The translations under genes and the position numbers were made by a program. From Acrocarpospora macrocephala (GTDB lineage Bacteria > Actinomycetota > Actinomycetes > Streptosporangiales > Streptosporangiaceae): a stretch of DNA of 64,000 nucleotides. Shown one piece after another: positions 1-64,000 of this stretch (the first letter of the stretch is position 1; the number at the start of each line of letters is the position of its first letter). Below the pieces are notes generated by a model. That model was not told the origin of the DNA. It searched no databases and saw only the letters and a list, made by a program, of their open reading frames with translations. The stretch is from assembly GCF_009687865.1 (NCBI RefSeq), contig NZ_BLAE01000039.1, positions 41,221 to 105,220 on the forward strand, written 5' to 3'.

Positions 1-2
1 GG

Positions 3-1292
3 TGGGTGGCCTGGCTGGTTGTGGTGGGGGTGGTGCTGGCCGCGCTCAATCTGAGGGCCGCGGTTACGAGTACGGGGGCCGTGCTGCACGAGATCAGTGC
101 GGGGCTGGAGATGTCGGGGGCGCTGTCGGGGTTGCTCACGACGTTGCCGGTGGTGTGTTTCGCGGTGTTCGGGGCGGGGACGCCGTGGCTGGCCAGGCGG
201 GCGGGGGAGCAGCGGCTGCTGGTGGTGGCGCTGGGGCTGATCGGGGCGGGGCTGCTAGCGCGGGCGGTGGTGGGGTCGGCGTGGCTGTTCCTGGCTTTCA
301 GCGTGGTGGCGCTGGCGGGGATCGCGCTGGGGAACGTTCTCATCCCGACGCTGATCAAGCGGCACTTTTCCGCAAGGATCGGCGTCATGATGACCGTCTA
401 CGCCACCTCGCTCGGCGTGGGGACGATGCTCGGGGCGGCGCTCACCCTGCCGATCGAGCGGGCGGCCGGCGGGAACTGGCGGGTGGCGCTCGGAGTCTGG
501 GCGTCGATGGCGTTGATCGCGGCGGTGCCGTGGCTCGCCGTCCTCCGCGACAACCCGAAGCAGGACCAAGAGGGCACGTACGCGGGGCCGCGCACGCTGG
601 TCCGCAGCCGGTTGGCCTGGGCGATAGCCGGATATTTCGGGAGTCAGGGTCTCCTCGCCTACGTGCTGTTCGGCTGGCTCCTCCAGGTGCTCCTGGACGG
701 CGGCTACACCGAGGGTCAGGCGGGCTTGGTCCTCGGCGTGTTCACCGCGCTCTCCATCCCGAGCTCGCTCGTGGTTCCGGCCCTGACCGCGCGGATGAGA
801 AACGTCCGCAAACTCGTGGTCCTGTTCTGCACCCTGTACGCCGTGGGCTTCGCCGGACTGCTCACCGGCCACGCGCTCTGGGGATCGGCGATCGTGGTCG
901 GGATCGCGATGGGCGGATTCCCGATGGCGCTGGCGCTGCTCCCGCTGCGCACCCGCACCGCCGAGGGCACAGCCGCGCTGTCCGGGTTCGCGCAGAGCGT
1001 CGGATATCTCATCGCCGGGGTCGGCCCCCTCATGATCGGCCTGCTCTACGACGCCACCGGCGGCTGGACGTGGCCGTTCACCGTGCTGTTCGTCGTGGTT
1101 GCGGCCCAGCTGGCCACCGGCTGGTACGCGGGCGCCGACCGGGTCCTCGAAGACGAGATCCAGGCGCATGCCGTACCAGACGAAACCGGCGAAGAGCCGG
1201 AGACCCCGCAGGGGCACATCGGCCGGTCTCAGACAAAGGTGGCCACCCGAGGCGACCTGACCTCGCCTCGGGCGACCACAGATCAAGAGTAG
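3..1292 (+). CDS. MFS transporter, CynX/NimT-like, probably 5'-truncated by window edge
   Basis: Integral membrane transporter of the major facilitator superfamily, likely exporting or importing a small organic anion or drug. The visible 428+ residues are dominated by hydrophobic segments. The first helix carries ALNLRAAVTSTG, which resembles the ALNLRxAxTSVGP signature of the CynX/NimT (cyanate/2-nitroimidazole) group. Family proteins have some ten more residues before this point and the frame is open to the window edge, so the true start is probably upstream; a GTG at 6 is the only internal candidate. The C-terminus is a hydrophilic tail of about 45 residues. The substrate cannot be told from sequence. 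Confidence 0.85.
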   Translation, partial: WVAWLVVVGVVLAALNLRAAVTSTGAVLHEISAGLEMSGALSGLLTTLPVVCFAVFGAGTPWLARRAGEQRLLVVALGLIGAGLLARAVVGSAWLFLAFSVVALAGIALGNVLIPTLIKRHFSARIGVMMTVYATSLGVGTMLGAALTLPIERAAGGNWRVALGVWASMALIAAVPWLAVLRDNPKQDQEGTYAGPRTLVRSRLAWAIAGYFGSQGLLAYVLFGWLLQVLLDGGYTEGQAGLVLGVFTALSIPSSLVVPALTARMRNVRKLVVLFCTLYAVGFAGLLTGHALWGSAIVVGIAMGGFPMALALLPLRTRTAEGTAALSGFAQSVGYLIAGVGPLMIGLLYDATGGWTWPFTVLFVVVAAQLATGWYAGADRVLEDEIQAHAVPDETGEEPETPQGHIGRSQTKVATRGDLTSPRATTDQE

Positions 1293-1361
1293 GCCATCTC
1301 GCCTCAAACCGGTGAAGCGCCCCACCCAGCACCAGGTAAAAGCTCGGTCATGAGTTGAAGC

Positions 1362-1375
1362 TGTTAGCGCTATCA
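1362..1375. promoter_or_regulatory. Putative LacI-family operator 1
   Basis: TGTTAGCGCTATCA contains the perfect palindrome TAGCGCTA with its central CpG. It shares 12 of 14 positions with the motif before araD (2677-2690) and resembles one before the lacI-type gene (1475-1488). LacI-family operators are typically of this form. Assignment to the neighbouring regulator is inference. Confidence 0.5.
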
Positions 1376-1461
1376 GTCGGTTTGGTCAAGGCGTACACCC
1401 CATAACGATCCGGTTTCAGCTGTGGGATCGTGGGTTCTTCGTGATAGGTAGTACCGAGGTA

Positions 1462-1488
1462 TTGACAGAGGCAGTGTTATCGCAAACA
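1462..1488 (+). promoter_or_regulatory. -35 element and putative autoregulatory operator 2
   Basis: TTGACA (1462-1467) is a consensus -35 element. It is followed by TGTTATCGCAAACA (1475-1488), within an AGTGTT...AACACT inverted arrangement that would overlap the spacer and -10 region. No strong -10 is visible (best at 17 bp is AACACT). The regulator gene starts 57 bp downstream, so autorepression is plausible. Confidence 0.45.
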
Positions 1489-1544
1489 CTCGGAAATCTC
1501 CCCGCAACACAGCTACGACGGAGCACAAGGACGGATCGCGGCCG

Positions 1545-2582
1545 ATGATATCGAGCAACCCGACGGCTGACCCCCCGGCCGACCGCCCCAGGGCGGCGGT
1601 CATGGAGGATGTCGCCGGGCTCGCCGGAGTGTCGGCGATGACCGTCTCCCGGGTGCTCAACGCGCCGGAGAAGGTGCGGCCGGAAACCAGGGCCCGCGTG
1701 CTCGCGGCCGTCCAGGAACTCGGCTACCGCCCCAACTTCGCCGCCCGCTCCCTCGTCACCGGCCGGTCCGGCGTGCTCGGCGTGGTCAGCTTCGACACCA
1801 CGCTGTACGGCCCGGCCTCCACCCTCTACGGCATCGAGCGCGCCGCCAGGCAGCACGACTACCTGGTGAGCATCGCCAGCCTGCAGGCACTCACCCGCCG
1901 ATCCATCGCCGAGGGCGTCGAACGCCTGCGCTCCCAGTCGGTGGACGGCGTCATCGTCATCGCCCCGCACGAGTCGGCCGCCGAGGGCCTGCGGCACCTG
2001 CCGAAGGACCTGCCGGTGGTGGACGTGGGCGGCGGCGAGGGCGTCCCCGTCCCGGTGGCCGCCGTCGACCAGCAGTCCGGGGCCGCGCGCGCCACCCGGC
2101 ACCTGCTCAGTCTCGGACATCAGACGGTGTGGCACCTGTCCGGGCCCGCCAACTGGATCGACGCCAACGGCCGCGTGCGCGGCTGGCGGTCGGTGCTGGA
2201 GGCGGAGGGCCGCGCGATCCCGGAGCCGCTGGCCGGCGACTGGAGCGCGCAGTCCGGTTACGAGCACGGGCGGCGGCTGGCCCGCGACCCCGAGGTCACG
2301 GCCGTGTTCGCCGCCAACGACCCGATGGCGCTCGGCCTGCTGCGCGCGCTGCGCGAAGCGGGCAAACGAGTGCCGGAAGACGTCAGCATCGTCGGGTTCG
2401 ACGACGTTCCGGAGGCCGCGTACTACTGGCCGCCGCTGACCACGGTCAGGCAGAACTTCGGCGAGGTCGGCGGGCAGGCCCTGCAACTTCTCCTCGATCG
2501 CATCGCGGGGGTCGAGGAGGACGTCCGGCGGATGGTCGAGCCCGAGCTCGTCGTCCGCGAGTCCACCGCGCAACGCCGATAA
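1545..2582 (+). CDS. LacI-family transcriptional regulator of the arabinose locus
   Basis: Cytoplasmic repressor of 345 aa. The LacI helix-turn-helix is at about residues 19-65, with EDVAGLAGVSAMTVSRVLN as the recognition unit followed by the hinge. The rest is a periplasmic-binding-protein-like effector domain ending in the usual dimerisation region. ATG 1545 is the first start giving a full HTH. It stands just ahead of araD, araA and a sugar ABC importer, all on the same strand, so it most likely senses L-arabinose or a related pentose. Motifs of the form TGTTAnCGCnAwCA lie on both sides of it. The effector is inferred from context. Confidence 0.9.
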   Translation: MISSNPTADPPADRPRAAVMEDVAGLAGVSAMTVSRVLNAPEKVRPETRARVLAAVQELGYRPNFAARSLVTGRSGVLGVVSFDTTLYGPASTLYGIERAARQHDYLVSIASLQALTRRSIAEGVERLRSQSVDGVIVIAPHESAAEGLRHLPKDLPVVDVGGGEGVPVPVAAVDQQSGAARATRHLLSLGHQTVWHLSGPANWIDANGRVRGWRSVLEAEGRAIPEPLAGDWSAQSGYEHGRRLARDPEVTAVFAANDPMALGLLRALREAGKRVPEDVSIVGFDDVPEAAYYWPPLTTVRQNFGEVGGQALQLLLDRIAGVEEDVRRMVEPELVVRESTAQRR

Positions 2583-2676
2583 GCCGACACGAACGACAGC
2601 AAGACCGGCGGTTTCGCCGGAGCACTCTGACCACGTTTGGAGCAGGAAGGCCTCTTGGGTTCTCTGAGGTCTGCAA

Positions 2677-2690
2677 TGTTAACGCAATCA
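2677..2690. promoter_or_regulatory. Putative LacI-family operator 3, upstream of araD
   Basis: TGTTAACGCAATCA lies 23 bp before the araD start codon in the 130-bp gap between the regulator and araD. It matches the two sites upstream of the regulator gene. Its position near the expected promoter fits control of araDA and the ABC importer. Confidence 0.5.
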
Positions 2691-2712
2691 CGAACTATCG
2701 CTAGGTTGGGAA

Positions 2713-3366
2713 ATGATCGAACTCCGGCAGGAACTGGCTGACCTGCACCGGTTACTCGTGACCGCCGGTCTTGTGGTCTGGACGGCGGGCAACGTGTCCG
2801 CCCGGGTCCCCGGGGCCGACCTTCTGCTGATCAAACCGAGTGGCGTGCCGTACGAGGAGCTGACGGCCGAGTCGATGGTGTTGTGCGATCTGGAGGGGAA
2901 ACCCGTACAGGACGGGTTGAAGCCCTCCAGCGATGTGTTCGCGCACGCGTACGTGTACCGGCAACGTCCGGATGTGTCCGGAGTCGTGCACACCCATTCC
3001 ACGTACGCGACCGCCTGGGCCGCGCGCGGGGAGGCGATTCCGTGCGTGCTGACGGCGATGGCGGACGAGTTCGGCGGGGAGATCCCGGTCGGCCCGTTCG
3101 CGCTGATCGGCGGTGACGACATCGGGCGGGGCATCGTGGCGACGCTGGAGGGTCACCGTTCGCCCGCCGTACTGATGCGCAGCCACGGGGTCTTCACCAT
3201 CGGCGGCACCCCGCGCGAGGCCGTCAAGGCCGCCGTGATGTGCGAGGACGTCGCCAGAACCGTGCACATCGCCCGCCAGCTCGGCACCCCCGAGGAGATC
3301 GCGCCGGCCGACGTCGACCGGCTGTACGACCGCTACCAGAACGTCTACGGGCAGGGAGTCCGATGA
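2713..3366 (+). CDS. araD: L-ribulose-5-phosphate 4-epimerase
   Basis: Class II aldolase/epimerase family protein of 217 aa that converts L-ribulose 5-phosphate to D-xylulose 5-phosphate, the last step of bacterial L-arabinose catabolism. Visible signatures are the phosphate-binding region GNVSARVPG and KPSG, the metal-ligand segment [28 protein letters not shown], and the C-terminal RYQNVYGQ typical of AraD rather than fuculose aldolase. Length agrees with the family (about 220-230). The stop overlaps the araA start as ATGA, so the two are translationally coupled. A kinase (araB) that would make its substrate is not present in the locus. Confidence 0.95.
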
Positions 3367-4844
3367 AGCACGTGTGGTTCCTCACCGGAAGCCAGGGATT
3401 GTACGGCGAGGACACCCTGGCCCAGGTCGCCGACCAATCCCGGCGCATCGCCGAGACCTTGGACGGCTCCGGCCTCCCGGTCCGCGTCGTCTGGCAGCCC
3501 GTGCTCACCGACGCCGGCGCCATCCGGCGGATCTGCCTGGACGCCAACGCCGCCGACGACTGCGTCGGGGTGATCGCCTGGATGCACACCTTCTCGCCCG
3601 CCAAGATGTGGATCGCCGGCCTCGACGCGCTCCGCACCCCGCTGCTGCACCTGCACACCCAGGCCAACGTCGCCCTGCCCTGGCACTCCATCGACATGGA
3701 CTTCATGAACCTGAACCAGGCCGCGCACGGCGACCGCGAGTTCGGCTACGTGCAGTCCCGCCTCGGCGTGCCCCGCAAGACGATCGCCGGGCACGTCACT
3801 GACCCGGCCGTGGTCGCCGGCACGGCCGCCTGGGCGCGGGCCGCGCTCGGCCTGGCCGAGATGCGCTCGCTCCGGCTGGCCCGCTTCGGCGACAACATGC
3901 GCGACGTCGCCGTGACCGAGGGCGACAAGGTCGAGGCGCAGCTGCGGTTCGGCGTCTCGGTCAACACCTACGGCGTGAACGACCTGGTCGCGGCCGTGGA
4001 CGCGGTGGCCGACGCCGAGGTGACGACGCTGGTCAAGGAGTACGCCGACAGTTACCAGGTGGCGCCCGCGCTGCTGGGAGAGCGCCTGGACTCGCTGCGC
4101 TACGCGGCCAGGATCGAGCTCGGCCTGCGCGGCTTCCTCACCGACGGCGGCTTCGGCGCGTTCACCAGCAACTTCGAGGACCTCGGCGGCCTGCGCCAGC
4201 TGCCGGGCCTGGCCGTGCAGCGGCTGATGGCCGACGGGTACGGCTTCGGCGGCGAGGGCGACTGGAAGACCGCCCTGCTGGTCCGCACCCTGAAGACGAT
4301 GGCGGCAGGCCTCCCGGGCGGAACCTCGTTCATGGAGGACTACACCTACCACCTCGAACCAGGACAGGAACGCGTGCTGGGCGCGCACATGCTGGAGGTC
4401 TGCCCGAGCATCGCCTCCGCCGTACCGTCCTGCGAGATTCACCCGCTCAGCATCGGCGGCCGGGAAGACCCGGTGCGGCTCGTCTTCGACGCGGCGCCTG
4501 GGGACGCCGTCGTGGTCGGTCTGGCCGACATGGGGGACCGGTTCCGGCTGGTCGCCAACCGGGTTGAGCTGGTCGCGCCCACCGAGCCGCTGCCGAAGCT
4601 GCCGGTGGCCCGCGCGGTGTGGAAGCCGCTGCCGGACTTCCGTACCGCCACGGAGGCCTGGCTGATGGCGGGCGGGCCGCACCACACCGCGCTGTCGGCG
4701 GCGATCGGCCCCGAGGAGCTGACCGACCTCGCCGACATGGCGGGGACCGAGCTGCTGCTCATCGACGAGACAACCACGACCAGGCAGTTCACCAAAGAGC
4801 TCCGGTGGAACCAGGCGTACTACCGGCTGGCCCAGGGCCTCTGA
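3363..4844 (+). CDS. araA: L-arabinose isomerase
   Basis: Cytoplasmic isomerase (493 aa) converting L-arabinose to L-ribulose. The N-terminus [15 protein letters not shown] is the classic AraA start and fixes the start at ATG 3363, overlapping the araD stop. Other family blocks are [29 protein letters not shown] and [18 protein letters not shown], plus a metal-binding region with conserved Glu and His residues further on (for example EGDWKTALL). Length matches characterised enzymes (about 500 aa). It lies between araD and a sugar-binding lipoprotein gene in one operon. Confidence 0.97.
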
Positions 4845-4864
4845 CACCCCCCAAGGAGATAGTC

Positions 4865-5848
4865 ATGTTGAAGAAGCTGTCGGCGGCGCTGGCCGCCGGA
4901 CTGCTGGCCTCCGTCCTCGCCGCCTGCGGCGGTGGCGGCGAGGACACCGCGTCCGGCGGGGAAGCCGGATCGGGCAAGATCGTCCTCGGCTTCTCCCAGG
5001 TCGGCTCGGAGAGCGGCTGGCGCGCCGCCAACACCAAGTCGGTCAAGGATTCGGCGGCCACGGCCGGGATCGACCTGAAGTTCTCCGACGCTCAGCAGAA
5101 GCAGGAGAACCAGATCGCCTCCATCCGCTCCTACATCCAGCAGAAGGTCGACGTGATCGCCTTCTCGCCGGTGGTCGTCACCGGCTGGGACGCGGTGCTC
5201 AAGGAGGCCCAGGCCGCCAAGATCCCGGTCATCCTGACCGACCGCGCGGTCGACTCCGACGCCTCCCTCTACGCCACCTTCATCGGCTCCGACTTCGTCA
5301 AGGAGGGCGAGGAGGTCGGTAAGTGGGCACTTGAGGAGTTCAAGTCCGCGACAGGCCCGGTCAACATCGTGCAGCTGGAGGGCACGGTCGGCTCGGCGCC
5401 CGCGATCGACCGCAAGAAGGGCTTCGAGGCCACGATCGCGTCGAACCCCAACCTCAAGGTCATCGCCTCGCAGAGCGGCGACTTCACCCGGGCCAAGGGC
5501 AAGGAGGTCATGCAGGCGCTGCTGCAGGCCAACCCGAAGATCGACCTGCTCTTCGCGCACAACGACGACATGGGCCTGGGCGCCATCGAGGCGATCAAGG
5601 CCGCCGGCCTCAAGCCGGGCACCGACATCAAGATCGCCACGATTGACGCGGTCAAGGACGGCATGACCGCGCTGGCCGCCAACGAGATCAACTTCATCGC
5701 CGAGTGCAGCCCTCTCCTGGGCGAGCAGCTGATGGAGCTCACCAAGAAGGCCGCCGCCGGGGAGCCCCTGGAGAAGCGCATCGTCACCAAGGAGACCACC
5801 TTCACCCCGCAGCAGGCCGCCGAGGTCCTGTCCACCCGCCAGTACTGA
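4865..5848 (+). CDS. Sugar ABC transporter substrate-binding lipoprotein (YtfQ-like)
   Basis: Extracellular sugar-binding lipoprotein of 327 aa. The signal peptide ends in the lipobox LAAC, followed by a Gly-rich linker. The mature part is a periplasmic-binding-protein type 1 domain: it opens with KIVLGFSQVGSESGWR, a motif typical of the YtfQ galactofuranose/arabinofuranose binding proteins, and includes DLLFAHNDDMGLGAIEAIK. ATG 4865 is preceded by AAGGAG at good spacing. It follows araA by 20 bp and a strong hairpin (5856-5880) separates it from the ATPase gene. Furanose-form arabinose is the likely ligand, from family and context. Confidence 0.92.
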   Translation: MLKKLSAALAAGLLASVLAACGGGGEDTASGGEAGSGKIVLGFSQVGSESGWRAANTKSVKDSAATAGIDLKFSDAQQKQENQIASIRSYIQQKVDVIAFSPVVVTGWDAVLKEAQAAKIPVILTDRAVDSDASLYATFIGSDFVKEGEEVGKWALEEFKSATGPVNIVQLEGTVGSAPAIDRKKGFEATIASNPNLKVIASQSGDFTRAKGKEVMQALLQANPKIDLLFAHNDDMGLGAIEAIKAAGLKPGTDIKIATIDAVKDGMTALAANEINFIAECSPLLGEQLMELTKKAAAGEPLEKRIVTKETTFTPQQAAEVLSTRQY

Positions 5849-5855
5849 CCCCTGT

Positions 5856-5880
5856 GCCGGGCGGCTTCGCGCCGCCCGGC
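5856..5880 (+). other. Intercistronic RNA hairpin after the binding-protein gene
   Basis: GCCGGGCGGC, loop TTCGC, GCCGCCCGGC form a perfect 10-bp stem just after the binding-protein stop and 19 bp before the ATPase start. There is no U-tract. Such hairpins commonly stabilise the upstream message or partly terminate, giving excess binding protein over membrane subunits; that role is inferred. Confidence 0.7.
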
Positions 5881-5898
5881 CCCTAAGGAGGGCCCGCC

Positions 5899-7407
5899 GT
5901 GTTGCGAATGACGGGCATCACGAAAGACTTTCCGGGGGTACGGGCGCTGAACGGCGTCGACTTCCGGCTGCTCCCCGGCGAGGTGCACGCGCTGATGGGG
6001 GAGAACGGGGCCGGCAAGTCCACGCTCATCAAGGTGCTCACCGGGGTCCACTCCGCCGACTCCGGTGAGGTACGCCTGGACGGCGCGCCGCTCACGATCG
6101 GCAGCCCCAAGCAGGCCCAGGCGGCCGGGATCAGCACCGTCTACCAGGAGGTCAACCTCTGCCCCAACCTCACGGTGGCCGAGAACGTGTTCATCGGGCG
6201 GGAGCCGTACCGGCTGGGCCGGATCCGCTGGAAGGAGACCCGGCGCCGGGCCGCGGAACTGCTGGCCCGCTTCCAGCTGGACATCGATCCGGCCGCGCCG
6301 CTGGCGTCCTATTCACTGGCGGTACAGCAGCTGGTGGCCATCGTCCGGGCGGTGGACATCTCGGCAAAGGTGCTCGTCCTGGACGAACCCACCTCCAGCC
6401 TGGACCGCGACGAGGTGGAACGGCTGTTCACGGTCATGCGCCGGCTGCGGGACGACGGGGTGGCCGTGCTGTTCGTCTCGCATTTTCTCGACCAGGTGTT
6501 CGATATATCGGATAGGATGACGGTGCTGCGCAACGGGCGGCTGGTCGGAGAGTTCGAGACGCGGGCGCTGAGCCGGGTAGAGCTGGTCGGGCACATGACG
6601 GGGCGGGTGCTGCGCACGCTGGAGGAGCTGCACGCGCCGCGGGAGGACGTGCGGGAGGCGATCGCCAGCCGGGAGCCGGTGCTGGCGGCGCGCGGGCTGG
6701 GGCGCAAGGGCGGGATCGCGCCGTTCGATCTGGATGTGCATCCGGGGGAGGTGGTGGGTTTCGCCGGGCTGCTGGGGTCCGGGCGGACCGAGGCGGCGAG
6801 GTTGATGTTCGGGGCCGACGGGGCCGACAGCGGGACGGTGCGGGTCGGCGGGTCGGCTTCGGCGCTGCGCACCCCCGGTGCGGCCATCGGGCGCGGCGTG
6901 GCGTTCTGCCCCGAGGATCGCAAGACCGAGGGGCTGATCGAGGAACTGACCGTGGGGGAGAACATCGTGCTGGCGCTGCAGGCCGCTCGGGGCTGGCTGC
7001 GGCCGCTGTCCCCCGCGCGCCGCGCCGAACTGGTCGGGAAGTACATCACGGCGCTCAGCATCAGTCCGGCGGATCCCGATATTCCGGCTCGCAACCTCAG
7101 CGGGGGCAATCAGCAGAAGGTCCTGCTCGCCCGGTGGCTGATCACGCAGCCGCGGCTGCTCATCCTCGACGAGCCCACCCGGGGGGTCGACGTCGGAGCC
7201 AAGGCCGAGATCCAGAAGCTGGTCGTCTCGCTCGCCGGTGACGGCATGGGCGTGGTGTTCATCTCCGCCGAACTGGAGGAGGTCCTGCGCATCAGCCACA
7301 AAATCGAGGTGCTCCGGGATCGCGCCGTAATCGCGGAGATCGCCAACGAGGCCGACGTCACTCCCGAACGGCTGCTGGAGATCATCGCCAACGGAGTCGC
7401 GTCATGA
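5899..7407 (+). CDS. Sugar ABC transporter ATP-binding protein, two ABC domains (YtfR-like)
   Basis: Cytoplasmic energising subunit of 502 aa with two fused ABC domains, the CUT2 architecture. The first has Walker A GENGAGKST (about residue 35) and Walker B VLVLDEPTSSL. The second has a degenerate P-loop (GLLGSGRTE), the signature NLSGGNQQKVLLARWL and LLILDEPTRGVDVG, as expected for ribose/galactofuranose importers. The GTG start at 5899 follows a full AAGGAGG. The stop overlaps the first permease start as ATGA. Confidence 0.95.
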   Translation: MLRMTGITKDFPGVRALNGVDFRLLPGEVHALMGENGAGKSTLIKVLTGVHSADSGEVRLDGAPLTIGSPKQAQAAGISTVYQEVNLCPNLTVAENVFIGREPYRLGRIRWKETRRRAAELLARFQLDIDPAAPLASYSLAVQQLVAIVRAVDISAKVLVLDEPTSSLDRDEVERLFTVMRRLRDDGVAVLFVSHFLDQVFDISDRMTVLRNGRLVGEFETRALSRVELVGHMTGRVLRTLEELHAPREDVREAIASREPVLAARGLGRKGGIAPFDLDVHPGEVVGFAGLLGSGRTEAARLMFGADGADSGTVRVGGSASALRTPGAAIGRGVAFCPEDRKTEGLIEELTVGENIVLALQAARGWLRPLSPARRAELVGKYITALSISPADPDIPARNLSGGNQQKVLLARWLITQPRLLILDEPTRGVDVGAKAEIQKLVVSLAGDGMGVVFISAELEEVLRISHKIEVLRDRAVIAEIANEADVTPERLLEIIANGVAS

Positions 7408-8438
7408 CCGCCATCACCAAGCACCGCCTGTTCTGGCCGGCCGCGATCCTCGCCGTCATGCTGCTGGCCAACCTGATCTTCACGCCGACCTTCTTCCGGA
7501 TCGAACTGAAGAACGGCCACCTGTACGGGAGCCTCATCGACATCCTCCTGTACGGCGCCCCGCTGATCCTCATCGCCCTCGGCATGACCATGGTCATCGC
7601 CACCGGGGGCATCGACCTGTCGGTCGGCGCGACCGTGGCGATCTCCGGCGCCCTCGCCTGCTCGATCATCGCCGACCAGCCGGATCAGGAGGCGGTCGGC
7701 GGGGTGCTGACCGCGGTCGCCCTCGCCCTCGGCCTGTCCCTGGTCCTCGGCTTGTGGAACGGATTACTCGTCGCCCGCGTCGGCATCCAGCCCATCATCG
7801 CCACCTTGATCCTCATGGTCGCCGGCCGCGGGGTGGCCCAGCTGATCACCGACGGCCAGATCATCACCATCAACAGCGCCCCCTACGAGCTGATCGGCGG
7901 CGACTACCTGTTCGGCTTCCCCTTCGCCGTTCTCATCGCCGTCGTGGTCTTCACCGGAACAGCCGTCCTGACCCGGAGGACCGCCCTCGGACTGCTGCTG
8001 GAGGCCGTCGGAGGCAATGCGGAGGCGTCGCGTCTGGTGGGCATCCGGGCTCGGCGGTTGCTGGTGCTCGCGTACGTTTTCAGCGCGTTCTGTGCCGGGA
8101 TCGCGGGGTTGATGATCAGCTCGAACATTCGTGCGGCCGACGGCAACAACGCGGGCCTGTGGATCGAGCTGGACGCCATCCTCGCGGTGGTCATCGGGGG
8201 GACCTCCCTGATGGGAGGCCGCTTCTCGCTCGCCGGGACGGTCCTCGGGGCCTTGATCATCCAGACCCTGTCGACCACGATCTACACCACCGGGGTTCCG
8301 CCTCAGGTGACGCTGGTGTTCAAGGCGGTGGTGGTGACAGCGGTGTGTCTGATCCAGTCTCCCGCGTTCCGGGCGAAGGCGTTCCGACGCCGGCGACCAT
8401 CCGCTCCCGCTCCGGCTGAAGCGGAGGTGCCGGCATGA
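7404..8438 (+). CDS. Sugar ABC transporter permease 1 (YtfT-like)
   Basis: Membrane permease of 344 aa with eight to ten hydrophobic segments. The CUT2 permease motif appears as MVIATGGIDLSVGATVAISG, and the C-terminal half has AILAVVIGGTSLMGGRFS. The start overlaps the ATPase stop (ATGA), and its own stop overlaps the second permease start in the same way, so all membrane subunits are co-translated. Together with the 8435 gene it forms a heterodimeric channel of the furanose type. Confidence 0.93.
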   Translation: MTAITKHRLFWPAAILAVMLLANLIFTPTFFRIELKNGHLYGSLIDILLYGAPLILIALGMTMVIATGGIDLSVGATVAISGALACSIIADQPDQEAVGGVLTAVALALGLSLVLGLWNGLLVARVGIQPIIATLILMVAGRGVAQLITDGQIITINSAPYELIGGDYLFGFPFAVLIAVVVFTGTAVLTRRTALGLLLEAVGGNAEASRLVGIRARRLLVLAYVFSAFCAGIAGLMISSNIRAADGNNAGLWIELDAILAVVIGGTSLMGGRFSLAGTVLGALIIQTLSTTIYTTGVPPQVTLVFKAVVVTAVCLIQSPAFRAKAFRRRRPSAPAPAEAEVPA

Positions 8439-9532
8439 AACGGAGTCCCAGGGAAACCGGGCACATCCAGGGACGAGACGAGGCCATGGTGGCGAGCGAA
8501 CAGGAAGTCCTGGCGATGGATGCCCGCGAGGAACGGAGCGTCCGGGGGCGTGGGAGGCTCACCGCCATCCTTGAAGCCCGCCTGCGGCGGGAGTATCTGC
8601 CGGTCCTGGTGACCTTGGCGTTGTTCGTGGTGCTCTTCGGGACAGGTTCGGCGATCTATCCGGCCTTCGGATCGGGTCAGGTCATCATCGATCTGTTCAT
8701 CGACAACGGCTTCCTGCTGGTCGCCGCGATCGGGATGACGTTCGTCCTCCTCACCGGGGGCATCGATCTCTCGGTGGGCGCGGTGATCGCGTTGTCGGCG
8801 ATGTTGTCGGCTTCGCTGGTCGAGCACGTGGGCTTGGCGACCATTCCGATCGTGCTGGCAGTTGGCGCCACGCTCGGCTTCCTGATGGGTTACGTGATCC
8901 ATCACTTCGAGATCCAGCCCTTCATCGCCACGCTGGCCGGAATGTTCCTCGCCCGAGGCCTCTGCTTCGTCATCAGCATCGACCAGATCTCGATCAAACA
9001 TCCCCTCTTCGCCGAGTGGCCCCATATCCCCATCCAGCTCCCCGGGGACATGTTCGTGAAGCCGACCGTCTTCGTGGCGCTCGCTGTCCTGGGGCTCGCC
9101 TTCTGGACCCTGCACTACACCAGATTCGGCCGCGGGATCTACGCCATCGGCGGCAACGAACAGTCCGCCCTCCTGATGGGCCTCCCCGTCGCGCGCACCA
9201 AGATCGGCGCCTATGTGGTGAGTGGCACCTGCTCCGCGCTGGCGGGCATGCTCTTCGCCACGTACACGCTGTCCGGGACCGGTGTGCACGCGGTCGGCAT
9301 GGAACTCGACGCGATCGCCGCCGTGGTCATCGGCGGCACCCTGCTGACCGGCGGCTCCGGCTACGTTCTCGGCACCCTGCTGGGTGTGCTCCTGCTCGGT
9401 TCCATCCAGACGCTGATCCGTTTCGAGGGCACCCTCAGCTCCTGGTGGATCAAGATCGTAACCGGAGCCCTGCTGTTCGTCTTCATCGTCCTGCAGCGGG
9501 CGATCTCCTCGAAGCGATCCCCGGACGGCTGA
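8435..9532 (+). CDS. Sugar ABC transporter permease 2 (YjfF-like)
   Basis: Second CUT2-type permease, 365 aa. It has LLTGGIDLSVGAVIALSAM in the central region and AIAAVVIGGTLLTGGSGYVLG near the C-terminus. It carries an unusually long charged N-terminal extension of about 50 residues before the first helix, so a later start is possible (ATG 8486 or 8516), but ATG 8435 is coupled to the preceding stop. Its 3' end overlaps the convergent FAD oxidoreductase gene by 50 bp. Presence of two different permeases identifies the furanose-importer subfamily. Confidence 0.92.
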   Translation: MKRSPRETGHIQGRDEAMVASEQEVLAMDAREERSVRGRGRLTAILEARLRREYLPVLVTLALFVVLFGTGSAIYPAFGSGQVIIDLFIDNGFLLVAAIGMTFVLLTGGIDLSVGAVIALSAMLSASLVEHVGLATIPIVLAVGATLGFLMGYVIHHFEIQPFIATLAGMFLARGLCFVISIDQISIKHPLFAEWPHIPIQLPGDMFVKPTVFVALAVLGLAFWTLHYTRFGRGIYAIGGNEQSALLMGLPVARTKIGAYVVSGTCSALAGMLFATYTLSGTGVHAVGMELDAIAAVVIGGTLLTGGSGYVLGTLLGVLLLGSIQTLIRFEGTLSSWWIKIVTGALLFVFIVLQRAISSKRSPDG

Positions 9533-10667
9533 CCGAGGCCACCGCCTGCTCGGCGGCGGCGAGCGCGCTGCGCATCGACACCTCACCGAGCAGGCCGGGG
9601 GCGGCGACACTGTCCCCGGCCAGCCAGACCCCGTCCCCCCGCTCGATGGCCGGCCGATCCCGCCAGCTCAGTCCCGGCAAGTCGAGCGCTCCCGTACGCC
9701 CGTTCGCGAGCGCCTCGCGCCGCCAGGTGACCCGATCCCGCCAGCCCGGCAGACCGAGATCGGCCACCCGTTCCAGCCGTGCCAGCGTGTCGGCTTTCGA
9801 CTCGCCGGGCCGCATCGGCATCTGCATTTGGACGAGGCTCTCCCCGTCTGGCGCCACCGACGGATCGGGAGACGAGTAGCGCTCAAGGAAGCCGCCTTCG
9901 TCCAGGTCGGACAGGAGGAACAGGTCGCGCGGGTCCTGCCGTACCCCGAGATCGAGAAGGACGGCGCGGCCGCTCTCCCAGCGCAGTGATTCGTCGGCGA
10001 GTAACCGGCGAGCGGCGTCGAGCGAGGTGGCGACGATGGTGGGTCCCGCCGGGAGGGTGTCCGCGTGGGTTCCGGTCTCGATGCGTACGCCAAGGTCGCG
10101 CGCGTGTGCCGCCATCCGGTCGATGACCCGGCCCCAGCCGCCGACGACGTACCTCGGCGCCGGGAACTGGAGCGCGAAGGCGCGCGTGAACCGCTCCCAC
10201 ACGAATGCCGCCGACAGCCGTCCCGGATCCGCTTCATAGGTGGCGACTCCGAGCGCTCCGGCCACCGCGTCGGTGGCGTCGGCGCCCAGCCGCCTGACCC
10301 CCCAGGAGCGGAAGTCCTCATCCACGGGCGCGACCAGCCCGCGCTTGATGATCGCCGCGAGCAGCGGCCGCGGAATTCGCGCCTTCAGCTTGCCCCGATG
10401 CCGGACCCGCGCCTTCCGTCCCTCTTTGAGCCCCAGCCGCCGGTACGGCTGCACGAGCCCGCGCCGCGCCAGCCACCGGAACGGCTCCCCATCCGAGTAG
10501 AAGACGTGCGTCCCGTCATTGGCGATGTACGGCGCCGCGGACGACCGTGCCCGCCCGCCGAGCGTGTGGTGCCCCTCGTACAGGACGACCCGCGCGCCCT
10601 CTTCGGCACAGGCGATGGCTGCCGTCAGCCCGGCGAGCCCGCCTCCGATTACTGTGATTTCATCCAT
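9483..10667 (-). CDS. FAD-dependent oxidoreductase (amine oxidase/phytoene desaturase-like)
   Basis: Flavoprotein of 394 aa. It starts with the dinucleotide-binding fold DEITVIGGGLAGLTAAIACA, followed by VVLYEGHHTLGGRARSS, the GGR motif that follows the FAD fold in amine oxidase and protoporphyrinogen oxidase relatives. A C-terminal FAD block is seen in GDGVWLAGDSVAAPGLLGE. The ATG at 10667 overlaps the end of the DUF429 gene by 8 bp; an alternative ATG lies at 10688. It is the last gene of the sigJ operon. ECF41 sigma factors are known to be linked to oxidoreductase genes, which fits. The substrate is unknown. Confidence 0.85.
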   Translation of the reverse strand: MDEITVIGGGLAGLTAAIACAEEGARVVLYEGHHTLGGRARSSAAPYIANDGTHVFYSDGEPFRWLARRGLVQPYRRLGLKEGRKARVRHRGKLKARIPRPLLAAIIKRGLVAPVDEDFRSWGVRRLGADATDAVAGALGVATYEADPGRLSAAFVWERFTRAFALQFPAPRYVVGGWGRVIDRMAAHARDLGVRIETGTHADTLPAGPTIVATSLDAARRLLADESLRWESGRAVLLDLGVRQDPRDLFLLSDLDEGGFLERYSSPDPSVAPDGESLVQMQMPMRPGESKADTLARLERVADLGLPGWRDRVTWRREALANGRTGALDLPGLSWRDRPAIERGDGVWLAGDSVAAPGLLGEVSMRSALAAAEQAVASVSRPGIASRRSPAAGR

Positions 10668-11442
10668 GCACCCCTGGACGCGGGTCATCCTCGAAACGTG
10701 ACATCAGCCCATCCAGTGACGTGGTCGGAACCGCGATCCACCCTTCCGTACGGGCCGCCTCGGCCTGCCCGGGCGACGGCGCCGTGACCAACCCCAGCGC
10801 GGCGGCCCGCGCGGTGAGCGCCGCGACGACGGCGTCAGCGGCGTCATCCGATGCCCGGCAGACTCCCTCAAACGCCCCCAGGTCCAGCCAAGGCGCGGCC
10901 CGCCCCAGCCCATCGACCAGCCGGTTCAGCTCACCCAGATTCGCGGCCCGCTTGTAACCCTTGAACGGCAACCCCCACCGTTTGAGCGACGCGGCCGGAT
11001 ACACCTCGACCACCACCCCGCCTCCGCGCCGGTCGACGACCTGGCCACGCCGCGCCAGCTCCGCCATCACCCCGGCACACCGCATGGCGACATATCCGAT
11101 ACGGTCGGCCGCCACGCTCAACGGCCGCTGCCCCGTCAGCTCCCGCACCACCAGATCGGTGACCCGATTCGCCAGATCCCTGCGCCACAGCCGCCCGACA
11201 CCCTCCAACGGCAAGGCGACCTCCCCGCCCCGATGCGCGACCAGGAAATCCACGAATCGATCCGGCCACCCGAGCGGACAGTCGACCCCCGCCTTCCCCG
11301 CGGCCAGGATCGCCTCAACCACGAGCCCGTCATCCGCCCGAGTCTCCACCCTGGTGACCCGCGCCCGATTCTCGGACCACTCGACCCAGGCGACCGCCGT
11401 ATCGACCGCCTCGGCCGCCAGATCAATCCCAACCGTGATCAC
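10660..11442 (-). CDS. DUF429 family protein (predicted RNase H-fold)
   Basis: Protein of 260 aa. It opens with ITVGIDLAAE, a DUF429 signature with the first acidic residue of an RNase H-like fold, and continues with VDCPLGWPDRFVDF, RLWRRDLANRVTDL and VVEVYPAASLKRWGLPF. Near the C-terminus DDAADAVVAALTAR supplies further conserved acidic positions. The GTG start overlaps the sigJ stop (GTGA), showing coupling. The biochemical role of DUF429 is not established; a nuclease fold is a prediction from the family. Confidence 0.85.
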   Translation of the reverse strand: MITVGIDLAAEAVDTAVAWVEWSENRARVTRVETRADDGLVVEAILAAGKAGVDCPLGWPDRFVDFLVAHRGGEVALPLEGVGRLWRRDLANRVTDLVVRELTGQRPLSVAADRIGYVAMRCAGVMAELARRGQVVDRRGGGVVVEVYPAASLKRWGLPFKGYKRAANLGELNRLVDGLGRAAPWLDLGAFEGVCRASDDAADAVVAALTARAAALGLVTAPSPGQAEAARTEGWIAVPTTSLDGLMSRFEDDPRPGVHG

Positions 11443-12326
11443 ACATGCGCCATCTTCTCGGGATTGGCCATCAGATAGATGGTCTCGATCATCCCATCGG
11501 CGACCAGCAACGACACCACCGTGAGGACCCTGCCCTCCACCGCAACCACGAGCGCCGGCGCACCGTTCACATTCGAGATCTCCATCTCGTACGAAACCCC
11601 CTCCGGCAGCCCCGCGTGCGCCGGGAACGACGCGATCCCCGCCTCCGAAGTGACCGCGACCAGGAACCGCGCCACCCGATCGGCCCCCACCAGGACCCGC
11701 CGAGGCGCCCGAGCCTTGCCCCCACTGTCCGTCACCAAGGTCACATCCTTGGCCAGCAGCTCCATCAACCCGCGCAGATCCCCACCCGCGCACGCCCCGA
11801 TGAACCGCTCGGTGACCTCCCGCCGCTCCCGCCGATCCACATCGAACCGCGGCCGCCGCTCCCGCACATGCTCCCGCGCCCGCCGTGCCAGCTGCCGCAC
11901 TGCGGGCTCCGCCCGCCCGATCACCTCCCCGACCTCCGCATGCGAGAACCCGAAGACCTCCCGCAACACGAACACCGCCCGCTCCAGCGGCGACAAGGTC
12001 TCCAGCACCACCAGCATCGCCAGCTCCACACTCTCCGCCAGCTCGGCCCGCTCCGCGAGTTCCGGCCCCGTGCTCACCGGCTCGGGCAGCCAATCCCCCA
12101 CATACGACTCCCGCCGCACCTTCAACCGCCGCAACCGATCAATAGCCAGATTCGTCGTCACCCGCACCAAAAACGCCCGCGCGTTCTCCACCTCCCCCTC
12201 CGCCACCTCAGCCCACCGCACCCACGCCTCCTGCACGATGTCCTCCGCATCGGCGGCACTCCCCAGAATCCGGTACGCCACCCCGACCAGGATCTCCCGA
12301 TGCTCCAGAAACGTCTCCACCCGCAT
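11439..12326 (-). CDS. sigJ: ECF41-type RNA polymerase sigma factor SigJ
   Basis: Extracytoplasmic-function sigma factor of about 295 aa. Region 2 (AYRILGSAADAEDIVQEAWVRW), the ECF41 linker motif WLPEP, and region 4 (LSPLERAVFVLREVFGFSH) are followed by a SnoaL-like C-terminal domain. That domain holds the DSGGKARAP stretch and ends with NPEKM, the counterpart of the NPDKL motif that modulates ECF41 activity. Starts are uncertain: ATG 12326, GTG 12320 (8 nt after GGAGG) or ATG 12362. A fitting ECF41-type promoter at 12335-12361 lies inside the longest version, favouring the shorter ones. It leads an operon with DUF429 and an FAD oxidoreductase. Confidence 0.92.
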   Translation of the reverse strand: MRVETFLEHREILVGVAYRILGSAADAEDIVQEAWVRWAEVAEGEVENARAFLVRVTTNLAIDRLRRLKVRRESYVGDWLPEPVSTGPELAERAELAESVELAMLVVLETLSPLERAVFVLREVFGFSHAEVGEVIGRAEPAVRQLARRAREHVRERRPRFDVDRRERREVTERFIGACAGGDLRGLMELLAKDVTLVTDSGGKARAPRRVLVGADRVARFLVAVTSEAGIASFPAHAGLPEGVSYEMEISNVNGAPALVVAVEGRVLTVVSLLVADGMIETIYLMANPEKMAHV

Positions 12327-12334
12327 CACCTCCA

Positions 12335-12361
12335 GACGCACCACGCCACCCCAACGTGACA
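12335..12361 (-). promoter_or_regulatory. ECF41-type promoter of sigJ
   Basis: On the minus strand TGTCACG (12361-12355), a 16-bp spacer and CGTC (12338-12335) match the -35 TGTCACA and -10 CGTC elements described for ECF41 sigma factors. The -10 ends 8 bp before ATG 12326, so the transcript would be leaderless or nearly so. This implies autoregulation by SigJ. Confidence 0.65.
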
Positions 12362-12415
12362 TCCCTACGGTTACCCCTTAACCCGCGAGGTCCGATACAC
12401 TCACACACACCGCAA

Positions 12416-12488
12416 GGGGCTATAGCGCAGCTGGTAGCGCACCTCCATGGCATGGAGGGGGTCTGGGGTTCGAATCCCCATAGCTCCA
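12416..12488 (+). tRNA. tRNA-Ala (anticodon GGC), copy 1
   Basis: A 73-nt gene folds as a full cloverleaf: acceptor GGGGCTA/TAGCTCC with discriminator A, D arm GCGC/GCGC, anticodon arm CCTCC-ATGGCAT-GGAGG with anticodon GGC, a 5-nt variable loop, and a T arm TGGGG-TTCGAAT-CCCCA. The third acceptor pair is G3:U70, the alanine identity element. CCA is not encoded. An identical copy lies at 31162. Confidence 0.97.
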
Positions 12489-12497
12489 CTCGGAGTC

Positions 12498-12540
12498 GGA
12501 GGCCTATGGTCGCGAGCTTTGCTCGCTCCCGTGGGCCTCC
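12498..12540 (+). terminator. Long hairpin 3' of tRNA-Ala copy 1, probable terminator/processing signal
   Basis: Ten bases after the tRNA, GGAGGCCTATGG pairs with CCGTGGGCCTCC (12 bp), then two mismatches, then GCGAGC/GCTCGC closing a TTT triloop. The same hairpin follows the second tRNA-Ala, and all four sequence differences within it keep base pairing, which supports a selected RNA structure. A GGGGGG-ACGA-CCCCCC hairpin follows at 12553-12568. Confidence 0.75.
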
Positions 12541-12589
12541 TCGTCGTTACACGGGGGGACGACCCCCCGAGCCCCCCGGGGCGAAGGGG

Positions 12590-12805
12590 CTTTCGCCCCC
12601 TCGCGCTCCCCCTGGGCGCTTCGCGCCCGGCGTCGCTGTGCTCCTTGCGAAGGGCTTCGCCCCTCGCGCTCCCCCCCGGGGTCGCTTCGCGTCTGGCGTT
12701 GCTGTGCTCCCTGCGAGGGGCTTCGCCCCTCGCGCTCCCCCCCGGGGTCGCTTCGCGTCTGGCGTTGCTGTGCTCCTTGCGAAGGGCTTCGCCCCTCGGG
12801 CTCCC
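12590..12805. repeat. 66-bp tandem repeat with internal hairpins
   Basis: Three successive units plus a partial one, with the landmark CTTTCGCCCC/CTTCGCCCC at 12590, 12655, 12721 and 12787 (spacing 65, 66, 66). Each unit holds a hairpin of the type GCGAGGGGC-TTC-GCCCCTCGC and the phrase GGCGTTGCTGTGCTCC. The 440 bp between the tRNA and the AraC gene contain nothing else recognisable. The open frame across the repeat is a low-complexity by-product. Confidence 0.85.
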
Positions 12806-12927
12806 TGGAAGTCTTGGCCGATGTGATGAGTTTGAAGCGGTACAGGTTAGGCATCCGTCGAATGGCAGGTCAGCGGCATCGTGGCTGTGTTTTGACGTGG
12901 TGCGGGGTCTCTTGTGCGTACTTTTTC

Positions 12928-13947
12928 ATGGAACATTGGGGGTGGGAACGGCGATCATTTGGTGTGCTTCTGAGTAATCGTGCCGTCTTCGCCAGTTCTG
13001 ACCTTGACGAGGTTCGCGGTGAGGTTGCCAAGGTGTTCTGTCCGCACCGGCTGGATCTGGCCGGGGATGCGGATCTGTTGTCGGCTCGGTTTAACTCCGT
13101 TCAGCTTGGTTCGGTTCGCGTCAGTTACCTCGACTATGGGGCTGACGTGCATATCGAACCAGGGGACCTCGATACGTTTTTCCTGGTCATGATCCCGCTT
13201 GCTGGACGTAGCTTGATCCGCGCCGGTGACAAGGAGATCGTCTCTACTCCGTTGCTGGCTGCGCTGCCCTCGCCGACCCGGTACCTCGATATGCGCTGGG
13301 CCGCTGGGTGTCCTCAGTTGGTGGTCAAGTTCGAGCGCACCTTTATTGAGCGGTCGTTGGAGCAGATGCTTGGCGAGCAGCTCAATGGTCCGGTTGTCTT
13401 CGATCTTGGCATGGATCTGACGATGGGGTGGACGCGGTCGTGGCGGGATATGGCCGATCTGCTCGTTAGGGAGGCCGAACGCGATGATGGGCTGACCGGG
13501 CATCCGCTGGCCATCGCGCATCTGGAGAATGCCCTGATTACCCTGCTGCTGACTATGCAGCCGTCCAACTATCTGGAGCGGCTGAGGGCGCCTAGGCCGG
13601 CGGCGGTGCCGAAGGTTGTGCGCCGGGCGGTGGAGTTCATTGAAGGGCACGCGCATCTTCCGCTCACTACCTCCGATATCGCTGGTGCCGTTGCGGTCAG
13701 TAGCCGGTCTCTACAGGAGGGTTTCCGGGCGCATTTTGGGCTGAGCCCGACGGCCTACCTCAGGCAGGTACGGCTGGCGCGGGTGCATGACGAGCTCAAG
13801 GCGGCCGATCCCGCTAGGGCCACGGTGACCACGGTGGCCGGCCGGTGGGGGTTTCTGCATCAGGGACGGTTTGCCGCCCTGTACCGCGAGAGGTACGGGT
13901 TGCCGCCGTCGGAGACGTTGCGTAGGGGTTCGGCGTCAGGTGGATGA
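12928..13947 (+). CDS. AraC-family transcriptional regulator
   Basis: Regulator of 339 aa. The N-terminal half is an AraC_binding_2-like sensory domain (ligand-binding, with FFLVMIPLAGRSLIRAG). The C-terminal AraC/XylS DNA-binding domain includes FIEGHAHLPLTTSDIAGAVAVS and FGLSPTAYLRQVRLARVH, then a second HTH (VAGRWGFLHQGRFAALYRERYG). ATG 12928 has no clear ribosome binding site; longer versions from 12814 run into the repeat region. Codon usage is noticeably less GC-biased than in most neighbours, hinting at separate origin. It likely controls the flavin monooxygenase pair 100 bp downstream, as AraC regulators of this type often do. Confidence 0.85.
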   Translation: MEHWGWERRSFGVLLSNRAVFASSDLDEVRGEVAKVFCPHRLDLAGDADLLSARFNSVQLGSVRVSYLDYGADVHIEPGDLDTFFLVMIPLAGRSLIRAGDKEIVSTPLLAALPSPTRYLDMRWAAGCPQLVVKFERTFIERSLEQMLGEQLNGPVVFDLGMDLTMGWTRSWRDMADLLVREAERDDGLTGHPLAIAHLENALITLLLTMQPSNYLERLRAPRPAAVPKVVRRAVEFIEGHAHLPLTTSDIAGAVAVSSRSLQEGFRAHFGLSPTAYLRQVRLARVHDELKAADPARATVTTVAGRWGFLHQGRFAALYRERYGLPPSETLRRGSASGG

Positions 13948-14049
13948 GATCCGCGCTGAGCGGATAGCTCGGGCGGATGCGCCGGTCGTACCGTTCTTGT
14001 CAGGCGCCGATTGAAACCTCCACTCCTGACACCGAAGGGGCACATCACC

Positions 14050-15273
14050 ATGCGCGAAATCCTTATCGTCGGCGCCGGTCAGGCTGGCCTCCATCTGGCC
14101 ATCGGCCTGCTCCAGCAGGGCTACGACGTCACCGTGATCTCCAACCGGACCCCCGAGGCGATCCGCGATGGCCGGGTGATGTCCGGCCAGGCCATGTTCG
14201 GTACCGCGCAGGCTCATGAGCGTGAGCTCGGCCTGGACTGGTGGGCCGATGTGTGCCCGCCCATCGAGGGCATCGCGCTTACGGTTCCGAGCCCGGAGGG
14301 TGGCAAAGCACTTGACTGGGCGGCGCGGTTGGACGTTCCGGCTCGCTCGGTCGACCAGCGGCTGAAGATGCCGGCCTGGCTGGGCGAGTTCGAACGGCTG
14401 GGCGGAAAGCTGGTCCTGCACGACGCCACCCCGGAGGACCTGGAGAGCTATGCCGCCCGGTATGACCTGGTCCTCGTCGCTGCGGGGAAGGGAGAGATCG
14501 CCTCGCTCTTCGAGCGGGACCCCGCACGCTCGCCGTACACCGCTCCGCAGCGCGCGTTGGCGGTCACCTACGTCAACGGTCTCGCCCCCCGCCCCGATCA
14601 CTCGGCGGTGTGCTTCAATCTGCTCCCCGGGGTGGGCGAGTACTTCGTCTTCCCCGCGCTCACGCACACCGGGCCCTGCGAGATCATGGTGTTCGAGGGT
14701 GTGCCAGGCGGTCCCATGGACTGCTGGGGCGACGTGCGCGGTCCCGCCGAGCATCTGGCGCGCAGTCGCCAGATCCTGGAAACCTTCTTTCCGTGGGAGG
14801 CCGAGCGCTGCGCCGGGATCGAGCTCACCGACGCCAACGCGGTCCTGACCGGCCGCTTCGCCCCCACGGTTCGCCGTCCTGTCGCCGTTCTGCCCTCCGG
14901 CGCACCGGTGCTCGGCGTCGCCGACGTCGTGGTGCTCAACGACCCGATCACCGGGCAGGGCAGCAACAACGCCGCCAAGTGCGCCGCCACCTACCTGCGG
15001 GCCATCGTGGAACGGGGCGCGCAGCCGTTCGACGCGGACTGGATGCGGCGGACCTTCGACCTCTTCTGGACGCAGGCCCAGCACGTCACGAACTGGACCA
15101 ACGCCCTGCTGGCGCCGGCCCAACCCCACCACCTGGCGCTCCTGGGCGCCGCCGGACAACATCCGGAGATCGCCTCCCGATTCGTCAACGGCTTCGACGA
15201 CCCGGCCGACTACGCCGACTGGTTCATGGACGCCGGCCGAGCCGAGGCATACCTGAGCAGGGTCGCGGCATGA
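14050..15273 (+). CDS. Styrene/indole monooxygenase-like FAD oxygenase (StyA family)
   Basis: Oxygenase component (407 aa) of a two-component group E flavin monooxygenase. It opens with MREILIVGAGQAGLHLAIGL (FAD-binding GxGxxG) and has LNDPITGQGSNNAAKCAA, matching the second FAD motif of StyA-type enzymes, which lack NAD(P)H use of their own. Family members epoxidise styrene-like alkenes or oxidise indole using FADH2 from a partner reductase. The partner is the next gene, overlapping by ATGA. ATG 14050 is preceded by AAGGGG. The AraC gene upstream is the probable regulator. The natural substrate is not known. Confidence 0.88.
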   Translation: MREILIVGAGQAGLHLAIGLLQQGYDVTVISNRTPEAIRDGRVMSGQAMFGTAQAHERELGLDWWADVCPPIEGIALTVPSPEGGKALDWAARLDVPARSVDQRLKMPAWLGEFERLGGKLVLHDATPEDLESYAARYDLVLVAAGKGEIASLFERDPARSPYTAPQRALAVTYVNGLAPRPDHSAVCFNLLPGVGEYFVFPALTHTGPCEIMVFEGVPGGPMDCWGDVRGPAEHLARSRQILETFFPWEAERCAGIELTDANAVLTGRFAPTVRRPVAVLPSGAPVLGVADVVVLNDPITGQGSNNAAKCAATYLRAIVERGAQPFDADWMRRTFDLFWTQAQHVTNWTNALLAPAQPHHLALLGAAGQHPEIASRFVNGFDDPADYADWFMDAGRAEAYLSRVAA

Positions 15274-15755
15274 GATCACTCCGTGAGGCCTTCGGGCAGT
15301 TCGCGACCGGGGTGGCGGTGATCACGACGGCGACCGACGACGGGGAGCGGGCCGGCGTGACCGTCAACTCCTTCACCTCGGTCTCGCTCGATCCGCCGCT
15401 GGTGCTCTGGTGCCTGTCGAACCGGGCGCCCAGCGCGCCGCTCTTCCTGCGGGCCGGGCGGTTCGCCGTCAACGTCCTCGCCGCCGACCAGGACCACCTG
15501 TCCAGGCGCTTCGCCACGCCCTCGACCGACAAGTTCGCCGGGGTGGAACTGCTCGGCGCTCCGCTGCCGATACTCGCCGGCACGCTGGCCAGTTTCGTCT
15601 GCCGTACGGAGCGGGTCCACGACGGCGGCGACCACCACATCTTCGTCGGGGCGGTGGAGGGCTACCAGCGGGCCGAAGGGGAGCCGCTCGTCTTCCACTC
15701 CGGCCGCTACCGGGAGTTCTGGCCCGAGCTGACCACCGCGGCGGGGGCCGCGTAG
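15270..15755 (+). CDS. Flavin reductase domain protein (StyB-like)
   Basis: NAD(P)H:flavin reductase of 161 aa that should deliver reduced FAD to the upstream oxygenase. Typical family features are REAFGQFATGVAVITT at the N-terminus, the flavin-binding GVTVNSFTSVSLDPPLVLWC, and a C-terminal GDHHIFVGAVEGY. Length equals that of HpaC/StyB reductases. Its start codon overlaps the oxygenase stop (ATGA), making it a co-translated two-component system. Confidence 0.92.
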   Translation: MRSLREAFGQFATGVAVITTATDDGERAGVTVNSFTSVSLDPPLVLWCLSNRAPSAPLFLRAGRFAVNVLAADQDHLSRRFATPSTDKFAGVELLGAPLPILAGTLASFVCRTERVHDGGDHHIFVGAVEGYQRAEGEPLVFHSGRYREFWPELTTAAGAA

Positions 15756-15880
15756 CCAGCCGACCCGTGGGCCGCTGACCTGCGCGTCTCCGCATCATTG
15801 AACCGCGTACGACCGGGAATGGAACCACCACCGGACCTGCGCCGCGCCGCAGGCGAGGCGGGAACAAGCGGGGGGAAGCG

Positions 15881-17386
15881 ATGAAGGGGTACGACGTCGA
15901 GGGGCCGGCACTGGAACTCGGGGCGCTGGTGGGCGAGGACGGCACCGCCGATCCGGCGGAGCAGATCAGGATCGCCCTGGGCATGCTGAACCGGCACGGA
16001 CTGGTGGCCGGGGCCACGGGAACGGGGAAGACCAAGACTCTCCAGCTCATGGCGGAGCAGCTTTCGGCCCAGGGCGTTCCGGTCTTCCTCGCCGACATCA
16101 AGGGCGATCTGTCGGGGCTCGCCTCTCCGGGCACGCCCTCCGAGCGCGTCACCGGGCGTGCCGCCGAGGTGGGGCAGGCGTGGCATCCCGTGGCCTGTCC
16201 CGCGGAGTTCCTCTCCCTGGGCGGTCTGGGGTCCGGCGTGCCGATACGCGCCACCATGACCGCCTTCGGGCCGACCCTGCTCGCCAAGGTCCTCGGGCTC
16301 AACGAGACGCAGGAGTCGTCGCTCGGGCTGATCTTCTACTTCGCCGACAAGAACGGACTGCCCCTGCTGGACTTCAAGGACCTGATCGCGGTCATCCGCT
16401 ATCTGACCACCACTCCGGAGGCGTTGAGCGGGATCGGCGGGCTGTCGGCGGCGACGGCGGGAGTCATCCTCCGCGCCCTGACCAACTTCGAGGCGCAGGG
16501 GGTGGAGGCGTTCTTCGGCGAGCCGGAGTTCGACGTGCACGACCTGCTCCGGGTGACGCAGGACGGCCAGGGGATGGTCTCCATCCTCGAGCTGCCCGCC
16601 GTGCAGGACCGGCCGCAGCTCTTCTCCACCTTCCTGATGTGGCTGCTCGCCGATCTCTTCGAGGTGCTGCCCGAGGTGGGCGATGTCGACAAGCCGAAGC
16701 TGGTGTTCTTCTTCGACGAGGCGCATCTGCTGTTCGACGGCGCGTCCAAGGCGTTCCTGCAGTCGATCACCCAAACCGTACGGCTGATCCGGTCGAAGGG
16801 CGTGGGCGTGTTCTTCGTCACCCAGACGCCGAAGGACGTGCCGGCCGACGTGCTGGCCCAGCTCGGCGCGCGCGTGCAGCACGCCCTGCGCGCCTTCACC
16901 CCCCAGGACGCCAAGGCGCTCAAGGCCACCGTGTCGACCTTCCCCGAGTCCTCCTACGACCTGGAGCGGCTGCTCACCGAACTCGGCATCGGCGAGGCCG
17001 TGGTCACGGTCCTGTCGGAGACGGGCGCGCCGACCCCCGTGGCCTGGACGCGCCTGCGCGCCCCGCAGACGCTCATGGCGCCGTCGAGCCCCGACGTGAT
17101 CCAGGGCATCATTGCCGCCTCCCCGCTGCGGCAGAAGTACGGCACGGTGGTCGACCGCCAGTCGGCCTATGAGATCCTCTCGGCGAGGCTGGCCGCACAG
17201 CAGCAGGCCGAGGCTCCCGAAGCTCCGCGCGAGGCGGAGCGCCCCAGGGAGCAGCCGAGGCAGTCCGTGCTGGAGGGAGTGCTGGAGTCCAAGGAGTTCC
17301 GCTCTATGGTGCGATCGGCGGCGTCCACCCTCGGCCGGGAGATCACCAGATCCATCTTCGGCACCGCCCGCCGCAGGCGCCGCTGA
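15881..17386 (+). CDS. HerA-like ATPase, DUF853 family
   Basis: Predicted P-loop ATPase of 501 aa. Walker A is GATGTGKTKT at about residue 44, followed by FLADIKGDLSGLA, and the Walker B is KLVFFFDEAHLLFDG. VFFVTQTPKDVPADVLAQLG provides the sensor region. This is the DUF853/HerA C-terminal group, widespread and often annotated as helicase; it lacks a proven role. The C-terminal 60 residues are Glu/Arg-rich and end in a basic tail (ARRRRR), which could bind nucleic acid. It appears to be a single-gene unit. Confidence 0.88.
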   Translation: MKGYDVEGPALELGALVGEDGTADPAEQIRIALGMLNRHGLVAGATGTGKTKTLQLMAEQLSAQGVPVFLADIKGDLSGLASPGTPSERVTGRAAEVGQAWHPVACPAEFLSLGGLGSGVPIRATMTAFGPTLLAKVLGLNETQESSLGLIFYFADKNGLPLLDFKDLIAVIRYLTTTPEALSGIGGLSAATAGVILRALTNFEAQGVEAFFGEPEFDVHDLLRVTQDGQGMVSILELPAVQDRPQLFSTFLMWLLADLFEVLPEVGDVDKPKLVFFFDEAHLLFDGASKAFLQSITQTVRLIRSKGVGVFFVTQTPKDVPADVLAQLGARVQHALRAFTPQDAKALKATVSTFPESSYDLERLLTELGIGEAVVTVLSETGAPTPVAWTRLRAPQTLMAPSSPDVIQGIIAASPLRQKYGTVVDRQSAYEILSARLAAQQQAEAPEAPREAERPREQPRQSVLEGVLESKEFRSMVRSAASTLGREITRSIFGTARRRRR

Positions 17387-17538
17387 GCAGCGCACGCGGA
17401 GCGCGCTTTCCGGTTGGAAATACCTCACTACTCGATCCGTCAGCGGTCGGTGTCGTGCCCGAGGCCGCCAGGCAGCGGACGCGGTCAGCCGCGTGGTCGC
17501 ACGCGATAAACCTGGCGACGTCGGTGGTCATCCCCGCG

Positions 17539-18294
17539 ATGATGGCCGACGTGGAGGAGGTCGAGGTCGTCGTCGCCCATCACGAGCGCGCGACCTTGCG
17601 CGTCGGTGACGTGTTCTTGAAGATCGACGCTGATCAGACGCGCACCGACGTCGAGGTCGAGGCGATGGCGATGGCGATGGCGCCGATCCCGACTCCGGAG
17701 GTCCTGTGGCGGAAGCCGCCCGTGCTCGCGCTCGCCGCCCTCCCAGGGACGGCACTCGGCCGCCTCGGCGAGCCGTCGATCGCGTCGTCGGCGGCGTGGG
17801 CCGCGGCGGGTGCCGCCGCACGGATGCTGCACGACGCGCCGCTGCCGCCATGGCCCGGCCGGAGCCTCGACGAGTTGGCCTCGCACCTCGACGGCGAATG
17901 CGAGTGGCTCGTCACGAATGGCGTCCTTCCCACCGACGTGGTCACGCGCAACCGCCGGGTTGCCGAGGCTGCGCTCCGGCCGTGGACACCGGTGTTCACG
18001 CACGGCGATCTGCAGCTCACCCACGTGTTCGTCGACGTTGACGAGATCACCGGCGTGCTCGACTGGTCCGAGGCGTGCCAGGGCGATGCCCTGTTCGATC
18101 TCGCCACCTTGACGCTCGGACACGAGGAGCACCTGGGCGACGTCGTCGCCGGCTACGGCACCGACGTCGACCTCGACGTGATCCGCGCGTGGTGGTCGTT
18201 GCGAAGCCTGCTGGCGATCCGCTGGCTGGCCAAGCACGGCTTCGACCCATCCTCGCCAGGCTGCGAGATCGACGTACTGAGATCCCAGCTGTGA
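17539..18294 (+). CDS. Aminoglycoside-phosphotransferase-family protein with altered catalytic loop
   Basis: Kinase-fold protein of about 251 aa. The catalytic loop is HGDLQLTHVFV; the usual HxDxxxxN asparagine is replaced by histidine. The metal-binding aspartate is present in VLDWSEACQGDALFDLATL. In the N-lobe, VFLKID contains the probable ATP-binding lysine. ATG 17539/17542 gives the best fit to the kinase fold; an earlier ATG at 17455 would add an unstructured leader. It shows no clear operon partner. Loss of the Asn may mean altered metal binding, but similar proteins with this change are common in actinomycetes as far as I recall. Confidence 0.75.
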   Translation: MMADVEEVEVVVAHHERATLRVGDVFLKIDADQTRTDVEVEAMAMAMAPIPTPEVLWRKPPVLALAALPGTALGRLGEPSIASSAAWAAAGAAARMLHDAPLPPWPGRSLDELASHLDGECEWLVTNGVLPTDVVTRNRRVAEAALRPWTPVFTHGDLQLTHVFVDVDEITGVLDWSEACQGDALFDLATLTLGHEEHLGDVVAGYGTDVDLDVIRAWWSLRSLLAIRWLAKHGFDPSSPGCEIDVLRSQL

Positions 18295-18385
18295 GGCTGC
18301 AGGCCGCCGACAAATCGGACATGCTTCCTGAGCGGCTCAGGGCCGAAGTTGACGTCGCGTCGCCCGGGTACTGAGCGGATCCGGC

Positions 18386-18669
18386 GCCGGACAACGTATG
18401 CGCCGTTTGCGCAGCAGATCGCTGCCACTGTGGCCGAATGGCTGCCTGGGTATGCCGAGCAGATCGACGGCGGCTCCTTCGAGGCCGGGGTGTCGGCCCT
18501 GGAGACCGACGCCCGGGCGATGGCCCACCTGATCGAGGAGAGCGAGGCGGTGGGTGTCAACGCCGAACTGCCGAAGTTGATCAGGGCGATGGCCGACCGC
18601 TCGATCGCAGCCGGACACGGTGGGGAGCAGTATCCCGTGCTGATCAAAGAATTCAGCAAACCCCGCAAC
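18386..18669 (+). pseudogene. C-terminal remnant of an imine reductase-like dehydrogenase
   Basis: The reading frame YAPFAQQIAATVAEWLPGYA...DARAMAHLIEESEAVGVN...DRSIAAGHGGEQYPVLIKEF resembles the C-terminal helical domain of NADPH-dependent imine reductases (6-phosphogluconate dehydrogenase superfamily). The whole NADPH-binding domain is missing: upstream lies only the tail of the kinase-like gene, with no Rossmann motif. The frame then continues past the expected protein end into unrelated sequence. This looks like a deletion remnant at a recombination junction. Confidence 0.6.
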
Positions 18670-18688
18670 GCGTGTCCCTATCTCCGAT

Positions 18689-20413
18689 CTATGTTTCGGA
18701 GGTGCGGCGGTAGCGGCGGTGTGGAGAGCGGGGTGGGGCGGTGGCCTCGACCTTGCCGGAGGCGATGAGGGCATCCAAGGTTCGGATGGTGGCGATCTGA
18801 TTGATGCCCGTCGCTTTCTGGATCTCGCGTCGGGAGAGCGCGGCGGAACCGAGAGCGTTCAGGATGGCGGCTTCTCGATCAGACGGGTCAGGAGATGTTG
18901 GACCGTCCGGCTGCCATGGCAGTTGTTCATTGGTCGGGGCCAGGACGTATCGCGCGTGTCGTCGTTCACCGATTCGTACGGCGAGACCGCGGGTCACCAG
19001 ATCGGTCAGTTCAGTGGTTGCCCGGCGGGCGTCCAATCCGAAGTTGCGCATGCTCTGATTAGTGATCGCGCCTCCCTCGTGCATCTGTGCCAGTGCCATG
19101 TGCTGAGTTGCGCTGAGGCCGACGATGCCAAGGCTGTCGATCCACCGCATGTTCCCCGGGGTGAGGAGCGCGTGACGTGGAAGGACGACCTTGAATCTGT
19201 TGATGCGGTTGTGGAATTCGGGCAACGCTGAGCCCGTTATGCGGAGTTCTCTCAGCATGGTGGGGATGCCGCTGGCGCGATTCTCACAGACCGTGCGATC
19301 GCTCTCGGGCATGCGGACGTCTTGAAGGAGCTTGACGAGGACCGGATTCCGGGTCGAGGAGACTCCTTCTCCGCCGAGGTCGTCCTCGGTCACCGCGCCG
19401 AAGAGCCCGCCGGGATTCGCTACGGTGAGGCGATCCGCATAGAGAATGATCTGCACGGGTGTCCCTCGGGAATAGGGAGAGTAGTCCCGGTGGATGAGGG
19501 CGTTGACGATGACCTCGCGGAGCGCTTCCACCGGATAGTCGTACACGTCACGTCGGCCGGTGCCTTCGACGAATGACCGGACCGAGGTATTGCGCAGCAC
19601 GGCGGCGACGGCCTCGTCGACGATGGAGGGGATCGGACCATCGAACGTGCGATTGTCGAGAAATCGCGGACCCTGCGGAGTCACGTCCTCGGCAGTGAGC
19701 CCTGGGTACACGACGAAAGTGGCATTCAGTTGAGGATAGAACTGCTGCGGGTAGGAGCCCAGGGCCAGCATGCCCCCCAGAGTTGGCACATGATCGGCGG
19801 TAATGACGTTGAGCCTGCGGAGGACGGTGAGATCGTCGAGGTCGGAGAACGCTCGTCGTTGCCGCTGGCGGACTCTCCTTAGGAGCGACTCGACGGCTAG
19901 GTCATCGAGATCCGCGAGGACGGCGCCGGGCACGGGATCGCGGTCGTCGTCAGGTTGGCCTCGGTTGGTGTGCAGCAGATGGATCTCGAAGTCGGTGAGC
20001 CGGCGGTCCCCATCCCCACCGCGGGTGAACGATCCGTTGTACTCACCACGAGCTTTCACGAAGCATGGTTTGAAGCGTGGGTCGAGTTCGGCCACTTCGG
20101 CGACGACGACCGTCCCGTGATCGAGCTCCACGATGTCGATCTCTGCTCGCACCGGTGGTTCTAGATCGTCCGCACACGCTGTGGCGAGGGCGTCCCTGAT
20201 GCGGATGGGGTCGAATCCATCCGCCAAGCCGAAGTTGGTGCCTTCGTCTAGGCCAAGAATGATGGTGCCGCCGCGATCATTGCTGAAGGCGCTGAGCGTG
20301 TCCCTTACGCTCTTGGGGAAGCCGCCCGCGGCTGCCTTGGCCTCGACATCCGTCAGATCTGTGGATCGCGCTCGGAGAAGCGCGACCAGCGCTCGCAGAA
20401 CATCGGCATCCAT
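18689..20413 (-). CDS. AlbA_2/RecG-like ATP-binding transcriptional regulator
   Basis: Protein of about 574 aa with an N-terminal Schlafen/AlbA_2 domain (VEAKAAAGGFPKSVRDTLSA, then NDRGGTIILGLDEG), a central ATP-binding domain of the RecG-like HATPase_c_4 type (REVIVNALIHRDYSPYSRG) and C-terminal winged-helix regions including LSRREIQKATGINQIATIR. Such proteins are predicted regulators. A start at 20470 would translate through a perfect 14-bp inverted repeat (20425-20458); ATG 20413 lies just downstream of it and is preferred, leaving the repeat as an operator. It converges on the imine reductase remnant and diverges from the SCO6745-like gene. Confidence 0.82.
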   Translation of the reverse strand: MDADVLRALVALLRARSTDLTDVEAKAAAGGFPKSVRDTLSAFSNDRGGTIILGLDEGTNFGLADGFDPIRIRDALATACADDLEPPVRAEIDIVELDHGTVVVAEVAELDPRFKPCFVKARGEYNGSFTRGGDGDRRLTDFEIHLLHTNRGQPDDDRDPVPGAVLADLDDLAVESLLRRVRQRQRRAFSDLDDLTVLRRLNVITADHVPTLGGMLALGSYPQQFYPQLNATFVVYPGLTAEDVTPQGPRFLDNRTFDGPIPSIVDEAVAAVLRNTSVRSFVEGTGRRDVYDYPVEALREVIVNALIHRDYSPYSRGTPVQIILYADRLTVANPGGLFGAVTEDDLGGEGVSSTRNPVLVKLLQDVRMPESDRTVCENRASGIPTMLRELRITGSALPEFHNRINRFKVVLPRHALLTPGNMRWIDSLGIVGLSATQHMALAQMHEGGAITNQSMRNFGLDARRATTELTDLVTRGLAVRIGERRHARYVLAPTNEQLPWQPDGPTSPDPSDREAAILNALGSAALSRREIQKATGINQIATIRTLDALIASGKVEATAPPRSPHRRYRRTSET

Positions 20414-20424
20414 CTCATCCGCCC

Positions 20425-20458
20425 AGTGATAAAGTCTTTTGCTTAAGACTTTATCACT
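20425..20458. promoter_or_regulatory. Perfect 14-bp inverted repeat, probable autoregulatory operator
   Basis: AGTGATAAAGTCTT, spacer TTGCTT, AAGACTTTATCACT. The arms are perfect and strikingly AT-rich for this genome. The element lies 12 bp before the preferred start of the AlbA_2-type regulator and about 40 bp from the -35 of the divergent gene. No other copy was noticed in the window. Confidence 0.75.
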
Positions 20459-20495
20459 CGAGAGGTGCATCGTGGCTGGGTCTCCGTAGCCGCCA

Positions 20496-20524
20496 TTGAC
20501 GGTCCGGGTGTTGCCGAATAATGT
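20496..20524 (+). promoter_or_regulatory. Sigma-70-type promoter for the SCO6745-like gene
   Basis: TTGACG (20496-20501), 17-bp spacer, TAATGT (20519-20524). The predicted start of transcription is about 20 nt before the GGAGGGG ribosome binding site and ATG 20552. Confidence 0.55.
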
Positions 20525-20551
20525 TCGGTCACCTTGGGTTGGAGGGGCGCG

Positions 20552-21388
20552 ATGGCTTCGGTTGGGGCGGCGCGGCAGGCTTGGCGGCGGTTGGAGCCCT
20601 TGCACGCGATGGTTTACTTCGTGCCGGAGGCGGTGGAGCGGTATCGGGCCCTTGGGGTGGCTGATCCGCAGGTGGGGTATTTCGCGTCGCGGGTTGCGGC
20701 GATGGGGGCTGTACCGGCCGAGGTGGTTATAGCTACATTTTTCAACTTTTGTCCGGATCTGGTGCGGCGGGGGATTCCGGGGGTGTGGGAGGTTGTCGCG
20801 CCGGGGGAGTTGGTGGAGGCGCGGCTGGAGGCGGCGGGGGCGGCGTTGCGGCGGGTCGGGTTTCATGAGTTTCCCGAGTTGGCGGAGACGGTGAGGTTGG
20901 CGAGCCGGGCGGCGGAGGAGGCGTGCGCGCATGTGCGGGGGCGGGCCTTGTTCGGGGCGCATGCGGCGTTGCCGTGGCCGGAGGATCCGTTGTCGCGGTT
21001 GTGGCACGCGCAGACGTTGCTCCGGGAGTATCGGGGGGACGGGCATATCGCGGTGCTCGTGAGTGAAGGGCTCAGCGGGCTGGAGGCGCTGATCCTCTAT
21101 GCCGCCAGCACGCCCAAGATGGTGCCGCTGCTCAAGGGGACGCGTGGGTGGTCGGACGAGGACTGGGCGGCGGGGGAAGAGGATCTTCGTGCCAAGGGGC
21201 TGCTCGGGGAGGGGCTCACGCTGACGGAGCGGGGGCAGGTGTTCCGGCAGGGGATCGAGGATCGGACCGATGTGCTGGCGTTTCCGGCGTATGCCGTACT
21301 GGATGATGAGGAATGTGAGCGGCTGGCCGAGCTGGCGCGGGTGTTCGGGCGGGCCGTCGTGGGGGCGGGGCTGCTGAACATCGGGTAG
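20552..21388 (+). CDS. SCO6745-family protein
   Basis: Protein of 278 aa belonging to an actinomycete family named after Streptomyces SCO6745 (related to SalK), mostly helical and of unproven function. Features are an N-terminal ARQAWRRLEPLHAMVYFVPE, RGRALFGAHAALPWPEDPLSRLWHAQTLLREYRGDG in pieces across the middle, and a winged-helix-like C-terminal stretch (DLRAKGLLGEGLTLTERGQ). ATG 20552 has GGAGGGG 8 nt upstream. It has its own promoter and diverges from the AlbA_2 regulator. Confidence 0.8.
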   Translation: MASVGAARQAWRRLEPLHAMVYFVPEAVERYRALGVADPQVGYFASRVAAMGAVPAEVVIATFFNFCPDLVRRGIPGVWEVVAPGELVEARLEAAGAALRRVGFHEFPELAETVRLASRAAEEACAHVRGRALFGAHAALPWPEDPLSRLWHAQTLLREYRGDGHIAVLVSEGLSGLEALILYAASTPKMVPLLKGTRGWSDEDWAAGEEDLRAKGLLGEGLTLTERGQVFRQGIEDRTDVLAFPAYAVLDDEECERLAELARVFGRAVVGAGLLNIG

Positions 21389-21551
21389 CCACAAGTTGGT
21401 GCCACAAGCTGGGCTGTCCCGGAAAATGGTGGGAAAGTAGTGCGGGGCAGGAAGGTCTGCCTTGACACCGAACTTGACTGTCCAATTCCGGCAAGTTACC
21501 GGTAATCGTGCACGTCGCGCCCCGGAAACGTTGAATTTACGCCGATATATC

Positions 21552-21580
21552 TTGACTTGTGTACGATGTGCCCCTATCTA
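21552..21580 (+). promoter_or_regulatory. Sigma-70-type promoter for the methyltransferase gene
   Basis: TTGACT (21552-21557), 17-bp spacer, TATCTA (21575-21580), 39 bp before the start codon at 21620. Both hexamers and the spacing are close to consensus. Confidence 0.6.
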
Positions 21581-21619
21581 AGAGTGGGCAGACGACGGCT
21601 GATCACAATGGCGGCATAG

Positions 21620-22285
21620 ATGACAACTGAATCCGAGTCGGGAAGCTCCCGCGAGGAGTACCGCGCGCTGCAGGCTGAGGCCTTCAATCGCATCGGTTCC
21701 CGCTACGACGACGCGTTTCCGCACAAGGAAGGGCAGATCGCCGCCGGTGAGTGGCTGATCAAACAGCTTCAGCCGGGGGCCCGCGTCCTGGACGTCGGCT
21801 GCGGCACGGGCGCCCCGACGGCGCAGCAGTTCGCCGAGGCGGGCTGCGAGGTGGTCGGCATCGACATCTCGCCCGTCATGCTCGACATCGCCCGCAAGAA
21901 CGTCCCCGAGGGCACTTTCCTCGAACGCGACATCACCGATCTGGACGACTCGCTCGGCCGGTTCGACGCGGTGGTCGCGTTCTTCGTGCTGCTCATGCTG
22001 CCGCGCGAGGAGATCGCGCGCGCGCTCAAGAAGATCCACGACGTGCTCGCGCCGGGCGGCGTGCTCGCGCTCAGCATGGTCGAGATCGACCTCGACGACG
22101 TGCCCTTCCAGTTCCTCGGGGCCCCGGTCCGGGTGACCGGCTACCTGCGGGACGACCTGCGCGCCGTCATCGAGGAGGCCGGGTTCACGGTGGTGCTGGA
22201 GACCGACATCTCCTACGCCCCCGCCACCACCCAGGCGCCGCCGGAGATCCAGCTGTTCCTCAACTGCCGCCGCAACCAATTCTGA
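21620..22285 (+). CDS. Class I SAM-dependent methyltransferase
   Basis: Protein of 221 aa with the Rossmann-like methyltransferase fold. Motif I is VLDVGCGTGAPTAQQFAEAG, followed by the acidic VVGIDISPVMLDIARKN and motif III/IV FDAVVAFFVLLML, then LAPGGVLALSMVEID. These resemble small-molecule methyltransferases of the UbiE/SAM type. The substrate cannot be predicted. It is expressed from a good promoter at 21552 and is followed after 5 bp by the phosphatase gene, implying a two-gene operon. Confidence 0.88.
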   Translation: MTTESESGSSREEYRALQAEAFNRIGSRYDDAFPHKEGQIAAGEWLIKQLQPGARVLDVGCGTGAPTAQQFAEAGCEVVGIDISPVMLDIARKNVPEGTFLERDITDLDDSLGRFDAVVAFFVLLMLPREEIARALKKIHDVLAPGGVLALSMVEIDLDDVPFQFLGAPVRVTGYLRDDLRAVIEEAGFTVVLETDISYAPATTQAPPEIQLFLNCRRNQF

Positions 22286-22290
22286 GCCGA

Positions 22291-23748
22291 GTGAAACCCG
22301 TGTCGTGGGACGGGGAAGCTCTGAGTGAGGCCATGCGGGCGATCGGGGACAGTCTCGGTCCCGAGCAGGCCACCCGGTTGTTGTGCGAGGCCGTCGTACC
22401 GCGGATGGCCGACTCCGCCGCCGTCTACCTGGACGGCGGCGCGCTGCACCGGATCGACCCGCGCGGGCGGCTGCCCGCGCGGTGGGCCGAGGACGACGAC
22501 CAGATCAAACCGGCCCTGACGGCCGACGGCATGCTGGTGGTGCCCCTTCGCGCGTACGGCAAGGCGATCGGCTGCGCCGTACTCGCGCGGGAACGTGAAC
22601 GGACCCCGTTCGACGACGCGGACGTGCAGGTGGCGGGGCAGCTCGGAGTGCCCGCGGCATTGACGATCTTCCATGGCCGGCTGCACCGGCAGCAGCTGGA
22701 GACGGTCGAGACGTTGCAGCGGGGGATACGCCCGGGCCGCCCGCCGGAGTTACCCGGGCTGGAGATCGCCTTCCGCTACCATCCCGCCGCCGCCCGGGTG
22801 GGGGGCGACTGGTTCGACGTGATCCCGCTGCCGGGCAGCCGGGTCGCGCTGGTGGTGGGCGACGTCATGGGCCACGGGCTGGACGCCGCCGCGATCATGG
22901 GGCAGCTGCGGACCGCCGTGCAGACGCTGGCCTCGCTCGATCTGCCCGCCGAGCAGGTGCTGCACTCGCTGGACGAGATGGCGCAGCGGCTGGCCGCGCA
23001 GACCATCACCACCTGCGTCTACTGCGTGTACGACCCGGTGCTGCGGCGCTGCACGATCGCCAGCGCCGGGCATCTCCCGCCGATCCTGGTCGCCTCGGAC
23101 GGCAAGGCCGAGGTGCTCGCGCCGCCGAGTTGCGCGCCGATCGGGCTGGGGCGCACCTCCTTCGAGACGATGGAGATCGCCGCCCAGGATGACAGCATGC
23201 TGGTGCTCTACACCGACGGGCTGGTGGAGGAGCGCGGCGAGGACATCCTGGTGGGGGTGGAGCGGCTGCGCCGCCGCCTGTCGGAGGGCGAGCCGATCGA
23301 GGCGCTGGCCGACAGTCTGATCCCGGACGGGCACGGCGACGACGTCACGCTGCTGGCGATCAAGTTCAAGGGCATTCCCAGCCAGGATGTGGCGCAGTGG
23401 ATGCTGGAGCCGCAGGTGACCACGCCGGGCCGGGTGCGCGGGCTGGTCAGCCGGACGCTGGAGAGCTGGGGGCTTGACCGTCTGGTGCCGTCCGCGCAGC
23501 TGCTCGCCTCCGAGCTCGTCACCAACGCGGTGCGCACCACGCCGCGGCCGATCACGGTGCGGCTGCTGCGGACCGATGTGCTGCTGTGTGAAGTGAGTGA
23601 TGACGATCACCGGATGCCGGTGCTCCGCGAGCCGGGCGGGCTGGACGAGGACGGCCGGGGGCTCTACCTGGTCAGCCAGCTGGCGGCGCGGTGGGGGACC
23701 AGCCGGGTGGCGGGCGGGAAGACCGTCTGGTTTGCGCTGGCGATCTAG
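22291..23748 (+). CDS. SpoIIE-type serine phosphatase with C-terminal histidine-kinase-like ATPase domain
   Basis: Signalling protein of 485 aa. The N-terminal 120 residues look like a short GAF sensor. The PP2C/SpoIIE phosphatase follows, with FRYHPAAARVGGDWFDVI, VVGDVMGHGLDAA and LVLYTDGLVEERGEDI carrying the metal-binding aspartates. The last 120 residues are an anti-sigma HATPase_c_2 domain (QLLASELVTNAVRTT, DEDGRGLYLVSQLAARWG). Such fusions control anti-sigma/anti-anti-sigma partner switching. GTG 22291 is 5 bp after the methyltransferase stop. Its end overlaps the convergent TetR gene by 4 bp. Confidence 0.9.
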   Translation: MKPVSWDGEALSEAMRAIGDSLGPEQATRLLCEAVVPRMADSAAVYLDGGALHRIDPRGRLPARWAEDDDQIKPALTADGMLVVPLRAYGKAIGCAVLARERERTPFDDADVQVAGQLGVPAALTIFHGRLHRQQLETVETLQRGIRPGRPPELPGLEIAFRYHPAAARVGGDWFDVIPLPGSRVALVVGDVMGHGLDAAAIMGQLRTAVQTLASLDLPAEQVLHSLDEMAQRLAAQTITTCVYCVYDPVLRRCTIASAGHLPPILVASDGKAEVLAPPSCAPIGLGRTSFETMEIAAQDDSMLVLYTDGLVEERGEDILVGVERLRRRLSEGEPIEALADSLIPDGHGDDVTLLAIKFKGIPSQDVAQWMLEPQVTTPGRVRGLVSRTLESWGLDRLVPSAQLLASELVTNAVRTTPRPITVRLLRTDVLLCEVSDDDHRMPVLREPGGLDEDGRGLYLVSQLAARWGTSRVAGGKTVWFALAI

Positions 23749-24449
23749 TCGCGGAAGCTGTCGAGGCCGCGGAGCAGCATCTCCAGGCCGAATTCGAAGC
23801 GTTTGTCGCCGTCGCCGCGCATCATCGCGTCCACGTTGCCGGTGAGGCTGGGGAATCGATCGGCGGGCAGTTGGCTCAGGTAGGTCCGCACCTGGCCGAA
23901 GAACTGGTCGGCCCAGCTGTCTAGTTCGAGGCCGCTGGCGCGTTGTTTGGCCAGGAACAGGGAGCTTTCGTAGGCGTCGGCGGTGACGTACAGGTAGAGC
24001 CGGTCGAGTCCCCAGGTGGCCACTTGGGGGGGCAGGCCGCCCGCGAGCATGATCGAGAGGAAGGCTTCGGAGACGCGGGCGGCGTTGGGGCCGACCGGGA
24101 TGCTGGCGAGCGCGAGGCGGCCGACGTCGGCGTGTGAGCCGAGCACCCGGTACATGTGCCAGCAGAGCTCCTTGAGCTGGTCGCGCCAGCGGGCCGGGTC
24201 GGCGATGGGGACCTCGATCTCGCCGACCACCTCGTCGAAGATCAGCTCTAGGAGTTCCTCCTTGTTGGCCACATGGGCGTACAGGGAGGCGGGTCCGGTG
24301 CCGAGTTCCTGGGCGACGCGGCGCATGCTGAGCGCTTCGAGGCCTTCCTCGTCGAGGATGCGCAGGCCCGTACGGACGATGAGGTCCTGGCTGAGCTGCT
24401 GGCGCGCGATCTTTCTCGGGGTACGCCACGGCGGCGTCGGCACGTCCAT
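23745..24449 (-). CDS. TetR-family repressor of the adjacent efflux pump
   Basis: Repressor of 234 aa with an N-terminal TetR helix-turn-helix (ILDEEGLEALSMRRVAQELG, TGPASLYAHVANKEELLELI) and a C-terminal ligand domain of the TetR_C type. It is divergent from an MFS drug exporter, and the 113-bp intergenic space holds four copies of a CGAACAnTGTTCG motif, the standard arrangement of an efflux repressor. The inducing drug is unknown. Confidence 0.92.
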   Translation of the reverse strand: MDVPTPPWRTPRKIARQQLSQDLIVRTGLRILDEEGLEALSMRRVAQELGTGPASLYAHVANKEELLELIFDEVVGEIEVPIADPARWRDQLKELCWHMYRVLGSHADVGRLALASIPVGPNAARVSEAFLSIMLAGGLPPQVATWGLDRLYLYVTADAYESSLFLAKQRASGLELDSWADQFFGQVRTYLSQLPADRFPSLTGNVDAMMRGDGDKRFEFGLEMLLRGLDSFRD

Positions 24450-24468
24450 GCGAGCACCGTATCCGTTT

Positions 24469-24545
24469 CGAACACCGTTCCCCTAACGAACACTGTTTGA
24501 CACGAACACTGTTCGCCCTTATAACGGAACGAACAGTGTTCGTTC
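24469..24545. promoter_or_regulatory. Four-site TetR operator array
   Basis: CGAACAnyGTTcG boxes lie at 24469-24480 (degenerate), 24487-24499, 24503-24515 (perfect) and within 24527-24545, where GAACGAACA-G-TGTTCGTTC is a perfect 9-bp-arm palindrome. Spacing between the first three is 18 and 16 bp. They cover the exporter promoter and the space up to the TetR start. Confidence 0.8.
24497..24525 (+). promoter_or_regulatory. Promoter of the MFS exporter, embedded in the operator array
   Basis: TTGACA (24497-24502), 17-bp spacer, TATAAC (24520-24525). One operator fills the spacer, another abuts the -35 and a third follows the -10, so bound repressor would exclude RNA polymerase. Confidence 0.7.
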
Positions 24546-24562
24546 AACGAATGGAGTTCGTC

Positions 24563-25951
24563 ATGTATCGATGGCGCTGGGCCGCGCTGTTCGTCATCCT
24601 CGCGGCCGAGGTCATGGACGTGCTCGACGCGCTGGTGACCACCATCGCGGCCCCGTCGATCCGGGCCGACCTGGGCGGCGGCGCGAGCCTGATGCAGTGG
24701 CTGGGCGCCGGATACGCCCTGGCCATGGCGGTCGGCCTGATCACCGGGGGCCGCCTCGGCGACTTGTACGGCCGCAGGCGCATGTTCCTCATCGGCGCGC
24801 TGGGCTTCACCGCGGCCTCGGTGTTGTGCGGCCTGGCGCAGTCGCCGGAGATGCTGGTGGGCTCGCGCGTGCTGCAGGGCTTGTTCGGCGCGGTGCTCAT
24901 CCCGCAGGGCCTCGGGCTGATCAAGGAGATGTTCCCGCCCAAGGAGATGGCCACCGCGATGGGGGCGTTCGGCCCGGTCATCGCGCTGGGCTCGGTCGGC
25001 GGGCCGGTGCTGGCGGGCTGGCTGGTGGACGCCGACTTCTTCGGCACCGGCTGGCGCATGATCTTCCTGATCAACCTGCCGCTCGGCCTGGCCGCGTTCT
25101 CCGCCGCGCTGGTGTTCCTGCCGGAATCGCGTTCCGCGCACGCGTCCCGGCTTGACGTGACGGGGATGGGGTTGGTGACGGCAGCCTCGTTCCTGCTGAT
25201 TTATCCGCTCATTCAGGGTCGCGAGCTGGATTGGCCGCTGTGGACGTTCGCCTCGATGGCCGCCTCGGCCCTGGTGTTCACCGTGTTCGCCCGGCATCAG
25301 CTCGGCAAGCAGCGCGCCGGGCGCGACCCGCTGGTGGTGCCCGAGCTGTTCCGCAAGCGCGCCTTCACCAGCGGGCTGGTCGCGGGGCTGCTGTTCTTCG
25401 CCGGGATGATCGGGTTCTCGCTGGTGTGGAGCGTCTACACGCAGGCCGCGCTCGGCTACACGCCGCTGCAGGCCGGTCTGGCCGCGCTGCCGATGGCGGT
25501 CGGCACGATCGTCGGCTTCGCGATCGGCGGGGCGGGGCTGGCCGCCAAACTGGGGCGTACGGCGGTGCAGCTCGGCGCCCTGGTCATGGGGGTCGGCATC
25601 GTCGTTGCCGGATTTATCGTGACTTCGGCGGGTGCGGGGATCACCGCCTGGCAGTTCGGGCCGCCGCTGTTCGCGGCCGGGATCGGGCTCGGGCTGTTCA
25701 TGATGCCGTTCTTCGACATCGTGCTGGCCGGGGTTGAGGAGCATGAGACCGGTTCGGCGTCCGGCACGCTCACCGCTGTGCAACAGCTGGGCGGCGCGTT
25801 CGGGACCGCGTTACTGGGGACGGTGTTCTTCGGCCGGTTCGACGGGACCGCGAGCGCGGTTCTGATCACGGTGGGGGTGGCCGGGGCGTTGATGGCCGTG
25901 ACGTTGGTGGTGGCGTTTCTTATGCCACGTAAGGCCGTACATGTGTCGTGA
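24563..25951 (+). CDS. MFS drug exporter, DHA2 (EmrB/QacA) type
   Basis: Membrane exporter of 462 aa with about 14 hydrophobic segments. The helix 1 motif D1-like region FVILAAEVMDVLDALVTTIA and the loop 2-3 motif GGRLGDLYGRRRMFLIG identify a DHA2 drug:proton antiporter. ATG 24563 (MYRWRW) has GGAG 7 nt upstream; an ATG at 24551 is also in frame. It is controlled by the divergent TetR gene. The 3' end overlaps the convergent phosphotransferase gene by 32 bp. Confidence 0.9.
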   Translation: MYRWRWAALFVILAAEVMDVLDALVTTIAAPSIRADLGGGASLMQWLGAGYALAMAVGLITGGRLGDLYGRRRMFLIGALGFTAASVLCGLAQSPEMLVGSRVLQGLFGAVLIPQGLGLIKEMFPPKEMATAMGAFGPVIALGSVGGPVLAGWLVDADFFGTGWRMIFLINLPLGLAAFSAALVFLPESRSAHASRLDVTGMGLVTAASFLLIYPLIQGRELDWPLWTFASMAASALVFTVFARHQLGKQRAGRDPLVVPELFRKRAFTSGLVAGLLFFAGMIGFSLVWSVYTQAALGYTPLQAGLAALPMAVGTIVGFAIGGAGLAAKLGRTAVQLGALVMGVGIVVAGFIVTSAGAGITAWQFGPPLFAAGIGLGLFMMPFFDIVLAGVEEHETGSASGTLTAVQQLGGAFGTALLGTVFFGRFDGTASAVLITVGVAGALMAVTLVVAFLMPRKAVHVS

Positions 25952-26972
25952 AGAGCGCCGTGATGAAACGGGCGAGACCGACCCTCTTACGGAAGAGCTC
26001 GGCCAGTTCGGGGGTCGGCTCCTCGCCCAGATGTTCCAGCGGAAGCGCGGTCCACAGACCGCGCGCGACCAGCGCGCCGACGTATCCAAGGCGCACGTCG
26101 GCGCCGAACGCCTCGGTGTACGCGGAGAGGATCGTGTCATGAATTGCGGGCAGATCCTCAGGTTCGGTGACGCCGTCATGGGACTGGCCGACCAGCAGCT
26201 GCCCGAGATCGAATCCGATACCGCACGGAACGCCCCAGCTCCAGTCGATCGCCACGAACTCGGCCGATCCGTCCACGGGAACCAGCAGGTTGGCGGGGCT
26301 GGCGTCACCGTGAACGCGCGTGTACGGCAGAAGGTCGACCACCCGGAGAATGTCAGGCAACAGATCCGCGATGGCCAGAATGTCCGAACGCAGGGGATCG
26401 TCGGGACCCGGAAGCAGCGGATGCCGCCAGGTGGCCGGATCAGCCAGCGCCGGAAGGAAAAGGTTGGCTATGGCCCCCCGGTGCAGCGCGTGCAGCCCGA
26501 GGTTCGCGGACGCGGTTGCCGGCCGGCTCGCCGCCAGTTCGCCGAGCAACCGGCCCGCCGTCCGGTACCGGTCCAGGTCCCACGGTTTGGTACAGGCCTC
26601 GACGTCCTCCATCCAGGCCACCAGCCGGTCATCGCCCAGATCGTCCAGCCGGTAGAGCCGAGGCATCCGCAGACCTTTCGGCAGCGGCTCGTCCGCCAGA
26701 TAGGCGTCCACATCCACACGCCACGGAAAGGTCGCCACGAACTCCGCCCTAAGGTGCTCCGGCACCGTCTCCAGCCCCGCCCAGTGCTTGACGGACTGGA
26801 TGGACTTCACCACGAACGACCACGAACGCCCGGTCGTGGTCGTGCCGCGCACGCGGGAGAGCCCCACGGTCGACAACATGCCGGTCGGGTGGTGGATGGG
26901 TTCGACCCGCTGCTCGGCGATGACCGCCGCCGGATCGCCCAACCTGGAACGCACGAGTTCGGTGATGTCCAT
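25920..26972 (-). CDS. Aminoglycoside-phosphotransferase-family kinase
   Basis: Kinase-fold protein of 350 aa. The catalytic loop VHGDASPANLLVP has the complete HxDxxxxN, and the metal-binding aspartate is in FVAIDWSWGVPCGIGFDLGQLL. In the N-lobe, SFVVKSIQS provides the ATP-binding lysine. ATG 26972 (MDITELV) is favoured over 27008. The substrate could be a small molecule such as a sugar, choline or antibiotic; nothing specific to aminoglycosides is visible. It diverges from the LuxR-family gene with 66 bp between. Confidence 0.83.
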   Translation of the reverse strand: MDITELVRSRLGDPAAVIAEQRVEPIHHPTGMLSTVGLSRVRGTTTTGRSWSFVVKSIQSVKHWAGLETVPEHLRAEFVATFPWRVDVDAYLADEPLPKGLRMPRLYRLDDLGDDRLVAWMEDVEACTKPWDLDRYRTAGRLLGELAASRPATASANLGLHALHRGAIANLFLPALADPATWRHPLLPGPDDPLRSDILAIADLLPDILRVVDLLPYTRVHGDASPANLLVPVDGSAEFVAIDWSWGVPCGIGFDLGQLLVGQSHDGVTEPEDLPAIHDTILSAYTEAFGADVRLGYVGALVARGLWTALPLEHLGEEPTPELAELFRKRVGLARFITALFTTHVRPYVA

Positions 26973-27038
26973 GACCTGATCCTGCTGGGCGAGGCAATCG
27001 GCTCGCATGAGTAGGGTCTACTTAAATATGCTCGGCAA

Positions 27039-29534
27039 GTGCCCAGCTCGTGGCCCTTCGCGGGGCGATCGGCGCCGCTCGCGGCGTTAAAGTCGGCCTC
27101 GCAGGGGATTGTCGTGGCCGGTCCCGCCGGAGCGGGCAAGAGCCGCCTAGTATCCCAGGCCGTCGAAGAACTGGACGGAGTCGCCTGGGTGCGAGCCACC
27201 GCGTCGGCCGCCGAGATCCCGCTCGGCGCCTTCGCCCACCTGCTGCCGCCCACCCCGCCCGCCGGGAACCCGCTGAGCTGGGCGGCATCGGCGATCGACG
27301 CGGCCACCCTGGTCGTGGACGACGCGCACCTGCTCGACCCCGTGTCGGCCGCGCTCGTACACCGGCTGGTCCTGGACGGCCGCGTCAGGGTCCTGGCCAC
27401 GATCCGCACGGGTGCGGCCGCGCCGGACGCGGTGGTCGCCCTCTGGAAGGACGACCTGGTGCCCCGGCTCGACCTGGAGCCGCTCTCCCTGGCCGAGACC
27501 GAAGACGTCTTAGCCGCCGCCCTCGGCGGCCAGATCGAGACCGCCACCCTCGCCCGGTTCTGGGAATCCAGCCAGGGCAACCCGCTCTACCTGCGCGAAC
27601 TCGTGCTCTCCGGGGTGCTGCGCGACGTCGGCGGGCTCTGGCTCTGGCACGGCTCGCTGACCCTGACCAGCACCCTGCGCGAAACGATCGCGGCCCGCAT
27701 CGGCGACCTGACCGCCGAGGAACGCGAGATCGTCGAACTCCTCGCCTACGGCGAACCGCTCGGCCTGGACTCCCCGGTCCTGGAACGGCTGGAGACCCGG
27801 CAGCTCATCACCGTGCAGCCGGACGGCAGGCGCCTCCAGGTCCGGCTCGCGCATCCCCTCTACGGGGAGGTCATCCGGGAGTCGTGCGGCACGCTCCGCA
27901 CCCGCGCCCTGCTCCGGCGGCTGGCCGACATGATCGAGTCGACCGGCGGGCGGCGCCGCGAAGACGTGCTCCGGGTCGCCGTCTGGCGGCTCGACAGCGG
28001 CGCCCCCGGCGACCCCGCCCTGCTCGCCCGCGCCGCCGAGCAGGCCAGGGCGGTCCGCGACCTGGTCCTCGCCGAGCGGCTGGCCAGAGCCGCCATCGAA
28101 GCGGGCGGCGGAACCGCGGTGCGGCTCGGACTCGGCACCATCCTCAGCTACCAGGACCGCTACGCCGAGGCCGAAGAGGTGTTCGCCGCGGTGGAGTCCG
28201 GCCTGACCGGAGACCGCCGGGTCGACTGCGCCACCACGCGCGCGCTCAACCTGCTGTGGGGACTGGGCCGGCTGGACCAGGCGCTCCAGGTGCTGGACGC
28301 GGCCGACGACGGGCAGATCAGCGTCGACGGACGGCAGGGGCTCGGCTTCGTCGCCGGAGCCGTCACCGTGTTCGGCGGGGACCTGGACGCCGCCACCGCC
28401 CGCCTGGACGCCACCGAACGGCTCGGGCCGCTCAGCCCGCGCGGAGTGCGCGCCGGAGGCGTCACCCGGGCGGTCGTGCTGGCCTCCGCCGGCCGGGCCA
28501 CGGACTGCCGGAACTGGATCGAGAACCTGATGGCCACGCTCGGACCGGACGCCGACCTCTACCCGAGCATGACCAGCTCGCTGATCGAGGCCCAGATCAG
28601 GATCGCGCTGTCGACCGGCGACCTGCCGGAGGCCCTGCGCCTCGCCGACCACGCCCGCGGCCAGGACGACTGGGTCAGGTCCAGCGCCCAGTTCGGTGCC
28701 TACCGCGCCACCGCGCTCCGGCTGGGCGGCCAGGTCAGAGCCGCCCTGGCCGCCGCCGCCGAAGCGGTCGCGCTGCTGCCCCGGAGGAGCGTCGTGGCCG
28801 GAGGCTGCCTGGGCGAGCTGGCCCACGCGCAGGCGCTGCTCGGCGACGTGGCCGCGGCCGAAGCCACCCTGGCCCGAGCGGAGGAGCAGGCCGTACCCGT
28901 CGGACCCGCCACCGACGTCCCGCTCCAGCTCGCCCGCGTCTGGACGCTCGCCGCCAGAGGCGACATCACCGGCGCGGCCGAGACCGCCCTGTCCGTCGCC
29001 GCCAGCCCCTACCCCACCTTCGCCATGATCGGCCTGCACGACCTCGTCCGCCTCGGCCACCCTTCGGCCGCCGCCCGCCTCACCGAACTCGCCGTCGAGG
29101 GCCCCCTCCACGCCCTGCTCGTACGGCATGCGACCGCCGCCACCCCCGGCGACCTGGACGAGGTCTCCCTCGGCTTCGAAACCTTCGGCATGCCCCTGCA
29201 CGCGGCCGAGGCATCCGCCCAGGCGGCCCTGGCCTACCGGGACGCGGGCCTGCTCCGGCGCGCCCGGTCGGCCGAGACGCGCGCCTGGACGCTGACCCGG
29301 CGCTGCCAGGGCGCGCGTACCCTCGCCCTGCTCGACCTGGAGGTTCCCGGGCTGACCCCGCGCCAGCGCGAGGTGGCCGTGCTGGCCGCGCGTGGCCTCA
29401 CCAACCGGGAGATCGCCGAACGGCTGGTGCTGTCCATCAGGACCGTGGCCAACACCCTGTACGCGGTCTACGAGCGCACCGGCGTCAACGATCGCGCCGC
29501 GCTGGCCGAATTGCTGGACGCGCGCCGGGAGTAA
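27039..29534 (+). CDS. LuxR-family regulator with N-terminal AAA ATPase (LAL type)
   Basis: Large ATP-binding regulator of 831 aa. WPFAGRSAPLAAL begins the AAA_16-like module, with Walker A GPAGAGKSRL at about residue 31 and Walker B ATLVVDDAHLLD. A long helical TPR-like region follows. The C-terminal LuxR HTH is LTPRQREVAVLAARGL plus NREIAERLVLSIRTVANTLY. The GTG start at 27039 leaves the P-loop at the expected distance. These regulators often activate secondary metabolism or sugar use; the target here is unknown, and the following vWA gene is the nearest candidate. Confidence 0.9.
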   Translation: MPSSWPFAGRSAPLAALKSASQGIVVAGPAGAGKSRLVSQAVEELDGVAWVRATASAAEIPLGAFAHLLPPTPPAGNPLSWAASAIDAATLVVDDAHLLDPVSAALVHRLVLDGRVRVLATIRTGAAAPDAVVALWKDDLVPRLDLEPLSLAETEDVLAAALGGQIETATLARFWESSQGNPLYLRELVLSGVLRDVGGLWLWHGSLTLTSTLRETIAARIGDLTAEEREIVELLAYGEPLGLDSPVLERLETRQLITVQPDGRRLQVRLAHPLYGEVIRESCGTLRTRALLRRLADMIESTGGRRREDVLRVAVWRLDSGAPGDPALLARAAEQARAVRDLVLAERLARAAIEAGGGTAVRLGLGTILSYQDRYAEAEEVFAAVESGLTGDRRVDCATTRALNLLWGLGRLDQALQVLDAADDGQISVDGRQGLGFVAGAVTVFGGDLDAATARLDATERLGPLSPRGVRAGGVTRAVVLASAGRATDCRNWIENLMATLGPDADLYPSMTSSLIEAQIRIALSTGDLPEALRLADHARGQDDWVRSSAQFGAYRATALRLGGQVRAALAAAAEAVALLPRRSVVAGGCLGELAHAQALLGDVAAAEATLARAEEQAVPVGPATDVPLQLARVWTLAARGDITGAAETALSVAASPYPTFAMIGLHDLVRLGHPSAAARLTELAVEGPLHALLVRHATAATPGDLDEVSLGFETFGMPLHAAEASAQAALAYRDAGLLRRARSAETRAWTLTRRCQGARTLALLDLEVPGLTPRQREVAVLAARGLTNREIAERLVLSIRTVANTLYAVYERTGVNDRAALAELLDARRE

Positions 29535-29633
29535 CGCCGGGAATACGGTTTGCCGTCGCTTGAGTGACGAGCCCGGCGTGCTCCCTCAGGGCGTCGTCGT
29601 ACGGGAAGAGCACCATTCCTATGGAGGCGACCC

Positions 29634-31088
29634 ATGAGAGCACGACCGTACGTCCTCGTTCTCGCGATCTCCGCTCTGCTGCTGCTTGCCGCGTGCGGGG
29701 GCAGCAGCGATTCCCCGTCGCCCAATCCCGTGCAGCGGCCGCAGGATCCGCTGGCCGGTGCCGCCCAGGAGCAGCCCGCGCAGCGGGACACGCTCGGGCA
29801 GCAGGTGTCCACGTTCGCGCTCGATGTGGATACGGCTTCGTATGGGTATGCCCGCCGTACGATCCTGGAAGGGCGGTTACCGGAGCCTGGGCAGGTTCGG
29901 GTGGAGGAGTTCGTCAACGCGTTCGCGCAGGACTATCCGCAGCCCGCGGACAACGGCTTCGCCGTACACGCCGACGGGGCGCGGCTGCCCGGCGAGCAGG
30001 CGCTGATCCGGTTCGGGCTGCAGACCCGCGCGACCGACAGCAGCGCGCGGCGGCCCGCCAACCTCACCTTCGTCGTCGACGTCTCCGGCTCGATGGCCGA
30101 GCCTGGGCGGCTCGACCTGGTCCGCGACTCCCTGCACACCCTTGTCGACCAGCTCATGCCCGGCGACCAGGTCGCGATCGTGCCGTTCAGCGACAGCGCC
30201 CGCATGCTCATCCCGATGACCCCCGTCTCGGCGAGCTCCGGCCTGCACGCCGCCATCGACCAGCTCGTCGTCGAGGGCTCGACCAACCTGGAAGACGGCC
30301 TGATCACCGGCTACCAGGAGGCCTCCCGCGCGTTCCGCTCCGTCGCCACCAACCGGGTCATCCTGCTCTCCGACGGCCTCGCCAACACCGGCTCCACCTC
30401 CTGGCAGACCATCCTGGACCGGGTCGCGGAACACGCCGCCAAGCAGATCACCCTGCTCTCCGTCGGCGTCGGCCGCGAGTACGGCGACGACCTGATGGAA
30501 CAGCTGGCCGACAACGGCGACGGCGCCGCCATCTACGTCAGCTCCCTCGACCAGGCCCGCAAGGCCTTCGTCGAACAACTCCCCGCCACCCTCGACCTGC
30601 GCGCCCGCGACGCCAAAGCCCAGGTCGTCTTCAACCCCGGCGTCGTCGAGTCCTACCAGCTGCTCGGCTACGAGAACCGCTCCCTGGCCCCCGAGGAGTT
30701 CCGCGACGACTCCCGCGACGGCGGCGAGATAGGCCCCGGCCACTCCGTCACCGCGCTCTACCGTGTGCACCTGCGCCCCGACGCCACCGGCCAGCTCGCC
30801 ACCGCCACCGTCCGCTGGCAGGACCCCGACACCCGCCGCCCCGCCGAAACCACCCGCTCCATCGAAACCTCCGCCCTAGCCGCCGACCTCTGGACCGCCA
30901 CCTCCCCCCGCTTCCAGATCGACGTCCTCGCCGCCTCCTTCGCCGAATACCTCCGCACCCGCGAGCCCTTCCCCGGCGTCACCCTCGACGACCTCACCTC
31001 CCGCCCCACCCGCCTGGCCACCACCACAGAAGACCCCGCCGTCACCGAACTCGCCGACCTGATCACCCGCACGCGCGCCCTCGGTTAA
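29634..31088 (+). CDS. von Willebrand factor A domain lipoprotein (YfbK family)
   Basis: Secreted lipoprotein of 484 aa. The signal peptide ends in the lipobox LLAAC. It has a vWF_A N-terminal region (FALDVDTASYGYARR), a vWA domain with an intact MIDAS (FVVDVSGSMAEPG, and later LLSDGLANTG), and a C-terminal DUF3520-like part. This order matches YfbK proteins, which are anchored outside the membrane; their partners are unknown. ATG 29634 follows GGAGGCG. It lies 100 bp after the LuxR-family gene. Confidence 0.9.
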   Translation: MRARPYVLVLAISALLLLAACGGSSDSPSPNPVQRPQDPLAGAAQEQPAQRDTLGQQVSTFALDVDTASYGYARRTILEGRLPEPGQVRVEEFVNAFAQDYPQPADNGFAVHADGARLPGEQALIRFGLQTRATDSSARRPANLTFVVDVSGSMAEPGRLDLVRDSLHTLVDQLMPGDQVAIVPFSDSARMLIPMTPVSASSGLHAAIDQLVVEGSTNLEDGLITGYQEASRAFRSVATNRVILLSDGLANTGSTSWQTILDRVAEHAAKQITLLSVGVGREYGDDLMEQLADNGDGAAIYVSSLDQARKAFVEQLPATLDLRARDAKAQVVFNPGVVESYQLLGYENRSLAPEEFRDDSRDGGEIGPGHSVTALYRVHLRPDATGQLATATVRWQDPDTRRPAETTRSIETSALAADLWTATSPRFQIDVLAASFAEYLRTREPFPGVTLDDLTSRPTRLATTTEDPAVTELADLITRTRALG

Positions 31089-31161
31089 CGGTTACAACCT
31101 CCTGTCCGATGTCCTATACACTTACGTGGTCCGCAACGGGAAACCGCTCCGGACCACGCAA

Positions 31162-31234
31162 GGGGCTATAGCGCAGCTGGTAGCGCACCTCCATGGCATG
31201 GAGGGGGTCTGGGGTTCGAATCCCCATAGCTCCA
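31162..31234 (+). tRNA. tRNA-Ala (anticodon GGC), copy 2
   Basis: Identical in all 73 positions to the gene at 12416, including anticodon GGC and the G3:U70 acceptor pair. The 91 nt 3' of it are also conserved with five differences. CCA is not encoded. Confidence 0.97.
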
Positions 31235-31243
31235 CTCGGAGAC

Positions 31244-31286
31244 GGAGGCCTGTGGTCGCGAGCTTTGCTCGCTCCCGCAGGTCTCC
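31244..31286 (+). terminator. Long hairpin 3' of tRNA-Ala copy 2
   Basis: GGAGGCCTGTGG pairs with CCGCAGGTCTCC, then GCGAGC/GCTCGC with a TTT triloop. Compared with copy 1 an A-U pair is replaced by G-C (both sides changed), a G-U by A-U, and a G-C by G-U. The rest of the gap up to 31513 shows no gene; a GGGGGG-ACGA-CCCCCC hairpin follows directly. Confidence 0.75.
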
Positions 31287-31512
31287 TCGTCGTTACACGG
31301 GGGGACGACCCCCCGAGCCCCCCGGTGTGGGGGGCACAGCCCCTCACGCCCCCTGAGGTTGCTAGCGCGGTTGCCGTGGTTGAGTAAGCGGTCATTAGGT
31401 CTACGCGAGTCCAAGCCCTTGTCCGGAAATTCGGATGGGGGTTTGCCGTTTTTCAGGCAGACGTCTTTGTGGGCGTTTGATGGGATCAGTTGGTGTGGAG
31501 CAGTAGGGCTAA

Positions 31513-31556
31513 CGTGATCGGCCTTGCGCTCTGTGGGGAGCGCAAGGCCGGTCACG
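31513..31556 (-). terminator. Strong hairpin terminator downstream of the zinc-finger/HTH gene
   Basis: A 19-bp stem with one G-U pair (core GGCCTTGCGCTC/GAGCGCAAGGCC) and a 6-nt loop lies 9 bp beyond the stop codon of the minus-strand gene at 31565. Its position suggests termination of that transcript. Confidence 0.7.
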
Positions 31557-31564
31557 AGGGGCTT

Positions 31565-32473
31565 TCATGGGCAGGTTGCGGCCAAGGTGCTGATTACGTC
31601 GTCGATGTCGTAGAAGACGTTGCGGCCGCGTCGGTCGCGGCGCCATTGGTGGACCTTGGCGAGCCAGTAGACGGTGCCGGAGGGGAGGTTCCAGTTGGCC
31701 GCCACGTCTTCGGCGGTCAGTCCGGGAGTCGTCACGGGGGCGTCCTGCCGTAGGTGTTGGCGTAGCGTGTGCCACTGGTTCGGTGACCAGGTGTGGTCCT
31801 GATCGGCGTCACATACGATCAACAAGGGTGTGGCGGGGTCTCGCTCGCGGATCAGGCCGGTGAGCGCGCCGGTGCAGGTTCGCTCGACACAGCAGCCGAG
31901 CTGGATCCGGCGGGCGGGCTTGGAGCGGGCCCGGCGGGCCGCGGCCACCAGTGCGCCCAGTTCGTCGGTCAGGTCGCGTGCGGTGGTGTGGGCGGCGAGC
32001 CAGTTCAGGTGGCGGCCGAGGAACGCGGAGAGTGCGGGCACTGTCCTGAGCGGCACCTCGACGGAGAGTTCGTCGACGACCAGTTCGGCCCATGCGGCCA
32101 GGACGGCGCTGATTTGGGTCCGTGTTTCGACGGCACGCTCGTTGAGCTGGATTCCGCCGCCGCTCGGACCTCGTTTCGGTTCCGTGACGCCGCGGGTGTT
32201 CCCGTTGCCGGTGAGGTTGTTCTCAAGCTCGGCATGGAGATCGGGCAGCGTTGCCAGCTGGCTGGCGAGCCGGTCTCGACACCCCCGGCACAGGACCAGA
32301 CTCGGGACTGCCAGTCTGGGCGTCTCATCGCGCCGGCACCATGATGAGACGCATAACCGCGTGGTGGTCTCGCCTCGTGGACGAGACCATTCCGCGTCGT
32401 GTCCGGCCGCTTTGTGGGCGGCCGGTCGTGAATTGGTTCGCAGGCCGGTGACGGACGAATAGCTGGATCTCAT
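31565..32473 (-). CDS. Zinc-finger/HTH protein of mobile-element type, function unknown
   Basis: Protein of 302 aa. Near the N-terminus CVSSWC and CRGC, 15 residues apart, form a probable four-cysteine zinc site. A helical middle follows, and the last 55 residues (TAEDVAANWNLPSGTVYWLA, then FYDIDDVI) resemble an excisionase/AlpA-like winged helix. ATG 32473 has GAAGGA 8 nt upstream. Similar proteins are often found in actinomycete prophages and integrative elements, and it lies 330 bp from a tRNA gene, but no integrase is seen. I do not recognise a specific function. Confidence 0.7.
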   Translation of the reverse strand: MRSSYSSVTGLRTNSRPAAHKAAGHDAEWSRPRGETTTRLCVSSWCRRDETPRLAVPSLVLCRGCRDRLASQLATLPDLHAELENNLTGNGNTRGVTEPKRGPSGGGIQLNERAVETRTQISAVLAAWAELVVDELSVEVPLRTVPALSAFLGRHLNWLAAHTTARDLTDELGALVAAARRARSKPARRIQLGCCVERTCTGALTGLIRERDPATPLLIVCDADQDHTWSPNQWHTLRQHLRQDAPVTTPGLTAEDVAANWNLPSGTVYWLAKVHQWRRDRRGRNVFYDIDDVISTLAATCP

Positions 32474-32523
32474 GACCGATTCCTTCGAGGCTGAATGGCT
32501 GCGTCAGGGCGAGCGTCAGACGA

Positions 32524-32694
32524 TTACTGCCAGCCCATTGAGTCGGTCGAATCGGTAGTCGAACTGGGGCTCGGGGCGTCGTCGGCCAGCTGGACAGAAG
32601 CCGACTGGGAGGTATTGGCTGCTACTGCCGAGAATCCGAGAATGGCGAAGGCGACGAATGCGGTGGTGCTCAGAATATTCGCGGTGCGGGTCAT
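32524..32694 (-). CDS. Small secreted peptide, function unknown
   Basis: A 56-aa protein. The N-terminal half is a typical Sec signal peptide (MTRTANILSTTAFVAFAILG, then FSAVAA with an AxA-like cleavage site), and the mature part of about 30 residues is rich in Ser, Asp and Thr. ATG 32694 has AGGAG 6 nt upstream. Small exported peptides of this kind are frequent in actinomycetes. The perfect palindrome CTCCACGTGGAG lies at 32737-32748 upstream of it. Confidence 0.65.
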   Translation of the reverse strand: MTRTANILSTTAFVAFAILGFSAVAANTSQSASVQLADDAPSPSSTTDSTDSMGWQ

Positions 32695-32736
32695 GACAGA
32701 CTCCTGGTCTGTATGAAGAGCGCGAACTCTAGGAGC

Positions 32737-32748
32737 CTCCACGTGGAG
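32737..32748. promoter_or_regulatory. 12-bp perfect palindrome upstream of the small secreted peptide
   Basis: CTCCACGTGGAG lies 43 bp before the peptide start codon. It could be a regulator site; no known binding protein is proposed. The rest of the 341-bp gap up to 33036 holds the promoter at 32988 and nothing else recognisable. Confidence 0.3.
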
Positions 32749-32987
32749 AGCCAGGTTCCGAGATTCTCAGTTGCCCTTACCGGCCGCTTATTCGGTCCGG
32801 TGATTCATACTGTGTACGCCGCCAGGCTGAATGTCTCCGATTCTTGGTGTCGTGAGTATGCAATGGCGTGTACCAGACAGGGGCCTGAAACAGCCATCCC
32901 GGGCACGCGGGGCATAGGTGCAGGTCAGGACGGCAATCCGCGCCCGGGGGGAGCGATGGCGTGAAGTCGCCATTCACGACAGAGGTG

Positions 32988-33017
32988 TTGACGTGACAAA
33001 ATGTCCCGGGGTTATGC
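32988..33017 (+). promoter_or_regulatory. Candidate promoter of the cluster regulator
   Basis: TTGACG (32988-32993), 18-bp spacer, TTATGC (33012-33017), 18 bp before the regulator start at 33036. The -35 is good, the -10 moderate. Confidence 0.4.
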
Positions 33018-33035
33018 CGGATGCGAGGGGGCGAC

Positions 33036-34034
33036 ATGGCTGATCCGCTCGGCCTCGACGACATCGCGGCACGCGTCTACCGCACGATGCTCACGCTTCC
33101 TCAGGTAACGGTCGACGAACTCTCCGATCAGCTCGATCTGGAGAACAAGCAGGTGGAGGTGGCACTCGACCGGCTCACCGAGCTCTCGCTGGTCCGGCCG
33201 TCCTATGAGGAGGACGGGAGCCTGCGGCCCATCAGCCCGGAAGTGGGCTTCGAGGAGTTTCTCGCCAAGCAGCAGGAGGCGTTGAACTCTCAGCAGCAGC
33301 GGCTGGACGAGTCCCGGGTCGCCGTCGCCAAGCTCATCGCCGAGAGCGCCCACCACCGTCGCCACCACGACGCCGATGTGGAACGGCTCGAGGGCATCGA
33401 CGCCATCCGCGATCGGCTGGCCGAGTTCACCCGAGGGGTGGAGCACGAGGTGTCGGCCCTGGCTCCGGATGGACCGCAAACCGAGGCGAACATCGAGGCC
33501 GCCCGTCCGCTCGACGAGGAGCTGCTCGCTCGCGGCGTCCACCTGCGCACGCTGTACCTCGATAGCATCCGGAACCACCCGGTGACCGCGACATACGCGC
33601 AATGGCTCGTTGACCAGGGAGGATTGGTGAGAACCGCCCCCTCGCTGCCGGTCCGCATGATTCTCGTCGACCGGATAGCCGCCATCGTTCCGATCGACGA
33701 GGAGAACAGCGGACAGGCCGCCATCGTGCTGCACAACTCAGGCGTGCTCGCCGCCCTGTGCGCGCTCTTCGATCACACCTGGCGGGAGGCGACCCCGCTC
33801 GGCGGGTCCGACGTCCAGGACAACGAGGGCCTGTCCAAGCAGGAGCGCGAGGTCCTGCGCCTGCTCGCCCTCGGGCTGACCGATCAGGCGGTGGCCAAAC
33901 GGCTCGGCGTCTCCGTGCGGACCAGCAGCCGCATCACCGCCCTGCTGATGGAGCGGCTGGACGCCCGAAGCCGCTTCCAGGCGGGGGTTCGGGCCAGCGA
34001 ACTCGGCTGGCTGAAAGAGCTGGACCGCCAGTAA
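33036..34034 (+). CDS. LuxR-type regulator with TrmB-like N-terminal HTH, probable cluster regulator
   Basis: Regulator of 332 aa. The N-terminus (LDDIAARVYRTMLTLPQVTV, DELSDQLDLENKQVEVALDR) is a TrmB-like winged helix followed by a coiled-coil stretch around residues 75-105. The C-terminus is a LuxR HTH (LSKQEREVLRLLALGLTDQA, VAKRLGVSVRTSSRI). Proteins with this layout are common pathway regulators next to actinomycete biosynthetic operons. ATG 33036 has GAGGGGG upstream. It ends 314 bp before the first ATP-grasp gene of the operon, on the same strand. Confidence 0.85.
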   Translation: MADPLGLDDIAARVYRTMLTLPQVTVDELSDQLDLENKQVEVALDRLTELSLVRPSYEEDGSLRPISPEVGFEEFLAKQQEALNSQQQRLDESRVAVAKLIAESAHHRRHHDADVERLEGIDAIRDRLAEFTRGVEHEVSALAPDGPQTEANIEAARPLDEELLARGVHLRTLYLDSIRNHPVTATYAQWLVDQGGLVRTAPSLPVRMILVDRIAAIVPIDEENSGQAAIVLHNSGVLAALCALFDHTWREATPLGGSDVQDNEGLSKQEREVLRLLALGLTDQAVAKRLGVSVRTSSRITALLMERLDARSRFQAGVRASELGWLKELDRQ

Positions 34035-34051
34035 GTCCATTTCGGCGGGGG

Positions 34052-34081
34052 TTGACAAACAGCTCATTCGCCAAGAAGATA
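34052..34081 (+). promoter_or_regulatory. Candidate operon promoter with consensus -35
   Basis: TTGACA at 34052-34057 is consensus; the best -10 at 17-18 bp is GAAGAT/AAGATA (34075-34081), which is weak. If used, transcription would begin near 34088, upstream of the hairpin at 34134, giving a leader of about 260 nt before the first gene. Confidence 0.35.
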
Positions 34082-34133
34082 ACTATCAGTTTGGTGAACT
34101 GTCTCCAGCAGTTGCCGGCGACAGAAATTCCTG

Positions 34134-34161
34134 AGGCCGTGTCTCCACAGACGCGGCCTTT
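34134..34161 (+). terminator. Hairpin terminator, or attenuator, ahead of the biosynthetic operon
   Basis: AGGCCGTGTCT, loop CCAC, AGACGCGGCCT: an 11-bp stem with one G-U pair, followed by TT. It lies 100 bp after the regulator stop and 188 bp before the first ATP-grasp gene. It most simply ends the regulator transcript; attenuation is possible if the promoter at 34052 is real. The remaining leader to 34349 shows no further gene. Confidence 0.6.
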
Positions 34162-34348
34162 CGCATGTGCCGGATCGGGCGGCGCGGTGTGTTCGACGGC
34201 GACAGCCGTACCGGACCCGCGGTCCCCCGTCGCGGCCACCTTTTCCCGCTGTTCGCGCATATCGGCCGACAGCGCCATTCACGCTGGACCAGGCCTGTCA
34301 TGTCGCACGCCCGGTGACCTGGCGACAACACCACCAGGGAGTTTCGCC

Positions 34349-35734
34349 ATGATGAACCGTGTCACGAAGGAATTCCTCGAGGAATGCGTGGGCGCCGACG
34401 ATCGGTTGCGTACCGTTGTCAATCGCGTGTCCCTCCCGGACGCTTATGCCAAAACCTACGGAAAGGCGCTTCTCCCCAGGCCCGTGTTCGTCGAAGACAC
34501 CGAGATCCGGGGTTTCGCCGACGATCTGACCCAGCTTTTCGACATTCTCGCGTCCCTACCTCAGCGGCTGTTCGACGGTGACCTGCGGCGCTACGCGGCC
34601 AGCTTGGGCATCGGCGAGGAACTGGCCACGATCATGCTCCGCGGCGCGACGGGTCACGTTCCCGTGCACGGGCGGGCCGACGCCTACCACGACGGGACAG
34701 CCTTCAAGCTGCTGGAGTTCAACATCGGCAGTGAGCTGGGCGGCATGGACGCCGCGGCGATGAACTGCGCGTTCCTGCAGGTCCCGGCGTTTCACCGGTT
34801 CGCCGAGCGGCACGGCCTCACCTACGTGGACACCGCGGAACGCGTCGCGAGGGTGCTGCGCGAGGCCGCCCGGCCGGTGACCGGCGACCGCACGCCGGTC
34901 GTCGCCCTGCTGGAGGCCACGGGCGGCCTGGCCGAGGCCGAGCACCTCTTCCCCGCGATCGCGAACTCGATGAATGCCCATGACATCGACATGCGGCTCG
35001 GCGAGGTGCATCAGGTACGCACCAAGGAGGGGAAGCTCACGCTCAACGGCACGCCGATCGACCTGGTCCTGCGGTTCTTCTCATCGGACCAGATCCTCAC
35101 CGGCTCAGGCGGCGTCGAGGTGCTCGACCCGATTCTGCGGGCCCACGCCGACGGTAAGACAGTCCTGTTCACGACGCTCGAAGCGGCCATGTCCGCGAGC
35201 AAGTCGGCACTGGCCCTGCTCTCCGACAACCGGCTGCACTCGTTCTACTCCGCGAGCGAACTCGACGTGATCGACAGGGTCGTCCCGTGGACGCGGCTGC
35301 TGGTCGACGGCCCGCTCCACAAGCGGATCGAGGGCGTTCACCTGCTGGACTACTGCTGCCTGAACCAGGAGCAGCTCATCCTCAAACCCGGTGTGGGCTA
35401 TGGCGGCGTCGGCGCGCTCATCGGCGGCGAAGCCACGAGCGCCGAATGGCGCGCAGCGCTGTCCGCGGCCGTCGGACGGGGCTACGTCGTGCAGCAGATC
35501 GTGACCGCGGCACCTGAGCCGGTGTGCGATCCGCGAACCGGTCGCATCGAGGACTGGTCCGCCAACTGGGGAGTCTTCATCACCGACGAAGGCTACGCCG
35601 GGTCGTTCGTCCGCGCCCTGAAAGCCGAGGACGGCGCGGTCATTTCCTACTCGAACAAGGGCACCCGAGGCGCTCCGGTCTTCTCCTACACAGAAGGACG
35701 CTCGACCGCCCTCCCTCATGAACGGAAGAGCTGA
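34349..35734 (+). CDS. ATP-grasp ligase, glutathionylspermidine synthase-like (circularly permuted type)
   Basis: Predicted ATP-dependent carboxylate-amine ligase of 461 aa. The substrate region has LLEFNIGSELGGMDAAAMN, the ATP-binding part LILKPGVGYGGVGALIGG, and near the end ANWGVFITDEGYAGSFVRA, as in circularly permuted ATP-grasp/glutathionylspermidine synthase-like proteins of actinomycete clusters. ATG 34349 (or 34352) follows AGGGAG. It is the first gene of the operon, with the second ATP-grasp gene 5 bp downstream. It should form an amide bond; the acid and amine partners are unknown, with kynurenine-derived acids or the small peptide at 46983 as candidates from context. Confidence 0.82.
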   Translation: MMNRVTKEFLEECVGADDRLRTVVNRVSLPDAYAKTYGKALLPRPVFVEDTEIRGFADDLTQLFDILASLPQRLFDGDLRRYAASLGIGEELATIMLRGATGHVPVHGRADAYHDGTAFKLLEFNIGSELGGMDAAAMNCAFLQVPAFHRFAERHGLTYVDTAERVARVLREAARPVTGDRTPVVALLEATGGLAEAEHLFPAIANSMNAHDIDMRLGEVHQVRTKEGKLTLNGTPIDLVLRFFSSDQILTGSGGVEVLDPILRAHADGKTVLFTTLEAAMSASKSALALLSDNRLHSFYSASELDVIDRVVPWTRLLVDGPLHKRIEGVHLLDYCCLNQEQLILKPGVGYGGVGALIGGEATSAEWRAALSAAVGRGYVVQQIVTAAPEPVCDPRTGRIEDWSANWGVFITDEGYAGSFVRALKAEDGAVISYSNKGTRGAPVFSYTEGRSTALPHERKS

Positions 35735-35739
35735 TTCCC

Positions 35740-37002
35740 ATGCTGCAGGCATGTCAGACGATGAGGCGGGAGCCGAGATTGCGGCCGCACATCGTCATCA
35801 TCAACCGTTGGCGCGAGCGGTATGCCGACTACGCCGGCTACCTCGACCACAGGGTTAACCGAGTCAGCTATATCACCACCGAAGTAGGGCTCGCCTCGGT
35901 GCCGCAGGCAGCGAACGACGTGCTCCTCGTCGCGGCGACCGACGACCTCGAATCGGTCCGCCGCCGCCTGCGCGAACTCGTCAGCCGGTACGGCAAGCCG
36001 GACGCGATCATCGCCCTGAAGGAGGACGATCTCCTGGTCGCGGCCGCCCTGCGGGCCGAATGGGACTGCCCGGGCCAGCGGGCCGAGGAGCTGATCGGAT
36101 TCCGCGACAAGTACGTGATGAGCCGCCTGATCGCGCGGGCCGGGCTCCCCGTTCCGGCGTTCGGCCTGGCCGCCGACGCGCAGCAGGTCGCCGACTTCGC
36201 CGCGGTGCACGGCTGGCCCGTGATCGTCAAACCCCGATGCGGCTCCTCCAGCGAAGGTGTGGTGCAGGCGAGCGAGCCGGCGGATCTCGTCGGTGTGTCG
36301 TTCGAAGAGCCGCTGCTGGTGCAGGAGTACAACCCGAACCCGATCTACCACGTCGACGGGGTGTTCACCGCTCCCGGCCTGGTCCAATGCCGGGCCTCGC
36401 GTTACGTCAACACCTGCCTGGGCTTCCGGAGCGGCAGTTTCCTCGGCTCGGTGGAAGAGGACGACCCCGTCGTCAACAGCGTCATCGCGGCCGCCGCCGA
36501 GAAGTACATGAGCGCCCTGACCAACCGGCCAACGGCCTTCCACCTGGAAGTCTTCGTCGACTCCGCCGGGCCGTCCTGCGTGTTCCTCGAAGTCGGCGCG
36601 CGGGTGGGCGGCGCGGAGATCCCGTTCGTCTGGCGTGAGGTGCACGGCTACGACCTCATGGAGGCGGCCTTCCGGATCCAGCTCGGCCTGCCGGTCGCCG
36701 AAGGCCCGCCGACCCCCGCGCGAGGCGGAGTCGGCGGCTGGCTGCTCATCCCCACGCCCCTCACGCGCCCGTGCCGTATCACGGAGGCCACCTCGATGGT
36801 CGGCCGCCGGCCTGGCCCGTACGCCGAAGCCCTGCTGCGCCCCGGCGAGGTGCTCCCGCTGGCCGACGCGTACTACGAGCACGTGGGCGGACGGTTCCGG
36901 TTCTGCGAATCCTCGAGTCACGCGGTGGAACAGGCCATCGTCGCCACCGCCGCCGCGTTCCGGGTCGCCGCCGAACCGATCGAGCTGGTGACCTCAGGGT
37001 GA
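35740..37002 (+). CDS. ATP-grasp carboxylate-amine ligase (carbamoyl-phosphate-synthase-like fold)
   Basis: Ligase of 420 aa from a different ATP-grasp branch than its neighbour. GFRDKYVMSRLIARAGLPVP and WPVIVKPRCGSSSEGVVQA form the ATP-binding lobes, and CVFLEVGARVGGAEIP carries metal-binding Glu and Arg/Asn positions. The C-terminal region (GVGGWLLIPTPL) resembles L-amino acid ligase-type proteins that join amino acids to small acids or peptides. It starts 5 bp after the first ligase gene; its stop overlaps a GTG at 36999 that is a possible start for the dioxygenase. The substrates are unknown. Confidence 0.85.
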   Translation: MLQACQTMRREPRLRPHIVIINRWRERYADYAGYLDHRVNRVSYITTEVGLASVPQAANDVLLVAATDDLESVRRRLRELVSRYGKPDAIIALKEDDLLVAAALRAEWDCPGQRAEELIGFRDKYVMSRLIARAGLPVPAFGLAADAQQVADFAAVHGWPVIVKPRCGSSSEGVVQASEPADLVGVSFEEPLLVQEYNPNPIYHVDGVFTAPGLVQCRASRYVNTCLGFRSGSFLGSVEEDDPVVNSVIAAAAEKYMSALTNRPTAFHLEVFVDSAGPSCVFLEVGARVGGAEIPFVWREVHGYDLMEAAFRIQLGLPVAEGPPTPARGGVGGWLLIPTPLTRPCRITEATSMVGRRPGPYAEALLRPGEVLPLADAYYEHVGGRFRFCESSSHAVEQAIVATAAAFRVAAEPIELVTSG

Positions 37003-37025
37003 CCGCTACGGAAGGAAAGACCGAA

Positions 37026-37748
37026 GTGGCAAAGGACTATTCCACCCCGATTCTGTCCGGCGACGGGGGAAGTGACTACGCCCGATACATGCGCACCGAC
37101 ACGCTCCTGTCCCTGCAGCGTCGCCCGGAGGAGATGGTGCATCGGGACGAGCTGCTCTTCCAGACCGTCCATCAATCCACCGAGCTGTGGCTCAAGCACG
37201 CCTGCTTCGAGGTGGCCGAGGCCACCCGGCAGATCCGCGCCGGCGTTCCGGAGACGGCCGAGATCCTGCTGGCCAGGGCCGCCCTCGGCGTAGAGCTGGT
37301 GACCGGCCAGCTGGAGATGATCCGGTATCTCGGCCCCTGGGACTTCCAGCTGATCCGCACGGTGCTCGGCCACGGATCCGGCTTCGAGTCGCCCGGCTGG
37401 CGCGACGTCCAGCGGCGCAGCCAGGAACTGGGTCCCGCCTTCGAGGCCCTCCTCGGCGAACGGCAGGTCGACCTGGCCGACCTGTACCGCGGCAGTCCCG
37501 GCCATCCCCTCTACCGCCTGGCCGAAGCCATGATCGAGTGGGATGAGCGGATCGCGCTGTGGCGGGTTCGGCACTACAAGGTCGCCACCAGGATCATCGG
37601 CCATGAGGTGGTCGGCACCAAGGGCACGCCCGTCGACGTGCTCACGAAGCTCATCAGCCACAAGTTCTTCCCGGAGCTGTGGCGGGTGCGTACGGAGCTG
37701 ACGCGGACCGGCCCGATGGCCGACCCCGCGCCGGCGGCCGCGTGCTGA
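37026..37748 (+). CDS. kynA: Tryptophan 2,3-dioxygenase
   Basis: Heme enzyme (about 240 aa) opening the indole ring of L-tryptophan to N-formylkynurenine. Signatures are DYARYMRTDTLLSLQ, HRDELLFQTVHQSTELWLKH (substrate-binding region with conserved His, Phe and Glu), and GPWDFQLIRTVLGHGSGFES. The proximal heme histidine is expected in LWRVRHYKVATRIIG. GTG 37026 follows GGAAGGAAAG; a GTG at 36999 overlapping the previous stop would add nine residues. The 3' end overlaps the class V PLP gene by 7 bp. It is the committed step into the kynurenine pathway of this operon. Confidence 0.95.
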   Translation: MAKDYSTPILSGDGGSDYARYMRTDTLLSLQRRPEEMVHRDELLFQTVHQSTELWLKHACFEVAEATRQIRAGVPETAEILLARAALGVELVTGQLEMIRYLGPWDFQLIRTVLGHGSGFESPGWRDVQRRSQELGPAFEALLGERQVDLADLYRGSPGHPLYRLAEAMIEWDERIALWRVRHYKVATRIIGHEVVGTKGTPVDVLTKLISHKFFPELWRVRTELTRTGPMADPAPAAAC

Positions 37749-38887
37749 ACGCCCGAACGCGAGGTCTGGACTCCGCCACCTTCCGCACCCGCTTTCCGAT
37801 GCTGGAGCGGATCGTTCACCTGGCCAGTTGCAGCCTGGGCGCCCGGTCGACGGACCTGGACGCGGCGCTGGAGCGGATGCTCGGGGCGATGTCCAGGCAG
37901 GGGGCGCCGTGGCCGGAATTCGAGGGGCAGCTGAACCAGGCGCGGCAGGGCTTCGCCGCCCTCGTCCGAGCTCGAACGGATGAGATCGCCGTAGTCCCCA
38001 GCGCCACAGTCGGCGCCTACCAGGTCGCCTCAACGCTCGCCTGGCCGGACCGGCCGAAGATCGTCACGGTCGAATCGGAGTTCCCCTCGCTGGCCCACGT
38101 CTGGCTGGCCCAGCGCGCCCGCGGAGCCGAGGTCACATTCGTTCCCAAAGCGGGCGCGGTGGCGGACTACCTGGCGGCCATCGACGAACGCACCGGGCTG
38201 GTCTCGATTCCCATGATCGGCTATCGCGACGCGGCACGCCTCGCGGTCGCGGAAGTGGCTCAGGCGGCGCACGCCGTCGGCGCGCGCGTCTTCGTCGACG
38301 CCTATCAGGCCGCCGGAGTCGAGCCCCTGGACGTCGGCCTGCTGGAATGCGACTACCTGGTCGCGGGCACGATGAAGTACCTCCTGGGCCTGCCCGGTGT
38401 GGCGTTCCTCTACGTCAAGGCGGGATCGACCGGTCACAGCCCGCCGCAACTCACCGGCTGGTTCGGGCGGGTCGATCCGTTCGCCATGGACCCACGGCGC
38501 GTCGACTTCCCGGACACGGCGCGGCGATTCGAGACAGGCACGCCCGCCGTGCCCGCGCTCTACGCGGCCAACGCCGGACTCGCGCTGATCGACGAGCTGG
38601 ATCTCGACGCGGTGCGGCGGCACATCGCCGCACTGGTCGCGCACACCGACGACCGGCTGACCCACTCCGGCGAGCGGTTGCTGAGGCCCGCGGACCTGTC
38701 GGCCCGCGGTGCCCACGTCGCCGTCCTCGACCCCGATCCGGCGGCGCTGACCAGCTGGCTCGCCAACCGGCAGATCATGGTCAGCCGGCGCAACGACGTG
38801 GTCCGCCTGGCGTTCCACCACTACAACAACGCCGACGACGCCGACGCGGCGTGCGAGGCCATCCGGCAATACCGCCGCACCTCCTGA
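37742..38887 (+). CDS. Class V aminotransferase-fold PLP enzyme, kynureninase-like
   Basis: PLP enzyme of 381 aa, fold type I. HLASCSLGARS near the N-terminus parallels the NSLG block of kynureninases; the PLP lysine is in LVAGTMKYLLGLPGVAFLYV, and VFVDAYQAAGVEPLDVG contains the cofactor-binding Asp. Similar proteins are annotated as aminotransferase V, cysteine desulfurase-like or isopenicillin epimerase-like. In the context of TDO and KynB, cleavage of (hydroxy)kynurenine to (hydroxy)anthranilate and alanine is the best guess, but sequence alone does not prove it. The GTG start overlaps the TDO stop. Confidence 0.78.
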   Translation: MLNARTRGLDSATFRTRFPMLERIVHLASCSLGARSTDLDAALERMLGAMSRQGAPWPEFEGQLNQARQGFAALVRARTDEIAVVPSATVGAYQVASTLAWPDRPKIVTVESEFPSLAHVWLAQRARGAEVTFVPKAGAVADYLAAIDERTGLVSIPMIGYRDAARLAVAEVAQAAHAVGARVFVDAYQAAGVEPLDVGLLECDYLVAGTMKYLLGLPGVAFLYVKAGSTGHSPPQLTGWFGRVDPFAMDPRRVDFPDTARRFETGTPAVPALYAANAGLALIDELDLDAVRRHIAALVAHTDDRLTHSGERLLRPADLSARGAHVAVLDPDPAALTSWLANRQIMVSRRNDVVRLAFHHYNNADDADAACEAIRQYRRTS

Positions 38888-38925
38888 TCGATCTTTCCAA
38901 ACTGAGTAGTAGAGGTCATGTTTCC

Positions 38926-40167
38926 GTGCCTGAAATCACCAGCGTCATTTCCGCTTCCACGACCACCGAATTCCCCTATGACACGGTGCTGGACGAGTTC
39001 CACAGAGTGGGCAAGCACTGCGTGTCGCACGACATCCTCACCGCTCTGGACAAGGTACGCGCGACCCTGCCGGGCGGGTCCGGGTCCCCGGCCCAGATCG
39101 GGCTGCTGACCAGATTCCTCGACATCGCCCTCGACAAGTACGACGACCGCTACGACTATCCGACCTACGTGGCGCTGAGCCTGCTCCCGCTGCCCGGAGC
39201 GGAGAATCCACCACCGCGCGGCGCTTCCGCCGAGGGGCAGCGTGACCGCCTGGTCGTCCAGCTCGTGGGCGACGCCCTCCGATTCGAACTGGCCGTGGCC
39301 GACGGCCGTACCGACCTGCTGCCGCAGCTGCGGCCGGAGGCCAGGACCGTCGAAAAGCGCTGCCGTCTGGCGCTGCGAGCGATCCGGCCCGCACTGGGCC
39401 GGATCGGCCTGGCCGCCGACGTGGCCGGTGGTGGTGACCAGCTCGATCCGGTCACCGAGGCCCGCGGGATCTGCGCGGCCATCGAGGCCGACCTCTCCCC
39501 AACCGAGCGGCGCACGTTGCGACTGAGCATGCTGCCGGTCTGGGTGGTCCATGACGAGTACCTGTTCATCCGGGTGCTCCAGTCGTTCGAGACGACGTAC
39601 GCGCTGATCGCGGTGCAGCTCCTGGCGGCGACCGCGGCGCTGTCCGACGGCGACTCCGCCGGCGCGATACGCCGGCTCGCCGTCGCCGGGGCGGCGCTGA
39701 GCGAGTCGGCCCCGCTGTTCTCCCTGCTGGCGACCATGCAGGTGGCGGCGTTCCACACCTTCCGCGCGTACACCGAGGGCGCCAGCGCCATCCAGTCGCG
39801 GAACTACAAGATCGTCGAATCGTTGTGCCGGAAGCCCGACAGGCCGCGCCTCGACTCCGCGGCCTACCATTCGGTGCCCGAGGTCCGGGCTCGAGTCCTC
39901 GCCGGTCAGGCCACCTTCGACGAGGCCGTCGAGGTGGCGGTGGCGGACGGCCGCCTCGGCGCGGACGGCCGCGCCGAGCTGGAACTGGCGATGCACGGCT
40001 TCGCCACGGCCCTGCTCCAGTGGCGGCAGACCCACTACAGCCTCGCCGTGCGGATGCTCGGGGAACGTTCCGGCACCGGCTACACCGAGGGCACGCCCTA
40101 CCTGCGGGAAGGACGGAAAATCCCGGTCTTCTGCGCCTTCGCCCCGCCACCTGAGGATGGTCGATGA
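38926..40167 (+). CDS. TDO-superfamily heme protein resembling PrnB
   Basis: Protein of 413 aa. It carries a second, diverged version of the dioxygenase fold: VVHDEYLFIRVLQSFETTYA matches the TDO segment HRDELLFQTVHQSTELWLKH, and LLQWRQTHYSLAVRMLGERS matches the heme-ligand helix, with the histidine kept. The greater length and N-terminal extension fit the PrnB family, whose founder rearranges chlorotryptophan in pyrrolnitrin synthesis. A heme-dependent rearrangement or oxidation of a tryptophan-derived substrate is predicted. GTG 38926 is the best start. The stop overlaps the next gene as ATGA. Confidence 0.72.
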   Translation: MPEITSVISASTTTEFPYDTVLDEFHRVGKHCVSHDILTALDKVRATLPGGSGSPAQIGLLTRFLDIALDKYDDRYDYPTYVALSLLPLPGAENPPPRGASAEGQRDRLVVQLVGDALRFELAVADGRTDLLPQLRPEARTVEKRCRLALRAIRPALGRIGLAADVAGGGDQLDPVTEARGICAAIEADLSPTERRTLRLSMLPVWVVHDEYLFIRVLQSFETTYALIAVQLLAATAALSDGDSAGAIRRLAVAGAALSESAPLFSLLATMQVAAFHTFRAYTEGASAIQSRNYKIVESLCRKPDRPRLDSAAYHSVPEVRARVLAGQATFDEAVEVAVADGRLGADGRAELELAMHGFATALLQWRQTHYSLAVRMLGERSGTGYTEGTPYLREGRKIPVFCAFAPPPEDGR

Positions 40168-41792
40168 CCACTACCCATGCCCCCGTGGGCATCGTCGGAG
40201 CGGGCCCGGTCGGCCTGGTCGCCGCCCTGCGCCTGGCCTCGTTCGGGATCCGGAGCGTCGTTCTGGAGGCGCGGCCGGAGCTGTTCAAACAGGGCTCCAA
40301 GGCGTGCCTGATCCAGGGCGACGTCCTCGAAGTACTGGACAAGGTCGGCTGCGCGGACCAGGTCGCCGCCGAGGGAGTCACCTGGCACGTCGCCCGCACC
40401 TACATCCGGGGCAAGCAGATTCGCGAGACCGTCTACCCGCCGAGGCTCGGCTTCGGTCCGTTCGTCAACATCTCGCAGTACCGCGTCGAGCAGATTCTGC
40501 TCGCCCGGCTGCTGACCGAGCCGCTGTGCGAGGTCCGCTGGGCCCACCGGGTCAGCGACCTCACCCAGGACGCCGACGGGGTGACGGTCCAGGCCGTCAC
40601 CCCCGAGGGGACCCGCGAGCTGCGGTTCGCGCACCTCATGGCGTGCGACGGGATACACAGCGAGCTCAGAGCCATGGCCGGGGTGAACTGGACCGGCTAC
40701 AGCCACAGCGACCGGTTCCTCATCACCGACATCAGGGCGGCGCTCCCGCTCGCCCAGGAACGTCACTTCCACTACGACCCGCCGTTCAACCCCGGCCGCC
40801 AGCTCGTGATCCACCCCCAGCCGGACAGCGTCTGGCGCATCGACTGGCAGCTCCCTCCCGACGCCGACATCGAGGCCGAGCGGCGGACCGGACAGCTCGA
40901 CCAGCGGATCCGGGCCGTCATCGGCGACATCCCCTACGAGATCGACTGGTTGAGCACCTACCGCTTCCACCAGCGGGTGGCCGACCGCCTGCGCGTCGGC
41001 CGGATCCTCTTCGCCGGGGACGCGGCACACGCGCTTCCGCCGTACGGCTCCCGCGGCATGAACAGCGGGATCCAGGACGCGGACAACGCCGCGTGGAAGC
41101 TCGCGCTGGTGGCGGCGGGCGCGGCGGGGGAGACCCTGCTGGACACCTACCACCAGGAGCGGCACGCCGCGGCCAACGAGAACCTCAGGGTCACCGAGGC
41201 CACGATCCAGTTCATGGTGCCGCCGTCCCGGCTTCGCCGCTGGATCCGCAACGCCATTCTGCGGCTGGCGGCTCCGGTCAAGTCGATGCGCGGCCACGTG
41301 AACAGTGGCCGGATGGCCGAGCCGTACGTCTACCGGGACTCGCCCATCGTGGACAACAGTCCGCTGGCGGGCGTGTTCGCGCCGGACGGGCTGGTGGTCG
41401 TCGCCGGCCGGCCGACCCGGCTCCGGCGGCTCTTCGGCGCGGAGTTCGTCGGACTCTACGTCGGCGCCGACCCGGCGCAGGCGGCGCGGTTCGTCGCCGA
41501 CGCGCGGCGGGACGACTCGGAGATCCCCGCCCGCCTCGTGCTCGTCCTGCCGCCGGGAACACCGGCAGGGGAGCTGTCCCACCTGGCCACGGTCGCCCAC
41601 GACACCGAGCCAGGACTGCGGGCCGCCTACGGCGGCGGCCAGGCCACCTGGTACCTCGTGCGACCGGACGGTCACATCGCGGGCGCCTACGGGCCGGAGC
41701 GGGCCGCCGACTTCGCCGAAATCCTGCGGCGCGGCGCCGGGTCGGCAGCCCAGCCCGAGCTGGTCCCCATTCCCGCCAAGGAGGCGTCATGA
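40164..41792 (+). CDS. FAD-dependent aromatic hydroxylase (group A)
   Basis: Flavoprotein monooxygenase of 542 aa. GIVGAGPVGLVAALRLASFG binds ADP of FAD, MACDGIHSELRAMAG is the DG motif, and ILFAGDAAHALPPYGSRGMN the GD motif. A C-terminal thioredoxin-like domain of about 150 residues places it near MhpA/phenol-hydroxylase types rather than classic kynurenine 3-monooxygenase. It most likely hydroxylates an aromatic ring of a kynurenine- or anthranilate-type intermediate using NAD(P)H and oxygen. Both ends overlap neighbours by 4 bp. Confidence 0.88.
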   Translation: MTTTHAPVGIVGAGPVGLVAALRLASFGIRSVVLEARPELFKQGSKACLIQGDVLEVLDKVGCADQVAAEGVTWHVARTYIRGKQIRETVYPPRLGFGPFVNISQYRVEQILLARLLTEPLCEVRWAHRVSDLTQDADGVTVQAVTPEGTRELRFAHLMACDGIHSELRAMAGVNWTGYSHSDRFLITDIRAALPLAQERHFHYDPPFNPGRQLVIHPQPDSVWRIDWQLPPDADIEAERRTGQLDQRIRAVIGDIPYEIDWLSTYRFHQRVADRLRVGRILFAGDAAHALPPYGSRGMNSGIQDADNAAWKLALVAAGAAGETLLDTYHQERHAAANENLRVTEATIQFMVPPSRLRRWIRNAILRLAAPVKSMRGHVNSGRMAEPYVYRDSPIVDNSPLAGVFAPDGLVVVAGRPTRLRRLFGAEFVGLYVGADPAQAARFVADARRDDSEIPARLVLVLPPGTPAGELSHLATVAHDTEPGLRAAYGGGQATWYLVRPDGHIAGAYGPERAADFAEILRRGAGSAAQPELVPIPAKEAS

Positions 41793-42748
41793 CGCAAGCG
41801 GCACCGCGATATGCCTGGCTCAACGGAAAGATCGTTCCCTGGGACGACTGCGTGCTGCACGGCCGTACCCAGGGGGCCTTCTGGGGGGCCAACGTTTTCG
41901 AGGGGATCCGGGCCTACCGGTGTTCCCAAGATCGGCAGCTCCACGTGTTCCGGCTCGACGACCACTTGGCCCGGCTCGGCCGCTCCATGAAGTCGGTCCG
42001 CATGGACATCGCCTACTCCGTGGCGGAGCTCCACGAAGCCTGTCTCGAACTGGTCCGGGCCAACGAGTTCCAGGAAGAGGTCCACCTGTGCGTCGTGGCC
42101 TACTTCGGGATGGGCCGAAACTTCGACCCGCTGTCCCACACCGGCGAGACAGGGGTGCACATCACCGCGGTCCCCATGCCGAGGTCAGAGGGCTACCGCA
42201 CCGGCGTGGCCGCGTGCGTGTCGTCGTGGCGCCGGATCAGTGACGACACGATGCCGCCGCGGATCAAAGCGGGGGCCAACTACCAGAACAGCCGCCTCGC
42301 GCACCAGGAGGCCGTCCGGAACGGCTTCGACACCACGCTCATCCTCAACCAGTGGGGCCGCATAGCCGAGGCCCCGGGCGCCAACGTGATCATGGTCAGG
42401 GACCGGAAGCTGGTCACCCCACCGGGCACCAGCGGCGTTCTCGAGGGCATCACCCTCGACTCGGTCCTGCGGCTCGCCCAGGACGAGGTGGGACTGACCA
42501 TCGAGAAGCGCGACATCGACCGGACCGAGGCGTACGTCGCCGACGAGCTGTTCCTCTGCGGCACCCTCGCGGAGATCCTCCCGGTCGTCACGCTCGACCG
42601 GCTGGTGATCGGGACGGGCGTCCCTGGCCCGATCACCCGGCACCTGCAGCACCTCTACGAGCGGGCGGTCCGGGCCGCCGGCGTCGACTACCGCGACTGG
42701 GTGACCACGATCAGCGTGCGGCCGCAGATCGCCGTGGCCGGCACATGA
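41789..42748 (+). CDS. Class IV aminotransferase (branched-chain aminotransferase-like)
   Basis: PLP aminotransferase of 319 aa, fold type IV. The N-terminal GAFWGANVFEGIRAY is the family signature, the PLP lysine is in PRIKAGANYQNSRLA, and GTSGVLEGITLDSVLRLA binds cofactor phosphate. Strong AAGGAGG precedes ATG 41789, which overlaps the previous stop. A housekeeping branched-chain role is possible, but within this operon it may transaminate kynurenine (giving quinoline acids after cyclisation) or make an unusual amino acid. That role is inference. Confidence 0.88.
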   Translation: MTQAAPRYAWLNGKIVPWDDCVLHGRTQGAFWGANVFEGIRAYRCSQDRQLHVFRLDDHLARLGRSMKSVRMDIAYSVAELHEACLELVRANEFQEEVHLCVVAYFGMGRNFDPLSHTGETGVHITAVPMPRSEGYRTGVAACVSSWRRISDDTMPPRIKAGANYQNSRLAHQEAVRNGFDTTLILNQWGRIAEAPGANVIMVRDRKLVTPPGTSGVLEGITLDSVLRLAQDEVGLTIEKRDIDRTEAYVADELFLCGTLAEILPVVTLDRLVIGTGVPGPITRHLQHLYERAVRAAGVDYRDWVTTISVRPQIAVAGT

Positions 42749-43527
42749 GCGTTCACCCGCCGGTGCTGCCCGGCCTCGTCGCCGGGCTCCGCACGGGAGC
42801 GGTGCGGGTCATCGACCTCACCGCTCCCCTGTCGGAGGACACCCCGGTCATCAGCCTGCCGCCGGACCGGGGACAGCCCTGGCCGTTCGAACGGCGGCTG
42901 ATCAGCAAGTACGACGCCGGCGGGCCGACGGTGTACTGGAACAACATCCGCCTGTCCGAGCACACCGGAACCCACTTCGACGCCCCGGTGCACTGGCTGC
43001 CCGGAAAGGATCTCGACGATGTCTCCCAGGTCCCCGCGGCGCGACTCGTGGCCCCCGCCGCGGTCCTCGACTTCTCCGCCGAGGCCACCGCCGACCCGGA
43101 CTTCCTGCTCCGGCGCGAACACGTCGAGGCCTGGCAGGCCCGGCACGGCCCGCTCCCCGAACACGGGTGGCTGCTGTACCGGACCGGCTGGGACGCCCGG
43201 CTGGCGAACCCGGACAGGTTCCTCAACGACGGACACACCCCCGGGGTGGATCCGAAGTGCGCGCGCTGGCTCGCCGAGGAGACGAGCGTGCTGGGCATCG
43301 GCGCGGAAACGGTGGGCACCGACGCGGGCCAGGCGGCGACCTTCGCCGACCAGCCGTACCCGTGCCACTGGTATTTCCAGGGCGCTGGCAAGTACGGCCT
43401 GACCCAGCTGAGGAATCTGGCGCTGCTCCCACCGCAGGGCGCCGTCGTGATCGCCGGGCCGTTGCCGATAGTCGGCGGATCCGGCAGCCCCGCCAGAGTG
43501 CTCGCACTCGTCGAACAGTCAGCTTGA
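42745..43527 (+). CDS. kynB: Cyclase-family metal hydrolase, kynurenine formamidase-like
   Basis: Hydrolase of 260 aa with the cyclase/KynB signature HTGTHFDAPVHWLPG (HxGTHxDxPxH metal site) and VRVIDLTAPLSEDTPV at the N-terminus. KynB removes formate from N-formylkynurenine, the product of TDO, so its presence in the same operon gives a complete tryptophan-to-kynurenine route. The ATG overlaps the aminotransferase stop. Confidence 0.85.
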   Translation: MSVHPPVLPGLVAGLRTGAVRVIDLTAPLSEDTPVISLPPDRGQPWPFERRLISKYDAGGPTVYWNNIRLSEHTGTHFDAPVHWLPGKDLDDVSQVPAARLVAPAAVLDFSAEATADPDFLLRREHVEAWQARHGPLPEHGWLLYRTGWDARLANPDRFLNDGHTPGVDPKCARWLAEETSVLGIGAETVGTDAGQAATFADQPYPCHWYFQGAGKYGLTQLRNLALLPPQGAVVIAGPLPIVGGSGSPARVLALVEQSA

Positions 43528-43539
43528 GAGGAGCTCCAC

Positions 43540-44739
43540 ATGGACACCACAGCTGGGCTACGGACGGCTTCGTTCCGCGCCATCGTGGTGAGCACGGGAA
43601 CGTCCACCGCGGGAATCGTGCTGAACACCGTCGCGGTGCTGAGCTACGCCTACGGCATCACCCGGCAGGCGATCCCGCTGGGCATCGTGATCATGGCGGG
43701 GCTGCTGCCGATGGCCGTGGTCATGCCGTTCGTCGGCGGCTGGCTGCGGGCCGGAACCGAACGGCGCACCGTCCTGGTCGCCGTGCTGGCGCAGGCCGTC
43801 GGCGCGGCCGTGATGGCAGGGCTGGCGTCGACGACGCTGCTCCCCGCGATGTACGCGATGGTCGCCGTCATGGGGGTCCTGGCCATCGTGACCCGGGTGG
43901 CGTTGTTGTGCCTGCTGCCGCAGACCGTGCCCGCCGAACTCCTGACCGGCGCCAACCTGCGATTCCAGGTGGCGTCCCAGATCGGCGCGGCGGCGGGCTC
44001 GGCGGCGCTGGTGGTCTTCGGTGAGACGGCGCCCTGGGTGCTGTTCACCGTCAACGTGATCACCTTCCTGATCCAGGCGGCCATCCTGCAGCGCGCCCTG
44101 CCGAAGGCGTCCGGCGCGCTGCCGGCGCGCGACCCGGCGCAACTCGACCCCGCCGCCCCGCTGCCGAACTGGCGGCGCGTGCTGCTGCTGGTCCTGCTAC
44201 CGGCGGGCTTCTGCGCGATGAGCCTGCTCAACCTGGTCATCCCGTTGATCGCCCTGGACCGGCTGCAGGACGGCCAGCGCGCCCTGGGAGCCGCCGGAGT
44301 CGTCTTCCCGGCCGTCGCCATCGCCGCGGGGATCCTGCTGCGCCGCAGGGCGCGGCTGCACATGGGGGCCACGGTGGCCATACTCGCCGCCGGGTTCGCC
44401 GTGCTGGCTCTGGCCGACCGCATGGCGCTGCTTCTGGTCGGCGTCGGCGTCATCGGCGCGGGAGTCGTGCTGAGCAACTCCTCGACCCAGGTGTGGGCCC
44501 AGTCGGTCGCGTCCCGGGAGGTGCTGCACCGCTGGCAGTCCTGGGCCGTCGCCTTCGGGGGAGCGCTGACCACGCTGGCGGTCCTCGGTGTGAGCTACGG
44601 CTACGCCGCGGGTCACCAGGTGATTTCCCTGAGCGTCGTCGCGGCGGTCTTCGTGTTGATGACCGTGTTCGCGACGGTGGAGGAAAGGAGACGGCATGGA
44701 ACTGACCGAAGTACACGGCATGCGGTTCGCGTTGGCTGA
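43540..44739 (+). CDS. MFS transporter, probable exporter of the cluster product
   Basis: Membrane protein of 399 aa with about 12 hydrophobic segments and the organisation of MFS_3-type exporters. The loop after helix 2 (GGWLRAGTERRTVLVAVLAQ) replaces the usual GxLaDrxGRR motif. AGAGGAG precedes ATG 43540. It is located between kynB and the acyltransferase gene, with which it overlaps by 44 bp, an unusually long overlap. Export or self-resistance for the pathway product is the likely role. Confidence 0.85.
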   Translation: MDTTAGLRTASFRAIVVSTGTSTAGIVLNTVAVLSYAYGITRQAIPLGIVIMAGLLPMAVVMPFVGGWLRAGTERRTVLVAVLAQAVGAAVMAGLASTTLLPAMYAMVAVMGVLAIVTRVALLCLLPQTVPAELLTGANLRFQVASQIGAAAGSAALVVFGETAPWVLFTVNVITFLIQAAILQRALPKASGALPARDPAQLDPAAPLPNWRRVLLLVLLPAGFCAMSLLNLVIPLIALDRLQDGQRALGAAGVVFPAVAIAAGILLRRRARLHMGATVAILAAGFAVLALADRMALLLVGVGVIGAGVVLSNSSTQVWAQSVASREVLHRWQSWAVAFGGALTTLAVLGVSYGYAAGHQVISLSVVAAVFVLMTVFATVEERRRHGTDRSTRHAVRVG

Positions 44740-45634
44740 CCTCGACGAGGCCGTGCGAACAGCGTGGTCCCCCTACCGCGACCGCGTGGACGTGGTGCGG
44801 GTGGAGAACCCGGCGAGCGAGCGCTGGCCCGAGCTACGCGCCGCGGGTTTCGTGCCCAAACCGATGTGGGTGATGTGGGTCGCCGATCCACTCGGCAGCG
44901 AGGACGAGTACCTCGCGGGCCTTGCCACCCAGGAGCGGTCCAACATCCGCAGGGCGAAGCGCAAGCTGGACGCCAACGGGCTGAAGGTCTCCATCCGCGA
45001 TATCGACCCGGCGCTGTACGACGTGTTCCTGCGGCTCTACGAGGACCGTATTGCCGAGATGCGCCACGGCTGGGCGGTCGCCACCGAGCAGCGCGAGCTG
45101 ATCCTCTCCGATGCGGCCAACCACTTCGCGGTGTGCGTACACCAGGACGCCGAGCTGGTCGGATGCTGCGTCGCGCGGCTGGATAAGGACAAGGACATGG
45201 TGCGCATCCGGTTCTCCGCGGTCGACGTCCCCGGCCGCGAGGCAAGCCTGGCCCGGGCCTTCTTCATGGCCGTCATCCAGGTGGCGCGCGAGATCGGGCA
45301 CGGCTCGGTCAGCCTTGGCTCGGATCCCAACCTCTACGGGCACATCGCCAAGCCCGGGCTGCTCGGATTCAAGAGCCGCCTCGGATTCGGGGCGCACCCC
45401 TCGCACCACCTGGACCCCCTGATCGGCAACGACCAGGCGGACCTGGTGCTGGGGCTGAGCCGGCTGGGCGACCCCGCCATCGTGCTCGGCTACGCCGACG
45501 AGGTCCCGACCGATCGCCTCCGGCTCGAGGCGTTCAGCGAGGTCGAGGACATCGACCTGCGCGAGTACCGGGCGAAATTCCTGCACGGAGAACACACCCA
45601 CGTACTCCCTTCCTACGTCTCGACCTCGCTGTGA
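44696..45634 (+). CDS. FemAB/BioF2-like GNAT-fold acyltransferase
   Basis: Protein of 312 aa with a GNAT-like fold of the Acetyltransf_6/FemAB kind. ATQERSNIRRAKRKLDANGL, LVGCCVARLDKDKDMVRIRF and ARAFFMAVIQVAREIGHGSVS are its best blocks. FemAB relatives use aminoacyl-tRNA, others acyl-CoA; which applies here cannot be seen. AAAGGAGA lies 6 nt before ATG 44696, inside the transporter gene. The stop overlaps the DAHP synthase start (GTGA). In a locus with two ATP-grasp ligases and a peptide gene, amino-acyl transfer is an attractive idea. Confidence 0.7.
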   Translation: MELTEVHGMRFALADLDEAVRTAWSPYRDRVDVVRVENPASERWPELRAAGFVPKPMWVMWVADPLGSEDEYLAGLATQERSNIRRAKRKLDANGLKVSIRDIDPALYDVFLRLYEDRIAEMRHGWAVATEQRELILSDAANHFAVCVHQDAELVGCCVARLDKDKDMVRIRFSAVDVPGREASLARAFFMAVIQVAREIGHGSVSLGSDPNLYGHIAKPGLLGFKSRLGFGAHPSHHLDPLIGNDQADLVLGLSRLGDPAIVLGYADEVPTDRLRLEAFSEVEDIDLREYRAKFLHGEHTHVLPSYVSTSL

Positions 45635-46986
45635 GCACCGCGACCCCCACCCTGTGCGAGCGGCCGGTGGACACCTGGCGCGGGATGCCCGCCGCCCAGC
45701 AGCCGCAGTGGCCGGAAAGCAGGGCGTTGTCGGCGGCCACGGGAGACCTCAGGAGGTCGCCGCCCCTGGTGATCGCCTCCGAGTGTGACCTGCTCAGGCA
45801 GCGCCTGGCCGCGGTCGCCCGGGGCGAGGCGTTCCTGCTGCAGGGCGGCGACTGCGCGGAGACCTTCGACACGGTGACGACGGCCACGATCCGCACCAAG
45901 CTCACGATCCTGCTGCAGATGGCGGTGGTGCTCACCTACGCCGCCTCGATGCCCGTGGTCAAGGTGGGCCGGATCGCCGGGCAGTACGCCAAGCCCCGGT
46001 CCAAGCCGACCGAGACCCGGTCCGGGATCACCTTGCCCGCCTATCGGGGGGACGGAGTCAACGGCCTCCCCTTCACCGCCCTGGCGCGGACGCCCGACCC
46101 GCGACGGCTGGTGCGGATGTACCAGGCGTCGGCGATCACGCTCAACCTGCTCAGGGCGCTCACCACGGGCGGCTACGCCGACCTGCACAAGGTGCACGCC
46201 TGGAACCAGGACTTCGTCGCCGCCTCGCCGGCCGGCAAGCGCTACGAGACGCTGGCCGGGGAGATCGACCGGGCGCTGGCCTTCATGAACGCCTGCGGAG
46301 TGGACCCGCGCGAGTTGCACCGAGTGGAGTTCTTCACCAGCCACGAGGGACTGGTCCTCGACTACGAGGCGGCGCTGACCCGCGTCGACTCCTGGACCGG
46401 CCTGCCGTACGCCACGTCCGGCCATCTGCTGTGGATCGGCGAGCGCACCCGGGACCTGGACGGGGCCCACGTGGAGTACTTCTCCCGGATCCGCAACCCG
46501 ATCGCGGTCAAGCTTGGGCCGACCGTCACGGCGGACACCGCGCTGGCTCTGATCGACAAGCTGGATCCGGCCCGGGAGCCCGGCCGCCTCACCTTCATCA
46601 TCCGTATGGGCGCCGACCTGGTCCGCGAGAAGCTGCCCGATCTGGTACGGCGGGTCACCGACTCGGGGGCGCTGATCACCTGGGTGTGCGATCCGATGCA
46701 CGCGAACACCTTCGCGGCGCCGTCCGGTCACAAGACCCGCCGCCTCGGCGCGGTGCTCGACGAGGTCAGGGGGTTCTTCGAGGTGCACAGAGCGCTCGGC
46801 ACGCACCCCGGCGGCATCCATGTCGAGCTGACCGGCGACGACGTGACCGAGTGCGTCGGCGGGAGCACCGAAATCGCCTTCGACGATCTCGGCTCCCGGT
46901 ACGAGTCGGCCTGCGACCCCCGGCTCAACCGCAGCCAGTCACTCGACCTGGCCTTCCTGGTCGCCGAGATGCTCCGGGAGAGGTGA
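45631..46986 (+). CDS. 3-deoxy-7-phosphoheptulonate synthase, class II (plant type)
   Basis: DAHP synthase of 451 aa, first enzyme of the shikimate pathway, condensing phosphoenolpyruvate and erythrose 4-phosphate. Class II signatures are FLLQGGDCAETFD, PVVKVGRIAGQYAKPRS, ITWVCDPMHANTF and GGIHVELTGDDVTECVGGS. Cluster-borne copies of this class commonly boost aromatic precursor supply, here presumably for tryptophan. The GTG start overlaps the acyltransferase stop, and its own stop overlaps the small peptide start. Confidence 0.96.
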   Translation: MSTATPTLCERPVDTWRGMPAAQQPQWPESRALSAATGDLRRSPPLVIASECDLLRQRLAAVARGEAFLLQGGDCAETFDTVTTATIRTKLTILLQMAVVLTYAASMPVVKVGRIAGQYAKPRSKPTETRSGITLPAYRGDGVNGLPFTALARTPDPRRLVRMYQASAITLNLLRALTTGGYADLHKVHAWNQDFVAASPAGKRYETLAGEIDRALAFMNACGVDPRELHRVEFFTSHEGLVLDYEAALTRVDSWTGLPYATSGHLLWIGERTRDLDGAHVEYFSRIRNPIAVKLGPTVTADTALALIDKLDPAREPGRLTFIIRMGADLVREKLPDLVRRVTDSGALITWVCDPMHANTFAAPSGHKTRRLGAVLDEVRGFFEVHRALGTHPGGIHVELTGDDVTECVGGSTEIAFDDLGSRYESACDPRLNRSQSLDLAFLVAEMLRER

Positions 46987-47084
46987 AGAAGATGAAACGG
47001 ATACTGATCGTGAAGCGCCGCGGGCGGCAGGAACGGCGCCAGCACGACCTGCGCACCCCGTCCGGGAGGGTGCTCCCTTACTAA
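46983..47084 (+). CDS. 33-codon basic peptide, candidate ribosomal substrate or scaffold
   Basis: A 33-aa peptide (31 if ATG 46992 is used) begins MKKMKRILIV and ends PSGRVLPY, with many Arg/Lys and only two acidic residues. GTG 46983 overlaps the DAHP synthase stop as GTGA, the same coupling used throughout the operon, and GGAGAGG lies 8 nt before ATG 46992. The gene ends 4 bp into the convergent oxidoreductase gene. It has no signal peptide or Cys. Because ATP-grasp ligases in pathways such as pheganomycin act on a ribosomal peptide, it may be a precursor or carrier; this is inference. It could also be spurious. Confidence 0.55.
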   Translation: MKKMKRILIVKRRGRQERRQHDLRTPSGRVLPY

Positions 47085-47953
47085 GCGGCCCGGACCATGG
47101 GAACGATCTCCCGCGCCAGCCGCTCTGCCTGCCCCACCGGGTCCGGCCCGACCGTCATGAAGTTCATGGCGGTGAAGCCGAGCTTGCAGAAGGTGAGCAG
47201 CCGCTCCACCACTTCGTCCGCGGCGCCCGACACGACGTCCGGATCGGGGTCGGGAGCCCCGCCCACCTGGATCGAGATGTTGAGGGCGCAGGTGACCTGG
47301 CCGGGGTCGCGGCCCGCCGCCTCCGCCGCCGACAGGACCCGGTCGCGCATCTGCGCGATCTGGTCCGGCGGTGCGAAGCCCAGCGACGGGATCCACCCGT
47401 CGGCCAGCCGCCCGGTCAGGGCCAGGGCCCGGTTGCCGAACGTGCCCAGCCAGATCGGGATGTGGTGCTCCGGCTTCGGCTCCAGGTCGGCTTCCTCAGT
47501 GCGGTGAATACGGCCCTCGTAGCTGAAGCGCTGTTGCGACCACAGGCCGCGGGTGACGAGGATCGCCTCCTCCAGCCCGTCGATCTTGTCTCGTGGCGAA
47601 GACGGCACTCTCAGTCCGAAGGCGCGGAACTCGTCATCCGAGTAACCCCCGCCCAGCCCGAGGATCAACCTGCCACCCGACAGCCGGTCGAGCGACTCGG
47701 CCATCTTCGCCACCATCGCGGGTGGCCGGTACGGAACACCGAGCACACGGGTGGCGACGCGAATGCGCGAGGTCGCCGCCGCGATCCACGACAACATCGT
47801 CCATGTCTCGAATGTTGGATTGGGACCACAGGGGTGGTCGGAAGCCGAGACGAAGTCGAAACCCAACTCCTCGGCCCTTCTGGAATCGGCCACTGGGTCG
47901 GCGCCGGGCGCCGCCGAGGTCGAGACGTTGAGCCCGAATTGCAATGCATTCAT
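47081..47953 (-). CDS. LLM-class (luciferase-like) F420- or FMN-dependent oxidoreductase
   Basis: TIM-barrel flavin/F420 oxidoreductase of 290 aa. FGLNVSTSAAPGADPVADSR at the N-terminus, ASDHPCGPNPTFETWTMLSW, and GRLILGLGGGYSDDEFRAFG are typical. HHIPIWLGTFGNRALALTGR is the later phosphate-binding block. AAGGACAAGGGC precedes ATG 47953. It lies convergent to the operon end and divergent from the methyltransferase, and may belong to the same pathway as a reduction or oxygenation step. Cofactor choice is not decidable by eye. Confidence 0.85.
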   Translation of the reverse strand: MNALQFGLNVSTSAAPGADPVADSRRAEELGFDFVSASDHPCGPNPTFETWTMLSWIAAATSRIRVATRVLGVPYRPPAMVAKMAESLDRLSGGRLILGLGGGYSDDEFRAFGLRVPSSPRDKIDGLEEAILVTRGLWSQQRFSYEGRIHRTEEADLEPKPEHHIPIWLGTFGNRALALTGRLADGWIPSLGFAPPDQIAQMRDRVLSAAEAAGRDPGQVTCALNISIQVGGAPDPDPDVVSGAADEVVERLLTFCKLGFTAMNFMTVGPDPVGQAERLAREIVPMVRAA

Positions 47954-48044
47954 GCCCTTGTCCTTCCATGCGTTGCCGCCTTGCCATCATGTCAGGTCAT
48001 CCCGACGTCCGACACTAATGATCATTTCGATCGAGGAGACAACC

Positions 48045-48755
48045 GTGAACACCCGCAGTCTCGCAAGGGCGCAGGCCCTGCTCCGCAAGCACGTCGAGGA
48101 CCCGGCGCGCCCGGCCGAGTTCAACCTGCTCGGCCGTGACTGGGAGCTGATGGACGGAGTGTTCGCGCCGACCTACACGCCGGTGACCGAGCTGTTCACC
48201 ACCTGGATTCCGTATCCCAGCGGCGGGACGTTCCTCGAGATGGGCTGCGGCGCCGGGGTGACGGCCGTGGTCGCGGCGCAGTCGGGCTGTCCGCGCGTGA
48301 CCGCCCTCGACATCTGCGCGGCGGCCGTGGAGAACACCCGGCGCAACGCCGCACGCCATGGGGTCGGCGACCGTCTGCGCGTGCTGCGCAGTGACATGTT
48401 CGACGCGCTCGGGCCGGAAGAACGTTTTGACATGATCTTCTGGAACTCCAACTTCGTGGAGGCTCCCGAGGGTTTCGTGAACGAGACCGAACTTCACCAC
48501 GCCCTCTTCGATCCGCAGTACCAGGCCCATCGCAGGTTCCTGGAACAGGCCCCGCGCCATCTGACCGAAGACGGCCGCCTGCTCCTTGGTTTCTCAGATC
48601 TGGGCAGTTCCTCCCTACTGCGGAGCATGTGCGACGAGGCCCACCTGTCGGTCACCCTGCTGCGCGCGGAGAAGCGCACTCTCGAAGAGACGATCGAGTT
48701 CCAGTTACTGGAACTCCGGGCAAGACGTCACGGGCGGTGGGTCATGACGCGGTAG
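48045..48755 (+). CDS. SAM-dependent methyltransferase with HemK-like motif
   Basis: Methyltransferase of 236 aa. Motif I is FLEMGCGAGVTAVVAAQSG, followed by VTALDICAAAVENTRRNAAR. The motif IV position reads FDMIFWNSNF, in place of the NPPY found in HemK/PrmC-type enzymes. GTG 48045 follows GAGGAGA at 7 nt; ATG 48018 is an alternative. C- or N-methylation of a kynurenine-type intermediate would parallel the 4-methyl-3-hydroxyanthranilate routes, but membership in the cluster is inferred only from position. Its 3' end overlaps the convergent ABC permease gene by 28 bp. Confidence 0.83.
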   Translation: MNTRSLARAQALLRKHVEDPARPAEFNLLGRDWELMDGVFAPTYTPVTELFTTWIPYPSGGTFLEMGCGAGVTAVVAAQSGCPRVTALDICAAAVENTRRNAARHGVGDRLRVLRSDMFDALGPEERFDMIFWNSNFVEAPEGFVNETELHHALFDPQYQAHRRFLEQAPRHLTEDGRLLLGFSDLGSSSLLRSMCDEAHLSVTLLRAEKRTLEETIEFQLLELRARRHGRWVMTR

Positions 48756-49453
48756 GTGATGGCCAGGCCGACTACGCACCAGGCTGTCAGTATCGCGAAC
48801 GGTGCTGTCGAGACTCCGGTTGCCGGGATCTGTAGCGTTTCGCGGATTGCCTGGGCCATGGAGGCGAACGGTAGCCAGTCGTGGGTTTCGGCGAGCCAGT
48901 GGGGGAGGCGGTCGGCTGGGAAGTTGATCGGGGCGAACATCAGGGCCACGAAGAAGATGAGTTGGCTTATCGCGCCCGCGACTTCTGGTTTGGCCGCGTA
49001 GGCGACCGCGTAGCCGATGGCCACCGAGCAGATCGCGACCAGGAGCATGGCCGGTGCGGCCAGCCAGCTGATGCGCAGGTCGAGGTCGAAGCGCAGGACC
49101 GCGACGCCCAGGGCCGCGGCCAGGCCGGGCAGGGCCAGGGCCACCCAGACGGTGGCGTCGGCGGCGAGCATGGCCAACCGGGGCACCGGCATGGAGCGCT
49201 GGTAGTCGAAGATGCCGGTGAGCTTGGCCTGGGCCACCAGTTGCGGCGCTGCCACCATGCCGACGGTGATCAGTCCGAGGGTGAGGGCCCCGGTGGACAG
49301 GTAGAAGCCGGTGGTCTGGTCGGCGTCCGGGAGCAGGAACGAGAAGCCGATTACCACGCCGACGCTGAGTAGGGTCTGCAGTACCAACAGCAGGGGCAGC
49401 ATGCCACGCAGCCGCAGCAGGTTCCACCGCAACAGGAGTCCGTAGCTACGCAA
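48728..49453 (-). CDS. ABC-2 type exporter permease
   Basis: Membrane protein of 241 aa with about six helices (for example GVVIGFSFLLP, ALTLGLITVGMVAAPQLVAQ, VAGAISQLIFFVALMFAPIN), the usual ABC-2 permease layout. TTG 49453 has GGAGGAGGGG 6 nt upstream and overlaps the ATPase stop; a GTG at 49474 is an alternative. It forms an exporter with the ATPase gene. Because it abuts the biosynthetic region it could also serve product export. Confidence 0.85.
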   Translation of the reverse strand: MRSYGLLLRWNLLRLRGMLPLLLVLQTLLSVGVVIGFSFLLPDADQTTGFYLSTGALTLGLITVGMVAAPQLVAQAKLTGIFDYQRSMPVPRLAMLAADATVWVALALPGLAAALGVAVLRFDLDLRISWLAAPAMLLVAICSVAIGYAVAYAAKPEVAGAISQLIFFVALMFAPINFPADRLPHWLAETHDWLPFASMAQAIRETLQIPATGVSTAPFAILTAWCVVGLAITYRVMTHRP

Positions 49454-50402
49454 CGCGTGCCCCCTCCTCCGCACCGGCAGGATCAGGACCGACGAGTCCG
49501 ATGTAGACCTCCTCGATGCTGACGGGCGTGACCGCGAACTCCTCCACCCGGCCCTGGCCGCGTTCCCGCTGCGCCCAGGTGAGCGCTTCGCTGGCCGCGG
49601 CCGCGTCGATGGGCACGACCACCCGCCGCCCGGTGCGTACGGCCGCCCCGGCGCCGGTGACCTCCGCCGCCAGCTGTAACGCGGTCTCGTCGTCCACGGC
49701 GACCAGTTCCAGCCGCAACCGGTCGGCATAATCGTGGCGCAGTTGTGCCGGGGTTCCCTCGGCCACTAACCGGCCATGGTGGAGCACAGCGAGGCGGGTC
49801 ACGCCCCGTTCGGCCTCGACCACGTTGTGGGTCACCACCAGGACCGCGGACCCGTCGGCGGCCAGTGCGGCGATCTGTTCCCAGAGCAGGCGGCGGCGTA
49901 CAGGGTCGACGTCGTTGGTGGGCTCGTCGAGCATCACGATCCGGCCCGGTTCCGCGGCGGCCATGCAGAAGGCGGTCAGCCGCCGTACGCCGCCGGAGAG
50001 CTTCTGCCCGGGTTCGTCGGCCCAGGCCCCGAGGTCGAGCGCGTCGAGCAGCGCGCCGGTGCGCTCGCGGGCCCGGCGGCGGCCGGCGCCGCGGATCCTG
50101 GCCATGGTGTCGATCGCCTGCCGTGGCGTCACGCCGTCGAGCGGGGCGTGTGCCTGCGGCTGCAGCGAGCAGGATCGGCGGGCCAGCGCGGGATCGGCCA
50201 CCGCGTCGGCGCCGTCGATGTGGATGGTGCCCGAGGTCGGCTTGACCAGCCCGGTCACCTGGTTGAGCAGCGTGGTCTTGCCGGCGCCGTTGTGGCCGAA
50301 CAGGCCGAGCACCTGGCCCTCGTCGACGCTGAGGTCGATGCCGTCGTTGGCGCGGACGCCGCGCCGGTAGTCCTTGGTCAGCTGGTGGATGCGAAGTAGC
50401 AC
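49446..50402 (-). CDS. ABC exporter ATP-binding protein
   Basis: ATPase of 318 aa. Walker A GHNGAGKTTLLNQ at about residue 37, signature LSGGVRRLTAFCMAAAE (LSGGxxR variant) and Walker B RIVMLDEPTNDVDPVRR. The C-terminal 90 residues are a DUF4162-like domain, as in DrrA-type drug exporters. It lies between the ribbon-helix-helix gene (12 bp upstream) and the permease. Confidence 0.93.
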   Translation of the reverse strand: MLLRIHQLTKDYRRGVRANDGIDLSVDEGQVLGLFGHNGAGKTTLLNQVTGLVKPTSGTIHIDGADAVADPALARRSCSLQPQAHAPLDGVTPRQAIDTMARIRGAGRRRARERTGALLDALDLGAWADEPGQKLSGGVRRLTAFCMAAAEPGRIVMLDEPTNDVDPVRRRLLWEQIAALAADGSAVLVVTHNVVEAERGVTRLAVLHHGRLVAEGTPAQLRHDYADRLRLELVAVDDETALQLAAEVTGAGAAVRTGRRVVVPIDAAAASEALTWAQRERGQGRVEEFAVTPVSIEEVYIGLVGPDPAGAEEGARVA

Positions 50403-50414
50403 GTGCCGCTCCCG

Positions 50415-50801
50415 TCAGTGGGTACGGTCGGCCAGCGCGTCCTTCACCGCCTTGCTGGCCCGGAACACGCCGACGATCTTGATGGATTGGATGGTCTGCC
50501 GGGCGAGCTCCGGAGACACGTCAGAAGCGATGGACAGCAGGCCGGTGAGCGCGATGTTCAGCCGCTCGCCGGCCTCCGCGTGCCACTCCAGCTCCGCCCG
50601 GTCGTAGGAGATGACGCCGATCGCCAGCTCGCGCCGGCTCATGCTGGTGCGCACCTCGTCGTCATGGCGGTTGAGCTGGTTGCGGATGGCGGTGCGGATG
50701 AAGTCGGTGCGATTGGAGTAGAAACCCTCCTCCACCAGAAGGTCGACCTTGCCCAGGTCGACGACGTTCATGTTGATCGTGATCTTTTCCGCCTCAGGCA
50801 T
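50415..50801 (-). CDS. Ribbon-helix-helix (CopG-like) repressor of the ABC exporter
   Basis: Regulator of 128 aa. The N-terminus KITINMNVVDLGKVDLLVEE, GFYSNRTDFIRTAIRNQLN is a ribbon-helix-helix domain with the expected beta strand and two helices; the rest is a helical domain of unknown role. ATG 50801 gives the correct domain start. It heads the exporter operon, and its upstream region has five copies of a GGATGGT box overlapping its promoter, so autorepression is likely. Confidence 0.87.
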   Translation of the reverse strand: MPEAEKITINMNVVDLGKVDLLVEEGFYSNRTDFIRTAIRNQLNRHDDEVRTSMSRRELAIGVISYDRAELEWHAEAGERLNIALTGLLSIASDVSPELARQTIQSIKIVGVFRASKAVKDALADRTH

Positions 50802-50805
50802 GCCT

Positions 50806-50872
50806 GGATGGTACCGGTCGAGTATTTCCGTACCATCCGGGCACCATCCATGTGGATGGTAGATGGATGGTG
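50806..50872. promoter_or_regulatory. Five GGATGGT half-sites, operator of the RHH regulator
   Basis: GGATGGT/ACCATCC boxes occur at 50806-50815, 50830-50838, 50842-50849, 50854-50861 and 50865-50872. The third and fourth form an inverted repeat ACCATCCA-TG-TGGATGGT. Arrays of short half-sites are typical for ribbon-helix-helix repressors. Confidence 0.75.
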
Positions 50873-50885
50873 CCAAGACGGTCAA
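50856..50885 (-). promoter_or_regulatory. Promoter of the RHH-ABC operon
   Basis: On the minus strand TTGACC (50885-50880), an 18-bp spacer and TACCAT (50861-50856). The -10 coincides with one GGATGGT box and two others flank it. Confidence 0.5.
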
Positions 50886-50911
50886 CCACACCCGCGGATC
50901 TCGTGGTTGAC
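50881..50911. promoter_or_regulatory. 9-bp inverted repeat between divergent promoters
   Basis: GTCAACCAC and GTGGTTGAC are separated by 13 bp. Each arm contains a -35 hexamer, one for the minus-strand RHH operon and one for the plus-strand xylanase, so the repeat may be either an operator or simply back-to-back -35 elements. Confidence 0.5.
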
Positions 50912-50935
50912 GGTGGCTGGGCGTTACCATAAAGT
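50907..50935 (+). promoter_or_regulatory. Promoter of the xylanase gene
   Basis: TTGACG (50907-50912), 17-bp spacer, TAAAGT (50930-50935). Transcription would start near 50942, immediately before the palindrome at 50949. Confidence 0.5.
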
Positions 50936-50948
50936 TTCGGCACGGTAG

Positions 50949-50960
50949 CGAAATATTTCG
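50949..50960. promoter_or_regulatory. Palindrome CGAAATATTTCG upstream of the xylanase
   Basis: Perfect 12-bp palindrome just after the expected transcription start. CGAAA...TTTCG elements are known upstream of xylan- and cellulose-utilisation genes of actinomycetes and bind LacI-type or related repressors; the cognate regulator is not in the window. Confidence 0.5.
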
Positions 50961-51059
50961 GTATCACTTTCGGCTTGCCGGGTTCCTGGTGGGGCTCGGT
51001 TAGCGAGACCTGCGCTCCCAAGGTCACTGGTACGCCCCTCGGGTCGAAAGGATGTTCCC

Positions 51060-52253
51060 ATGAGGTTGAGGCGCCTCGTCTTAGGCAGCGCTGTCGCGGT
51101 GGTGCTGGCGGGCACGTTGAATGTGGTTCCGGTTTCGGCGGGAAGCACCCCGCAGGAGCCGTCCGGGCAGAGCCTGCGCGCGCTGGGTGCGCGGCACGGC
51201 CTCTACATCGGGACGGCGGTGGACATGGCGGCGCTGGACGACGCCAACGAGCCGCAGTACCGGCAGCTGGTCGCGTCAGAGTTCAACACGGTCACCGCCG
51301 AGAACGTCATGAAGTGGGAGAGCCTGGAGCCCACCCGGGGGAACTACAACTGGGGACCGGCGGACAAGCTCGTCGAGTTCGCCAAGAAGAACAACCAGAA
51401 GGTGCGGGGGCACGTGCTGGTCTGGCAGAACCAGTTGCCGGCCTGGCTGACCGAAGGCGTCGCCAACGGGACGATCACCACGGCGCAGCTGCGCGACCTG
51501 CTGCGCAAGCACATCACCACGGTGGTCAAGCGGTACAAGGGCAAGATCTGGCAGTGGGACGTGGTCAACGAGGCCGCGAGCGACCCCTGGGACAGCCCCG
51601 CGGAGATCCACCTGAAGGGGTTCTGGGCGCAGCATCTGGGCGCGGGCTACATCGCGGACGCGTTCCGGTGGGCGCGGGCGGCCGACCCGAGCGCGCTGCT
51701 GTTCTACAACGACTACAACCTTGAGGCGTTCGGCGACAAGGGACTGTCGGACAAGACGTACTACGTCTACAAGATGGTCAAGCAGCTGCGGCAGAGCGGC
51801 GTCCCGATCGACGGGGTCGGCAGCCAGGGGCACCTCGGCACGCAGTACGGCAACTACGACGCCTTCCAGGTGAAGGAGGCGCTGGACGCCTTCTCGGACC
51901 TGGGGCTGGCGACGGCGTTCACCGAGGTGGACGTGCGCAGCCAGATGACGGCGGGCGTGCAGGCCGGGGACTCCAACGAGATCAACCCCAGGCTGCAGGC
52001 GTCGGCCGCCAACTTCAGCGTGCTGATGCAGGCGTGCCTGGCCAACCGGCACTGCCTGTCGTACACGGTGTGGGGATTCACCGACAAGCACTCGTGGGTG
52101 CCGGGCTGGTTCACCAACCCGCCGGAGGGTCTGGCCACGCTGTATGACGAGAACTACCAGCCGAAGCGGGCGTACAACTCGATCAAGGCGGATCTGATCT
52201 TCTCGGGGCCGCCGTACGTGCAGCCGAGGATTCCGCAGAATCCGAAGCGATAG
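51060..52253 (+). CDS. Secreted endo-1,4-beta-xylanase, GH10
   Basis: Extracellular xylan-degrading enzyme of 397 aa. A Sec signal peptide (MRLRRLVLGSAVAVVLAGTL, then NVVPVSAG) precedes one GH10 catalytic domain. The acid/base glutamate is in WQWDVVNEAAS and the nucleophile in ATAFTEVDVRS; other blocks are FNTVTAENVMKWESLEP and VRGHVLVWQNQLPAWL. Length leaves no carbohydrate-binding module. It has its own promoter, a CGAAATATTTCG palindrome and a strong terminator. Arabinose and xylan use elsewhere in the window hint at plant-biomass life. Confidence 0.96.
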   Translation: MRLRRLVLGSAVAVVLAGTLNVVPVSAGSTPQEPSGQSLRALGARHGLYIGTAVDMAALDDANEPQYRQLVASEFNTVTAENVMKWESLEPTRGNYNWGPADKLVEFAKKNNQKVRGHVLVWQNQLPAWLTEGVANGTITTAQLRDLLRKHITTVVKRYKGKIWQWDVVNEAASDPWDSPAEIHLKGFWAQHLGAGYIADAFRWARAADPSALLFYNDYNLEAFGDKGLSDKTYYVYKMVKQLRQSGVPIDGVGSQGHLGTQYGNYDAFQVKEALDAFSDLGLATAFTEVDVRSQMTAGVQAGDSNEINPRLQASAANFSVLMQACLANRHCLSYTVWGFTDKHSWVPGWFTNPPEGLATLYDENYQPKRAYNSIKADLIFSGPPYVQPRIPQNPKR

Positions 52254-52259
52254 CTCAGC

Positions 52260-52293
52260 AAGGGACCGTGACACCGATGTGTCACGGTCCTTT
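52260..52293. terminator. Bidirectional terminator between xylanase and STAS genes
   Basis: A 14-bp stem AAGGGACCGTGACA/TGTCACGGTCCTTT with one G-U pair and a 6-nt loop, flanked by A and T bases on either side. It lies 7 bp after the xylanase stop and 9 bp after the end of the convergent STAS gene. Confidence 0.85.
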
Positions 52294-52301
52294 GCCATGT
52301 C

Positions 52302-52637
52302 TCAGGAGGTCAGCGCCTCGGTGAGGGAGGCGTGGACGGGGATGTAGCCGGTCAGGCCGACGAGTTCCATGACCTTCCTGGGGGAGGGGCGCGGGGAGCA
52401 GACGGCGACCGTGCCCTGGTTCGCGCGGGCGTGGTGGTAGGCGTCAAGGAAGACCCTGATGCCCGCGCTGTCCATGAATGTCATGCCCGCCAGGTCGAAC
52501 AGCAGGTGGGATGAGATGCGCTGGGCGATCTCCACCTGCTCCTGGAGCACGCCGATCGTGGTGGCGTCCACGTCGCCGAGGACGGTGATCACCACGTATG
52601 GGTCGTGCCGGTCTGTGAGCACCTGCAGGCTTGGCAT
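52302..52637 (-). CDS. STAS-domain anti-sigma factor antagonist
   Basis: Protein of 111 aa made of one STAS domain. The phosphorylatable serine is in LAGMTFMDSAGIRVFLDAYH (DSxGI motif), so it should bind and be inactivated by an anti-sigma kinase in partner switching. ATG 52637 (MPSLQVL) has GAAGGG upstream at good spacing. The SpoIIE-type phosphatase elsewhere in the window is of the class that reactivates such proteins, though no direct link is shown. Confidence 0.88.
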   Translation of the reverse strand: MPSLQVLTDRHDPYVVITVLGDVDATTIGVLQEQVEIAQRISSHLLFDLAGMTFMDSAGIRVFLDAYHHARANQGTVAVCSPRPSPRKVMELVGLTGYIPVHASLTEALTS

Positions 52638-52692
52638 CAACATCCCTTCGCCGTCGTAGTACAACGATGCCCGCAATTCGGCCCGGTGTCGC

Positions 52693-53670
52693 TCAGGTGG
52701 CGCCTGCCGTGTCGCGAAATGTCTGGCGGTAGCTGAGGGGTGCGACGCCGACGGCCGCGTGCAGGTGCTGGCGGAGCGAGACGGCGGTGCCGAAACCGGA
52801 GCGGCGGGCGACCACGTCGACCGGGAGGTCGGTGGTTTCCAGCAGGTGGCGGGCGTGCTCGACCCGCTGGCGGGTGAGCCAGCGGGCGGGGCTGAGGCCG
52901 GTTTCCTCGCGGAACCTGCGGGTGAAGGTGCGCACGCTCATCCGGGCGTGGCCGGCCAGGGCGGCGAGGTCGAGCGGTTCGTGCAGGCGGGTGAGCGTCC
53001 AGGCCCGGGTGGCGGCGGTGGACAGGCCGCCGGCCTCGGGCAGCGGGCGTTCGATGAACTGGGCCTGGCCGCCCTCCCGGAACGGCGGGGTCACGCAGCG
53101 CCGGGCCGCATGGTTAGCGATCTGGCTGCCGTGGTCCTGGCGGATCACGTGCAGGCACAGGTCGATTCCGGCCGCGCTGCCCGCCGAGGTGAGGATGTCC
53201 CCGTCGTCGATGAACAGGACGTCGGGGTCGAGGCGTACCTGCGGGAAGAACGTGCGGAAGCGGTCGGTGTGCCGCCAGTGGGTGGTGGCCGGGCGGCCGT
53301 CGAGCAGGCCCGCCGCGGCCAGGACGAACGCGCCGGTGCAGATCGACATGACCCGGGCGTATCGGGCCGCCCGCCGCAAGGCCGAGGCGAGGTCGTCGGG
53401 AATGGTGCCGTTGTCCCAGGCGGATCCGCCGTGGATGCCGGGAACGATCACCGTGTCGGCGGAGTCCAGGACGGACAGATCGTGATCCGGCAGCACCTGG
53501 TACCCGGCCTCGCAGGGGACGGGCAGCCCCCCTCGCGTACAGGTCACGACCTCGTAGAGATGCCGCCCGGCCGAGCCCGCCGACCGGAACACCTGCCCGG
53601 GAATGCCCAGATCCAGCGGAGCGAAGTGCTCCATCGCCACCACGACCACCCGATGCGGCTTGTACGCCAT
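52693..53670 (-). CDS. GlxA-family regulator (DJ-1/PfpI plus AraC HTH)
   Basis: Regulator of 325 aa. The N-terminal DJ-1/PfpI-like domain has VICTGAFVLAAAGLL-like sequence (MSICTGAFVLAAAGLLDGRP) with the nucleophile-elbow cysteine. The C-terminal AraC DNA-binding domain includes LDLAALAGHARMSVRTFTRR and HARHLLETTDLPVDVVARRS. It is divergent from an MFS gene and probably controls it; an imperfect inverted repeat lies between them. Confidence 0.9.
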   Translation of the reverse strand: MAYKPHRVVVVAMEHFAPLDLGIPGQVFRSAGSAGRHLYEVVTCTRGGLPVPCEAGYQVLPDHDLSVLDSADTVIVPGIHGGSAWDNGTIPDDLASALRRAARYARVMSICTGAFVLAAAGLLDGRPATTHWRHTDRFRTFFPQVRLDPDVLFIDDGDILTSAGSAAGIDLCLHVIRQDHGSQIANHAARRCVTPPFREGGQAQFIERPLPEAGGLSTAATRAWTLTRLHEPLDLAALAGHARMSVRTFTRRFREETGLSPARWLTRQRVEHARHLLETTDLPVDVVARRSGFGTAVSLRQHLHAAVGVAPLSYRQTFRDTAGAT

Positions 53671-53686
53671 GGCCGGATTCTTTCAC

Positions 53687-53719
53687 ATATTGGCTATCAG
53701 GCCACTCGTCAGCCGATAT
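53687..53719. promoter_or_regulatory. Imperfect inverted repeat between GlxA-type regulator and MFS gene
   Basis: ATATTGGCT (53687-53695) and AGCCGATAT (53711-53719) pair with one mismatch across a 15-bp spacer in the 72-bp divergent space. It is a reasonable operator candidate for the regulator. Confidence 0.4.
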
Positions 53720-53742
53720 TTCGTGACGAGAAGATGGACGCC

Positions 53743-55050
53743 ATGACGATAACCGGCAATCAGGACGAAACGGAGGGTCCGCTAGTCGGGCCGAAAAAAC
53801 GCGGGTTAAAGGTACATCGGGCCTGGATCGTCGCCGCCGTCGCCCTGGTGGCGATCATCGGCGCCGCCGGGTTCCGCGCCACACCCGGCGTCTTCATCAG
53901 CCCGCTGGAACGCGAATTCGGCTGGTCCCGCGCCACGATCGGCTTCGCCGTCTCGGTCAACCTCATGTTCTTCGGCCTGACCGCCCCCTTCGCCGCCGCC
54001 CTGATGGACCGTTTCGGCATGCGCCGCGTGGTCACCATGGCCCTGACCCTGGTCGCCCTCGGCAGCGGCGTCACCGTCTTCATGACCCAGAGCTGGCAAC
54101 TCGTGCTCTGCTGGGGCGTCCTGGTCGGCCTGGGCACCGGCTCGATGGCCCTCGTCTTCGCCGCCACCCTGGCCGACCGCTGGTTCGTCCGCCACCGCGG
54201 CCTGGTCATCGGCGTGCTCACCGCCGGCGGCGCGACCGGCCAGCTCATCTTCCTGCCCGTGCTGGCCGTCCTGGTGGAATCCTCCGGCTGGCGCGCCGCC
54301 GCGCTCACCGTGACCGCCTCCGCGCTGGCCGTCGTCCCGCTGATCTGGTTCCTGCTCCGCGACCGGCCGCAGGAGCTCGGGCTCAGGCCGTACGGCGCGA
54401 CGCAGGACACGCCGGCGACCGTCCCGAGCGGGGGCGCGGCCGCCCGAGCGGTCAGGGTGCTGCGGGACGCGGCGAAGACGCGCCCGTTCTGGTATCTGGC
54501 GGGTGGGTTCGCCATCTGCGGCGCCAGCACGAACGGCCTGGTCGGCACCCACTTCATCCCGGCCGCGCACGATCACGGCATGGCCGAGACGACCGCCGCC
54601 GGACTGCTCGCCGTGGTCGGGATCTTCGACATCGTCGGGACCATCCTGTCCGGCTGGCTCAGCGACCGCATGGATCCGCGCATCCTGCTCGGCGTCTACT
54701 ACGCGCTGCGCGGCGCCTCGCTGCTGGTCCTGCCGCAGCTGTTCGCGGAGACCGCCCAGCCGAGCATGCTGGTCTTCATCATCTTCTACGGCCTGGACTG
54801 GGTGGCCACCGTGCCGCCGACCGCCGCGCTCTGCCGCAGGATCTACGGCGCGGACGGCGGCGTGGTCTTCGGCTGGGTCTTCGCCTCCCACCAGATCGGC
54901 GCCGCCTTCGCGGCCACCCTCGCGGGCCTCACCCGCGACCACCTCGGCCACTACGACCTGGCCTGGTACGGCGCCGGCGCCCTCTGCGCCCTCGCCGCGA
55001 TCATGTCCTTGCTGATCGCCCGCGATCGTGCGGCATCCTTGACCTCGTGA
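53743..55050 (+). CDS. MFS transporter (oxalate/formate- or monocarboxylate-porter-like)
   Basis: Membrane transporter of 435 aa with 12 predicted helices. GVFISPLEREFGWSRATIGF at the end of helix 1 and GTILSGWLSDRMDPRILLGV in the second half are typical of the oxalate:formate/MCT-like group. ATG 53743 (MTITG) has AGAAG upstream; ATG 53734 is an alternative. The stop overlaps the following gene (GTGA). Small organic acids are likely substrates; the divergent GlxA-type gene is the expected regulator. Confidence 0.88.
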   Translation: MTITGNQDETEGPLVGPKKRGLKVHRAWIVAAVALVAIIGAAGFRATPGVFISPLEREFGWSRATIGFAVSVNLMFFGLTAPFAAALMDRFGMRRVVTMALTLVALGSGVTVFMTQSWQLVLCWGVLVGLGTGSMALVFAATLADRWFVRHRGLVIGVLTAGGATGQLIFLPVLAVLVESSGWRAAALTVTASALAVVPLIWFLLRDRPQELGLRPYGATQDTPATVPSGGAAARAVRVLRDAAKTRPFWYLAGGFAICGASTNGLVGTHFIPAAHDHGMAETTAAGLLAVVGIFDIVGTILSGWLSDRMDPRILLGVYYALRGASLLVLPQLFAETAQPSMLVFIIFYGLDWVATVPPTAALCRRIYGADGGVVFGWVFASHQIGAAFAATLAGLTRDHLGHYDLAWYGAGALCALAAIMSLLIARDRAASLTS

Positions 55051-55721
55051 CCCAACGAGTGCTCCCCCTGGTGGTGCGGATCGAGCGTGCCACCCCGCCC
55101 GAGCGCGTCGACGCGCTGGAAGCCGCCGCCCGGGGCGTGCTGGCCCTGCTGGACGAGCCGGGCGAGTGGGCGGAAGCCGTACAGGAGTGGGAGCGGATCG
55201 GGATTCGCAAGGTGGTGCGGCGGGCCAGGGGCGCGGAGTGGCGGCGGGTGCTGGAGCTGCCGGGGCTCACGGCGACGGCGGGCACGGCCGAGGTGCGGGT
55301 GCATCCGCCGATCCCGCTGGACGGGTGGCCGAAGGAACTGTCCCGGCTGCAGGTGTCAGGGACGGATCTGGAGGATCACCACCCGCTGGGCGCCGCCGGG
55401 GATGTGGTGTTGTGGGTGAATCCCGGGCTGGACATGTCGGCGGGCAAGGCGATGGCGCAATGCGGGCACGCCGCGCAACTCGCCTGGTGGGGGACGGGAC
55501 CCGAGGAGCGGGAAACGTGGCGTTCCGAGGGGTTCGCGCTGGATGTGCGGACGGCCGCACCGGACGACTGGCGGAAGCTCATGGAGAGCGGCCTGCCCGC
55601 GGTCAGGGACGCGGGCTTCACGGAGATCGAACCCGGCAGCGTCACCGTGATCGCGGACACACCCTGGCTCCGGCGGGGTGGTTTCCGGCCGGAGGGCTGG
55701 GGACCGCTGCGTCACACCTGA
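55047..55721 (+). CDS. PTH2-like peptidyl-tRNA hydrolase-domain protein
   Basis: Protein of 224 aa. The C-terminal 110 residues resemble archaeal/eukaryotic-type peptidyl-tRNA hydrolase 2: VLWVNPGLDMSAGKAMAQCG then HAAQLAWWG, with the conserved Lys and His, and TVIADTPWLRRG near the end. The N-terminal 110 residues are an extension without recognised domain. It is probably not the essential PTH, which is the Pth1 type in bacteria. GTG 55047 is coupled to the transporter stop; the 3' end overlaps the DUF3616 gene by 10 bp. Confidence 0.78.
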   Translation: MTQRVLPLVVRIERATPPERVDALEAAARGVLALLDEPGEWAEAVQEWERIGIRKVVRRARGAEWRRVLELPGLTATAGTAEVRVHPPIPLDGWPKELSRLQVSGTDLEDHHPLGAAGDVVLWVNPGLDMSAGKAMAQCGHAAQLAWWGTGPEERETWRSEGFALDVRTAAPDDWRKLMESGLPAVRDAGFTEIEPGSVTVIADTPWLRRGGFRPEGWGPLRHT

Positions 55722-56686
55722 ACGATGTCCGCGTAGACGCCGTCGAGGGTCAGGCGGTCCGGCGCCGGGGTGTCGTACACGATCAGCAGGCGACCGTCCG
55801 GGAGCAGGGCGAGACCTTCGGGGCGGTCCGCGCCTGGAACCATGGGCAGCTCGGTGACCAGCGTCGGCGGGTTGGCGAAGTCGCCGTTGGGCCGCCAGCG
55901 CAGCACCCGGAACGCGCCGTCCAGGGTCATCGTCGGCCCGGCCAGGATGAGCAGGTCATCCCCGATCGGGCAGAGATCCCGGATGCCGAGACCGTCCAGA
56001 TCGACGAAGTGGGTCTGGTAATCGCCGTCCAGGCGGAGCCGGTGCGGATCGTGCGGATTCGTCTCGGGCCTGATCTCCAGGATGACCGCCCAGCCGCGGA
56101 GCACGGGACCGCGTAATCCGACCAGCACGCGGGATCCGATGACCGCGATGCCCTCGATGTCGAATCCGTTGTCCTTGCCGGGCAGGTGCAGGAACGGGCC
56201 GAGATGGTCGTCGTCATCGAGCATGTCCGCGAGGTTCCGGCCGGGACCGGACAGGATGGCCGCCGTTCTGCGGCCGTCCTTGCGGACCGGGACCGGAAGT
56301 CCGTCGCGTTCGACGAGCGGGAGCCGTACCAGGATGAAACGGTTCTCCTCCCGCAGCACCGTCGCCAGCCGCTTGCGGGCCTTTTCGCCAGTCTGACCTG
56401 GTTTGACGCGTTTGCGCTTGAGGCTGTGCGAGCCGACCGCCCACAGCCAGCCGTCGGCGCGGCCCAGGCCCTCGATGTCGGCTTCCTCGTCCGGACCGGC
56501 CGGCAGCTCGACGAATTCGGACAGCCGAAACGAATGATGATCTTGGTAGGCGCCGTCCCGCCACGTGAGGCGTTCGACGGCTGAGGACTCGTCTCCGGCC
56601 ACCCAGAGGCAGCGGCCGTCCTGGCGAACGGCCGACAGATCGTGATGGATACCGGTACCTGCGGTGAAGCGGAGTTCGACGCGCAC
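55712..56686 (-). CDS. DUF3616 protein, predicted beta-propeller
   Basis: Protein of 324 aa of the DUF3616 family. Repeated blade-like segments include DLSAVRQDGRCLWVAGDESS, EADIEGLGRADGWLWAVGSH, FDIEGIAVIGSRVLVGLRGP and RPEGLALLPDGRLLIVYDT. These fit a soluble beta-propeller. GTG 56686 gives the natural family start (VELRFTAG). No signal peptide is present. The function of the family is not known. Confidence 0.83.
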   Translation of the reverse strand: MRVELRFTAGTGIHHDLSAVRQDGRCLWVAGDESSAVERLTWRDGAYQDHHSFRLSEFVELPAGPDEEADIEGLGRADGWLWAVGSHSLKRKRVKPGQTGEKARKRLATVLREENRFILVRLPLVERDGLPVPVRKDGRRTAAILSGPGRNLADMLDDDDHLGPFLHLPGKDNGFDIEGIAVIGSRVLVGLRGPVLRGWAVILEIRPETNPHDPHRLRLDGDYQTHFVDLDGLGIRDLCPIGDDLLILAGPTMTLDGAFRVLRWRPNGDFANPPTLVTELPMVPGADRPEGLALLPDGRLLIVYDTPAPDRLTLDGVYADIVQV

Positions 56687-56733
56687 GCCACCATTATCGG
56701 ACCAATTATCGGGTACGGACCTGTTCCCGAAGT

Positions 56734-57696
56734 GTGATGGTGATCGCACCCGAAAATACCCGGAGTTCGCGTACGCTCCCGTTCGTGTCACCTGGGGACT
56801 ATGGGACTAAGGCGGTTCCGACGTACGTCGCGGCTGAGGCCGAGACCACACCGCTACCGAAGATCACGATCCCGGAGCTTCCACCGCCGCCACCGTCGGG
56901 CAAAGGCCTTGGTGACCTGCCGATGCGGTTGGTCTACCGGACTGTCGCGGGCGCCGTGGTCGTCGGGCTCGTGGCCGTGCTCGTCGCCGCCGTGGTGGCG
57001 ACCAGGGAGGAGCCCGGCACGCTCCCGGCCGCCGCGGCCCCCTCGCCGACGCCCACGTTCGCGCCGCCGTCCCCCACCCCCTCGTCCGGGGGCGCGGTCG
57101 TCGCATCCGCGGCGCCCAGCCCGTCGGCGAGTTCGGCGCTGACCATCGCCCAGGAAGATCCCCGGGTGCCCGCGTTGCCCGCTGCCGACACCAAGCTGGC
57201 CGCCCTCGCGGGGCGTTCCGCGCCCGTCCGGGGTTCCCTCAAGGACGAACGATCCGGGGTCGCCGTGCCCCGGTTCAGCAAGGAATGGAGTCTGGCCAAG
57301 GCGTCGCCGTTCGCCTCCCGCCAGCTGCTCGGCAAGATCAAGGGCATGGCCTACCGGGGCATGCTGGTCTCCTGCCCAGTGCCGATCGAGGTGCAGGACA
57401 GCCTGCGCGACACCGCGTTCCTGGCCGCCCGCTGGACCCTCAACCACCACCCCGCCGGCGCGACGCTGGAGTGGACCGCCTCCCAGCCGATCTCCGTGGA
57501 CGACCGGAACGGCTGGCTGCTCGGCTACGAGGTCAACTACACCGTGAAGGGCGACAAGCGCCGCTCGATGGCCGCGCTCGCGCTGCTGGACGTGCCGGAG
57601 AGCAAGCCCGCGCTGGTGTTCATCACGGTGCCCGACGCCCAGAAGAAGCGCTGGCGCGACATCAACACCGTAATGTCCAAGATTAAGGTGCTTTAG
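56734..57696 (+). CDS. Single-pass membrane-anchored protein, function unknown
   Basis: Protein of 320 aa that I do not recognise. The first 60 residues are cytoplasmic and proline-rich (PELPPPPPSGKG), then one transmembrane helix (VAGAVVVGLVAVLVAAVVAT) at about 70-90, a Pro/Ser/Ala-rich linker, and an extracytoplasmic domain of about 150 residues with one visible cysteine (LVSCPVPIEV). It starts at GTG 56734 or ATG 56737. The 54-bp spacer and same direction suggest linkage with the DUF1269 gene. Confidence 0.72.
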   Translation: MMVIAPENTRSSRTLPFVSPGDYGTKAVPTYVAAEAETTPLPKITIPELPPPPPSGKGLGDLPMRLVYRTVAGAVVVGLVAVLVAAVVATREEPGTLPAAAAPSPTPTFAPPSPTPSSGGAVVASAAPSPSASSALTIAQEDPRVPALPAADTKLAALAGRSAPVRGSLKDERSGVAVPRFSKEWSLAKASPFASRQLLGKIKGMAYRGMLVSCPVPIEVQDSLRDTAFLAARWTLNHHPAGATLEWTASQPISVDDRNGWLLGYEVNYTVKGDKRRSMAALALLDVPESKPALVFITVPDAQKKRWRDINTVMSKIKVL

Positions 57697-57750
57697 AGAG
57701 CTCTGAGCTGGGGAGATATAGCGCCATCTGGATAATCGGGGGGTTTTCCA

Positions 57751-58242
57751 ATGGCGAATTTGATCGCTATCGCGTACGACGACGTCTCCACCGCCGTGGA
57801 CGTCCGGGACAAGGTCCAGCAGCTCCAGAAAGAGCGGCTGATCGAGCTCCGGGACATGGCGATCGTCGAACGCACCATGAACGGCAAAATCAAGATGAAG
57901 CAGATGGTGGGCACCACCGGCGCGGGGGCGGCCGGGGGAGCGCTCTGGGGCGGGCTCATCGGGCTCATCTTCTTCATGCCGTTCCTCGGCATGGCCGTCG
58001 GCGCGGCCACCGGCGCCGCGATCGGCGCGATGAGCGACGTGGGGGTCGACGACAAGTTCATGAAAGACCTGGCCGAAGGCCTCAAGCCGGGCGCGGCGGC
58101 GCTCTTCCTGCTCATCGACAAGAGCACGCCCGACAAGGTCATCCCGCAGCTCGCGCCGTACGGCGGGCGGATCATCCACACCTCGCTCAGCAAGGACCAG
58201 GAGGACCAGCTCAAGCACGCCGTGGCCGCGGCGCGCGGCTGA
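57751..58242 (+). CDS. DUF1269 membrane protein
   Basis: Protein of 163 aa. ANLIAIAYDDVSTAVDVRDK starts a small alpha/beta domain, and a Gly/Ala-rich hydrophobic hairpin GAAGGALWGGLIGLIFFMPF, LGMAVGAATGAAIG follows, with a soluble C-terminus. This is the DUF1269 pattern; the role is unknown, possibly stress-related membrane protein. It ends 30 bp before the FtsH gene. Confidence 0.88.
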   Translation: MANLIAIAYDDVSTAVDVRDKVQQLQKERLIELRDMAIVERTMNGKIKMKQMVGTTGAGAAGGALWGGLIGLIFFMPFLGMAVGAATGAAIGAMSDVGVDDKFMKDLAEGLKPGAAALFLLIDKSTPDKVIPQLAPYGGRIIHTSLSKDQEDQLKHAVAAARG

Positions 58243-58272
58243 GCCCCGTCGTCGACGGGCGGGGGGAGACCC

Positions 58273-60207
<1,935 letters not shown>

Positions 60208-60210
60208 GTG

Positions 60211-61020
60211 TCAGCGTGGGGCGTACGAGCGTCCCTGGCTGGTCGCCACCGCGTAGCGGGTGCCGTGCTCGTCGGCGAGGGTTCCGGTGGTGACGACCAG
60301 GGACGGGCCGAGGAGGGCGTCGGTGGTGACGTGCAGCCAGCCGTCCGGCGGGGTGGCGGCCCAGGTGACGCACAGGTCGAGGGAGACCATGTGCAGGTCG
60401 GTGAGGGTGGTCGCGCGGTAGGCGGCGTCCAGGAGGTGGGCGTCGAAGAGGATCACGTCGAGGAGCTGGCGGGGGAGCGGCTCCAGGTGACGCTCGAAGG
60501 GGCGGGCCCAGAGCTCCACGTGCGGCGGGCCGTGCTGGAAGGTGGCGTACGAGGTGGGGTAGTCGATGCCGCGTTCGTCGATGTGGCGGAGGAAGGGCGC
60601 GTCCGGCCAGGACCATTCGAGGGTGGGGCAGTCGTCCCAGGATCGTTGGGGTGGTGTGGAGCGCGGGTGGGTCGCGGACGGGAACAGGTCGGGGCGGGTG
60701 AACCAGGCCTGGACCGAGGCCAGTGGTTCCCCGCCCTGGTGCGCGGTCACGCGGCGGGCGGCCATCGAGCCGCCGGCGCGCAGCCGCTCGATGTCGAAGA
60801 GCAGGGCGCCCGGGCGTACCTGGCCGGTGAAGACGACGTGCAGCGCGCTCAGAACCTGGCCGTCCAAGCCGTCGGCGGCGGCCAGGGCGGCGAGTGAGGC
60901 CGTCCAGCCGCCGAACACGACACCCCGGAAGTTGATGTCACCGTCCACGTCGGCGCGGAGGGACTCGCCTTCGTGGGTGAGCTTGACCGGGCCGAAGACG
61001 GTGTCCCACACGATCGCCAT
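60211..61020 (-). CDS. Acyl-CoA thioesterase-like double hotdog protein
   Basis: Protein of 269 aa that resembles TesB-type or thioesterase-superfamily proteins with two hotdog folds. FRGVVFGGWTASLAALAAAD matches the first-half helix region, and MVSLDLCVTWAATPPDGWLH with SQGRSYAPR at the end the second hotdog. The start is ATG 61020 (MAIVWDTVFG). The natural thioester is unknown. It is followed upstream, 8 bp away on the same strand, by the CPBP gene, so they form an operon. Confidence 0.75.
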   Translation of the reverse strand: MAIVWDTVFGPVKLTHEGESLRADVDGDINFRGVVFGGWTASLAALAAADGLDGQVLSALHVVFTGQVRPGALLFDIERLRAGGSMAARRVTAHQGGEPLASVQAWFTRPDLFPSATHPRSTPPQRSWDDCPTLEWSWPDAPFLRHIDERGIDYPTSYATFQHGPPHVELWARPFERHLEPLPRQLLDVILFDAHLLDAAYRATTLTDLHMVSLDLCVTWAATPPDGWLHVTTDALLGPSLVVTTGTLADEHGTRYAVATSQGRSYAPR

Positions 61021-61028
61021 GCGTCTTA

Positions 61029-61892
61029 TTATCCGGGATTGCGCCACAGCCGGCGGGTGGCGAGCACGGCGATCAGCAGGCCGAGTGTGGTGAGCGCGCC
61101 GCCTTCGCCGACGAACCATGGTGAATTCTCGGTGGGGGCGGTCATCGCGCCCGCTACGAAGTAGAGGGCGGCGTTGAGGGTCGCGTGCAGGATGAGCACC
61201 GGCCAGATGCTCTTCGTCCGCACGCGGAGCCAGACCAGCGGGAAGGCGATCGTCACCGACTGTACGGCGAAGCAGGGGATGGCGTAGAAGATCGGGATGC
61301 CCTGGTCGATCGCGCCGGGGACGAACAGCATCATCGGCACGTGAAACGACGCCCAGCAGAGGCCGACGATGAGGGCGGTGGCGTCGGTGCTCCTGGTCTG
61401 GGCGAGCCGGGTGGTCAGGAAGGAGCTCCAGCCGATCTGCTCGCCGAGGGCCAGGATCACGTAGGGGACGATGCCGGGGAGCAGGCCGAGCACGACCGCC
61501 ACTGCGGGGTGCAAACCGGTGGAGTCGGTCACGTTTCCGGGCGCGAAGCGGGCCAGGCCGGTGACCCAGGCGGAGCCGTAGCCGAGTGCGATGCCGACGA
61601 CGGGGACGATCCAGGCGATGCCGAGCGTGCGCCACGGCACCCTGCGGAAGCCCCAGTCGAACCCGCGCAAACCGCGCCCTCCGGCGAGCCAGGCGGCCAG
61701 AGCGGCCAGCGTGGGGGCGAACGCCTGGCTGTAGACGGCGAGTTGCGCGCCGATGGGGGCCTCGCTGACGCGGTTGAGATCAAGGCCTTGTGAGATCGCG
61801 TACGCCAAGGCGGGCAGCACCAGCACGAGCAGCACGACGGCGAACATGGTCAGCTGCTTGCGAACCAGGGTGAGCGAATAGGTGGTATCCAT
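61029..61892 (-). CDS. CPBP-family membrane protein with altered catalytic motif
   Basis: Membrane protein of 287 aa with about eight helices, of the Abi/CAAX prenyl protease family. Motif 1, normally EExxxR, reads GEQIGWSSFLTTRL: the second Glu is Gln and the Arg is Ser. Motif 2 (SFHVPMM, FxxxH) and the later HATLNAALYF are kept. Loss of two motif-1 residues suggests reduced or absent protease activity. ATG 61892 (MDTTYS) is preferred to 61922. Confidence 0.82.
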   Translation of the reverse strand: MDTTYSLTLVRKQLTMFAVVLLVLVLPALAYAISQGLDLNRVSEAPIGAQLAVYSQAFAPTLAALAAWLAGGRGLRGFDWGFRRVPWRTLGIAWIVPVVGIALGYGSAWVTGLARFAPGNVTDSTGLHPAVAVVLGLLPGIVPYVILALGEQIGWSSFLTTRLAQTRSTDATALIVGLCWASFHVPMMLFVPGAIDQGIPIFYAIPCFAVQSVTIAFPLVWLRVRTKSIWPVLILHATLNAALYFVAGAMTAPTENSPWFVGEGGALTTLGLLIAVLATRRLWRNPG

Positions 61893-62036
61893 GGCCGGAG
61901 TCCATCGGTGGACTGGTCCCATTCGCCTGATCGGCGGGTCCCCTCCGAGTCCCGATCGATCTGGAGAGATTATGGCGTCGGGGCGATCCTAAAAGGTCCC
62001 CTGGTGAGGTCTTGCCTGTGGCGTGTTGCGTGTTCA

Positions 62037-62316
62037 CGGGGATGGCAGGGGGCGGAGCCCGAGGGTAGACGACGGGCTGGGTGGGTGGGAGAACCACCGT
62101 GCCGCGACTGTCGTTTCGCGAGGGCATCCACGGAGATGTCGGGGTCGGGCGGAGCCCGAGGGAAAACAGAAGGCTGGGTGGGTGGGACCACCACGCCGTG
62201 GCTGTCGTTTCGTCTGGCGACCACGGCGATGGCGGGGCCGGGCGGAGCCCGGGGGAAACAAAGGGAGGGTGGGTGGGACCAACCGGCTGCCCGTCGCTTC
62301 GAGGGCTGTTCCCATC
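62037..62316. repeat. Three imperfect tandem repeats of about 93 bp
   Basis: Units start at 62037, 62131 and 62224 (spacing 94 and 93). Each begins CGGnGATGnCnGGG, has the hairpin GGGCGGAGCCC-type core, a GGGTGGGTGGGA run and ends near GTCGTTTCG or CGTCGCTTCG. They fill most of the 515-bp gap between the CPBP and histidine kinase genes. The rest of the gap shows no gene. Runs of GGG spaced by one to four bases could form G-quadruplexes. Confidence 0.8.
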
Positions 62317-62407
62317 GGCGTCACCCCTGGCCGTTTCACCAGGTCCCGGGTGAGCCAGGACTCTAGGCCCATTTCGTCCGTGTCATGAAATGTTCGATGA
62401 TGTCCTA

Positions 62408-64000
62408 ATGCGTAGTACCGCTTCCCGGTGGCCGTGGGCGATCCCGGTCCTGTGCTCGCTCGGGATTGTCGGGGGCGTCGTGTTGAGTGTGAGCGTGCCC
62501 GAGGCAGACCTGACCTACCTCGCGCTCGACGCGGTCGTCGGCTTGACGTATCCGCTGATCGGAGCGCTGATCCTGGCGCGCCTGCCGCGGCATCCGGTGG
62601 GCTGGCTGTTCTGCGTCGGGGGCGCGGGCGTGACACTCCAGGCGCTTTTCGGGGGTTACGCGGCCTATGGCGACGGGCTCGGCTGGCCGGGTGCGGATCT
62701 GGCGGCGTGGTCGTTGAACTGGGTGTTCTTCACCGGCTTCGGCCCGTTGTTGCTGCTTCCCCTGCTGCTCCCGGACGGGCGCCTCCCGTCGCCGCGCTGG
62801 CGGCCGGTCCTGCGCGCGCTGATCGCCGGGATGGCGGTGCTCCAGCTCATCCTGGTCTTCCGGGACCGCATCTGGGTCTGGGGTCACGAAGAGCCCAACC
62901 CGATCGGTTTCGTGCCCACCCCGCAGGCCGCGATCGCCTTCGCCGTCGTGATGGTCGCCCTCGGCCTGGCGGGAGCCGCCGCCCTCGCCGTCCGGTTCCG
63001 GGGCACCGAGCCCAACGGCGAGCAGCGACGGCAGTTGGTTCCCGTGTTCGCGGCCGCCGCCGCCATCACCGCCGCCGTGCTGGCGGACACCTTCCTCCCG
63101 TACCATCCGCCGATCGGCGTGTGGCTGCTGGGTTTCACCCTGCCTCTACTCCCGGCCGCCACGGCGATCTCGATCTTCCGCTACCGCCTGTTCGACCTGG
63201 AGATCCTGATCCGCAGGACGGTGGTCTCCGTCCTGGTCACCGGCGTGCTGCTGGCGATCTACCTGGCCGTGGTCGGCACCGCCCACGAGCTGCTGCGCCT
63301 CAACGGCGGCGCCCTGGAACCCCTGATCGGCACCGCCGTGGTGGCGATCGCCTTCGCCCCCGTGCGGGACGCCGTCCAGCGCGCCGTCGGCAGGCTGCTG
63401 TTCGGCAACCGCGGCGACCCCGCCACCGCCCTGTCCCGCCTCGGCCACCAGCTGGAGGCCTCCGCGGACCCCACCCGCCTGCTCGACGGCGCCGCCGACA
63501 CCGTGGCCCGCACCCTCCGCCTCCCCGCCGTCGCCGTCCTGGCCGCCGACGGCACCCCCCTGTCCGTCGTGGGGGAGATCCCTTCCGACGGCGTACGGCT
63601 CGCGCTGCACGCCAGCGGCCGACGTGAAGGCGAGTTGCGCGCGGCTCCGAGATCACCGGGGGAGGCGCTGTCCCGGGCCGACCTGGCCGTCCTCGACGAC
63701 CTGGCCCGCCACCTCGCGCTGGCCGTCGCCGCCGTCCGGCTCACCCGCGAGGTCCAGACCTCGCGGGAACGCCTGGTGATCGCCCGCGAGGAGGAGCGCC
63801 GCAGGCTCCGCCGGGACCTGCACGACGGTCTCGGCCCCGGGCTCGCCGCGATCGGCGTGCGGCTGGACCTGATCGAGGCCAAGGCGCCGGTGGCGCTGCG
63901 CGAGCCGCTGGCCGACGTCCGGGAACTGACCCACGGGCTGGTCGGCGACGTCCGCCGGATCGTGCACGATCTGCGCCCGCCCGCACTGGACGAGCTGGGC
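62408..64000 (+). CDS. Sensor histidine kinase, NarL/HisKA_3 type, truncated by window end
   Basis: Two-component sensor with 531 codons visible and open at the window edge. The N-terminal third has about eight hydrophobic segments (for example IPVLCSLGIVGGVVLSV and LLLLPLLLPDG). A GAF-like region covers about 330-450. The HisKA_3 dimerisation box EEERRRLRRDLHDGLGPGLA has the phosphoacceptor His at about residue 472, and LRPPALDELG begins the following conserved block. The ATPase domain and the partner response regulator should lie beyond the window. ATG 62408 gives a complete first helix. Confidence 0.88.
   Translation, partial: MRSTASRWPWAIPVLCSLGIVGGVVLSVSVPEADLTYLALDAVVGLTYPLIGALILARLPRHPVGWLFCVGGAGVTLQALFGGYAAYGDGLGWPGADLAAWSLNWVFFTGFGPLLLLPLLLPDGRLPSPRWRPVLRALIAGMAVLQLILVFRDRIWVWGHEEPNPIGFVPTPQAAIAFAVVMVALGLAGAAALAVRFRGTEPNGEQRRQLVPVFAAAAAITAAVLADTFLPYHPPIGVWLLGFTLPLLPAATAISIFRYRLFDLEILIRRTVVSVLVTGVLLAIYLAVVGTAHELLRLNGGALEPLIGTAVVAIAFAPVRDAVQRAVGRLLFGNRGDPATALSRLGHQLEASADPTRLLDGAADTVARTLRLPAVAVLAADGTPLSVVGEIPSDGVRLALHASGRREGELRAAPRSPGEALSRADLAVLDDLARHLALAVAAVRLTREVQTSRERLVIAREEERRRLRRDLHDGLGPGLAAIGVRLDLIEAKAPVALREPLADVRELTHGLVGDVRRIVHDLRPPALDELG

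Follow-up and report, generated by a model that had tools for sequence, protein, structure and literature searches.

A conserved actinobacterial gene cluster combining two TDO-fold heme enzymes with two ATP-grasp ligases in Acrocarpospora macrocephala

What does Acrocarpospora macrocephala make with kynurenine-type enzymes that share an operon with two ATP-grasp ligases, and does a ribosomal peptide take part? The original prediction for this locus was that a kynurenine-derived acid or amino acid is joined to, or built on, a small peptide encoded at 46983. The window, the whole 64,000-nucleotide stretch analysed here, is part of contig C39 in a genome of 12.1 Mb. Eleven plus-strand genes, A to K (34349–46986), were recognised from their reading frames, their codon composition and scans against protein families; they are listed below together with a short open reading frame, L, and three neighbouring genes.

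REG, 33021..34034, plus strand: TrmB/LuxR-type regulator (PF00196, PF01978), directly upstream of A
A, 34349..35734, plus strand: circularly permuted ATP-grasp ligase (family-level match to PF14403)
B, 35740..37002, plus strand: ATP-grasp ligase (PF08443, 25.2 bits, cut-off 21)
C, 37026..37748 (possible earlier start 36999), plus strand: TDO-family heme oxygenase (PF03301, 82.6 bits)
D, 37742..38887, plus strand: class V PLP enzyme, kynureninase-like (PF00266; PF22580, KYNU_C, 27.6 bits, cut-off 27)
E, 38926..40167, plus strand: second TDO-fold heme enzyme (TDO family), without the distal histidine
F, 40164..41792, plus strand: FAD-dependent aromatic hydroxylase (PF01494, 229.8 bits; PRK08132, 533.5 bits, cut-off 416)
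G, 41789..42748, plus strand: class IV aminotransferase, branched-chain type (PF01063; TIGR01122, 267.2 bits, cut-off 245.55)
H, 42745..43527, plus strand: isatin-hydrolase-like amidohydrolase (PF04199)
I, 43540..44739, plus strand: MFS carrier (PF07690, 45.7 bits)
J, 44696..45634, plus strand: FemAB/GNAT-like protein (PF04339, 26.5 bits, cut-off 27; PF13480, 22.6 bits, cut-off 22)
K, 45631..46986, plus strand: class II DAHP synthase (TIGR01358, 705.8 bits)
L, 46983..47084, plus strand: 33-codon open reading frame (shortened to 30 codons if the ATG at 46992 is the start), a doubtful gene
LLM, 47081..47953, minus strand: F420/luciferase-like oxidoreductase (PF00296; TIGR03619, 171.4 bits, cut-off 166.9)
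MT, 48045..48755, plus strand: small methyltransferase, HemK/PrmC-like (PF05175)

Extent and conservation of the cluster

The junctions between A and K range from −44 bp (I–J) to +38 bp (D–E), and the mostly 4-bp overlaps that had been described come to exactly −4 bp in five of the ten when C is read from 36999. The start of C at 37026 appears the likelier one, because its nearest relatives start near the same DYS-type N-terminus, and B and C are therefore separated by a 23-bp gap. At the K–L junction the overlap is −4 bp with the GTG start originally chosen, and the distance is +5 bp with the ATG at 46992. The proposed operon of twelve same-strand genes with gaps of at most 38 bp thus holds for the eleven genes A to K, while the twelfth, the 33-codon L, is doubtful. 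The proposed end at 47084 lies too early: MT and LLM recur with the same genes in other genomes, and the cluster therefore extends past that point.

To place the locus among its relatives, we collected loci bearing a homolog of E from named genomes (seven loci), from 297 genomes of the same family (E in 16 at 1e-20, own genome included) and from 394 genomes of the class (E in nine at 1e-40, own genome included). In the scan of named genomes, the window's relatives were mostly actinobacteria. Outside the window, these scans gave 29 places with E, and 20 of them were tabulated for homologs of the other genes (tblastn, 1e-8, half of the query covered); those left out were the distant G076, G275, G239, G132, G147, G209, G214 (~1.5 kb flanks), G605 (4.3 kb contig) and G625. 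Most loci span 14–21 kb, and absence below means absence inside that stretch. Among the places left out, G239 and G147 carry a TDO-like gene beside E, and G132 a weak relative of D.

Nine of the 20 tabulated loci contain all of C, D, E and H: Kibdelosporangium banguiense (L037), G024 (L061), G078 (L062), L063–L065 (one genus, and so not independent), G268 (L066), G188 (L067) and G541 (L089). F accompanies them in eight of the nine, being absent from L067, and G in five. A search for the same gene order in other genomes, which the original prediction had proposed as a check, found the exact order A-B-C-D-E-F-G-H-MT in three other actinobacterial genomes (L061, L062 and L089) at ~48–76% protein identity, L089 coming from another family than the window's genome. 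Because this nine-gene order is kept in three further genomes, the cluster is more than a chance arrangement; the operon is real, and it is a specialised-metabolite cluster. We found no paper describing this gene set in open-access PMC text, which makes it a recurrent gene module without a description found there.

The genes at the edges differ in their conservation. MT, present immediately after H in four of the 20 loci, is by its sequence relatives a member of the cluster; it is of the HemK/PrmC-like rather than the O-methyltransferase type. LLM runs convergently to the operon, and relatives with 61–66% identity adjoin the core in L061, L066 and L094, so that it probably belongs to the cluster as well. 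Relatives of REG, I and K were found in none of the 20 loci. Membership of REG is uncertain; I, local to the window's cluster, is a probable exporter by its family match; and K, which bears out the predicted class II DAHP synthase, is a local addition, probably with a role in precursor supply. Since the genome has a second class II DAHP synthase on contig C11 and a further TDO on contig C111, the window's copies of both look dedicated.

What adjoins the core varies from locus to locus. NRPS genes stand beside it in L067 (here, as in L041, L043 and L068, NRPS genes were recognised by eye in translations and not by family search); a LanB-like protein (PF04738, 46.5 bits; none in the other 19 loci) lies upstream of it in L037, which also has a distant relative of A (26%); and FemAB/GNAT-like proteins adjoin it in L063–L065. 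Because the same core adjoins several ligation systems, it is consistent with a module for supplying a building block, and its recurrence beside such different systems offers a handle on the evolutionary exchange of amide-forming machinery.

Two heme enzymes and their partners

The original prediction of a TDO gene was right as to the family and wrong as to the number, for both C and E belong to it. C exceeds the Pfam cut-off for the family, and scores 119.4 bits on the NCBIfam TDO equivalog TIGR03036, under its cut-off of 390.7. The distal and the heme-ligand (proximal) histidines, which we take to be the equivalents of H55 and H240 in Xanthomonas TDO numbering, are conserved in 14 of 14 aligned sequences, the window's C included. 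The position of Y113 is Phe both in the window's C and in the genome's other TDO (L002), and the carboxylate-binding arginine (R117) is Gln or Lys in the sequences from L038, L039 and L040.

E has a TDO/IDO helical core with a heme-ligand histidine, the features by which the superfamily of heme-dependent aromatic oxygenases (HDAO) is recognised, in a two-part, IDO/PrnB-like layout. Its distal position is Leu, Val or Ile in all 20 sequences compared and histidine in none. Excerpts of the literature name MarE, PrnB, TyrH and Luz15 as HDAO enzymes (PMC13036774, PMC11904535, PMC11791213), with Luz15 a characterised heme enzyme that acts as a tryptophan-5-hydroxylase (PMC13036774) and MarE a producer of 2-oxindoles (PMC11904535). 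E shares with this group the TDO/IDO/PrnB fold and the heme-ligand histidine, but differs in having no distal histidine and in usually standing beside a TDO-like C. Fold matches of E include 9ca3 (MarE), with a partial alignment (TMq 0.34). C and E, two related heme enzymes whose proposed division of labour can be tested, form a natural comparison for the function of the distal histidine in the superfamily. A strict pairing of the two is not the rule: L042, L068, L069 and L093, four of the 20 loci, have E and no relative of C at 1e-3. A paper on the lasso peptide RES-701 (PMC7280977) was considered as a case of a TDO-like tryptophan hydroxylase and set aside, as the word 'dioxygenase' does not appear there.

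The partner enzymes fit kynurenine-type chemistry to different degrees. D has a kynureninase as its best solved match (1qz9, E 8.7e-25), and TIGR01814, the NCBIfam kynureninase model, is not among the families listed for it up to E 0.1. H had been labelled KynB, an assignment we reject on two grounds: against the arylformamidase model it reaches 33.5 bits, where the cut-off is 223.05, and among solved structures isatin hydrolases come closest to it, with 5nmp (residues 5–265) aligning over the whole length of H at E 8.7e-76. H resembles these enzymes (PDB 5nmp, 5nna and 4j0n) over its full length but, unlike them, sits in a biosynthetic operon.

A reduced version of the module proved informative. 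In four loci, from Micromonospora echinofusca (L038), two Hamadaea MAGs (L039 and L040) and G386 (L090), C and E form a cassette with a kynureninase-like enzyme and a PF00891 O-methyltransferase. The class V PLP enzyme of this cassette is 30–32% identical to D and scores lower on the kynureninase model (61 bits, cut-off 246.4) than on SufS (104.9 bits). An O-methyltransferase implies a hydroxyl on its substrate, and E is the sole hydroxylase candidate recognised among the four genes, which suggests that the cassette-type module makes a phenol. This pairing of E with an O-methyltransferase is the best hint that E may act as a ring hydroxylase, C as the ring-opening enzyme and D as the enzyme that releases a hydroxyanthranilate. 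Relatives of H were found in none of these four loci, so that deformylation there would need another enzyme.

The ligases and the short open reading frame

Both predicted ATP-grasp ligases are present, B by its match to PF08443 and A at the level of its family. A alone has no Pfam match; of the 29 members of its family, however, 17 match PF14403 (best E 7.8e-8) and nine match PF04174, and the family profile gives weak matches to glutathione and glutathionylspermidine synthetases (best E 0.0014). The predicted structure of A (pLDDT 33.9) was unusable. Of the 297 family genomes, 38 (own included) have a relative of A at E 1e-10, and many of them lack the rest of the cluster; A and B occur together in three of the 20 tabulated E loci. 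J, which may be a tRNA-dependent ligase or an acetyltransferase, has relatives in five. NRPS, PKS and radical SAM domains are, as had been stated, absent from the eleven operon proteins scanned.

We next considered whether L encodes a peptide for these ligases. Shortly ahead of the ATG at 46992 stands an AGGTGA stretch that could plausibly bind the ribosome. L has a codon score of 4.0 bits; of 819 non-coding open segments, 11% do at least as well, and of 247 coding segments, 7.7% do no better. No relative of L was found by tblastn at E 1e-3 in 32 loci, among them the three others with both ligases (L061, L062 and L089); 27 loci, L061 and L062 included, searched with permissive short-peptide settings, returned Arg-rich low-complexity matches only; and small-ORF scans at selected cluster ends gave no convincing replacement, although the upstream side of L061 stops 275 bases past A, where a precursor could be missed. 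(L is also absent from all 20 loci of the 1e-8 table, but that threshold asks too much of a 33-residue peptide, and by itself the table is no evidence on L.) On the codon score and these three kinds of search, L is not supported as a precursor, and it probably lies outside both pathway and product. A and B seem to act without L in the three two-ligase loci, because neither L nor a convincing substitute was found there.

Candidate pathway and alternatives

Given which genes are present, how their order is conserved, and the folds and active-site residues described above, the reading we tentatively prefer, at somewhat less than an even chance, is that tryptophan would be converted into an oxidised anthranilate-type acid and then, by stand-alone ligases and with neither an NRPS nor a ribosomal peptide, into a small amide. 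K would boost aromatic supply; E would hydroxylate the indole ring; C would open the hydroxylated ring to an N-formylkynurenine; H would take off the formyl group or open a related cyclic amide; and D would cut the side chain, giving a hydroxyanthranilate and alanine. F might then put on another ring hydroxyl, MT methylate and G supply a partner amino acid or intermediate, before A and B, perhaps with J, made the amide bonds and I exported the product. This reading draws support from the co-occurrence of C, D, E and H in nine of 20 loci, with F in eight of these nine, from the two histidines kept by C, and from the kynureninase that is D's best solved match. The exact gene order in three further genomes, the cassette with its O-methyltransferase, the example of Luz15, the ATP-grasp nature of A and B and the seemingly dedicated TDO and DAHP synthase copies also speak for it. 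It is weakened on several sides: H resembles isatin hydrolases more closely than KynB, and no relative of it was found in the cassette loci; D is barely over the KYNU_C cut-off, and its cassette version scores higher on SufS; the arginine of C is replaced in L038–L040; MT is not of the O-methyltransferase type; F is absent from L067; and I, K and REG are absent from all 20 loci.

Of the original inference, the kynurenine-type acid together with ATP-grasp ligation is the best-supported part, as kynurenine-type genes do stand beside two ATP-grasp ligases; the joining to a peptide fared poorly. We consider it improbable that the peptide at 46983 receives an acid or amino acid by ligation, or serves as the base on which one is built, in pheganomycin-like or carrier-peptide fashion. 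L does follow K directly, with its AGGTGA stretch and two ATP-grasp ligases in the same operon, and the LanB-like protein of L037 stands upstream of the same core; peptide-tRNA ligases (PEARLs) come from the LanB-like family. Yet the codon score of L is ambiguous, and its searches yielded nothing in the three two-ligase loci and low-complexity matches elsewhere. A precursor kept with its modifying enzymes, the mark of a RiPP, was likewise not found in L061, L062 or L089, nor was a LanB-like ligase, the mark of PEARL or carrier-peptide systems, among the window's operon proteins. Conserved clusters lacking peptide and ligases had been named as grounds for abandoning the prediction; the three clusters lack the peptide but keep the ligases. 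ATP-grasp peptide ligation is known from the pheganomycin-type pathway, which the window resembles in that its ligases adjoin a short open reading frame, but here L is not found with the ligases in other loci, and A is a circularly permuted ATP-grasp. An ordinary tryptophan-degradation operon would account for TDO-like, hydrolase and kynureninase-like genes lying together; it is hardly credible, for the operon includes two ligases, a carrier and a DAHP synthase, the genome has a further TDO, C falls far under the TDO equivalog cut-off, and in other loci the core has NRPS or LanB-like neighbours.

Two further alternatives turn on which intermediate is formed. G might transaminate kynurenine towards a quinoline acid (quinaldate or kynurenate) for the ligases to couple, with D doing other work. 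An aminotransferase does occur with the TDO-family genes, and 3-hydroxyquinaldate, made from tryptophan, is a known building block of quinomycin-type compounds (PMC3578932); but G is of the branched-chain type and occurs in only five of the nine core loci, whereas the kynureninase-like D occurs in all nine, and we consider this route unlikely. Distinctly unlikely, in our view, is that E acts as MarE does, making a 2-oxindole, with H opening an isatin-type ring. The closeness of H to isatin hydrolases, the 2-oxindole activity described for MarE in PMC11904535 and the presence of 9ca3 among the fold matches of E are consistent with it; against it, only part of the model is covered when E is aligned with MarE, the layout of E is IDO/PrnB-like, and C and D are left without a clear role.

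The preferred route to an anthranilate-type amide has partial precedents. Actinomycin and anthramycin are actinobacterial antibiotics with kynurenine-derived anthranilate modules, and the window resembles these in reserving genes of the TDO, hydrolase and kynureninase types for a single biosynthetic cluster; it differs from them in its second TDO-fold enzyme E, its isatin-hydrolase-like H and its ATP-grasp ligases in place of an NRPS. A wider reading, possible but doubtful, is that C, E, the kynureninase-like and the isatin-hydrolase-like enzymes form a portable module for a hydroxylated anthranilate, plugged into ATP-grasp, NRPS, LanB/PEARL-like or FemAB/GNAT-like systems, and that the window's version makes anthranilamides. 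If so, these would constitute an NRPS-free, peptide-free class of anthranilamide natural products. The ATP-grasp version of the cluster is small enough for heterologous expression.

Core variation among three genomes of one genus

In genomes G065 and G205, the genes for C (a TDO-family heme enzyme) and D (a kynureninase-like PLP enzyme) directly adjoin, unlike in G139, where another ORF is interposed; in G065, moreover, the position held in other loci by aminotransferase G is occupied by a different gene.

L063:12516-13658, G139: TnpB/transposase-like ORF (by eye), separating C from D
L064:6584-6991, G065: Rieske-domain protein (PF00355), between F (FAD aromatic hydroxylase) and H (isatin-hydrolase-like)

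Relatives of E beside NRPS genes

Relatives of E, the second TDO-family enzyme, also adjoin NRPS genes, which we recognised by eye in translations, and one host, Sporosarcina limicola, lies outside the actinobacteria.

L041:9635-12146, Streptomyces sp. NRRL WC-3742: E relative, with NRPS genes and a divergent C-like gene as neighbours
L043:4319-6702, Sporosarcina limicola: E relative with neighbours of the same two kinds
L068:9562-10806, G139: second E relative (39%), inside an apparent NRPS cluster

A search of this G139 cluster for a C relative found none, suggesting that E-type enzymes also work alone.

Neighbourhoods of ligase A relatives

Two loci place an aspartate-decarboxylase-like gene near a ligase of the A type (circularly permuted ATP-grasp), a distant relative in the case of Sciscionella marina; in a third, from Kibdelosporangium banguiense, a distant A relative lies ahead of the core (C, D, E and H together).

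L042:2867-11112, Sciscionella marina: cluster with an E relative, adjoining a distant A relative and an aspartate-decarboxylase-like protein (PF02261)
L070:9711-11693: A relative, with an aspartate-decarboxylase-like ORF (by eye) on the opposite strand, ~300 bp from its start
L037:1-8139, Kibdelosporangium banguiense: ahead of the core, a DUF6002 protein, MFS carrier, distant A relative and LanB-like protein (PF04738)

Beta-alanine may be a substrate for some members of the ligase A family, and the LanB-like variant in Kibdelosporangium banguiense is possibly a carrier-peptide form of the pathway. The Sciscionella marina locus also encodes DUF6002-like and FemAB-like proteins (by eye).
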